Both the position numbers and the translations under genes were made by a program. From an uncultured Ectothiorhodospiraceae bacterium (GTDB taxonomy: Bacteria; Pseudomonadota; Gammaproteobacteria; S012-40), in assembly GCA_945787715.1 (NCBI GenBank), contig CALZJE010000037.1, positions 1-34,045 of the forward strand: a stretch of 34,045 bases of DNA, given 5' to 3'. Shown here in pieces: positions 1 to 34,045 of the stretch. Within the stretch, counting starts at the first letter, position 1. Every line of letters starts with the position of its first letter. Under the pieces are notes generated by a model. It saw nothing but the letters and a program-made list of their open reading frames with translations. It was not told the DNA's origin and ran no database searches.

Positions 1-670
1 GGATGTTGTTGGCGATGAATCAGGATTTTCAGGTACCGTCGTGTCATTGGATGCTGGTTGGTCTGATATCGGTTCCTGGGAAAGTCTATGGTCAATTTCT
101 GAAAAAGATGTTTCTGGGAATGTGCTGAAGGGTGATGTATATATCGAAGATACCAATGATTCAATGATATTTACAGATGGACGTGTAGTTTCCGTCATCG
201 GTTTGAGTGAAATTATTGTCATCGATACGCCTGATGCTGTGTTGGTTGCGGATAAAAAAGCATCACAAACTGTTAAAAATATTGTTGGGCAGTTGGCTAA
301 CGATAATCGAAGCGAAATTATTAGTCATCGTCGTGTTTTTCGCCCCTGGGGAAGTTATGAGAGTATCGACAATGGTGATCGTTTTCAGGTCAAGCGTATT
401 GTCGTCAATTGCGAGGCCAGACTTTCTCTTCAAATGCATCATCATCGGGCGGAACATTGGATTGTTGTCAAAGGGACAGCTAAAGTGACACGAGGTGAAG
501 ATGTTTTTCTTTTGTCTGAAAATGAGTCAACTTATATTCCTCTCGGGGTGAAACATCGATTGGAAAATCCGGGAACAATACCTCTCGAAATAATAGAAGT
601 TCAATCCGGTACTTATCTTGGGGAAGACGATATTGTTCGATACCAGGATGAATATGGGAGAAAGGAATAA
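1..670 (+). CDS. Mannose-1-phosphate guanylyltransferase / mannose-6-phosphate isomerase, C-terminal part (window-edge partial)
   Basis: The reading frame is open from base 2, so the gene begins upstream of the window; the GTG at 41 is only an internal codon. The visible part starts in the end of the nucleotidyltransferase domain (SLDAGWSDIGSW, typical of the ManC/AlgA/CpsB family). It continues through a linker into a type II phosphomannose isomerase cupin, with RPWGSYESID, a metal-binding HHHRAEHW and the C-terminal GTYLGEDDIVRYQDEYGR. The family makes GDP-mannose from mannose-1-phosphate, and in two-domain forms also interconverts fructose-6-phosphate and mannose-6-phosphate. The product feeds surface polysaccharide synthesis in the cytosol. 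The protein ends at a normal C-terminus and is followed by a strong terminator, so it closes its own transcription unit. Which paralog it is (manC, algA, cpsB) cannot be told from this fragment. Confidence 0.93.
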   Translation, partial: DVVGDESGFSGTVVSLDAGWSDIGSWESLWSISEKDVSGNVLKGDVYIEDTNDSMIFTDGRVVSVIGLSEIIVIDTPDAVLVADKKASQTVKNIVGQLANDNRSEIISHRRVFRPWGSYESIDNGDRFQVKRIVVNCEARLSLQMHHHRAEHWIVVKGTAKVTRGEDVFLLSENESTYIPLGVKHRLENPGTIPLEIIEVQSGTYLGEDDIVRYQDEYGRKE

Positions 671-706
671 CAGTTGTAAAGAAAATGCAGTAAAATGCGT
701 TTTTTC

Positions 707-744
707 AAAGGGCGTTTCTTCTGAGGAAGAGAGGCCTTTTTTTT
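707..744 (+). terminator. Rho-independent terminator after the GDP-mannose gene
   Basis: A long hairpin has arms GGCGTTTCTTC and GAAGAGAGGCC around a TGAG loop, with flanking AAAG/CTTT pairs. It is directly followed by eight T residues (737-744). It lies 37 nt after the stop codon and separates the polysaccharide gene from lepA. Confidence 0.85.
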
Positions 745-866
745 AGTGTGTGGTAAACTGATCACCTTGTGGATGCAATGAAAACCTGTTGAGAAATCGA
801 GACATCTGGGTAGTGCATCTGTTTTTTTAAAATGAGTTTTAACTTTATGATTTTAATGGTTTATTT

Positions 867-2669
867 GTGTCCAATATTGAAAATATAAGAAATTTTTCCA
901 TCATCGCCCACATCGATCACGGTAAGTCTACACTTGCTGATAGACTAATTGAGATGTGTGGTGGCTTGAGTGCACGAGAGATGAATTCTCAAGTGTTAGA
1001 TTCCATGGATCTTGAAAAAGAGCGTGGGATAACCATTAAAGCACAAAGTGTCACCCTGTTTTTTGATTCAAAAGATGGTAATCGCTACCAACTGAATTTT
1101 ATCGATACGCCTGGTCATGTAGATTTTTCCTATGAAGTGTCCCGCTCCTTAGCGGCTTGTGAAGGTGCTTTGCTAGTAGTTGATGCCTCTCAGGGAGTCG
1201 AAGCACAAAGTGTGGCTAATTGTTATACAGCCATCGAGCAGGGGCTGGAAGTACTGCCAGTATTAAACAAAATTGACTTGCCTGCTGCTGATCCTGAGCG
1301 TGTGAAGCATGAGATAGAAGAAATTATCGGCATTGAGGCAGTAGATGCTTTCTCTATTAGCGCGAAAACGGGGGTGGGCGTTAACGATTTGCTTGAAGAG
1401 CTTATTGTAAAAATTCCCGCGCCAACCGGTGATCGTGATGGACAATTAAAAGCCCTAATTATCGACTCATGGTTTGATAACTATCTTGGCGTGGTTTCCT
1501 TAGTGCGTATTGTTCAAGGCACACTGAGACCTAAAAAGAAAATCAAAGTCATGTCTACCGGACGTGCGCATTTGGTGGAGTATGTCGGTGTATTTAGCCC
1601 CAAACGCCATGACACTGCAATGCTTGAAGCTGGCGAGGTAGGTTATGTTATCGCTGGCATTAAAGATGTAGATGGCGCCCCCGTAGGTGATACTTTAACC
1701 TACGTCGACAATCCAGCAGAAGAGGTATTACCAGGTTTCCAACCTGTTCAACCACAGGTGTTTGCTGGCTTGTTTCCTGTCAGTGGTGAAGATTATGAAG
1801 ATCTTCGTGATGCATTGTCTAAGCTGAGATTGAATGATGCCGCACTCTTTTATGAACCAGAAAATTCACAAGCCCTGGGTCTTGGTTTTCGCTGTGGTTT
1901 TCTAGGTACGCTACATATGGAGATTATTCAAGAGCGCCTCGAACGAGAATATGATCTCGACTTAGTAACAACCGCACCTACCGTAGTTTATGAGATTCTT
2001 ACAAAAACAGGCGAGACGGTTAGTATTGATAATCCTTCAGAGTTACCAGAACCGAACAAGATTGCTGAAACACGAGAACCAATTATTACTGCAAACATCC
2101 TACTACCCAAAGAGTATGTGGGAAACGTCATTAATCTCTGCGTGGAAAAGCGGGGTGTTCAGAAAAAAATGCAATATCTGGGCAGCCAGGTCTCTATGAG
2201 CTATGAGTTACCAATGAGCGAAGTTGTTCTCGATTTTTTTGATAGATTAAAATCTACCAGCCGTGGTTATGCATCATTAGAATATCATTTCTCTCATTTT
2301 CAGGCTGCAGACCTGGTAAAAATGGACATATTAATTAATGGCGAAGCTGTAGATGCACTTTCCGTTATCGTTCACAGTGATTTAGCTCAAAATCGAGGGC
2401 GAAGTCTTGTTGAGAAAATGCGTGAAATCATTCCTCGACAAATGTTTGATGTAGCTATTCAAGCAGCAATTGGCTCTCACATTATTGCCCGTTCCACAGT
2501 GAAAGCATTGAGAAAAAATGTAACGGCTAAATGCTACGGCGGTGATGCGAGCCGTAAACGAAAACTTTTGGAAAAACAAAAAGCAGGTAAGAAGCGCATG
2601 AAACAAGTGGGAAGTGTTGAGATTCCTCAAGAAGCTTTTCTTGCAGTGCTACAAGTTGATAAAAAATAG
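867..2669 (+). CDS. lepA: Elongation factor 4 (LepA / EF-4), ribosome-associated GTPase
   Basis: At 600 residues this is the usual LepA length (E. coli 599). The G motifs are in order near the N-terminus: G1 AHIDHGKST (about residues 14-22), G2 within RGITIKAQ, G3 DTPGHVDF, G4 NKID and G5 SAKTG. The C-terminus has the LepA-specific basic tail, with [20 protein letters not shown], that distinguishes it from EF-G. LepA acts on ribosomes in translation initiation or elongation quality control. The start is a GTG at 867; it aligns with the family N-terminus ([19 protein letters not shown]), but no clear Shine-Dalgarno precedes it. It is the first gene of the lepA-lepB-rnc-era-recO run, the usual proteobacterial order. 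Unlike Pseudomonas, no mucD/algU genes lie upstream. Confidence 0.98.
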
Positions 2670-2725
2670 TCATATTTGTCCATTGGATGGCGACAGAGCA
2701 TGAATAACTAGAAGGTATATGGCCA

Positions 2726-3556
2726 ATGAATTTTGATTTTTCGACAATTATGGTAATTGCAGTCGCAATAACAGGCATTATTTGGGCTATCGATATAAAA
2801 TTATGGAAGCCTAAACGTAAAGCAGAAGCTGATGCATTGGAAAAAAATTATGACGGTGCTGATAAAGCTGAGGTTATAGAGGCAGCCTATAAAGAGCCAA
2901 TTCTTGTTGAATATGCCCGATCTTTTTTCCCAGTCATATTAATCGTATTAATACTACGATCGTTTTTGTTCGAACCATTTCGCATTCCATCCGGATCAAT
3001 GATCCCTACTCTTAAAGTGGGCGACTTTATTTTGGTGAACAAATTCACCTATGGTATTCGCTTACCAGCAATCGATACTAAAATATTTAGTATTGGCGAA
3101 CCTCAGCGTGGCGACGTTGCAGTTTTTAGATACCCTCAAGATCCTTCAGTAGATTATATCAAGCGTGTTGTCGGGGTGCCGGGTGATAGAATTACCTATA
3201 CAGGGAAAAATATTTATGTGAACGGTGAAAGGTTCCCGCAAACAATGAATGGTCCTTATACAGAAACAAAAGATGGTTTACCGATATCTGGTGCAAATCG
3301 ATTAACGGAAACCATTGAAAGTATGCAACATGAAATATTAATCGACTCCACTAAACGTAGTATGAATGGAGAATGGACTGTTCCTGACGGTAACTATTTT
3401 GTAATGGGGGATAATCGGGATAATAGTAACGATAGTCGTTTTTGGGGAACAGTACCTGAAGAAAACTTGGTTGGTAAAGCATTCATGATTTGGATGAACT
3501 GGAATTTCGATGATGGTGGTGTGGAGTGGGGCCGTATTGGGAATACAATACAGTAA
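2726..3556 (+). CDS. lepB: Signal peptidase I
   Basis: This inner-membrane serine protease removes signal peptides from exported proteins. The 276-residue protein has two N-terminal membrane segments (about 8-24 and 66-82) with a charged cytoplasmic loop between them. The catalytic serine is in IPSGSMIPTL (Ser91) and the general-base lysine in YIKRVVG (Lys146), the same numbers as in E. coli LepB. The conserved GDNRDNSNDSRFWG box follows near the C-terminus. The ATG at 2726 has a GAAGG Shine-Dalgarno about 10 nt upstream. It lies 56 nt after lepA, with which it is normally co-transcribed. It is somewhat shorter than E. coli LepB (324) because the periplasmic insertion is smaller, as in many gammaproteobacteria. 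Confidence 0.97.
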   Translation: MNFDFSTIMVIAVAITGIIWAIDIKLWKPKRKAEADALEKNYDGADKAEVIEAAYKEPILVEYARSFFPVILIVLILRSFLFEPFRIPSGSMIPTLKVGDFILVNKFTYGIRLPAIDTKIFSIGEPQRGDVAVFRYPQDPSVDYIKRVVGVPGDRITYTGKNIYVNGERFPQTMNGPYTETKDGLPISGANRLTETIESMQHEILIDSTKRSMNGEWTVPDGNYFVMGDNRDNSNDSRFWGTVPEENLVGKAFMIWMNWNFDDGGVEWGRIGNTIQ

Positions 3557-3586
3557 TCTTAAAAATAATCCTGTGGCTAAGTTAAA

Positions 3587-3841
3587 GTGATAAACAGTAA
3601 AACTATTATCAATAAGCAAAAAGGGATTGGACTAATCGGCTTGATGGTAGGTCTGTGTTTGATTATTATACTTACCCGTATGCTTGTTAATGTTGTGCCA
3701 TTGTATACAGAGAATAATAGTGTTATTAATCATTTGCCTAATTCTATGCCGTTACAAATTGCCTATGAAGTGCGTACTAATTTTCTCACCAATATCGATT
3801 TTTTTATGAAATTTGATGATGAAGAGGAGGTTGTTCGTTGA
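3587..3841 (+). CDS. Small single-pass membrane protein, DUF4845-like
   Basis: The 84-residue protein has one hydrophobic segment (about 15-37, beginning KGIGLIGLMVGLCLIII) and a short polar, acidic tail. Position and appearance match the DUF4845 proteins that sit between lepB and rnc in Pseudomonas and relatives, where the N-terminus reads like a pilin-type QKGxSLxGLLxxL followed by a membrane helix and VVPxYxE. Here VVPLYTEN is recognisable. Function is unknown in the family. It is shorter than the roughly 110-130 residues I expect, so the C-terminal half looks reduced. The start is a GTG (3587). Its stop overlaps the rnc start in a TTGA junction, which indicates translational coupling. The family call rests on motif and synteny only. 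Confidence 0.75.
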   Translation: MINSKTIINKQKGIGLIGLMVGLCLIIILTRMLVNVVPLYTENNSVINHLPNSMPLQIAYEVRTNFLTNIDFFMKFDDEEEVVR

Positions 3842-4515
3842 ATCCTCCTTTGGAAAAACTTTGTCGTAAAATCGACTATCAGTTTAAGTCGATTGGGTTT
3901 CTGGAACTGGCGTTAACTCATCGTAGTGCAAGTAGCCAGCATAATGAGCGCGTGGAGTTTTTGGGTGATGGTGTTCTTAATTTTGTTATTGCTGAAGCGT
4001 TATACCACAATTATCCTAATGCAACAGAAGGCGAATTGAGTCGGTATCGAGCAACGCTGGTGAATAAAGATACATTAGCGGAAATTGCAAAAGAACTTAA
4101 TCTTGGCGATTATATTCGACTTGGATCTGGCGAATTAAAAAGCGGTGGCTTCCGCCGTGCTTCTATTTTAGCCGATGGTTTGGAAGCCCTCATTGCTGCT
4201 GTTTTACTTGATACCGGATTCGAATCAGCCAAAAACCTCATTCTCAATCTTTTTAAGAATAAAATTGCTGTTGTCAGTGAGCAAAAATTAAAAGACCCTA
4301 AAAGCCGATTGCAAGAATATTTACAATCTCGAAAACAAAATCTGCCTCTTTACACTGTTATGTCTATTGATGGCGACCCTCACAATCAAACGTTTAAAAT
4401 AAAGTGTGATATTCCGGAATTAAATATAGTTGTGGAAGGTAAGGGAAGTAGTCGTCGGAAAGCAGAGCAGTTAGCTGCCGAATCGGCAATGCAACTTATT
4501 GAAAAAGCGAAATAG
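3838..4515 (+). CDS. rnc: Ribonuclease III
   Basis: This double-strand-specific endoribonuclease processes rRNA precursors and mRNAs. The 225-residue protein (E. coli 226) has the catalytic domain signature [12 protein letters not shown] (residues 36-47; Glu40, Asp44) and the second acidic pair in [11 protein letters not shown] (Asp113, Glu116). These match E. coli residues with a one-residue offset. The C-terminal double-stranded-RNA-binding domain (about 155-222) ends in [18 protein letters not shown]. The start is a TTG at 3838 with a strong GAGGAGG Shine-Dalgarno (3824-3830) placed 7 nt upstream, overlapping the stop of the preceding small gene. The stop lies one base before the start of era, so rnc and era are translationally coupled as in most proteobacteria. 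Confidence 0.97.
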
Positions 4516-4516
4516 A

Positions 4517-5401
4517 ATGAAAAGTGGTTATATCTCTATTGTTGGACGCCCAAATGTTGGTAAGTCAACATTGTTGAATCGTTTCTTGGGACAAAAAATA
4601 AGTATTACATCTCGCAAGCCTCAAACAACACGACATAATATTCTTGGCATAAAAACTACCAATGATGCACAAATGATATTTGTGGATACCCCTGGTATGC
4701 ATAAAGATAATAAGCGTGCAATGAACCAGTATATGAATCGTGCGGCGAATCAAACGCTGTATGATGTGGATTTGATATTGTTTGTTGTTGAAGGAACTCG
4801 ATGGACAGACGAAGATGATGCTGTTGTTCAAAAACTTTCTAACTCATCAGTACCTGTCATTATTGTTGTTAATAAATCCGACTGTGTAGCAGAGAAAACA
4901 GAGCTGTTTGAGCATTTAAGTTTTCTTTCTAAAAAGCTTCCAGTAAAAGAGATTATTCCAGTTTCTGCGAAAACAGGGAAGTACGTTGATACATTGGAAA
5001 CTTTAGTTGAAGGATTTTTACCTGAAAGTGAAATGATCTATCCAGAAGATCAAATTACTGATCGAAGCTCACGCTTTTTAGCATCGGAAATAGTTCGTGA
5101 AAAATTGATGCGTAATCTAGGGCAAGAGCTACCCTATGCTCTGACAGTAGAGATAGAACAGTTTAAGGAAGAGGGTGGAATACTTGATATTGCAGCTACA
5201 ATATGGGTTGAAAGAAAAGGTCAAAAATCCATTATAATTGGCAAAAAAGGTGAAGGGCTTAAACGTATAGGTCAGCAAGCGCGGATTGATATGGAAAAAC
5301 TTTACGATCAAAAAGTTTTTCTTCAACTCTGGGTTAAAGTGAAAGAAGGTTGGTCGGATGATGCTAGAGCATTACGTAGCTTGGGATATACCGACGAGTA
5401 A
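4517..5401 (+). CDS. era: GTPase Era, 30S ribosome assembly
   Basis: Era is an essential GTPase that binds 16S rRNA near its 3' end during 30S maturation. G1 is [10 protein letters not shown]2 lies in the [11 protein letters not shown] region, G3 is DTPGMH, G4 is NKSD and G5 is SAKTG. The C-terminal KH domain carries [21 protein letters not shown] chose the ATG at 4517 ([13 protein letters not shown], 294 residues). An in-frame TTG at 4499 would overlap rnc by 17 nt, adding six residues that are not typical of the family. The gene follows rnc without a gap. Confidence 0.97.
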
Positions 5402-5510
5402 CTTTTGTTGTTAACCTGGATCACACATGAGCAATGCGTTTTCTCGTTAGGACTTTGGGTATAGATTCGTAAATCCATGAAGCATCCGGATTGAAAAAAG
5501 GGTTTCTCAA

Positions 5511-6236
5511 TTGGACGTAGAACGCGTACATCAGCAGCCTTGTTTTGTGTTGCATCAACGGCCCTATAAAAACACCAGCTTGATTGTTGAAGTTATTAGT
5601 CGAGATCATGGACGAGTAAGTCTTGTTGCAAAAGCGGTTAAACAGCAAAAATCGCCATTGAAGAGTATTCTCCATAGCTTTCAGCCTTTGAATGTTTCCT
5701 GGGTACGTCGCTCTGAAATGGGAACATTGACTGCAGCAGAATTTTCTGAAGCCCCTTTACTATTGACTGAAGACAAACTGTATGCAGCGTTTTACCTTAA
5801 CGAACTACTTATGCGATTGCTAGCGCAGTATGATCCAATGCAGGAAGTCTTCTTAAGCTATGAAACTGCGCTACATAAACTCAATGGGATAGAAGAGACT
5901 GAAGTTATCCTAAGAGTCTTTGAAAAAGAATTGCTACAAGCATTGGGATATGAAATTCGATTGTCCGAGGAAGCAGATACCCATCTACCTATAGCAAGTG
6001 AAAAACATTATCAGTTCACACCTGAGTATGGTTTCACAGCGGTGGAAAGAACAGAAGTGAGCCAACAATATCTATTTAAAGGGGAGCACTTGCTGGCCTT
6101 TAATGAAAATAGATTAACTGAAAAAGATATACTAAAAACCGCACATAGAGTTACGTATATTAATCTCAAAAAACTTTTGGGCGATAGACCACTCAAAAGT
6201 CGAGAGTTGCTTTTAGCCTTCAAAGCAATAGGATAG
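5511..6236 (+). CDS. recO: DNA repair protein RecO
   Basis: RecO works with RecR (and RecF) to load RecA onto SSB-coated single-stranded DNA at gaps. The 241-residue protein has the N-terminal OB-fold sequence typical of the family (CFVLHQRPYKNTSLIVEVIS, then HGRVSLVAKAV and LHSFQPLNVSW). An alpha-helical C-terminal part contains FEKELLQALGYEI. The expected zinc-binding cysteines are not evident, as in many gammaproteobacterial RecO proteins. The start is TTG at 5511 with an AAAAGGG-type Shine-Dalgarno about 8 nt upstream. The 109-nt gap after era has no gene. In most gammaproteobacteria pdxJ follows recO; here dusA follows after 8 nt. Confidence 0.94.
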   Translation: MDVERVHQQPCFVLHQRPYKNTSLIVEVISRDHGRVSLVAKAVKQQKSPLKSILHSFQPLNVSWVRRSEMGTLTAAEFSEAPLLLTEDKLYAAFYLNELLMRLLAQYDPMQEVFLSYETALHKLNGIEETEVILRVFEKELLQALGYEIRLSEEADTHLPIASEKHYQFTPEYGFTAVERTEVSQQYLFKGEHLLAFNENRLTEKDILKTAHRVTYINLKKLLGDRPLKSRELLLAFKAIG

Positions 6237-6244
6237 TTTTTGTT

Positions 6245-7219
6245 ATGTTACCAGAGAGATTTCTATCCATTGCCCCAATGATGGAATATACCGATCGCCA
6301 TGATCGCTATTTTCTTCGCTTGATGTCAAAGCATACCTGGTTATATACAGAAATGTTAACTACCAACACGCTTATTCATGGCGACGCAGAGCGGTTCCTT
6401 CAGTACAATAAATCAGAACATCCGTTAGCATTGCAACTTGGTGGCAGTGATCCAAAAGATTTGGCTATATGTAGCAAAATGGCAAATGATTTTGGATATG
6501 ACGAGATAAACCTTAATATAGGTTGCCCAAGTGATCGTGTGAAGTCTGGTCGTTTTGGTGCTAGTTTAATGGCGGATCCCCTATTAGTGGCACGTTGTGT
6601 TGAAGCTATGCAGGCCAAATCATCTGTGCCTGTCACAGTAAAGTGTAGATTAGGGATTGATGATCAAGATGAATATGGAGATCTCAAAAGTTTTATCCAA
6701 ACTGTCGCTAAAGGTGGATGTCAAATCTTCATTATTCATGCACGCAAAGCGTGGTTACAAGGGCTCAGTCCCAAAGAAAATCGTGATGTTCCACCACTTA
6801 ATTATGAAGTGGTTTATCGTATCAAAAGAGAATTCCCTGAATTACAAATTATAATAAATGGTGGGCTAAAAACCTTAGAAAATGCGAAAAAGCAATTGGA
6901 ATTCCTGGACGGTGCAATGATTGGACGTGAGGCATATCATAATCCTTACATTTTAGCGCATGCGGACCAGTTGATTTACGGTGATCAATATAAAATTCCA
7001 ACGAGAAAAAAAATCTTAGAACAATATTTGCCTTATGTTGAGCAACAATTGACAAATGGAATAAACTTGACTCAGATATCACGTCACTTATTAGGGTTGT
7101 TTCAAGGTTTGCCTGGAGCCAAAGCATGGCGGCGGCATATCAGTGAGAATGCTTATAAAGATGGAGCTGGGATCGAAGTGATAGAACAAGCTCAAAGATT
7201 TGTGTGTGAAGAAATATAA
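6245..7219 (+). CDS. dusA: tRNA-dihydrouridine(20/20a) synthase DusA
   Basis: This FMN-dependent enzyme reduces uridine 20/20a in the tRNA D-loop, using NADPH. Family landmarks are APMMEYTDRHDRYFLRL, TEMLTTNTLIHG, HPLALQLGGSDP, NLNIGCPSDRVKSGRFGASLM (the catalytic cysteine lies in GCPSD), VTVKCRLGIDD, IIHARKAWLQGLSPKENR and INGGLKTLENA with GREAYHNP for the FMN phosphate. The TDRH and KAWLQGLSPKENR stretches are typical of DusA rather than DusB or DusC. The 324 residues are a normal length. The ATG at 6245 follows recO by 8 nt, so it belongs to the same transcription unit. No terminator hairpin is obvious after it. Confidence 0.96.
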   Translation: MLPERFLSIAPMMEYTDRHDRYFLRLMSKHTWLYTEMLTTNTLIHGDAERFLQYNKSEHPLALQLGGSDPKDLAICSKMANDFGYDEINLNIGCPSDRVKSGRFGASLMADPLLVARCVEAMQAKSSVPVTVKCRLGIDDQDEYGDLKSFIQTVAKGGCQIFIIHARKAWLQGLSPKENRDVPPLNYEVVYRIKREFPELQIIINGGLKTLENAKKQLEFLDGAMIGREAYHNPYILAHADQLIYGDQYKIPTRKKILEQYLPYVEQQLTNGINLTQISRHLLGLFQGLPGAKAWRRHISENAYKDGAGIEVIEQAQRFVCEEI

Positions 7220-8115
7220 ACTTCGCTTGTATCGTATTATTGACTCGTGCTGAACTTCAGCGTGCACTGAATGGAAATAATAGCCGGACAAATGGCTGAT
7301 CGAGTTGTGCTATAGTATCGAGTATCGCTGCCTGAGCCTGATGTTTAGGTAAATATTTCCGAGTGTGCAATTAATCCTCATAGCTCAACGCATGATTTTG
7401 GTTGTACAATTAAGGCTATAGATACTCAGGGAATTAGATGTGAATTCATATTGATAACATTGTCAATCTGTTGCGATAATAGTCAATATGTTGGCAAATA
7501 AATGTCTCACTTTTGATAAAGATGAGTTATTCTTAGTGGGCATATTGCTGGGCTTAGGCCAAGTTGCTCTCTGACTAAAGGGTGTCCGATAAAAAGAGTG
7601 TGGAATTGGAGCTTATTTAAAAGTCGGGGGTAACAGTCTCATGTTTCAGAATTTTCAGTACTTGGCGTTACTCCTGCAGATGTAAAGTACAGCCTTTTGA
7701 AAAATAGAAGCTGTCAGAAAGCCGTTGTATGGATGGTTTACAAACCGCACTCTGGTTGAATGGTATGTCATAGCCTGTTTACAGATATTTTATATTTATC
7801 CGATGGTATTGCTAAAATGGCGCGTAAAAGCGAATGATTATTTAGCAACTGGGATAAATAGTGACAAAATGCATGGAAAAACAACTGGTTCAGTGCTCTC
7901 AATTTATGAACGACAGTTTAGTGAGGCAAAGCTATTGTTTCTGGAGCTGCTAGAGACTCGCTAAGCAGCTTAACCCCCTGAATCCGCATGGAAAATGGGT
8001 AATTAATCTTGAAAAAAGCATAATTTTTTTTCTTTTATGGACGTTATAAGACAAGTAAGCGATGTGTGGGGCTCTGGTGTAAACCGGTGTGGCTTAAGGA
8101 AACAGGACGATTCTT
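7220..8115 (+). other. About 900 nt with no convincing gene between dusA and the M15 peptidase
   Basis: No reading frame on either strand looks coding. The best open frame (7701-7964, starting TTG at 7725) has poor composition and no recognised motif, although its end (SIYERQFSEAKLLFLELLETR) is plausible protein. I see a possible promoter at 7451-7480 and a hairpin with arms AGCTGCT/AGCAGCT around 7941-7970 that has no T tract. The stretch could hold an unannotated small RNA or the remnant of a gene; I cannot tell which. Confidence 0.5.
7451..7480 (+). promoter_or_regulatory. Possible sigma70-type promoter inside the gene-poor stretch
   Basis: TTGATA (7451-7456) and GATAAT (7475-7480) are separated by 18 nt, a plausible -35/-10 pair. 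No gene follows closely, so if real it would drive a non-coding RNA or a long leader for the M15 peptidase gene at 8116. This is a weak prediction by eye only. Confidence 0.25.
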
Positions 8116-8937
8116 GTGGATAGACGAACAGTTTTAAAAAGCATTCTTATTGGTACAACGGCGTTAAGTGCTAGCCCTTCTCTATTGGCTGCTAGTAAAG
8201 CAGATGAATCATCGCAAGTTAAAGACTACCTTTCTAAAATTAGGAATTTTAATCAGCATTTTGATGATGATGTAATTTTAACCGGAAGAAAGTTAAGGCT
8301 GTTAAAAACAGTTGTTGCTCGTCTCAAGCGTGTTCAAAGATTTGTCGGGTACGCCAATTTTTCCTTACTAAGTTTTGACAAAGCACTCTATTTTGCCCGT
8401 AATTATTCTAAAATTGGCAACTTTTCTAAAGAAGAAATTCAGTTTCTGGAAGAAATATTTTACACAAATTCAAATGATTATGGTTTTTACGGTGAAAAAG
8501 TAACTAAAAATATTACAGCTGGTGTTTCCAAGCGCGATACAATTAAGGTGCCATATACGGGTAATTACTTGTTTCGTGGAGATTCTCTCCATTTATATGA
8601 GAAGATTCGCCGTGATATCGGGAAATCGATTGTTTTAACATCCGGTGTACGTGGAATTATGAAGCAAATATACCTATTTTTAAGTAAAGCTGTGCGTTCA
8701 AATGGTAATCTCTCCATGGCTTCTCGCTCGCTGGCACCACCTGGTCACTCATTCCATGGTAATGGTGACTTTGATGTAGGAAAGACTGGATTTGGATCGC
8801 GAAATTTCACAGAAGATTTTGCAGGTACCACTGAATTTAAAAAGCTTGAAGAGTTAGGTTACATTCGTATTAGATACCATGAGAATAATCCTTTTGGTGT
8901 TCGTTTCGAACCTTGGCACGTCAAAGTCATAGCTTAA
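8116..8937 (+). CDS. TAT-exported M15-family D,D-carboxypeptidase-like peptidase
   Basis: The N-terminus has a twin-arginine motif (RRTVLKS, residues 3-9), a hydrophobic stretch and an AAS cleavage region near residue 27, so export by the TAT route is likely. The C-terminal half carries the zinc-peptidase motifs of the VanY/M15 family: SFHGNGDFD (Ser212, His214, Asp220; the SxHxxGxAxD pattern with Phe for Ala) and EPWH (Glu265, His268). The family trims D-Ala or related bonds in periplasmic peptidoglycan. Residues 30-150 are not recognised and may form a substrate or anchoring domain. The GTG start at 8116 has AGGA 8 nt upstream. Transcription converges with the antiporter gene, 34 nt beyond its stop. 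Exact substrate is unknown. Confidence 0.85.
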   Translation: MDRRTVLKSILIGTTALSASPSLLAASKADESSQVKDYLSKIRNFNQHFDDDVILTGRKLRLLKTVVARLKRVQRFVGYANFSLLSFDKALYFARNYSKIGNFSKEEIQFLEEIFYTNSNDYGFYGEKVTKNITAGVSKRDTIKVPYTGNYLFRGDSLHLYEKIRRDIGKSIVLTSGVRGIMKQIYLFLSKAVRSNGNLSMASRSLAPPGHSFHGNGDFDVGKTGFGSRNFTEDFAGTTEFKKLEELGYIRIRYHENNPFGVRFEPWHVKVIA

Positions 8938-8971
8938 AAAGTTTAAATCCTCTAGCTGAATTATTTGTGAA

Positions 8972-10963
8972 TTAGCGATAACCACTTAAAAGAATTGTTT
9001 CCGCACGTTTTGAATCTTCAGGTGTTGCATACAACACAATGACATCCCCTTCTTGTAAAACTGAAGTAGAATCCGGTTTTTGATGGCTAATGCCATCATG
9101 CCTGAGGGCAGTTACTTTTACATGACATATTTCTTCGAGTCTTAGCTCATTAATAGATTTGCCAATAGAATAGGCATTTTCGTGTAACGTAATACTATGC
9201 AAACCTTCGCGTAATGTATCAGCTTCTTCAATATTAGCACTTGATTGTCCGTGGTAAAATTCATGTAGCATCTGGTACCGGTTTTCTCTTACCTGCTGAA
9301 TAGTACGTACTACTCTTTTCATGGGCACTTCAAGTAGCATAAGCAAGTGAGAGGAGAGCATTAAACTAGCTTCAAGTGTTTCTGGAATAACCTCAGTGGC
9401 ACCCATCTCTTGCAATTCAGTCAAGTGAGAATCATCACGGGTTCGTACTAGAATCGGAATGTCGGGTCGGATCAACTTAGTATGTTGGATGATTTTTGAG
9501 GCCGCAGCGAAATCGTCATAACTAATAACAAGCGCTTGAGCCGATTCAATATGAACTGCCTGTAGCATCTCTTTACGAGTTGTATCACCGTAATATACAG
9601 GTTCACCTGCATCATGAGCATCTTTTACTGCAACAGAGTCAAGATCTAGAGCAACATATGTAAAGTTTTCCTCTTTCAAAAAGCGCGCAACATTTTGCCC
9701 GATTCGTCCATAACCGCAAATGATTACATGATTTTTCAATGATTCAGTTTCTTGCATAATCACATTTACATTTGAGTCCCGCAGATTCATATAAGAGTTC
9801 GCAAAATAGTATTTTGCGAAAAATCCATTGTAGCGAATAAGAAATGGGCTAATGATCATGCTGACTATAACTGAAGCAAGCGTAATTTGTGACAATTGCT
9901 CGTCTAACACTCCGACGGATAGGGCTATCGCTAATATTGCAAAACCAAATTCACCTCCCTGAGCGAGTGTTAATCCTGTTCTTGATGCAATGCCTTTTTC
10001 TATCCCCATAAAATGACAGATTGCCATTATGATAGAAAATTTAAGAACAATGATACTTGCAACGGCTAGAATGACCCAGGGGAATAATTCGGGTAATGCT
10101 TTAAGATCTAGCAGCATTCCGATAGTGATAAAAAACAGCCCCATTAACACATCGCGGAAAGGCCGAATATCAACTTCCACTTGATGTTTAAATTCTGTCT
10201 CTGCCAACATCATACCAGCGATAAACGCACCGAGTGCCAAAGAGAGTCCGGCCAGACCTGTCACCCATGCAGCAGCCACAGAAAAGAGTAGAATCGAGAG
10301 CGTAAAAAGCTCTGATGTATGTTGTTTTGCAATGCTATGAAATAGTGGTCGTAGCAAATAGTGACCAGAAGCCGTCATGACTGCGATAACCACCGCACCT
10401 TTCAGTACCGCATATAATAGACTCAACGCCACACCACTTTCCATTGCCTCAGCGCCCAGTGTTGGGATGATAATGAGAAAAGGGATGACCGCTAGATCTT
10501 GAAATATCAGTATGGAAATAGAAAGTTTTCCATGTCGAGAGTGAGATTCTAGCTGTTCTGTGAGTTGTTTTATCACCATTGCTGTGGAAGAAAGTGCGAT
10601 TACACCACCGATGATAAATGCACCACTCAAATCCTGGCCAACAACTGTTAGCAACAGCATAACGACAAGTGTTGTTAAAATAACTTGTGCGCCGCCAATG
10701 CCAAAAACCTCTTTACGCATTGAAATTAATTGCGGAAGTGAAAACTCAAGACCAACTGTAAACATAAGGAACACTACGCCAAACTCAGCTAAGAATCGTG
10801 TGTTTTCTGTATCTGCAACCCAAGCCCAGCCATGAGGGCCAACAAGAATACCGACGAAAAGATATGCAAGTACAGGGGGCATGTTAAAACGTCGAAACAA
10901 CGCAACGCAGACGACGGATACCGCGAGTAATAACACAACTTCTTGTAAGACTGAATGATGCAT
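8972..10963 (-). CDS. KefB/KefC-type monovalent cation:proton antiporter (CPA2) with TrkA-N and TrkA-C domains
   Basis: The N-terminal ~390 residues hold about a dozen membrane segments with CPA2 landmarks: PPVLAYLFVGILVGPHGWAW, FGVVFLMFTVGLEFS, FQDLAVIP, GAFIAGMMLAE and GGEFGFAIL. A cytoplasmic TrkA-N/RCK domain (about 410-525) begins HVIICGYGRIGQNVARF, a dinucleotide-binding GxGxxG. A TrkA-C domain (about 565-650) ends the protein. The family exchanges K+ or Na+ for protons; glutathione-gated Kef systems protect against electrophiles. I placed the start at the ATG ending at 10963 (663 residues, MHHSVLQEVVLLLAV). An in-frame extension to 11032 would overlap the divergent DUF455 gene and adds non-family sequence. 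No kefF/kefG partner gene lies nearby, so glutathione gating is uncertain. Confidence 0.93.
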   Translation of the reverse strand: MHHSVLQEVVLLLAVSVVCVALFRRFNMPPVLAYLFVGILVGPHGWAWVADTENTRFLAEFGVVFLMFTVGLEFSLPQLISMRKEVFGIGGAQVILTTLVVMLLLTVVGQDLSGAFIIGGVIALSSTAMVIKQLTEQLESHSRHGKLSISILIFQDLAVIPFLIIIPTLGAEAMESGVALSLLYAVLKGAVVIAVMTASGHYLLRPLFHSIAKQHTSELFTLSILLFSVAAAWVTGLAGLSLALGAFIAGMMLAETEFKHQVEVDIRPFRDVLMGLFFITIGMLLDLKALPELFPWVILAVASIIVLKFSIIMAICHFMGIEKGIASRTGLTLAQGGEFGFAILAIALSVGVLDEQLSQITLASVIVSMIISPFLIRYNGFFAKYYFANSYMNLRDSNVNVIMQETESLKNHVIICGYGRIGQNVARFLKEENFTYVALDLDSVAVKDAHDAGEPVYYGDTTRKEMLQAVHIESAQALVISYDDFAAASKIIQHTKLIRPDIPILVRTRDDSHLTELQEMGATEVIPETLEASLMLSSHLLMLLEVPMKRVVRTIQQVRENRYQMLHEFYHGQSSANIEEADTLREGLHSITLHENAYSIGKSINELRLEEICHVKVTALRHDGISHQKPDSTSVLQEGDVIVLYATPEDSKRAETILLSGYR

Positions 10964-10992
10964 GAGATTCTTTATTGATTCTGGGATAAGGT

Positions 10993-10998
10993 TATAAT
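10993..10998 (+). promoter_or_regulatory. Perfect TATAAT -10 element very close to the DUF455 start codon
   Basis: The consensus TATAAT ends 6 nt before the ATG at 11005. A transcription start 6-8 nt downstream would fall on or next to the start codon, giving a leaderless or nearly leaderless mRNA. A weak TAAGG at 10987-10991 is 13 nt from the ATG. No good -35 is seen. Confidence 0.35.
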
Positions 10999-11004
10999 AA
11001 CAAA

Positions 11005-11823
11005 ATGAGCAAAGATGCGTTACCGAAAACACTTAATGAAGCGGCAAACCTTTGTTTGCTAGAACCGAATCCAACCCATAAAGTTGAATTAATCCATATG
11101 ATCAAAAATCAATGGGTTTTGAAAAAACTTACTCTCCAACCAGATTTTCCTCGAATTGAGAAGTGTATCGCAGGAGCACCTGAAAAGCCTGAATTAGTAC
11201 CATTTAACAAATTACCAAAAAGAACGGTGAGTGGATCTAAAGGGCACGCTGCGATGATTCACGCATTTGCACATATTGAGTTTAATGCGATCAATATAGC
11301 ACTTGATGCAATATCTCGATTTCCCGGTTTGCCGAGGGAATTTTATAATGATTGGCTAGGCATCGCGTATGAAGAGGCTATTCACTTTCAATTGCTTCGT
11401 GAATATCTTCAAACACTGGGTTATGATTATGGTAGCTTCTCTGCACACAGCGGATTGTGGGAAATGGTCGAATTAACCGCATTTGATGTGATGGTGAGAA
11501 TGGCGTTGGTGCCACGTGTTCTTGAGGCAAGAGGGCTTGATGTTACGCCAGATATTATTCAGCGCTTTCGACATCATAATCACACTCGAGCCGCAGAAAT
11601 TCTTGAAATTATTTACAGAGATGAAATCGGTCATGTAGAAGTGGGTAGCAAATGGTTTAAACATTTTTGTACTGAACGAGCATTAAATTCAGAAGTGGTT
11701 TTTATCCAACTTATCGAAGAATTCGCCACTGACAAAATTCGCAAACCATTTAACTCAATTGCCAGAGAACAAGCGGGATTCTCTGATAAAGAAATGGAAT
11801 ATCTAAATACATGTTCGAAATAG
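11005..11823 (+). CDS. Ferritin-like DUF455 family protein
   Basis: The 272-residue protein matches the DUF455 family, whose members have a ferritin-like four-helix bundle. The likely di-metal ligands are spread over helices in the pattern HAFAHIEFNAI (Glu and His about residues 90-94), YEEAIHFQLL (Glu, Glu, His about 128-133) and RDEIGHVEVG (Glu and His about 209-215). The PGLPREFYNDW and RVLEARGLDVTP stretches are family-typical. The biochemical role is not established, although the fold suggests an oxygen-activating or metal-storing di-iron protein. It is divergent from the antiporter gene with 41 nt between starts, and the downstream lipoprotein overlaps its end by 13 nt. The start is the ATG at 11005, just after a TATAAT. 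Confidence 0.88.
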   Translation: MSKDALPKTLNEAANLCLLEPNPTHKVELIHMIKNQWVLKKLTLQPDFPRIEKCIAGAPEKPELVPFNKLPKRTVSGSKGHAAMIHAFAHIEFNAINIALDAISRFPGLPREFYNDWLGIAYEEAIHFQLLREYLQTLGYDYGSFSAHSGLWEMVELTAFDVMVRMALVPRVLEARGLDVTPDIIQRFRHHNHTRAAEILEIIYRDEIGHVEVGSKWFKHFCTERALNSEVVFIQLIEEFATDKIRKPFNSIAREQAGFSDKEMEYLNTCSK

Positions 11824-12551
11824 CTATTAGAAATATCACACTTTCGTTTTTGATTTTTAGTTTTGCAGGCTGCGCTTTACAAGCGACAAACGTGATTTCA
11901 CCAACAAAATTAGACAAAACTGAGGTATCTGGAGCTTTATTGCTCTATTCGGAGTCAGATTTCAGTAACAATGAATCCAGTGTTCGTATGCTTGTTACAA
12001 AAGATATTTTGAGAATTGATGCTGGACCTGGACATGAAAACTTCACACTTTATGATCGAATTCAAAAAATATTATTTAAAGTATCGGTCAATAATCACTC
12101 TATCCAAGTGTTTAAATCGACAGATGTAGCATTATCGCCTGATTTTCCGTTGAACTGGAAAACTGAATCTCAAACCAGTCATGCAGTAATGCGTGATTCA
12201 GCCAATGGTTCTGCCGAGGCTACTCATCACCAGTTTATACTAAATCAGAAAGCGTGCTATGACATTGTGACTGTAAATGGTGTATTAGAGGATGTATTAA
12301 GTGCTGTTAAAGAATACTATTTAGCGTTAGCTAGCATTAAAAAACAAAGCTATGTTTTGTCTGACAATCAGCAATGTAAAGATGCGATGGAAATATTTTC
12401 CCCGGTGAACCATTTACAATTTGGTTTTCCTATCCGAGAATGGAGTTCATACGGATTTCAACGTTTTCTGGTTGATTACCGTCAGCACACCATATTTCCA
12501 GTGGAATTATTTAGATTACCTGAGGGCTTTTCTCAAACTATTCCGCAATAG
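11811..12551 (+). CDS. Lipoprotein of unknown function
   Basis: I do not recognise this 246-residue protein. It starts with a lipoprotein-type signal (hydrophobic residues 9-20, then FAGC with Cys21), so it is probably anchored in the outer or inner membrane facing the periplasm. After the signal comes a mixed beta-rich region with SESDFSNNESSVRMLVTKDILRID-type strands, two internal cysteines (KACYDIV, NQQCKDA) that could form a disulfide, and a C-terminus rich in aromatic residues (FGFPIREWSSYGFQRF). The gene overlaps the end of the DUF455 gene by 13 nt in another frame, which suggests co-transcription and coupling. Its last 14 nt overlap the 3' end of recJ on the opposite strand. Confidence 0.75.
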   Translation: MFEIAIRNITLSFLIFSFAGCALQATNVISPTKLDKTEVSGALLLYSESDFSNNESSVRMLVTKDILRIDAGPGHENFTLYDRIQKILFKVSVNNHSIQVFKSTDVALSPDFPLNWKTESQTSHAVMRDSANGSAEATHHQFILNQKACYDIVTVNGVLEDVLSAVKEYYLALASIKKQSYVLSDNQQCKDAMEIFSPVNHLQFGFPIREWSSYGFQRFLVDYRQHTIFPVELFRLPEGFSQTIPQ

Positions 12552-14289
12552 CTGGTTCTAGGTATTCAATCATTAGTTGTAGGCTTGTTTGCCCGCGAAA
12601 ATTATTGATATCTAATTTAAACACTGCGTTGATTCTATCACCAACATTAAAGGGTGAAACATTGTCTTCATGCGAAATAGTATTAAAGGCGATAGCATCA
12701 AATTCCTGATTCCCCGATTCGGGTCTGAGTTTTAATTTTAAATGTTTCTCGCCAACAATTCGTTGTTGGATTAATTTAAATTTCCCATCAAAAACAGGCT
12801 CGGGAAATTCCTGCCCCCAGGGTTCGGCTTGTTGAATTAGACTTGCCAATTCTAACGAAAATTCTTGTTCACTAATTTCACCGTCAGAATAGATGACTTG
12901 ATCTAAATATTCTGGTTTCACAACTTCTTCGACTTCTCGATTGAAACATTCTTGAAATTTTTCGAGGTTAGACTTCGCTATGGATAAACCTGCCGCCATG
13001 GCGTGTCCTCCAAATTTATGAATGATCGAAGGATGTTTTGTTGCGATACTATCCAAGATGTCACGTATATGAAGATGAGGGATGGAGCGTGCGGAGCCTT
13101 TGATCTCATCGTCTTCATTATCTGCAAAAACGATGACCGGACGATGGAACTTATCCTTAATCCGAGAGGCAAGAATACCGATTACCCCTTGATGCCAGTG
13201 GGGATCGTATAAGCACATTCCCATCGGTATGGTAGTATCATCCAAGTGCAACTCTTTTAGTGAACTTAGTGCTTCTTGCTGCATTTGGCCTTCAATTTCA
13301 CGACGGGTACGATTGAGATCATCCAATTGTGTTGCGTATTCTCTCGCTTGCTCAATACTCTCAGAAAGCAGACAATTTATACCTACACTCATGTCTTCCA
13401 ATCTTCCTGCCGCATTCAAACGCGGACCCAAGCAAAATCCCATATCACTCGCAATTAGGTTTTTTGCTGTCCTGTTTGAAACTTTGATGAGGGCTTGTAT
13501 TCCAGGGCATGCATGACCTGCACGAATACGTTTCAAACCCTGATTAACGAGAATGCGGTTGTTCAAATCCAAAGGAACTACGTCAGCTATGGTGCCGAGT
13601 GCCACTATGTCTAGAACTGAAGAAAAATTGGGTTCTTTGATATTATTGACCGCAAACCAATTTTTTTCTCGAAGAAGGCTACGTAAAGCGAGCATGACAT
13701 AAAATATTACCCCAACACCTGCTAAATTTTTGCTGTCGAACTGATCATCAGGTTGATTTGGGTTAACGATAGCCTTAGCGTTCGGCAATTCCTGCCCGGC
13801 TAAGTGATGGTCGGTTACGACTACATCAATATCAAGAGCGTTAGCAGTATTGACACCCTCAATGCTTGAAATGCCGTTGTCGACAGTAATAATTAACTTA
13901 GGTGAGAAAATTTGCTCAGCTTCCTTCACTATCTCAGGGGTAAGTCCATAGCCATATTTAAAGCGATTAGGGACGAGAAATTCTATAGAATAAGCGCCAA
14001 ACATTTTTAGACACTTCACAGCGACGGCGGTACTGGTAGCTCCATCAGCATCAAAATCCCCAATGATGACAATTTTATTTGATTGGACTAAATGTTCATA
14101 GATCACTTGCGCAGCATTTTCTATCTGACTTAGTTTATTGAAAGGCAACAGATTATTAATTGACTTATCTAATTGTTTTTCCTGAAAAATATTTCTATTA
14201 TTGTATATTCGCCTTAAAACAGGGTGTAGGTTATCTGGAAGAATTGATTCATTTTGTGGAGATGCTCGACGAATAATAGCTTTTTTCAT
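12538..14289 (-). CDS. recJ: Single-stranded-DNA-specific 5'-3' exonuclease RecJ
   Basis: RecJ degrades single-stranded DNA 5' to 3' in RecF-pathway recombination, mismatch repair and base-excision repair. DHH-superfamily motifs are clear: motif I IIGDFDADGATSTAVA, motif II region ITVDNGIS, motif III VVTDHHLAG, then GHAMAAGL in the DHHA1 domain and a C-terminal OB-like part. I chose the ATG ending at 14289 (MKKAIIRRAS, 583 residues; E. coli 577). The frame stays open to a TTG at 14385, but that extension translates a 12-bp tandem repeat into H-[HQ]-S-W units and is not family-like. No good Shine-Dalgarno precedes the chosen ATG. It shares the RecF pathway with recO in this window but is not in an operon with it. 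Confidence 0.96.
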   Translation of the reverse strand: MKKAIIRRASPQNESILPDNLHPVLRRIYNNRNIFQEKQLDKSINNLLPFNKLSQIENAAQVIYEHLVQSNKIVIIGDFDADGATSTAVAVKCLKMFGAYSIEFLVPNRFKYGYGLTPEIVKEAEQIFSPKLIITVDNGISSIEGVNTANALDIDVVVTDHHLAGQELPNAKAIVNPNQPDDQFDSKNLAGVGVIFYVMLALRSLLREKNWFAVNNIKEPNFSSVLDIVALGTIADVVPLDLNNRILVNQGLKRIRAGHACPGIQALIKVSNRTAKNLIASDMGFCLGPRLNAAGRLEDMSVGINCLLSESIEQAREYATQLDDLNRTRREIEGQMQQEALSSLKELHLDDTTIPMGMCLYDPHWHQGVIGILASRIKDKFHRPVIVFADNEDDEIKGSARSIPHLHIRDILDSIATKHPSIIHKFGGHAMAAGLSIAKSNLEKFQECFNREVEEVVKPEYLDQVIYSDGEISEQEFSLELASLIQQAEPWGQEFPEPVFDGKFKLIQQRIVGEKHLKLKLRPESGNQEFDAIAFNTISHEDNVSPFNVGDRINAVFKLDINNFRGQTSLQLMIEYLEPAIAE

Positions 14290-14338
14290 ATGTGCGTAAT
14301 CAATATTGCGATAAACTGTTATTTTAACGCGCCTAAGT

Positions 14339-14386
14339 GATTGATGCCATGATTGATGCCATGAGTGATGCCATGAGTGATGCAAA
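14339..14386 (+). repeat. 12-bp tandem repeat, four copies, upstream of recJ
   Basis: Four consecutive 12-mers run GATTGATGCCAT, GATTGATGCCAT, GAGTGATGCCAT, GAGTGATGCAAA. The array lies 50 bp upstream of the chosen recJ start, in the 198-bp gap between recJ and the large lipoprotein gene. The unit is a multiple of three, so copy-number change would keep any frame through it. Confidence 0.9.
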
Positions 14387-14423
14387 GAGTAGAGCTATCA
14401 GCCATCGACGAGTAACTAAGAAT

Positions 14424-14446
14424 AGATAAAAATCTCTGATTTATCT
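14424..14446. promoter_or_regulatory. Inverted repeat AGATAAA-N9-TTTATCT between recJ and the large lipoprotein gene
   Basis: Perfect 7-bp arms (14424-14430 and 14440-14446) surround a 9-nt spacer, about 40 bp upstream of the lipoprotein start. The size and position fit an operator for a dimeric regulator. It has no T tract on either side, so it is less likely a terminator. Confidence 0.35.
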
Positions 14447-14487
14447 GTTTCTCGCTTATTCAATAACTAAAATGACCAGGTTTTTTT

Positions 14488-17400
14488 ATGTTAACAATCT
14501 TGAAAAGTATATCGCTTCTTTCTATTTTAGTGTTTTTAAACGGCTGTAATAGCAGTGACGTTGACTCATCTGGTGAAATTGTTTCTGACGGTAAAAGTTA
14601 TACAATCGGAGGAAGTATTTCTGGTCAGGAGGGAGAAGGGTTAGTCTTGCAATTGAGCGCTGATAACGAAGTAAAACTTGATCGCGGAGGAAAATTTACC
14701 TTTCCAAATGAAGTGCTCAGTGGGGAGGCATTTAAAATTTCAGTCGTCAAACAACCTATTGATCCAGTACAAGAGTGTAGAGTAATTACTCCTACGTTGG
14801 GCGAGGGTATAATGCCAAATTCAAACATTGCAAATGTCGCGATCGTTTGTAATTTTAGTTGGACAAAGCCATCGAGCTTTGATGAAAGCATAAGTCTTGA
14901 TGTTGGAACGCTTTTAAATTATGAAGTAGCAATGAATAAAGACGGAGATGTCATTATCGTCTGGTTACAATCGAATGGAGTTCACAATCAGGTTTATAAA
15001 AGTGAATATCGTAATGGAAAATGGATTCATCCCTCTGGGATAGATGACAGTATAAGTATTAATGATAGCGATGCTTATTATCCCAAAGTTGCACTAAATG
15101 ATAATGGCCTTGCATTAATAACCTGGTATCAAATCGATGATTTAAATCAACAGTATCTTTTAAAAAGTGAATATCTTGATGAGTCATGGTCTCATCCGAA
15201 AAGTCTAAGCGAAAGCATTAGCTTCCCTGAAGAATCTGATGAAGTAGAGTTATTTAATCCTGAAGTAGTATTAAATATACATGGAGATGGGATTATTGTA
15301 TGGGCGCAAAATAATGGAAATCATATGCAAGTTTATAAAAGTGAATTGCGCGCAAGAAATTGGACACATCCCGGTAGTATCGCAGATCATATAAGTGTTC
15401 CTGGTAGCAACACAAGCTCACATAAAGTTGCTTTGAGCAACAATAGTCATGCTGTGATCGTTTGGCAGCAAGCTGGCGATCTTGTAGCGGACAAAGGAAC
15501 CGAACAAATATTTGTTAGTGAATATCGTGGCACTAGTTGGAGCAATCCAAAAGACTTAAAAAACAATGTTAGTTTCGGTCCCACCAAAGCGAAACTCCCT
15601 GTTGTTTCAATAAATAACAGAGGGCATACAGTCATTGCATGGGTTCAATCTGATGGAGATAACGATCATATTTATAAACGTCAATATTGGAGGACTGAAA
15701 ACGAAAAAATTTGGAAATGGTATGAACAGGAGGCGATAGACGAATCGGAACGGATATCGATTCCTGGATCTCACGCAAGCAGCCCGGTGGTAAGAGTGAA
15801 TGATAACGATGAAGCTGTATTGGTTTGGCAATCTGTCAAAGGTGCCGCTGAATATAATCTTTTTCTTATTAAATTTAGTGGAGGAGGGTGGACTGGTGTT
15901 AGTACTCCGAGAAGTAGTTTTACATTTAATTTAACAAGTACCGAAGCTTCTAATTCCGCAAGAGCACCCAGTGTGGCCTTTTCCAATAATGGAACTATTG
16001 TTGTTACATGGTTACAAACAGGGAACGGTTACACTAGTTTACTCAAAGCTGTCTTTTCCTCAGCAGGTGATAGAGTGATTCCGGATACAATTGAGGATAG
16101 TATTTCTTTTGGTGGTTGGCTAACAAGGGATGCTGATAAAGTAAAAATTGCTGTAAGCCAGATTATTAATTGTAAAGATGCAGAAGAAATAATCGAAGTT
16201 GACGATGTGATGAGCGTAACTAATCATATCGTCAAATGTAATGGTATTGAAGAAAATATTAAAGTTGATAGCATAGGGAAAATAGTTGAATTTGATAAAG
16301 AGAATAAAATCACAAACTTTGTTGTTAAATGTGATAACGCCGTAAAGAAAACCTTGGTTAATGAATTAAACAATCCAACTAGCTATATAACCAATTGCAA
16401 AGACACAGTGCAAAAATTCTTAAGCGATGAAGAATTTAATAACATTGCAAAGAGCGAAAAAGATGTATTGACTCCGATGAGTGCTTTAGCAGAAGGTAAG
16501 GTTGAGCTTGCCAACAATGGAGATGGAATCATTATATGGTCTCAGCAAACTAGCTCTGATTTCGGTAAAAAGCTTTTTGCCAGTGAGATAAGAACGCAAT
16601 CACGCACCTCGAAATATTCAATTGGGGGGATGGTTGTTGGAATGGTTGGTTCAGGTTTGATTTTGCAAAACAACGACGCGGATGATCTGTCAATATTGGA
16701 AAATGGCAATTTTCGATTTTTTAATCGGTTGAAACAAGGCGAAACTTACTCTATCAGTGTAAAGCAGCATCCCACAAATCCCAGGCAAATATGCAATGTC
16801 AAAAACTCTTTCAATACGGTAGCTCGAGGGAATGTTTCGACAGTATATGTTAGTTGCGAAAATGATATTAGTAATGCGACGGTGGTCGAAATTGCTACTA
16901 TTGATGGTGGAAACTTTGTCGGTGCGACTATCGATGAAGAGGATAATATCTACATTTCTGACAGGAATAATTCTAAAATAGTTAAGTATGAAGCTAATGG
17001 AACATTAACTACACTAGTTGATAATATAACATTTGTACAAAACTCTGCAGAGTTAATGGTTTCAGGAGATAATCTCTATTTTGTGAACAACGCAACTCCT
17101 TCAGGAAGCGTTTTTCAAATTGATCTTTCTTCGTCAATATACCCGATAGATTTTTCAACGCTTACCCCACTGGCCTGGTCTGAAAATTTATTTGATATTT
17201 CAGACATTGCCACTGATGATTTAGGAAACTTATATGTCTCAATGTTTAAAATACAAGAGCAAGATGCGAAAATTTTAAAAATAACAGCAGAAGGTGTCAT
17301 AGATAATCCAAAATTTAGCGTAGTAAATGGTAATTGGTTAACTTTAACTAATGATCAAGAAAATATTTACATTTCAGAACGTGATAATATATCTCAAATA

Positions 17401-17652
17401 AATTTGCGTGGTGATAAGTCTACCATTATGGCGGGCTTGAGTGAGCCTTTAGGCATATTTTATAGAAACGAGTCTGTATACTTTATCGATAATGAAAAAG
17501 TTTATAAAGTCACCCCGCACTTAGGTGTTGTTGAACAGTTATTTGATAGAATTAAATTGCCGGAGATAGGGAATGTACGATTGTTGGTTAATTCCAATAA
17601 TCAAGTACTTTTACTGTCTAATAATAAAATATGGAAAATTCAAAACAACTAA
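14488..17652 (+). CDS. Large mosaic lipoprotein with repeated propeller-like blades and a C-terminal NHL-like region
   Basis: This is a surface or periplasmic protein of 1054 residues. A lipoprotein signal ends in LNGC (Cys20). Residues about 38-122 form a small beta domain (YTIGGSISG, then EGLVLQL and two cysteines, Cys97 and Cys121). A second copy follows at about 710-793 (YSIGGMVVG, GSGLILQNNDADDL); this domain is common in bacterial lipoproteins that carry NHL or Kelch repeats. Between the copies are eight blade-like repeats of about 55-60 residues with a core [IV]-x-W-x-Q (IIVWLQ, LITWYQ, IIVWAQ, VIVWQQ, VIAWVQ, VLVWQS, VVTWLQ, IIIWSQ), four-residue DSIS-type turns and YKSEYR strands. 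A ~100-residue cysteine-repeat insertion (557-660) splits blades 7 and 8. Residues 800-1054 look like an NHL-type propeller (DEEDNIYISDRNNSKIVKYEANG). No catalytic residues are seen; binding or adhesion is an inference. Confidence 0.85.
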   Translation: MLTILKSISLLSILVFLNGCNSSDVDSSGEIVSDGKSYTIGGSISGQEGEGLVLQLSADNEVKLDRGGKFTFPNEVLSGEAFKISVVKQPIDPVQECRVITPTLGEGIMPNSNIANVAIVCNFSWTKPSSFDESISLDVGTLLNYEVAMNKDGDVIIVWLQSNGVHNQVYKSEYRNGKWIHPSGIDDSISINDSDAYYPKVALNDNGLALITWYQIDDLNQQYLLKSEYLDESWSHPKSLSESISFPEESDEVELFNPEVVLNIHGDGIIVWAQNNGNHMQVYKSELRARNWTHPGSIADHISVPGSNTSSHKVALSNNSHAVIVWQQAGDLVADKGTEQIFVSEYRGTSWSNPKDLKNNVSFGPTKAKLPVVSINNRGHTVIAWVQSDGDNDHIYKRQYWRTENEKIWKWYEQEAIDESERISIPGSHASSPVVRVNDNDEAVLVWQSVKGAAEYNLFLIKFSGGGWTGVSTPRSSFTFNLTSTEASNSARAPSVAFSNNGTIVVTWLQTGNGYTSLLKAVFSSAGDRVIPDTIEDSISFGGWLTRDADKVKIAVSQIINCKDAEEIIEVDDVMSVTNHIVKCNGIEENIKVDSIGKIVEFDKENKITNFVVKCDNAVKKTLVNELNNPTSYITNCKDTVQKFLSDEEFNNIAKSEKDVLTPMSALAEGKVELANNGDGIIIWSQQTSSDFGKKLFASEIRTQSRTSKYSIGGMVVGMVGSGLILQNNDADDLSILENGNFRFFNRLKQGETYSISVKQHPTNPRQICNVKNSFNTVARGNVSTVYVSCENDISNATVVEIATIDGGNFVGATIDEEDNIYISDRNNSKIVKYEANGTLTTLVDNITFVQNSAELMVSGDNLYFVNNATPSGSVFQIDLSSSIYPIDFSTLTPLAWSENLFDISDIATDDLGNLYVSMFKIQEQDAKILKITAEGVIDNPKFSVVNGNWLTLTNDQENIYISERDNISQINLRGDKSTIMAGLSEPLGIFYRNESVYFIDNEKVYKVTPHLGVVEQLFDRIKLPEIGNVRLLVNSNNQVLLLSNNKIWKIQNN

Positions 17653-17690
17653 AAAGAAATTATAATATCTTTGTTTAGCTTGTAAAGTGT

Positions 17691-17719
17691 AAAGTCGCAT
17701 TGCTAGTACGGCTTTAATT
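17691..17719 (+). terminator. Possible terminator after the large lipoprotein gene
   Basis: AAAGTCG and CGGCTTT can pair (one G-U) around an 11-nt loop, followed by a short AT-rich run rather than a solid T tract. It sits 38 nt past the stop codon. This is weak. Confidence 0.3.
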
Positions 17720-17785
17720 ATCTAAGAAGTTTTCAATGAAATCCATGCATTGTCTGTTCTATTGATCGATATGTTATCGGCATAG

Positions 17786-18316
17786 CTAAGCTACATCAAA
17801 CTGAAGTTTTTTATGTTTATTCAATATTCTTTCTGCAGCAGAACGGACAAAACTGTTGCTGTCATATCTTTTTTCCTGAATAACAGATAAATCTTTTATA
17901 ACCTCATCCATATTTTCAATACTTGAAATAATAAATTCTCTAACGTGTTCGTCTGAATCCCTCAATGATTTGTAGAGTTGAGAAGCGAACGGAGTCACCT
18001 CTGACCGGAACTCAACAAGCGAAGCAGCAGCATAACGTCGTACACTTGTTTTTTTATCATTTAATGCTTTTGCCAAAGTTGGTATTGCAAGTATTGGATT
18101 TTCTGCGATTCGACCAATGCTGGCACATGCTTGTTCTCTTAGTTCGGTGTTTGGATGAGATGTCGCAATAACAAGGTGTGATACCGCTTTGACTGCTTTA
18201 GGCCCCAGAATACCTAATGAACGTGCAGCGTTAATTGCAATAGATAAATTCTTTGACCTAAGTTGTGCAATTAGGTTTGGGATTATCGATTCATCGACTG
18301 TTTTTGAATTATTCAT
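17786..18316 (-). CDS. HEAT-repeat protein
   Basis: The 176-residue protein is made almost entirely of HEAT-type helical pairs of about 30-35 residues: IPNLIAQLRSKNLSIAINAARSLGILG, then VSHLVIATSHPNTELREQACASIGRI, IPTLAKALNDKKTSVRRYAAASLVEF, LYKSLRDSDEHVREFIISSIENM and a last partial unit. There is no signal peptide or membrane segment, so it is probably a cytosolic scaffold. HEAT proteins of this PBS-lyase-like type commonly bind protein partners; no enzymatic residues are seen. The ATG ends at 18316 with no recognisable Shine-Dalgarno. A perfect TTAACCGGTTAA palindrome lies 33 bp upstream. It stands alone, convergent with the lipoprotein gene. Confidence 0.82.
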   Translation of the reverse strand: MNNSKTVDESIIPNLIAQLRSKNLSIAINAARSLGILGPKAVKAVSHLVIATSHPNTELREQACASIGRIAENPILAIPTLAKALNDKKTSVRRYAAASLVEFRSEVTPFASQLYKSLRDSDEHVREFIISSIENMDEVIKDLSVIQEKRYDSNSFVRSAAERILNKHKKLQFDVA

Positions 18317-18348
18317 ATTTGTTTGTTTAATTGTTTATAAATCGAAAA

Positions 18349-18360
18349 TTAACCGGTTAA
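18349..18360. promoter_or_regulatory. 12-bp perfect palindrome TTAACCGGTTAA upstream of the HEAT gene
   Basis: The palindrome is centred about 38 bp upstream of the HEAT-protein start codon, in its likely promoter region. Its form suits an operator, but no regulator is identified. Confidence 0.4.
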
Positions 18361-18494
18361 ACCATTTTTTGAACAAAACTTTACTAGTACTAAAGAATGG
18401 TGGATGAAAAACATACCGCACGTGATATTGATCACATGTAAAATAAAATAGTAGATACCATAAAGGGATTGTAGAAAGCGTATACAAAAACATA

Positions 18495-18556
18495 GTAGAT
18501 TACTAGGATTAAATCAAATAAAAAATATTACCTAGGTATTATTAAAATTGATCTAC
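18495..18556. repeat. Nested inverted repeats between the HEAT and DUF3592 genes
   Basis: Outer arms GTAGAT (18495-18500) and ATCTAC (18551-18556) enclose an inner near-palindrome, AATATTACCTAGGTATTATT (18524-18543, one mismatched pair). It lies in the 280-nt gap downstream of the DUF3592 gene. Read on the minus strand, the inner hairpin runs into a T-rich stretch, so it may be a weak terminator for DUF3592; otherwise it is a binding site. I see no gene in 18317-18596. Confidence 0.4.
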
Positions 18557-18596
18557 CATGTTTTATCTGCAAGCTAGGGTAGTTCGAAGGAGGGCA

Positions 18597-19028
18597 TTAG
18601 TGACCAAAAATCAAAAAAACAATTCCCGCAATGGTAGTTAATACACCGATCCCAAATATAAGCCAATCATCTTTTTGTTGACCTGGTTCCAGCGTCGATT
18701 GATTTATATCATCTGGATTGTAAAAGACGTTTATTGTTTTACCTTCGGGGTATTTTTCGAAATAATGTTTAGAGAACTCAGGCATTGCGGAAGTGCCCGG
18801 TGGAAACTCAAGTGTATTTATAGACGTTGTGCCTTCAATTTGATAACTGTACTTAATGATGGGAAGTAAATCGCCAGTTAGATTATCGGGTTTTGAATCT
18901 ACGATTACACCTTCAACACTCAACCATTGCTTAGATTTATTTTTACGTTTAATAATGCGCCACTCTCGTATGCTAATGAATAAACCCGCGATGGTGAACA
19001 GCGTAAGAATGATGACGTAAAGATTCAC
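18597..19028 (-). CDS. DUF3592 domain membrane protein
   Basis: The 143-residue protein has an N-terminal membrane helix (about 3-20), a beta-rich middle and a C-terminal helix (about 123-142, LIFGIGVLTTIAGIVFLIFG). The middle region has the DUF3592 pattern: SVEGVIVDSKPD, IIKYSYQIEG, then FEKYPEGKTINVFYNPDDINQSTLEPGQ, where the Y-NPxDP-like turn followed by S-LEPG is family-typical. The function of the family is unknown. The start is a GTG ending at 19028 with a GGAG Shine-Dalgarno 7 nt upstream. The gene is divergent from the small lipoprotein gene, with about 200 nt between them. Confidence 0.85.
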   Translation of the reverse strand: MNLYVIILTLFTIAGLFISIREWRIIKRKNKSKQWLSVEGVIVDSKPDNLTGDLLPIIKYSYQIEGTTSINTLEFPPGTSAMPEFSKHYFEKYPEGKTINVFYNPDDINQSTLEPGQQKDDWLIFGIGVLTTIAGIVFLIFGH

Positions 19029-19234
19029 AGTGAGTCTCCAATTAACATTAAGTAGGAATTATACCGTATTGTGCAGATGATATTTAAAAGAAGTGCTAAT
19101 TAGTACGTTCAAAAGGATCAAATACCAAGAAATATTTTTATGCTAGACTTGTGAGTTATTGCAAGATCAAAAAAATAATTGGTTTTACGGACGCTGTTTT
19201 TGGGTGACAGGGAATCATTTTGGAGGTGTAATTG

Positions 19235-19459
19235 ATGAGAATATTAACAGGTGGTTCGGTAATTTGTTTGTTGGTTGTTTTTATTGCTGGTTGTGCGCAT
19301 TCTGTTGCAAAACTTAAGGTAGATGATGAATTACGTCATCGAGTTCTAAAAGATTGCTTGTCAAAAGGCCTTAAAGCCAAAGATGATCTGAGCTGTAAAA
19401 ATGCAACTCAAGCGCAAGCAGAGGTTGCAGGAGATTCTATCAAAGGAATGTTTAAGTAA
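19235..19459 (+). CDS. Small lipoprotein resembling EexN/TrbK-type entry-exclusion lipoproteins
   Basis: The 74-residue protein has a lipoprotein signal ending in IAGC (Cys20). The mature part (about 55 residues) has a pair of cysteines in the arrangement LKDCLSKGLKAKDDLSCKNATQAQ. That pattern, a Cys, a G-x-x-A turn, an acidic residue, a second Cys and then N-A, recalls the EexN and TrbK entry-exclusion lipoproteins of conjugative elements. The likeness is by eye, and no conjugation genes lie in the window, so it may simply be a chromosomal lipoprotein of unknown role. I took the ATG at 19235 because GGAGGTG (19222-19228) is at ideal spacing. A TTG three bases earlier is possible. Confidence 0.65.
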   Translation: MRILTGGSVICLLVVFIAGCAHSVAKLKVDDELRHRVLKDCLSKGLKAKDDLSCKNATQAQAEVAGDSIKGMFK

Positions 19460-19526
19460 GCAGCTTTAGGCTCACAAGCAAAACAAGTCGCCATACTTGC
19501 GAGTGTATTTCTCAAGAAATTAAAGT

Positions 19527-20009
19527 TTAGTGAGCTTCTTCAGTTGTTGTATCTTCCTGAGTTTTTGCCGAGGGTGCAGGGATTGGCATGACTGCTAACA
19601 TTTGCCCATCAACACCCACGACCCTTACATATGTTCCCTTTTTCATGTCTGGGCCTTTTAATGACCAGAAAACACCATCTAGCTCGATCTCTCCAAAACT
19701 ATTCTGAATTGGACTTGCCAGATAAAAATCCTGACCAATCATTGTTTTTGATTCCGGTGTATCGTCGTCATTTTTTCTAATTGCAGCAACAACTCTAGTG
19801 ATTATAAAGCTGAGCACCATTGTGATACCTGCATATATTCCAAGTTGTTGCTGCCACGTCAGCTCAGGATACGCTGTAATTAGGCCTCCTAGTATGCCAG
19901 CAGTTATCGCCATTGCTGCGAATAAGCCAGAGGGCCGCATGCCTTCAAAAACAACCAGAACCAGAGCAATTGCATACCAAAACCAAGGGCCTATTATCAT
20001 TTCCATCAT
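19527..20009 (-). CDS. NfeD family membrane protein
   Basis: Three membrane segments (about 8-24, 26-46, 57-73) are followed by a soluble OB-fold domain (about 90-145), with MIGQDFYLASPI, GEIELDGVFWSLKG, KGTYVRVVGVDGQMLAVMPI. This is the short NfeD (YbbK-like) form without the N-terminal ClpP-like protease domain. NfeD proteins usually act with a stomatin/SPFH-domain partner in the inner membrane; no such gene lies next to it here, which is unusual for the family. A second ATG at codon 2 (20006) fits the AGGTG Shine-Dalgarno spacing slightly better. It lies 95 nt downstream of lexA on the same strand and could be read through from it, but there is no evident functional link. Confidence 0.9.
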   Translation of the reverse strand: MMEMIIGPWFWYAIALVLVVFEGMRPSGLFAAMAITAGILGGLITAYPELTWQQQLGIYAGITMVLSFIITRVVAAIRKNDDDTPESKTMIGQDFYLASPIQNSFGEIELDGVFWSLKGPDMKKGTYVRVVGVDGQMLAVMPIPAPSAKTQEDTTTEEAH

Positions 20010-20104
20010 TTACACCTAGATTAAAAATTATTATTTCATAACATATTATGTCTTAACAAAACTATCAAGTTATCGATTTGCTTTCAATGAAAATAGAGCC
20101 AAAA

Positions 20105-20704
20105 TTAATGATAGCTGCGCATTTGTCCTACAAGTTTACCTTGAATTTGAACACGGTTAGCATCATATTCCATCGGTTGCATATCAGAATTAGCAGGATG
20201 AAGAATTATCTTACTGTTTTTGTATTGAATGCTTTTAAGAGTAGCTTCGTAATTATCAATTAAAGCTACGATAATATCACCGTTTTTCACAACAACTGTT
20301 TGTTCAATTACCACCCAATCTCCGTCGTATATTCCTTCATTGATCATAGAATCGCCGACAATTTTTAAAACAAAACAGTTTTGCTTGCTACGCAGATGAT
20401 CAGGGACCTGGATAGGTTCAGGATTTTCTAAAGCTTCGATGGGGCTGCCTGCTGCAATTTTACCTAACAGTGGTAAAGTGTCTGGGTGAGCGGATTTCAC
20501 CAGTTGAATGCCACGTTGTTTCCCTTTTAAGGGCAGAACTAGCCCTTCATTAATCAAAGCTTGAATATGTTTATGTAAAGAGCCACGTGAAGCCAAGCCC
20601 AATTGCTGACAAAGCTCATCAAGGCTCGGTGCAACATCATTATTTTGGAAGTGATCCTGCAATGCCAGATATATTTCTCGTTGTCGTTTTGTCAGCGTAT
20701 TCAT
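20105..20704 (-). CDS. lexA: LexA repressor, non-canonical DNA-binding domain
   Basis: LexA represses SOS genes and is inactivated by RecA-stimulated self-cleavage. The 199-residue protein has an N-terminal winged helix (MNTLTKRQREIYLALQDHF), the Ala85-Gly86 cleavage site in KIAAGSP, the catalytic serine in VGDSM (Ser119) and lysine in EATLKSI (Lys157), so it is self-cleavable. The recognition helix region reads ASRGSLHKHIQAL (residues 39-50). E. coli has a SPNAAEEHL-type helix there, and alphaproteobacterial LexA has SKSGIHRLI, which is closer. The shared intergenic region with the mrfA-like gene holds a GAAC-N7-GAAC direct repeat and no CTGT-N8-ACAG box. Both point to a different operator specificity from enterobacterial LexA. 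Negative autoregulation through that site is likely. Confidence 0.96.
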   Translation of the reverse strand: MNTLTKRQREIYLALQDHFQNNDVAPSLDELCQQLGLASRGSLHKHIQALINEGLVLPLKGKQRGIQLVKSAHPDTLPLLGKIAAGSPIEALENPEPIQVPDHLRSKQNCFVLKIVGDSMINEGIYDGDWVVIEQTVVVKNGDIIVALIDNYEATLKSIQYKNSKIILHPANSDMQPMEYDANRVQIQGKLVGQMRSYH

Positions 20705-20740
20705 CAGATGTTTGTGCTTTCAATTCAATATGGATTCAAC

Positions 20741-20746
20741 TATAGT
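20741..20746 (+). promoter_or_regulatory. TATAGT -10 element shared by the divergent lexA and mrfA promoters
   Basis: The palindrome ACTATAGT (20739-20746) gives a TATAGT -10 on either strand. For the rightward promoter the best -35 is TTTCAA at 20718-20723 (17-bp spacer), and transcription would start near 20753, at the operator. For lexA the -35 would fall inside the operator. This was predicted by eye. Confidence 0.4.
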
Positions 20747-20751
20747 AACAA

Positions 20752-20770
20752 AGAGAACGTATAGAGAACG
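20752..20770. promoter_or_regulatory. Candidate LexA operator: direct repeat GAAC-N7-GAAC
   Basis: AGAGAACG occurs twice in the same orientation, at 20752-20759 and 20763-20770, exactly 11 bp apart. The core is GAAC (20755-20758), seven bases, GAAC (20766-20769), which equals the direct-repeat LexA box known from Alphaproteobacteria. The GAACG half-site is also that of Bacillus-type and some betaproteobacterial LexA operators, although those are inverted. It lies 7 nt before the helicase start codon and 48 nt from the lexA start, placed to block both promoters. That LexA is the ligand is an inference. Confidence 0.6.
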
Positions 20771-20776
20771 AAGAGT

Positions 20777-23218
20777 ATGCATCAAAAGCCACAAATTAGC
20801 CAGCACAAAGAAAGTGGAGTTGACAGGGTTGACTCATTGATTAAACAGATAAAAACAAAATACAAAAAACGAATTACTGGCGAATTTATTACTCAGGCGA
20901 AATCTGCGCGTTATGAGTGTTTCCCGAATGAATTGGATGAGCGAATTCGACATGCACTGCTCTGCAAAAATATAAACCAACTCTATTCTCATCAACGTAA
21001 AGCGTGGGATTCAATCAGAGCGGAAAAAAATACCGTTATGGTAACACCAACCGCATCAGGGAAAACTCTCTGCTATAACTTGCCAGTGCTTCAGGATGTT
21101 ATTCAAAATCAATCAAAAGCGCTTTATCTGTTTCCAACAAAAGCATTATCGCAAGATCAGCAAGCAGAAATATTGGAGTTAAATAAAGCAGGGGATTTAG
21201 GGGTTCGTGTCTCCACGTTTGATGGTGACACTCCGGGCGATGCGCGAAAAGCGGTTCGAATGCATGGTGATATTGTTATCAGTAACCCAGATATGTTACA
21301 TCAGGGAATATTACCTCACCACACCAAATGGGCGCAATTTTTCGAAAGTTTAAAATATATTGTAATTGATGAAATGCACATCTATCGCGGTGTGTTTGGT
21401 TCGCATGTTTCCAATGTGCTACGGCGTCTGTATCGTATTTGTGAATTTTACGGTGTCCGACCGATCTATGTTTTTTGCTCAGCCACTATTGCTAATCCTG
21501 AACAACTTGCAGCTCAGCTTTGTGGTCAAGCTGTAAATCCCATTACAGAGAGCGGTGCGCCGCAAGGCAAAAAACATCTGCTGTTCTGGAATCCTCCAAT
21601 GGTTAATCCTGAACTGGGGATTCGCGCATCAGCGCGTTCGCAGAGCACACGTATTGCAAGAATGGCAATAAAAAGCGGTTTAAAAAATATTGTATTTGCG
21701 CAATCGCGCATCATGGTTGAAGTGATTACTAAATATCTCAAAGATGTTTTTGATAAAGATCCACGCAAGGCGCCACGCGTTCATTCTTATCGCGGTGGTT
21801 ATTTGCCTAATCAACGTCGCTCGACTGAAAAGAAAATGCGTGAAGGGCAGACGGATTGCGTGGTAGCAACATCGGCGTTAGAGCTAGGGGTTGATATTGG
21901 AGCCCTTGATGTGTGTGTTCTTAATGGATATCCCGGAACAATCGCAGGAACATGGCAGCGTTTGGGTAGAGCAGGGCGGCGTAATCAAACGGCGTTAGGG
22001 ATCATAATCGCAAACAGTTCTGCGTTGGATCAATATATTATTCAACATCCTGAATATTTTATGGGTAATTCGCCGGAACATGCGCGTATCGACCCAGACC
22101 AGCTTTTGATATTGATGGATCATATTCGCTGTGCTTCTTTTGAATTACCCTTTAAAGATGGCGAGTCTTTTGGTGAGAATGAGGTTGATGAATTTCTTCA
22201 TTATCTTCAGGATGAAGGTGTACTGCATCACGAAGCTCGACATTGGCATTGGATTGCCGATGCATATCCTGCTAACTCCGTAAGTTTACGTTCTGTTGCG
22301 GAAGGGAATTTTGTTGTAATAGACACCACGGGCGGCAAGCAGGAAGTGATTGCCGAAGTTGATTACCACGGTGCAGCTGAAACCATTTACGAAGGTGCAA
22401 TCTATTTGATACAAGCTGAACCCTGGCAAGTGGAAAAGCTCGATTGGGTAGGGCGAAAGGCATTTGTTACTCAAACGGATGCTGATTATTATACCGATGC
22501 TATTGACTACACCAAGTTGAAAATACTTGCCGATTTTCAGTCGGACCAAAATGAATCGAACCAGGTCGCGCAAGGAGAAGTACATTTGGTCAAGCGCATT
22601 GCCGGTTATAAAAAAATTCGCTACTACACGCATGAAAATGTCGGCTTCGGAAAAGTAAACCTTCCGGATCAAGAGATGCATACGACAGCCGCATGGTGGC
22701 AAGTACGCAGTAAAATCCTCGAACAAACTTTTGCGAGCCGTTGGCAGGCGCTGGATGGTTTTCTTGGAGCTGCCTATGCTATGCATCATGTGGCAGCGCT
22801 CATGTGTATGTCTGAAGCGCGAGATATTGGCAGGGCGGTAGGAAATGGCGATGCGGAATGGTTTGCAACGGTTGGCTCTAATGGCCGAGGTGGCATCAAA
22901 GCATTTAATGGTGATAATGTGGATGTAGAAGCGGCACGCTTTAATCCCACGCTATTTTTATACGATAATTTTCCCGGTGGTTTGGGCATCTCATCAGGTT
23001 TGTATGAGCAACGTCAAAATATTGTAAACAAAGCGCTTGAATTAGTTGGTCAGTGTTCGTGCGATTGCGGTTGTCCTGCCTGTGTTGGGCCGATTTTACA
23101 ATCACAGGAAGAGAAAGAATATTCCCCTAAATCGGTAGCACTTCAGGTCTTGACACTATTTAACGCCCAGGAAAATCAACATGAGTCGATTGAACCAACG
23201 CTTGACGCTATTGCGTAA
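20777..23218 (+). CDS. MrfA-like DEAD/DEAH-box DNA repair helicase with C-terminal cysteine cluster (DUF1998 type)
   Basis: This 813-residue superfamily 2 helicase resembles B. subtilis MrfA (YprA). That enzyme removes mitomycin-type lesions with the exonuclease MrfB, independently of UvrABC. RecA-like domain 1 has Walker A TPTASGKT (90-97), FPTKALSQDQ (Ia), DEMH (198-201) and SATI (235-238). Domain 2 has TSALELGVDIGALD and QRLGRAGRR. The C-terminal MrfA-type region includes FLYDNFPGGLGIS and ends in a metal-binding cluster, CSCDCGCPACVGP (Cys760, 762, 764, 766, 769), expected to bind zinc or an Fe-S cluster. The ATG at 20777 lies 7 nt after the GAAC direct repeat and is divergent from lexA. 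The next gene overlaps its end by 38 nt and encodes the matching exonuclease, which strongly supports the MrfAB assignment over other DUF1998 helicases. Confidence 0.92.
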   Translation: MHQKPQISQHKESGVDRVDSLIKQIKTKYKKRITGEFITQAKSARYECFPNELDERIRHALLCKNINQLYSHQRKAWDSIRAEKNTVMVTPTASGKTLCYNLPVLQDVIQNQSKALYLFPTKALSQDQQAEILELNKAGDLGVRVSTFDGDTPGDARKAVRMHGDIVISNPDMLHQGILPHHTKWAQFFESLKYIVIDEMHIYRGVFGSHVSNVLRRLYRICEFYGVRPIYVFCSATIANPEQLAAQLCGQAVNPITESGAPQGKKHLLFWNPPMVNPELGIRASARSQSTRIARMAIKSGLKNIVFAQSRIMVEVITKYLKDVFDKDPRKAPRVHSYRGGYLPNQRRSTEKKMREGQTDCVVATSALELGVDIGALDVCVLNGYPGTIAGTWQRLGRAGRRNQTALGIIIANSSALDQYIIQHPEYFMGNSPEHARIDPDQLLILMDHIRCASFELPFKDGESFGENEVDEFLHYLQDEGVLHHEARHWHWIADAYPANSVSLRSVAEGNFVVIDTTGGKQEVIAEVDYHGAAETIYEGAIYLIQAEPWQVEKLDWVGRKAFVTQTDADYYTDAIDYTKLKILADFQSDQNESNQVAQGEVHLVKRIAGYKKIRYYTHENVGFGKVNLPDQEMHTTAAWWQVRSKILEQTFASRWQALDGFLGAAYAMHHVAALMCMSEARDIGRAVGNGDAEWFATVGSNGRGGIKAFNGDNVDVEAARFNPTLFLYDNFPGGLGISSGLYEQRQNIVNKALELVGQCSCDCGCPACVGPILQSQEEKEYSPKSVALQVLTLFNAQENQHESIEPTLDAIA

Positions 23219-24392
23219 ACAAGCCGGGCAGGAAGTTTTAAAAGCAAGACAGCTATCCAATGAACAAAGTTTGGCTGATAAGTTACGCCACACACGAGTT
23301 TCTCTGGTTAACCAGCCGAACAAAAAATTATCTGATGATGCACTTGCCAAGCAGGTAAAAGGAGAAGTGCTAAGCGAAGGTTTGATTTATATTAAATCAA
23401 ACTACAGGCTGGATAAACTATACGATAATTACGATGCTAGCCGTTTAAGTGAGTTTCTAAAACTCTGGCCAGAATCTGTTTGTGAAGAAACAAATTCACT
23501 CTTGTTTGTAGATACTGAGACCACAGGGTTATCCAGTGGTGTGGGTACTATTGTTTTTATGCTAGGTGTTGCTGAAATAGAAAACCAGATGGTTATTAAT
23601 CATCAGCTTTTATTGAATGGCTTTCATGGTGAAATCGCCATGTTGGAATGGTTAAACCAAAAACTAAACCAGAAAAAAACACTCGTCAGTTATAATGGCA
23701 AAAGTTTTGATTTACCTTTGTTGGTGTCTCGATATCGCTTGAAACGCATGGCCAGCCCATTGTTAACGCTGGAGCATATCGACCTGGTTCACTGGATTCG
23801 CCGCATGTATCAAAAATATTGGCCAGATTGTCGCCTGCAATCGGCGGAACAATTTTGTCTCAACTTTCACCGCATCAATGATATGCCGGGAGCAGAGGCG
23901 CCTGCGATTTTTTCTGAATTGATTCGAGAAGGTAAAACGGATCGCCTAAATCCACTCTGTCAGCATCATCAGTATGATGTGATTTCATTAATCGCATTGC
24001 TTGATCACGTGGCAAAATGCGTCAATACACCTACAGAAGAGATCTTTAATGTTTACACGACTGCAAACTATTTAGTAAAAAGCAAACGGCAAATACTTGC
24101 ACGTGAGTTACTTGAGCGAAACCGAGATCAAGCGTGCGAAAGAGGTCGATTTTTGCTTGCGACGATTTATCGCCGTGAAAAACGCTGGGCAGAAGCGCTG
24201 GAACTACTTCACCCATTGAGTAACGAAAATTATTCACCTGCTATAGTGGCGTTAGCAAAATATTTTGAGCATAAACAGAAACAACCAGGCAAAGCCCTAT
24301 TGTATGCTGAGTGGTCTTATCAATTGGAACCACATAATCGTCATATTAAACGCATTTTTCGTTTAAAAGATAAAATATCAAATTCCAGATAA
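23181..24392 (+). CDS. MrfB-like DEDD-family exonuclease with C-terminal TPR-like helices
   Basis: The 403-residue protein matches the YprB/MrfB type of ribonuclease-H-like exonuclease. Exonuclease motif I is LFVDTETTGL (Asp111, Glu113), motif II is SYNGKSFDLPLL (Asp177) and motif III is QHHQYDVISL (His262 or His263, Asp266), the DEDDh-type catalytic set. Residues about 310-400 form helical repeats (ILARELLERNRDQ, RRWAEALELLHPL, PGKALLYAEWSYQLEP) that read as tetratricopeptide-like units, as in MrfB. In B. subtilis the pair excises crosslink-type adducts: MrfA opens the DNA and MrfB degrades it. Here the start lies inside the helicase gene (38-nt overlap), so the two are translationally coupled. 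The basic N-terminus (about 1-70) is not recognised. Confidence 0.92.
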   Translation: MSRLNQRLTLLRKQAGQEVLKARQLSNEQSLADKLRHTRVSLVNQPNKKLSDDALAKQVKGEVLSEGLIYIKSNYRLDKLYDNYDASRLSEFLKLWPESVCEETNSLLFVDTETTGLSSGVGTIVFMLGVAEIENQMVINHQLLLNGFHGEIAMLEWLNQKLNQKKTLVSYNGKSFDLPLLVSRYRLKRMASPLLTLEHIDLVHWIRRMYQKYWPDCRLQSAEQFCLNFHRINDMPGAEAPAIFSELIREGKTDRLNPLCQHHQYDVISLIALLDHVAKCVNTPTEEIFNVYTTANYLVKSKRQILARELLERNRDQACERGRFLLATIYRREKRWAEALELLHPLSNENYSPAIVALAKYFEHKQKQPGKALLYAEWSYQLEPHNRHIKRIFRLKDKISNSR

Positions 24393-24405
24393 TTGCGATT
24401 TGTTA

Positions 24406-24411
24406 TATAAT
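24406..24411 (+). promoter_or_regulatory. TATAAT -10 element upstream of the cupin-like gene
   Basis: The consensus TATAAT lies 50 bp before the ATG at 24462. The -35 (TTCCAG at 24383-24388, 17-bp spacer) is weak and lies inside the end of the exonuclease gene. It suggests the next gene has its own promoter. Confidence 0.4.
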
Positions 24412-24461
24412 CCCGCTCAATTTTTAGCAATATTCTGTATTAATCCTTGTTGGTAATCGTC

Positions 24462-25583
24462 ATGTTAAAGTCATCTATATCCCTAAGTTCAGAATCTAAT
24501 ATTAATAATCCGGCCTGTTTCAAAATTAGACGCCGAGGATTTTTGTACGGTTACATAGACATTGGTGAAAAACCAGCAGTTATTGAGCCTTCGGAAGCTG
24601 CATTGTTGTGGAAAGGAAATAATCCCGCTTATCTTCCACAGTTTGTTCTTAGCAACCTTGAAAAATATTCTGATGAGATTGAAAAAAGTAAACTTATGTT
24701 CGAGACCATTACCAGAGGTGGTGAAATTGAAGATATTCTCGATCTACCAGAATATAGGGAAAGATTGGGCGAGCGGTTTGAGATGCTTGCTACCCGCTGT
24801 GATGATGCAGATCCGCAGGAGATTATTTCAGTTGATTTCGATGTGATGGAAAATGGTGAAATGGTTATGGAAGATGTCTGGATGCGTGTCTCCCATCTCT
24901 CGTTTGAAAATGACGATGATTCACTTCGCTTCCGTTTTTCTTTCGGGATGGAAGGTTATGATGATGTTTCCGAGGACTTTAAGCGTCAACTAGCTGCTGC
25001 TGAACTCTGCGAAAACTTGTTTCCAGAGTCTGCCATCATTAGCAAAGATGAAAAACTCCATCAATGTCTGTCAGAAATGGTAGGCGGTGATATTGTTATG
25101 GTCGAGCGTATCATCTATTTCAATGCCCCCAATGGCGGCGCTCAGTTTCACCACGATGCAGAGAAAGGTCATTTGGGTGTGGTATATGCCCAAATAACAG
25201 GTGAAACGTTCTGGTTTGCGATGTCGAAAGAAGATTTGATGGATGAAATTTTATTGTTTTTTAAAAAAGAATCCAATCTAAATGCCTTAGAGGAAGCTAT
25301 CAATAATGAATTGGAATTTAACAAATTTGTTAGCGAAGCGAATAAGCGAGATTGTTTGTCAGACATTCTCGGTGACCCAGCACATAACACGATAAGTATA
25401 TTGTTAAATAATGTGCAAAGTTTTTTTGAACAATTAGTTGAAAACGAATTTGGATATTACTTAAAGGCTGGTGATATTATGTTATTACCACAAGAAAGTA
25501 TGAAGGCCTGTGCTTGGCATTCGGTGTTTACTATTGGGGATACAGCAGGGCAAGCACTGTCTTATGCAATAAAACGTGTTTAA
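24462..25583 (+). CDS. Possible Fe(II)-dependent oxygenase / cupin-like protein, unassigned
   Basis: I do not recognise the family with certainty. The 373-residue protein (from ATG 24462) has no signal or membrane segment. The C-terminal half reads like a double-stranded beta-helix: IIYFNAPNGGAQFHHDAEKG holds an H-x-D pair (His230, Asp232), then HLGVVYAQITGETFWFAMS. After a helical insertion of about 75 residues comes YLKAGDIMLLPQES with a distal His353 in AWHSVF and a final LSYAIKR strand. H-x-D...H is the iron triad of JmjC, cupin-like and 2-oxoglutarate oxygenases. The N-terminal 190 residues are acidic and contain DVWMRVSHLSF and RFRFSFGMEG. A substrate cannot be guessed. It is downstream of the mrfB-like gene by 69 nt but probably has its own promoter. 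Confidence 0.7.
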   Translation: MLKSSISLSSESNINNPACFKIRRRGFLYGYIDIGEKPAVIEPSEAALLWKGNNPAYLPQFVLSNLEKYSDEIEKSKLMFETITRGGEIEDILDLPEYRERLGERFEMLATRCDDADPQEIISVDFDVMENGEMVMEDVWMRVSHLSFENDDDSLRFRFSFGMEGYDDVSEDFKRQLAAAELCENLFPESAIISKDEKLHQCLSEMVGGDIVMVERIIYFNAPNGGAQFHHDAEKGHLGVVYAQITGETFWFAMSKEDLMDEILLFFKKESNLNALEEAINNELEFNKFVSEANKRDCLSDILGDPAHNTISILLNNVQSFFEQLVENEFGYYLKAGDIMLLPQESMKACAWHSVFTIGDTAGQALSYAIKRV

Positions 25584-25603
25584 TCGGTATTAATCTGGAT
25601 AAT

Positions 25604-27199
25604 TCATGAAATATTCGGATCAATAAAAGAATCATGATGCCCTTCTAAACGCTTGAAGAACTCAAAACATTTTTTCATCCATTGTCTATGCACTTCATTG
25701 GTGTTGATAAACTCGATGCCGCAAATATTTGGGTGATCACTATCGTTGGCCCAGCGGACAACACCTGCAATAGAGAGAGGGATCTGTTTGCTATATTCGT
25801 CAGAGTCATTATAGGGTAAAAATATTTGCAGCTTGACCTCTTCCTTTTCTTTGATATCTTGATCATGTCTGAGCTGAATTCCAGTCTCACTTAAATCACT
25901 ACTGACACAGTCTTTAACGCTCTCACCGATGAGTAAAGTTACTCTCATCGGATAGGTAATGCGCGTTGCTTTACGCTTCTCAAGGATACTCTGATCCGGC
26001 TCATCCATTATCTTTTTCGGAAATTTGTAGGAAGAAATCAACGCCGTAAAATTATCTTTGACGTTGATAATATCATTGACAATGCTAGCAGTAGTTTGAA
26101 CTTTATTGGAGTTTTGTTCAAACGAGCTGGTAAAGGAAGATAAATGGTTTCGTAAAGAATCGAATTGTTGGAGCTGTTCCTGGCTAACATCGTGTATTCT
26201 TGTGTTTGACTCTACTGTTTCTGCAATATTGCTGACAACATTTACAATTTCCTTTTCAATATTTTGCGCGTTTCGTTGGCTGGAATAGACTTTTTCTACC
26301 ACATTTTCCATAGTGCCAGAAACACGGCCAGCACGTTCGATTAATTGAGTGATCAAACTATTTATTTCAGCAGTAGAGTTCGTTGTCCTTGTGGCCAGAT
26401 TACGTACTTCATCAGCGACAACCGCAAAACCACGTCCTTGTTCGCCAGCGCGAGCGGCTTCAATTGCTGCATTTAAAGCAAGTAAATTTGTTTGCTCGGC
26501 GATATTTTTTATGGTTTCAATGATGTCGTGAATCTCATTAGTTGCCTCATTGAGTTCAATCATTTGCTTTGACGCTGTATTAACTTCGTTTACCGTATCG
26601 TCCATGCGCAGAATATTATCTCTCACTGTTGAGAGACTATTTTGTGCACTCTCTTCGGTAGAGTGAGTATTTATTCGCGTCTGATCAGTAAGATCGCTAA
26701 TGCTATTAGCGATCGTGAGTAGGCCATCAGTGTATTCATACACTTCACGTGAGTGATTTTTTTTCTGGATATTTGTTTGGTTAATTTCGTTCGAAAGAGA
26801 ACTCACTTGTACTGCAGATTGTTCGAGTTTAATGGTGTTCTTGTGGACATTTTGAAGAATATCGATGAAAAGGGAAAACAGTTGATGAATTTTTCCATCT
26901 AGTTCTCTATTTTCTTTGTCCGCAGTGAAATTATTAAAATTTCCCTGGAGCACTTGATTCAAGTGGTCATCTGTTTTAGAGGAAAATTTCTTCTGACTGT
27001 TTCCTGCTAAAAAAATGATAACCGAACCAAAAAGCCAACCTACACCAAATATCAAAAAAGATTGAACCCAGGCTTCTTGTAATGAAAAGTTATCTGTGGC
27101 GGCATCCATTTGTTGGAATGTCCACCACTTTTCATAAAAAAGAGCAAAACCAATACAGCTTACAAAGGCCAATAGTTTGGCCTTGCTAATTTGCAGCAT
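25604..27199 (-). CDS. Methyl-accepting chemotaxis protein with C-terminal PilZ domain
   Basis: Two membrane helices (about 7-24 and 44-66) flank only about 20 periplasmic residues, so there is no periplasmic ligand-binding domain. A long coiled coil follows. The signalling tip (about 234-268) is [20 protein letters not shown] followed by [15 protein letters not shown], the hallmark of chemoreceptors that dock CheA/CheW. Residues about 405-520 form a PilZ domain with both c-di-GMP motifs, R409-x3-R413 (RKATR) and D435-x-S-x2-G440 (DLSETG). Such a fusion could let c-di-GMP level modulate a chemotaxis-like pathway directly. No che genes lie nearby. The 531-residue length fits MCP plus PilZ. The ATG ends at 27199. 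Confidence 0.94.
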
Positions 27200-27351
27200 A
27201 ACAATACTCGCGAGTTATAGTGATATGGATGCTCCCGGAGGGGTGGATTTTAGATTTTGAAATTATTCTAGCAAAAGGCGTGCACGAAATTGGTCTGGAG
27301 GTAATTAGCGGTGATAGAAGGCTTGTGTAGGATTAATGCTGACTAGGATCC

Positions 27352-27372
27352 CCGCCCCCAAGAGAAGGGCGG
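27352..27372. repeat. GC-rich hairpin between the chemoreceptor and DUF2058 genes
   Basis: CCGCCC (27352-27357) and GGGCGG (27367-27372) form a perfect stem with a 9-nt loop, just past the DUF2058 stop on the minus strand. There is no T tract on the minus strand, so termination of DUF2058 is possible but not shown. Confidence 0.4.
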
Positions 27373-27394
27373 TTAAATAAAAGCCGATTTATGA

Positions 27395-27928
27395 TTACCA
27401 GCTTAAATCATCTGGGATGACATAATCAGCGTACTCTTCATCAATTTTTTCATGTTCGCCTGTTTTTTCATTGGCGACTGAGTTGGCAATAGGTAGTGCT
27501 GGATGTAATTTATGCAACTCACTGACTATCGAAGAAGGAATTAAATATGAGCGATCATTCCAATTGGTAATGACAAGCTCACCATCGGTGACACGTTTTT
27601 GCTGCTCTGCATTGAGATAAAAACGCTTAACCTGATTATTAATGATGTAGTTGTATGGAATTTCACCATCTTTATCATTTAATTTGTTCGCACGTAAAAG
27701 TTTTTTAATTTCTATGCGGATTGTTTTATCCAGAACAGTTTCTGTCTCGGCAGGTATTTGAACTGCTGCTTTTTTCGGCTTCGCTTGTTTGTTTTTTAGA
27801 CTTTTATGCCGATTATTTTTTGCAGACTTTGTTTTACTCTTATTTTTTTTATCCAATGCTGCTTTTTCAAGCCGCTCTTTATTGACTAGGCCACTATTTA
27901 GTAGCTGTTCTTGTAATGAGCCTCTCAT
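27395..27928 (-). CDS. DUF2058 family protein (YaiL-like)
   Basis: The 177-residue protein matches DUF2058, annotated in E. coli as YaiL and described as a putative nucleoprotein. The N-terminus reads MRGSLQEQLLNSGLVNKE. A very basic, low-complexity linker follows (about 25-55, lysine-rich). The folded C-terminal part contains INNQVKRFYLNAEQQKRVTDGELVITNW and ends in YVIPDDLSW, both family-typical. The charge suggests nucleic-acid binding, but the function is not known. The ATG ends at 27928, preceded by an AGAGAAG Shine-Dalgarno. It is divergent from djlA, with 204 nt between them holding both promoters and no gene. Confidence 0.9.
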   Translation of the reverse strand: MRGSLQEQLLNSGLVNKERLEKAALDKKNKSKTKSAKNNRHKSLKNKQAKPKKAAVQIPAETETVLDKTIRIEIKKLLRANKLNDKDGEIPYNYIINNQVKRFYLNAEQQKRVTDGELVITNWNDRSYLIPSSIVSELHKLHPALPIANSVANEKTGEHEKIDEEYADYVIPDDLSW

Positions 27929-28132
27929 TTATTCTTCTCTTGTTGTGGGTGTTTAAAACAATGATATGGGGTAATTCTACATAAGTTTAAATATCGGATA
28001 AATAACAAATTAGATAAACCTATTATGACTCGATTTAGAGATAAATTTAGCCGAAATAAAGACAAACTGTGTTAATCTAACTGGTTTAATTTTAGTAATC
28101 TCAATATTTAATAATTTAATAAAGGGCTAGGC

Positions 28133-28924
28133 ATGAGATGGTGGGGTAAACTTCTGGGCGGAACGTTTGGTTATATGTTAGGCGGCCCTTTGGGAGCAAT
28201 TCTAGGTGTTGTACTTGGCCACACATTTGACAGAGGATTCTCTGCGACACTGAGTTTTAACCCAGCTGCAAATACTGAGCGCGTGCAAACCGCATTCTTT
28301 ACCACGACTTTTCTGGTCATGGGACATTTAGCCAAAGCCGATGGTCGTGTTTCAGAGAGCGAGATTAAAGCAGCACAGTTCATCATGGATCAGATGCAGC
28401 TGAGTCCTGAACAAAAAAAAGTCGCTATTGAACTCTTTAATGAAGGAAAGGCACCAGAATTTGAGCTAGATCCGGTTATCGATCAGTTTAAACGGGAGTG
28501 CGGACGCCGCAGAAACTTAGAGCAAATGTTTCTGGAAATCCTGATCGCTACAGCAATGGCTGATGGTGAGCTTGCGGATCTCGAAAAAGAAATGTTGCTG
28601 AAAATCTGCAAAAAACTCGGTTTTTCACATATTGCATTTGAGCGACTGGTTGCAATGATTCAGGCGCATCAACACTCCTCTCAAGGCGCAGGCCAACAAC
28701 CTCGATTCAAATCCATTGATGATGCTTATGCGATGTTAGGTATTGAATCATCTGCAACTGATAGCGAAGTAAAAAAATCTTATCGAAAACTGATGAGCCA
28801 ACACCATCCTGATAAACTAGTGGCAAGAGGTTTGCCTGAAGAAATGATAAAACTGGCGACAGAAAAAACACAGGATATAAAAGCCGCCTACGAAGAGATT
28901 AAAAAAACGCGAGATATGCGATAA
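28133..28924 (+). CDS. djlA: DjlA-type membrane-anchored J-domain co-chaperone
   Basis: DjlA is a DnaK co-chaperone anchored in the inner membrane by a glycine-rich N-terminal helix. Here residues 1-30 contain GGTFGYMLGGPLGAILGVVLG. A TerB-like helical domain (about 50-170) follows, with HLAKADGRVSESEI and TAMADGELADLEKEML. The C-terminal J domain (about 197-263) begins DAYAMLGIESSATDSEVKKS and contains the HPD motif (HHPDKL) essential for stimulating DnaK ATPase. The 263 residues are a little shorter than E. coli DjlA (271). The ATG at 28133 has AAGGG about 7 nt upstream. Confidence 0.94.
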   Translation: MRWWGKLLGGTFGYMLGGPLGAILGVVLGHTFDRGFSATLSFNPAANTERVQTAFFTTTFLVMGHLAKADGRVSESEIKAAQFIMDQMQLSPEQKKVAIELFNEGKAPEFELDPVIDQFKRECGRRRNLEQMFLEILIATAMADGELADLEKEMLLKICKKLGFSHIAFERLVAMIQAHQHSSQGAGQQPRFKSIDDAYAMLGIESSATDSEVKKSYRKLMSQHHPDKLVARGLPEEMIKLATEKTQDIKAAYEEIKKTRDMR

Positions 28925-28925
28925 A

Positions 28926-28953
28926 ACACAGGATTGGTTTGAAATCTCTGTGT
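28926..28953. repeat. Hairpin after djlA
   Basis: ACACAGGATT pairs with AATCTCTGTGT with one bulged base. It lies 2 nt past the djlA stop codon. The plus-strand side lacks a T tract; on the minus strand it is followed by TTTTAT. It may stabilise the djlA 3' end. Confidence 0.4.
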
Positions 28954-29043
28954 AAAAGTCTCATATAAACTAAATAATTTTCTCACTTGATTCCGTCAAA
29001 TACAGCATGGAATACTTTAGAAGCAATCATCAGGAGATAAAGA

Positions 29044-31968
29044 TTGAATATAGCATCACACCCGAGTTTCATTAAACGTGATGAAAAAGCCATACCTTCA
29101 TTAAATTTGACCATTGAAGCCTATGAACATGAAGGGACAGGTGCACAACATTTTCATCTGCATGCAGATAACAATGAAAATGTTTTTCTTGTTGGCTTAA
29201 AGACGATACCTACAGACTCCAAAGGTGTTGCACACATTCTTGAACATACAGCACTGTGCGGCAGTAAAAAATACCCGGTGCGCGATCCGTTTTTTATGAT
29301 GATTCGCCGTTCATTAAATACGTTTATGAACGCTTTTACTAGCAGTGATTGGACTGCTTATCCCTTTGCCAGTCAGAACAAAAAAGATTTTTCTAACTTG
29401 TTGGATGTTTATCTAGATGCAGTATTCTTTTCCAATCTCGATAAACTTGATTTTGCACAAGAAGGGCATCGACTGGAATTTGCTGAGATGGAAAACTCAG
29501 AATCAGATCTAACGTTTAAAGGTGTTGTGTTCAACGAAATGAAAGGTGCTATGAGTTCACCCATCAGTGTACTTTGGCAAACTCTAACGCAGTACGTTTT
29601 CCCCACCACAACTTATCACTATAACAGTGGCGGTGAACCTGTTGATATCCCGGATTTGAGTTACGAAGAACTCACTGGTTTTTACAAAACCCATTATCAC
29701 CCATCCAATGCGGTATTTTTTACTTATGGGGATATTCCAGCGATTGAACACCAAACACGATTTCACGATCGAGTATTGCAACATTTTTCAAGCTCTGATA
29801 AAAAAATCGTCGTACCTAAAGAGCAGCGTTACAATGAACCACAGTACTTCACCGAGTCTTATGCGCTGGATGAAGATTCATCAACAGAAAACAAAACACA
29901 TGTAGTAACAGGATGGTTGCTAGGAGAAAGTGTAGACCTTGAAACCTGCTTGAAAGCAGCATTGCTATCCAGTGTGTTACTCGATAATGGTTCTTCGCCA
30001 CTACGTTATGCACTGGAAAATACCAAACTTGGTAGTGCTCCATCACCACTCTGCGGATTGGAAGATACTAATCGCGAAATGATCTTCATGTGTGGGCTGG
30101 AAGGTGCACATAATGATTCGACGCAAGAAATCGAATCAATGATTCTCAACGTATTGAATGAAGTGGCCGAGAACGGGGTAGAGCAATCACGTCTCGATGC
30201 TGCTTTGCATCAATTGGAACTAGCGCAAAAAGAGATCACTGGTGGTAGCTACCCATACGGGCTGCAATTGATTCTCGATATGCTACCAGTCTCCATTCAT
30301 GAAGGCGATACGATCAATAGTCTAGATATTGGCGATATTCTTGAAAAATTGCGCGAAGAAGTAAAAGCCCCCGATTTTTTCAGCTCACTGGTGAAAACAT
30401 TACTTATTGATAATAAACATCGCGTTTGTTTGACACTTAAACCCGACCAAACTCTCAATGAGAAAAAAGAAGCAGAGGAAAAGGCTAGGCTTGAAGCGAT
30501 TAAGACAAAACTTACCGATGAACAGAAACAAGCTATCGTCGAACAATCAGTAGCGTTGAAAACGCGACAAGAACAGCTAGATGATGAAAGTATTCTTCCC
30601 AAAGTTGGTGTTGAAGATGTTCCCGATGAGATGCATATCGCAGAAGGGAAAACACGTTCTATCGGTGGCATGAAAGTCGATGTGTTTGAACAAGGCACTA
30701 ATGGCATTGTATATGAGCAGCTAGTTATAGAGTTACCAGAGCTGGATGAAAAGCAACTTGAAATTCTACCCATTTATACGCGATTGTTAACTGAGCTGGG
30801 ATCTAATGATCGCACGTATCTCGAAACACAATCCTTAATGGATGAAGTGACTGGCGGAATCTCGGCCTACAGCACTACACGCAGTGATATCGACGATATT
30901 CAAAAAAGTAAGGCGTTTATGGTTGTCTCAGGTAAAGCACTGGTACGAAACCAAAGTGAATTGGGTGATCTTCTTCAAGAGACTTTATTGAAAGTCAGTT
31001 TCGAAGAAAAATCTCGTATCCGCGAAATTATTGCTCAGCAACGCGCAGCAAAAGAGAATAGTATTACTGGTAACGGCCACGGACTGGTCATGATGGCAGC
31101 TAGCTCCGGAATGAGCCCTGTTGCTAGCTTGAAGCACGAAACCGTTGGGCTTGAAGGCATTAAAAAGCTCAAAGCATTGGATGACGCGATCAATGATGAA
31201 GTGAAGCTGGATGAATTGGTGGAAAGTTTTAAAGCGATGCACGCCAAGATTATCCAATCCCCTATTAAAAGTCTATTGATTGCAGAAAATTCAAGTATGG
31301 GTGCTATGTTTGAATACCGTATGTTCAAATGGATCTCATTTGATAATAGAGCTGAACCTGCGCAAAAATTTAATTTAGCGGAGATTAACGAGAACAGATC
31401 ACAATTCTGGGTGACTAATACCCAAGTTAACTTTTGCTCAAAATCTTACCCCGCGGTGGCAGTAAATCATGAAGATGCTGCACCGTTAATGGTGCTTGGC
31501 GGCTTTCTGAAAAACGGATTTCTGCATCGTGTTATTCGAGAACAGGGTGGAGCTTATGGCGGAGGAGCAGGGTATGACTCCGATGCTGCAGCATTCCGTT
31601 TCTACTCTTATCGAGATCCGCGATTGGTGGAAACACTCGCCGATTACGACCAATCAATTGATTGGATGTTGACCGAAAATCATGATCCACAAAAATTGGA
31701 AGAAGCAATACTTGGTGTAATTGGCGCATTTGATAAACCTTCTTCACCTTCCGGAGAAGCAAAGAATGCTTATCACAACCGTTTGTTTGACCGCACCCCG
31801 GAGCAGCGCCAGGCATTTCGTAAAAAAGTATTGAAAGTGACATTGGACGATCTAAAACGTGTTACCGAAAAATATCTGAAAACCGACAATCACAGCGTGG
31901 CAGTACTTTCAAACCAGGCAACACTCGATAGTGTGGGTGACCTGGGATTAGAAGTTCACCATCTGTAA
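29044..31968 (+). CDS. M16C-family zinc metallopeptidase, presequence-protease-like
   Basis: This insulinase-superfamily peptidase of 974 residues belongs to the PreP subgroup that degrades short unstructured peptides. The inverted zinc motif HILEH (His64, Glu67, His68) is followed by the distal ligand Glu165 in FNEMKG. LCGSKKYPVRDPFF, FMNAFTSSDWTAYPFAS and YHYNSGGEPVDIPDLSYEEL are typical of the M16C branch. The second homologous half supplies the REQGGAYGGGAGYDSD arginine/tyrosine motif about residue 836-850. There is no signal peptide, so it probably acts in the cytosol. The start is a TTG at 29044, chosen because AGGAGA (29032-29037) is 6 nt upstream and the N-terminus matches the family. 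The gene for a holin-4-type membrane protein follows 17 nt later, likely in the same transcript. Confidence 0.95.
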   Translation: MNIASHPSFIKRDEKAIPSLNLTIEAYEHEGTGAQHFHLHADNNENVFLVGLKTIPTDSKGVAHILEHTALCGSKKYPVRDPFFMMIRRSLNTFMNAFTSSDWTAYPFASQNKKDFSNLLDVYLDAVFFSNLDKLDFAQEGHRLEFAEMENSESDLTFKGVVFNEMKGAMSSPISVLWQTLTQYVFPTTTYHYNSGGEPVDIPDLSYEELTGFYKTHYHPSNAVFFTYGDIPAIEHQTRFHDRVLQHFSSSDKKIVVPKEQRYNEPQYFTESYALDEDSSTENKTHVVTGWLLGESVDLETCLKAALLSSVLLDNGSSPLRYALENTKLGSAPSPLCGLEDTNREMIFMCGLEGAHNDSTQEIESMILNVLNEVAENGVEQSRLDAALHQLELAQKEITGGSYPYGLQLILDMLPVSIHEGDTINSLDIGDILEKLREEVKAPDFFSSLVKTLLIDNKHRVCLTLKPDQTLNEKKEAEEKARLEAIKTKLTDEQKQAIVEQSVALKTRQEQLDDESILPKVGVEDVPDEMHIAEGKTRSIGGMKVDVFEQGTNGIVYEQLVIELPELDEKQLEILPIYTRLLTELGSNDRTYLETQSLMDEVTGGISAYSTTRSDIDDIQKSKAFMVVSGKALVRNQSELGDLLQETLLKVSFEEKSRIREIIAQQRAAKENSITGNGHGLVMMAASSGMSPVASLKHETVGLEGIKKLKALDDAINDEVKLDELVESFKAMHAKIIQSPIKSLLIAENSSMGAMFEYRMFKWISFDNRAEPAQKFNLAEINENRSQFWVTNTQVNFCSKSYPAVAVNHEDAAPLMVLGGFLKNGFLHRVIREQGGAYGGGAGYDSDAAAFRFYSYRDPRLVETLADYDQSIDWMLTENHDPQKLEEAILGVIGAFDKPSSPSGEAKNAYHNRLFDRTPEQRQAFRKKVLKVTLDDLKRVTEKYLKTDNHSVAVLSNQATLDSVGDLGLEVHHL

Positions 31969-31985
31969 AAAGAGTGAGGAACGTA

Positions 31986-32375
31986 ATGATTGCTTTTTTG
32001 ATTCGCCTGGCCATAACTGCTATGAGCCTATGGGTAGCTGCTGGCATCGTACCGGGAATAGAAATCGAAGGCACAGGTAATATATTTCTAGCAGCATTAC
32101 TCCTGGGAATTGTGAATGCTTTCGTGCGCCCCATAGCTGTCATACTGACGCTCCCAATCTCAGCATTAACACTGGGATTGTTTTTATTGGTTATTAATGC
32201 AGCTATGTTAGGCTTGGTCGCTTATCTCATGGATGATTTTGTTATCCATGGCTTTTTCTCGGCACTTTTAGGCAGTTTGATTGTCAGTATAGTAAGTACC
32301 TGGGCTCTTTGGACGATTGGTCCAAGAGATGATCTGGAATTGATCATCATGAAAAATAAAAAATTTGATCGTTGA
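31986..32375 (+). CDS. Phage holin family 4 (YvlD-like) small membrane protein
   Basis: The 129-residue protein is nearly all membrane: four hydrophobic segments (about 3-23, 31-50, 54-82, 92-113). The signature NAFVRPIAVILTLPISALTLGLFLLVINAAML is typical of the holin-4 superfamily / YvlD proteins. Despite the family name, chromosomal members are not known to be lytic. I took the ATG at 31986 because GAGTGAGGA sits 5 nt upstream. A GTG at 31974 in the same frame would overlap that site. It probably shares a transcript with the peptidase. Confidence 0.88.
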   Translation: MIAFLIRLAITAMSLWVAAGIVPGIEIEGTGNIFLAALLLGIVNAFVRPIAVILTLPISALTLGLFLLVINAAMLGLVAYLMDDFVIHGFFSALLGSLIVSIVSTWALWTIGPRDDLELIIMKNKKFDR

Positions 32376-32431
32376 AATTTGGAAATTCATCCCAACATAT
32401 AAAAGTATAGTATTTGTGAATATGCATTTGC

Positions 32432-32437
32432 TATACT
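32432..32437 (+). promoter_or_regulatory. Probable -10 element of ssrA
   Basis: TATACT lies 19 nt before the mature tmRNA 5' end, so transcription would begin near 32444 and leave a short leader for RNase P to remove. No convincing -35 is seen. Confidence 0.45.
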
Positions 32438-32456
32438 TCACGGAATCCTGTTTTAC

Positions 32457-32835
32457 GGGGACGACTTGGCTTCGACGGAGGTTGCGAAGCTGGAGGTGCA
32501 TGTCGAGCTTGCAGAATGCGCTCGTAAATATTGTTCTGCAAATTAAAGTATTCGCAAACGACGAAAACTACGCTCTAGCTGCTTAGTCAGCTGGACTCTT
32601 GGCAGTTACTTGCTTGTGAGGGCTGAGTTTACTTAGGTAGACACCCAAGAGTCATTTATCACAAGATCGCGGATTTTGATTGTCTGGTTCATTATCCACT
32701 AAAACCTTACAGAATCGCTGTACGCTTTCCCTGCCAGTCGGGTAACGTCCAGTTAAACTAATAGACTTGGATAAACATGTAGATCCGATAGTAGAGTACT
32801 TGCGGACGCGGGTTCGATTCCCGCCGTCTCCACCA
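32457..32835 (+). ncRNA. ssrA: Transfer-messenger RNA (tmRNA, SsrA)
   Basis: tmRNA rescues stalled ribosomes and adds a degradation tag. The 5' end GGGGACG pairs with the 3' CGTCTCC ahead of an encoded CCA (ending at 32835), forming the acceptor stem with one G-U pair. The T arm GGGTTCGATTCCC is intact (32809-32823). The early GGCTTCGACG is the usual D-loop-like segment. The tag frame starts at the GCA resume codon at 32554 and reads ANDENYALAA, then TAG (32584-32586), the same tag as E. coli. The gene is one-piece, not permuted. smpB is not adjacent. Confidence 0.97.
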
Positions 32836-32840
32836 ATTAG

Positions 32841-32873
32841 AACCCATTGAATTAACGTTCAGTGGGTTTTTTT
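32841..32873 (+). terminator. Rho-independent terminator of ssrA
   Basis: AACCCATTGAA and TTCAGTGGGTT form an 11-bp stem (one G-U) with a 6-nt loop and end in a run of seven T residues. It begins 5 nt after the CCA end. Confidence 0.88.
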
Positions 32874-33179
32874 ATATGTGTAGGAATTGGTTAAGACTTG
32901 AGTTGTTCTGAATCTACATACCTATAATTAAATGTTAAAGGGTGCCGAGTTCAGCTATTGGTCTAGATTGTGTGATTTATAACTGATGTCCGTTCCTGGT
33001 ACTAGACTGATAGGGTGGGAGTGATCTGTTTTAGGCGATCACGAAGATCAATTGTATTTCACCTGCCAATTTAACATTCAGGTTTAAAGTAAGTACAAAA
33101 TTCGTATGTCGATCTACTCGTGACTCCTTGCTACAATTGCTATGAGTATAATTAAGATGCAATAAATTAAGGGTGTATA
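32874..33179 (+). other. About 300 nt without a gene between ssrA and the glutamate kinase
   Basis: I see no open frame of substance here. It holds a short hairpin (GTGATC/GATCAC near 33020-33042) and, at 33147-33152, a consensus TATAAT that probably serves the downstream glutamate kinase gene. No tRNA-like structure or copy of the ssrA 3' end is present. Confidence 0.6.
33147..33152 (+). promoter_or_regulatory. Probable -10 element of the glutamate 5-kinase gene
   Basis: TATAAT lies 27 bp before the GTG start, predicting a short 5' leader of about 20 nt. The -35 region (about 33124) is not consensus. Confidence 0.45.
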
Positions 33180-33956
33180 GTGAAACGTATTACAATAAAA
33201 GTTGGTAGTAGTGTTTTAACCGAAAAAAATGCTATTGCAATGGAGAGAATGTTAAACCTGGTTTCTCTCATAATTAAACTGAAGAAAAAGTATGAAGTGA
33301 TCTTGGTGTCGTCAGGGGCCGTGGCTGCGGGTTATACAGCACTGCGCTTGGATAGAAAGAAAAATATTGGAAAAAAAGTGTTAGCGGCAGTAGGTCAGCC
33401 AATTTTGATGAGTAGTTATAAGCAGTTATTCGACATTTATAATACAGACATTAGTCAAATACTCACTACCGAAGAGGATTTTGACTCTATTACCCATGTT
33501 GATATTTTTAAGCGTATTATTGATACGCAGCTCGAAAATGATATATTTCCCATTGTGAACGAGAACGATATCACTACAACATCTGATCAGTTGTTTGGTG
33601 ATAACGATCAATTGTCCGCACATGTTGCTTATTATACCAACTCAGATTTATTGGTGATCATGAGTGATATCCAAGGTTATTATGACAAAAACCCTTCAAA
33701 ATTTAACGACGCTAAAATTATCCGCCATATTTCGCATATCCCAGATGAAGCATTAAATCAAGAAGTTACACCTATGCATGAGTTTGCCACTGGTGGAATT
33801 GTTACCAAATTAAAAGCGGCACATTATCTTTTAAACAAAGATAGAAAAATGTTTTTGTGTAGCGGCTTTGATTTGAATTCGGCGGAAGACTTTTTATTGC
33901 ATGGAAAACAAAGCAAAGGCACGCTATTTTCTAAGCGTTCTGATGATGAATTTTAG
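33180..33956 (+). CDS. proB: Glutamate 5-kinase, short form without PUA domain
   Basis: ProB phosphorylates glutamate in the first step of proline synthesis. The 258-residue protein is a complete amino-acid-kinase domain: IKVGSSVLTE (phosphate loop), VSSGAVAAGY, AAVGQPILMSSY, PIVNENDITTT, FGDNDQLSAHVA, LVIMSDIQGYYDKNP and ATGGIVTKLKAA. It lacks the C-terminal PUA domain present in the ~367-residue enterobacterial enzyme and ends cleanly at GTLFSKR. The short form and its phrases recall Campylobacterota ProB. In most gammaproteobacteria proB follows obgE; here it stands alone after ssrA, and proA is not visible before the window ends. The GTG start has AAGGG about 6-7 nt upstream. It may be a transferred copy. 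Confidence 0.93.
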   Translation: MKRITIKVGSSVLTEKNAIAMERMLNLVSLIIKLKKKYEVILVSSGAVAAGYTALRLDRKKNIGKKVLAAVGQPILMSSYKQLFDIYNTDISQILTTEEDFDSITHVDIFKRIIDTQLENDIFPIVNENDITTTSDQLFGDNDQLSAHVAYYTNSDLLVIMSDIQGYYDKNPSKFNDAKIIRHISHIPDEALNQEVTPMHEFATGGIVTKLKAAHYLLNKDRKMFLCSGFDLNSAEDFLLHGKQSKGTLFSKRSDDEF

Positions 33957-34045
33957 TATACTTTTTTGTTATAGCGCCAAGCCGAGTTTCTATCCTCTAA
34001 ACAAATTGAAGGCCAGGCTTGCATATCTGTGCAAATGAAAATACA
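33957..34045 (+). other. Window end after proB, no feature
   Basis: These 89 nt hold no open frame or hairpin with a T tract that I can see. Whether proB is followed by a partner gene lies outside the window. Confidence 0.5.

Follow-up and report, generated by a model that had tools for sequence, protein, structure and literature searches.

We conclude that the 34,045-nucleotide stretch of DNA analysed here (the window) very probably encodes a RecA-cleavable second LexA that would control a private regulon, consisting of its own gene and mrfAB, alongside the canonical SOS response of the same genome, with binding, repression and induction predicted from sequence. The features on which this reading depends are as follows.

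20105-20704, minus strand: second LexA (LexA2), 199 aa, class A, direct-repeat lineage; assigned by TIGR00498, Pfam, alignment and tree
20723-20737, minus strand: possible decayed mirror operator, ATTC-N7-ATTC; a weak candidate, from its position only
20740-20747, no strand assigned: palindromic TATA element, CTATAG within ACTATAGT; from the sequence and mirrored relatives
20753-20769, plus strand: operator GAGAACGTATAGAGAAC, a GAAC-N7-GAAC direct repeat; from the sequence, matrix and conservation
20777-23218, plus strand: mrfA (yprA family) helicase, divergent from lexA
23181-24392, plus strand: mrfB exonuclease, overlapping the 3' end of mrfA

Elsewhere in the window, a large lipoprotein-like ORF with repeated segments (14488-17652, 1054 aa) adjoins recJ.

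The start of lexA (20704, minus strand) and the ATG of the mrfA helicase (20777, plus strand) are separated by a gap of only 72 bp (20705-20776). As the initial annotation had reported, AGAGAACG occurs twice in this gap (20752-20759 and 20763-20770), 11 bp apart from start to start, and CTGT-N8-ACAG is absent, with zero occurrences in the whole window and the closest core in the gap carrying two mismatches in eight positions. The GAAC-N7-GAAC core occupies 20755-20769; read toward lexA, the operator is GTTC-N7-GTTC, and it lies 7 bp from the mrfA ATG and 48 bp from the lexA start. GAAC-N7-GAAC by itself is expected 0.71 times per 34 kb and occurred at least once in 48 of 100 shuffles, so its presence in a single window alone proves nothing. 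The longer form GAGAAC-N5-GAGAAC, with zero mismatches, has just two occurrences across the 4.4 Mb of the genome. Using a 19-bp matrix derived from 41 sites of relatives, with the window site excluded (training median 25.3), the operator scored 24.5 out of sample, and the runner-up position in the 34-kb window scored 10.5. The other exact GAGAAC-N5-GAGAAC (G000 C15:71796-71812; L077, L203) has a score of 18 and lies about 200 bp ahead of a 120-aa gene without known function; we claim it as no target. A permissive repeat pattern allowing two mismatches gave no surplus over its reversed control in the window's own genome and, consequently, mismatched matches were not taken as a regulon.

What excludes a chance origin is that the motif is kept before the same gene in relatives. 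A first set of 13 gammaproteobacterial relatives (L003-L014 and L044) was chosen by LexA similarity (49-56% identity), with L015 excluded because its start was cut off, and all 13 have GAAC-N7-GAAC or GTTC-N7-GTTC before lexA, several having both. Genome surveys brought the class A LexAs, defined by a recognition region like SRGSLHKHIQAL, to 39 distinct proteins, and this footprinting bore out conservation of the motif: the N7 repeat precedes 33 of the 39, no alternative spacing between N3 and N12 precedes more than one, and CTGT-N8-ACAG precedes none. The promoter of G280, counted among the six without the repeat, does carry a mirrored pair a little farther upstream of the start codon that our script had picked. 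Canonical LexA promoters, by comparison, carry CTGT-N8-ACAG in 11 of 13 cases and the direct repeat in none of the 13. The N7 repeat was also found in 17 of 19 promoters of class B LexAs (helix, for example, SKGVVHRHVQAL), a count confined to loci that came from the protein search alone and were fetched regardless of motif, since counting class B loci found via the motif would have been circular. The initial description of an alphaproteobacterial-style operator is therefore sound, as the arrangement matches the published GTTC-N7-GTTC (PMC8565304, PMC3323433) and is kept before lexA in relatives.

At ten class A loci the operator is doubled into a mirrored pair, GTTC-N7-GTTC and GAAC-N7-GAAC separated by 11-18 bp, flanking an apparent -10 region (TAGAAT, TATACT) whose position between the two operators matches that of the window's TATA element. 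The window itself has one strong repeat, the mrfA-proximal half, and no full mirrored pair. An ATTC-N7-ATTC lies 17 bp from the strong site across ACTATAGT, a spacing shared by several relatives; it scores poorly with the matrix (913 of 68054 window positions are higher) and weakly suggests a degraded mirror operator. From its sequence, the TATA element at 20740-20747 is a candidate common -10 region of both divergent genes; promoter calling on the gap returned no consensus promoter at this element. A class-wide scan of 369 genomes with the pattern GTTCN7GTTC-N6..26-GAACN7GAAC found 29 sites in 27 genomes, compared with one for the reversed pattern used as control. By matching coordinates to our LexA and MrfA tables, 24 of the 29 were assigned to lexA homologues, five of these 24 being common to a divergent mrfA; one further site belongs to an unlinked mrfA (G108), one precedes a pol IV-like gene (G248) and three are without a clear target. 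No clear SOS gene was seen at the scan sites in G115, G161 and G270 (C8). In G248 it is the polymerase gene itself that has the mirrored pair; the genes for pol IV-like Y-family polymerases adjoin class B lexA, a second branch of the direct-repeat type, or have operators in common with it (L140, L313, L289).

The window LexA exceeds the TIGR00498 cut-off (179 bits against 110.95) and contains both LexA_DNA_bind (PF01726) and Peptidase_S24 (PF00717) domains, with the recognition region SRGSLHKHIQALI (helix SRGSLHKHIQ). It retains the cleavage site A85-G86 and catalytic residues S119 and K157, all invariant in the alignment, and by homology should undergo RecA-driven self-cleavage. It is not a canonical gammaproteobacterial LexA, having no CTGT-N8-ACAG, no NAAE-type helix and a position outside the canonical clade, and it has the GTTC-N7-GTTC of a direct-repeat LexA at its own promoter. 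Our tree unites classes A, B and C in one clade (support 98/91) separate from canonical LexA, and this direct-repeat lineage is represented in many Gammaproteobacteria. The nearest outgroup of this clade is the LexA of SAR11 (93/82, slightly below the star threshold), whose gene is preceded by GAACATTGGTAGAAC and which is not nested within the A/B/C clade; with SAR11 as the sole Alphaproteobacteria in the tree, the lineage may have originated either by common descent or by transfer from Alphaproteobacteria. Window-type LexA occurs in only three of 13 genomes of the order, and the window protein pairs with the second LexA of G019 (99/85). Among other class A genomes, G265 has three class A LexA genes (C1:3108205, 3917626 and 4153788), two with equal scores and possibly identical, and several genomes in which the class A lexA locus does not include mrfA have short UmuD/LexA-like genes adjacent to and divergent from that lexA (L044, L278, L280, L286).

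The mrfA product matches the YprA/MrfA structure 6znp (phmmer, E 3.8e-214) and has the MrfA Zn-binding domain MZB, while falling under the NCBIfam TIGR03817 cut-off; the mrfB product, with an RNase_H_2 domain, matches the MrfB structure 8un9 (phmmer, E 5e-28), and the two genes presumably form an operon. MrfA is present in 15 of the 369 genomes, and class A LexA was found in 11 of these 15 but in only 12 of the 354 without MrfA (Fisher p ~4e-12, in counts that treat related genomes as independent). Nine of the 11 genomes with both have class A lexA adjacent and divergent to mrfA. Within the window's own family, MrfA and class A LexA are found together in G000 (the window's genome, a draft from which genes could be missing), G019 and G023, and neither is seen in G018, G022, G026 and G028. 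Where lexA and mrfA are on separate contigs, in G108, mrfA has a mirrored pair of its own, GTTCTCTCTCCGTTC and GAACCGAAGGAGAAC, scoring 21-22, whereas three genomes with MrfA and without class A LexA have no such mrfA site (best scores -2 to 4.4). This pattern holds only in part for G155, where mrfA is likewise not linked to the class A lexA and has nothing better than a poor site scoring 6.6. Because mrfA is missing from about half of class A genomes, it is not the sole reason for having a class A LexA.

Does this operator mean that the SOS response of the organism has been rewired? The initial annotation had proposed that its LexA switched operator class, and this proposal was overturned, although the operator itself stands. 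The same genome encodes another LexA:

C30:4034-4621: canonical LexA, 32% identical to the window LexA; helix RSPNAAEDHLRALE

Its gene is preceded by TACTGTATATAGTAACAGTA, and CTGT-N8-ACAG boxes occur in this genome before canonical lexA, recA, imuA and two integron integrases. In the tree, the window LexA is of a different, well supported lineage, which coexists with a retained canonical LexA; judged at recA, imuA and canonical lexA, it is not a global SOS regulator here. The canonical LexA pairs with its counterpart in G019, a member of the same family (100/99), and, as each of the two proteins groups with a G019 LexA, we consider both native to the family. The integrase boxes are near-perfect and lie right before each gene (G000 C220:2390-2409, L108; C34:35644-35663, L112); both integrases are above the TIGR02249 cut-off, one being just 272 aa.

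It follows that an SOS response now run via GAAC-N7-GAAC sites is very improbable for this organism. An operator of that class, conserved at lexA, is indeed what such a switch predicts, but the canonical boxes in the same genome refute it unless C30 is contamination, and the tree speaks against contamination by placing the C30 protein beside a LexA from its own family. Absence of the repeat from other SOS genes, which the initial annotation itself had named as counting against its reading, holds for recA, both in this genome and in most relatives, which were compared at recA only: no exact direct repeat was found at recA among the readable promoters of 13 relatives and of another 23 genomes carrying a class A, B or C LexA. 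A switch of this kind may nevertheless have taken place in G162 and G270, two genomes of one family, in which the near-consensus AAAC-N7-GAAC at recA scores 20 and 24 and a search at E 1e-15 revealed no further LexA. According to a published proposal, divergence of an additional LexA comes first, and this LexA assumes control of the regulon once the primary one is lost (PMC8565304); the recA sites of these two related genomes fit such a take-over after loss of the first LexA. Extra consensus sites in G162 were rejected as SOS targets because they sit in repeated copies of an apparent IS30-like element; the consensus repeat GAACAAAAAGAGAAC, present in several of these copies (L376-L380), would mislead a plain motif scan.

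A simpler explanation is that the repeat is purely autoregulatory, LexA2 repressing itself with mrfA just adjacent. Many class A LexAs retain the repeat without mrfA nearby, and in most genomes the operator occurs almost exclusively at lexA, as this explanation would have it, but it accounts poorly for an operator just 7 bp from the mrfA ATG, for the strong LexA/MrfA co-occurrence and recurrent divergent linkage and, above all, for the unlinked mrfA of G108 with its own mirrored pair, and we therefore regard it as unlikely. The G108 site and the position of the window operator between two starts both fit the control of both divergent genes that had been predicted initially. That the repeat is bound by a regulator other than LexA2 is scarcely credible, as the motif tracks this lexA lineage over dozens of loci despite differing neighbors, which is what autoregulation predicts, and alphaproteobacterial LexA is reported on the same motif (PMC8565304).

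We therefore favor the private regulon, in which a LexA2 dimer would bind the two same-orientation GAAC half-sites, whose spacing of 11 bp, roughly one helical turn, puts them on the same face of the helix. Bound beside the common promoter region, LexA2 would keep both its own transcription and that of the divergent mrfAB operon repressed. RecA filaments assembled on damaged DNA would trigger self-cleavage of LexA2 at A85-G86, like that of canonical LexA, releasing mrfAB and allowing more repressor to be made. The main SOS genes (recA, canonical lexA and imuA) would be separately controlled by canonical LexA through CTGT-N8-ACAG, and the common RecA signal would couple the two circuits. Recognizable LexA2 operators stand before lexA2 and mrfAB, whereas recA has none. 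Release of MrfAB upon damage makes sense, since in Bacillus subtilis it acts on mitomycin adducts by a route that does not depend on UvrABC (PMC11194089). Whether the same holds more broadly, that is, whether a widespread, hitherto undescribed gammaproteobacterial LexA lineage with mirrored GTTC-N7-GTTC operators runs tiny private damage regulons (mrfAB, or a pol IV-like polymerase in another branch) parallel to canonical SOS and is able to take over recA upon loss of canonical LexA, seems to us an evenly balanced question.

Neither direct-repeat LexA motifs nor cells with two LexAs are new. Pseudomonas putida has two lexA regulons per cell, those of LexA1 and LexA2, the latter controlling imuA-imuB-dnaE2 through a different motif. 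As in the present case, a canonical LexA is accompanied by a diverged one that has its own motif and controls a small private set of genes, but here the partner is mrfAB, the motif is a GAAC direct repeat and imuA has a canonical box. Alphaproteobacterial LexA shares the half-site, direct orientation and N7 spacing with the LexA2 described here (PMC8565304, PMC3323433); it is reported as the SOS regulator, whereas LexA2 is an extra gammaproteobacterial LexA with a very small regulon and often mirrored repeats. Direct-repeat or alphaproteobacterial-type LexAs also occur in other phyla outside Alphaproteobacteria, namely in Acidobacterium, where acquisition from Alphaproteobacteria is stated in a title cited in PMC3323433, and in Balneolaeota, where the direct repeat has a different sequence (PMC7739468, in part); cohabitation with a canonical LexA is not described for either in that title and those portions of text. 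The mrfAB genes here form a helicase-exonuclease pair like Bacillus subtilis MrfAB (YprA/YprB), with the difference that lexA is divergent from mrfA, while the B. subtilis MrfAB papers PMC11194089 and PMC12458937 make no mention of LexA. The literature searched, which included few subscription papers, yielded no gammaproteobacterial direct-repeat LexA lineage associated with mrfAB.

If our reading is true, MrfAB would be under a damage-responsive repressor of its own, and a single cell would read one RecA signal through two LexA circuits whose operators do not overlap. How LexA operators change could also be tested in this lineage, as there are several genomes with both LexAs and two, G162 and G270, in which only the direct-repeat LexA was found.
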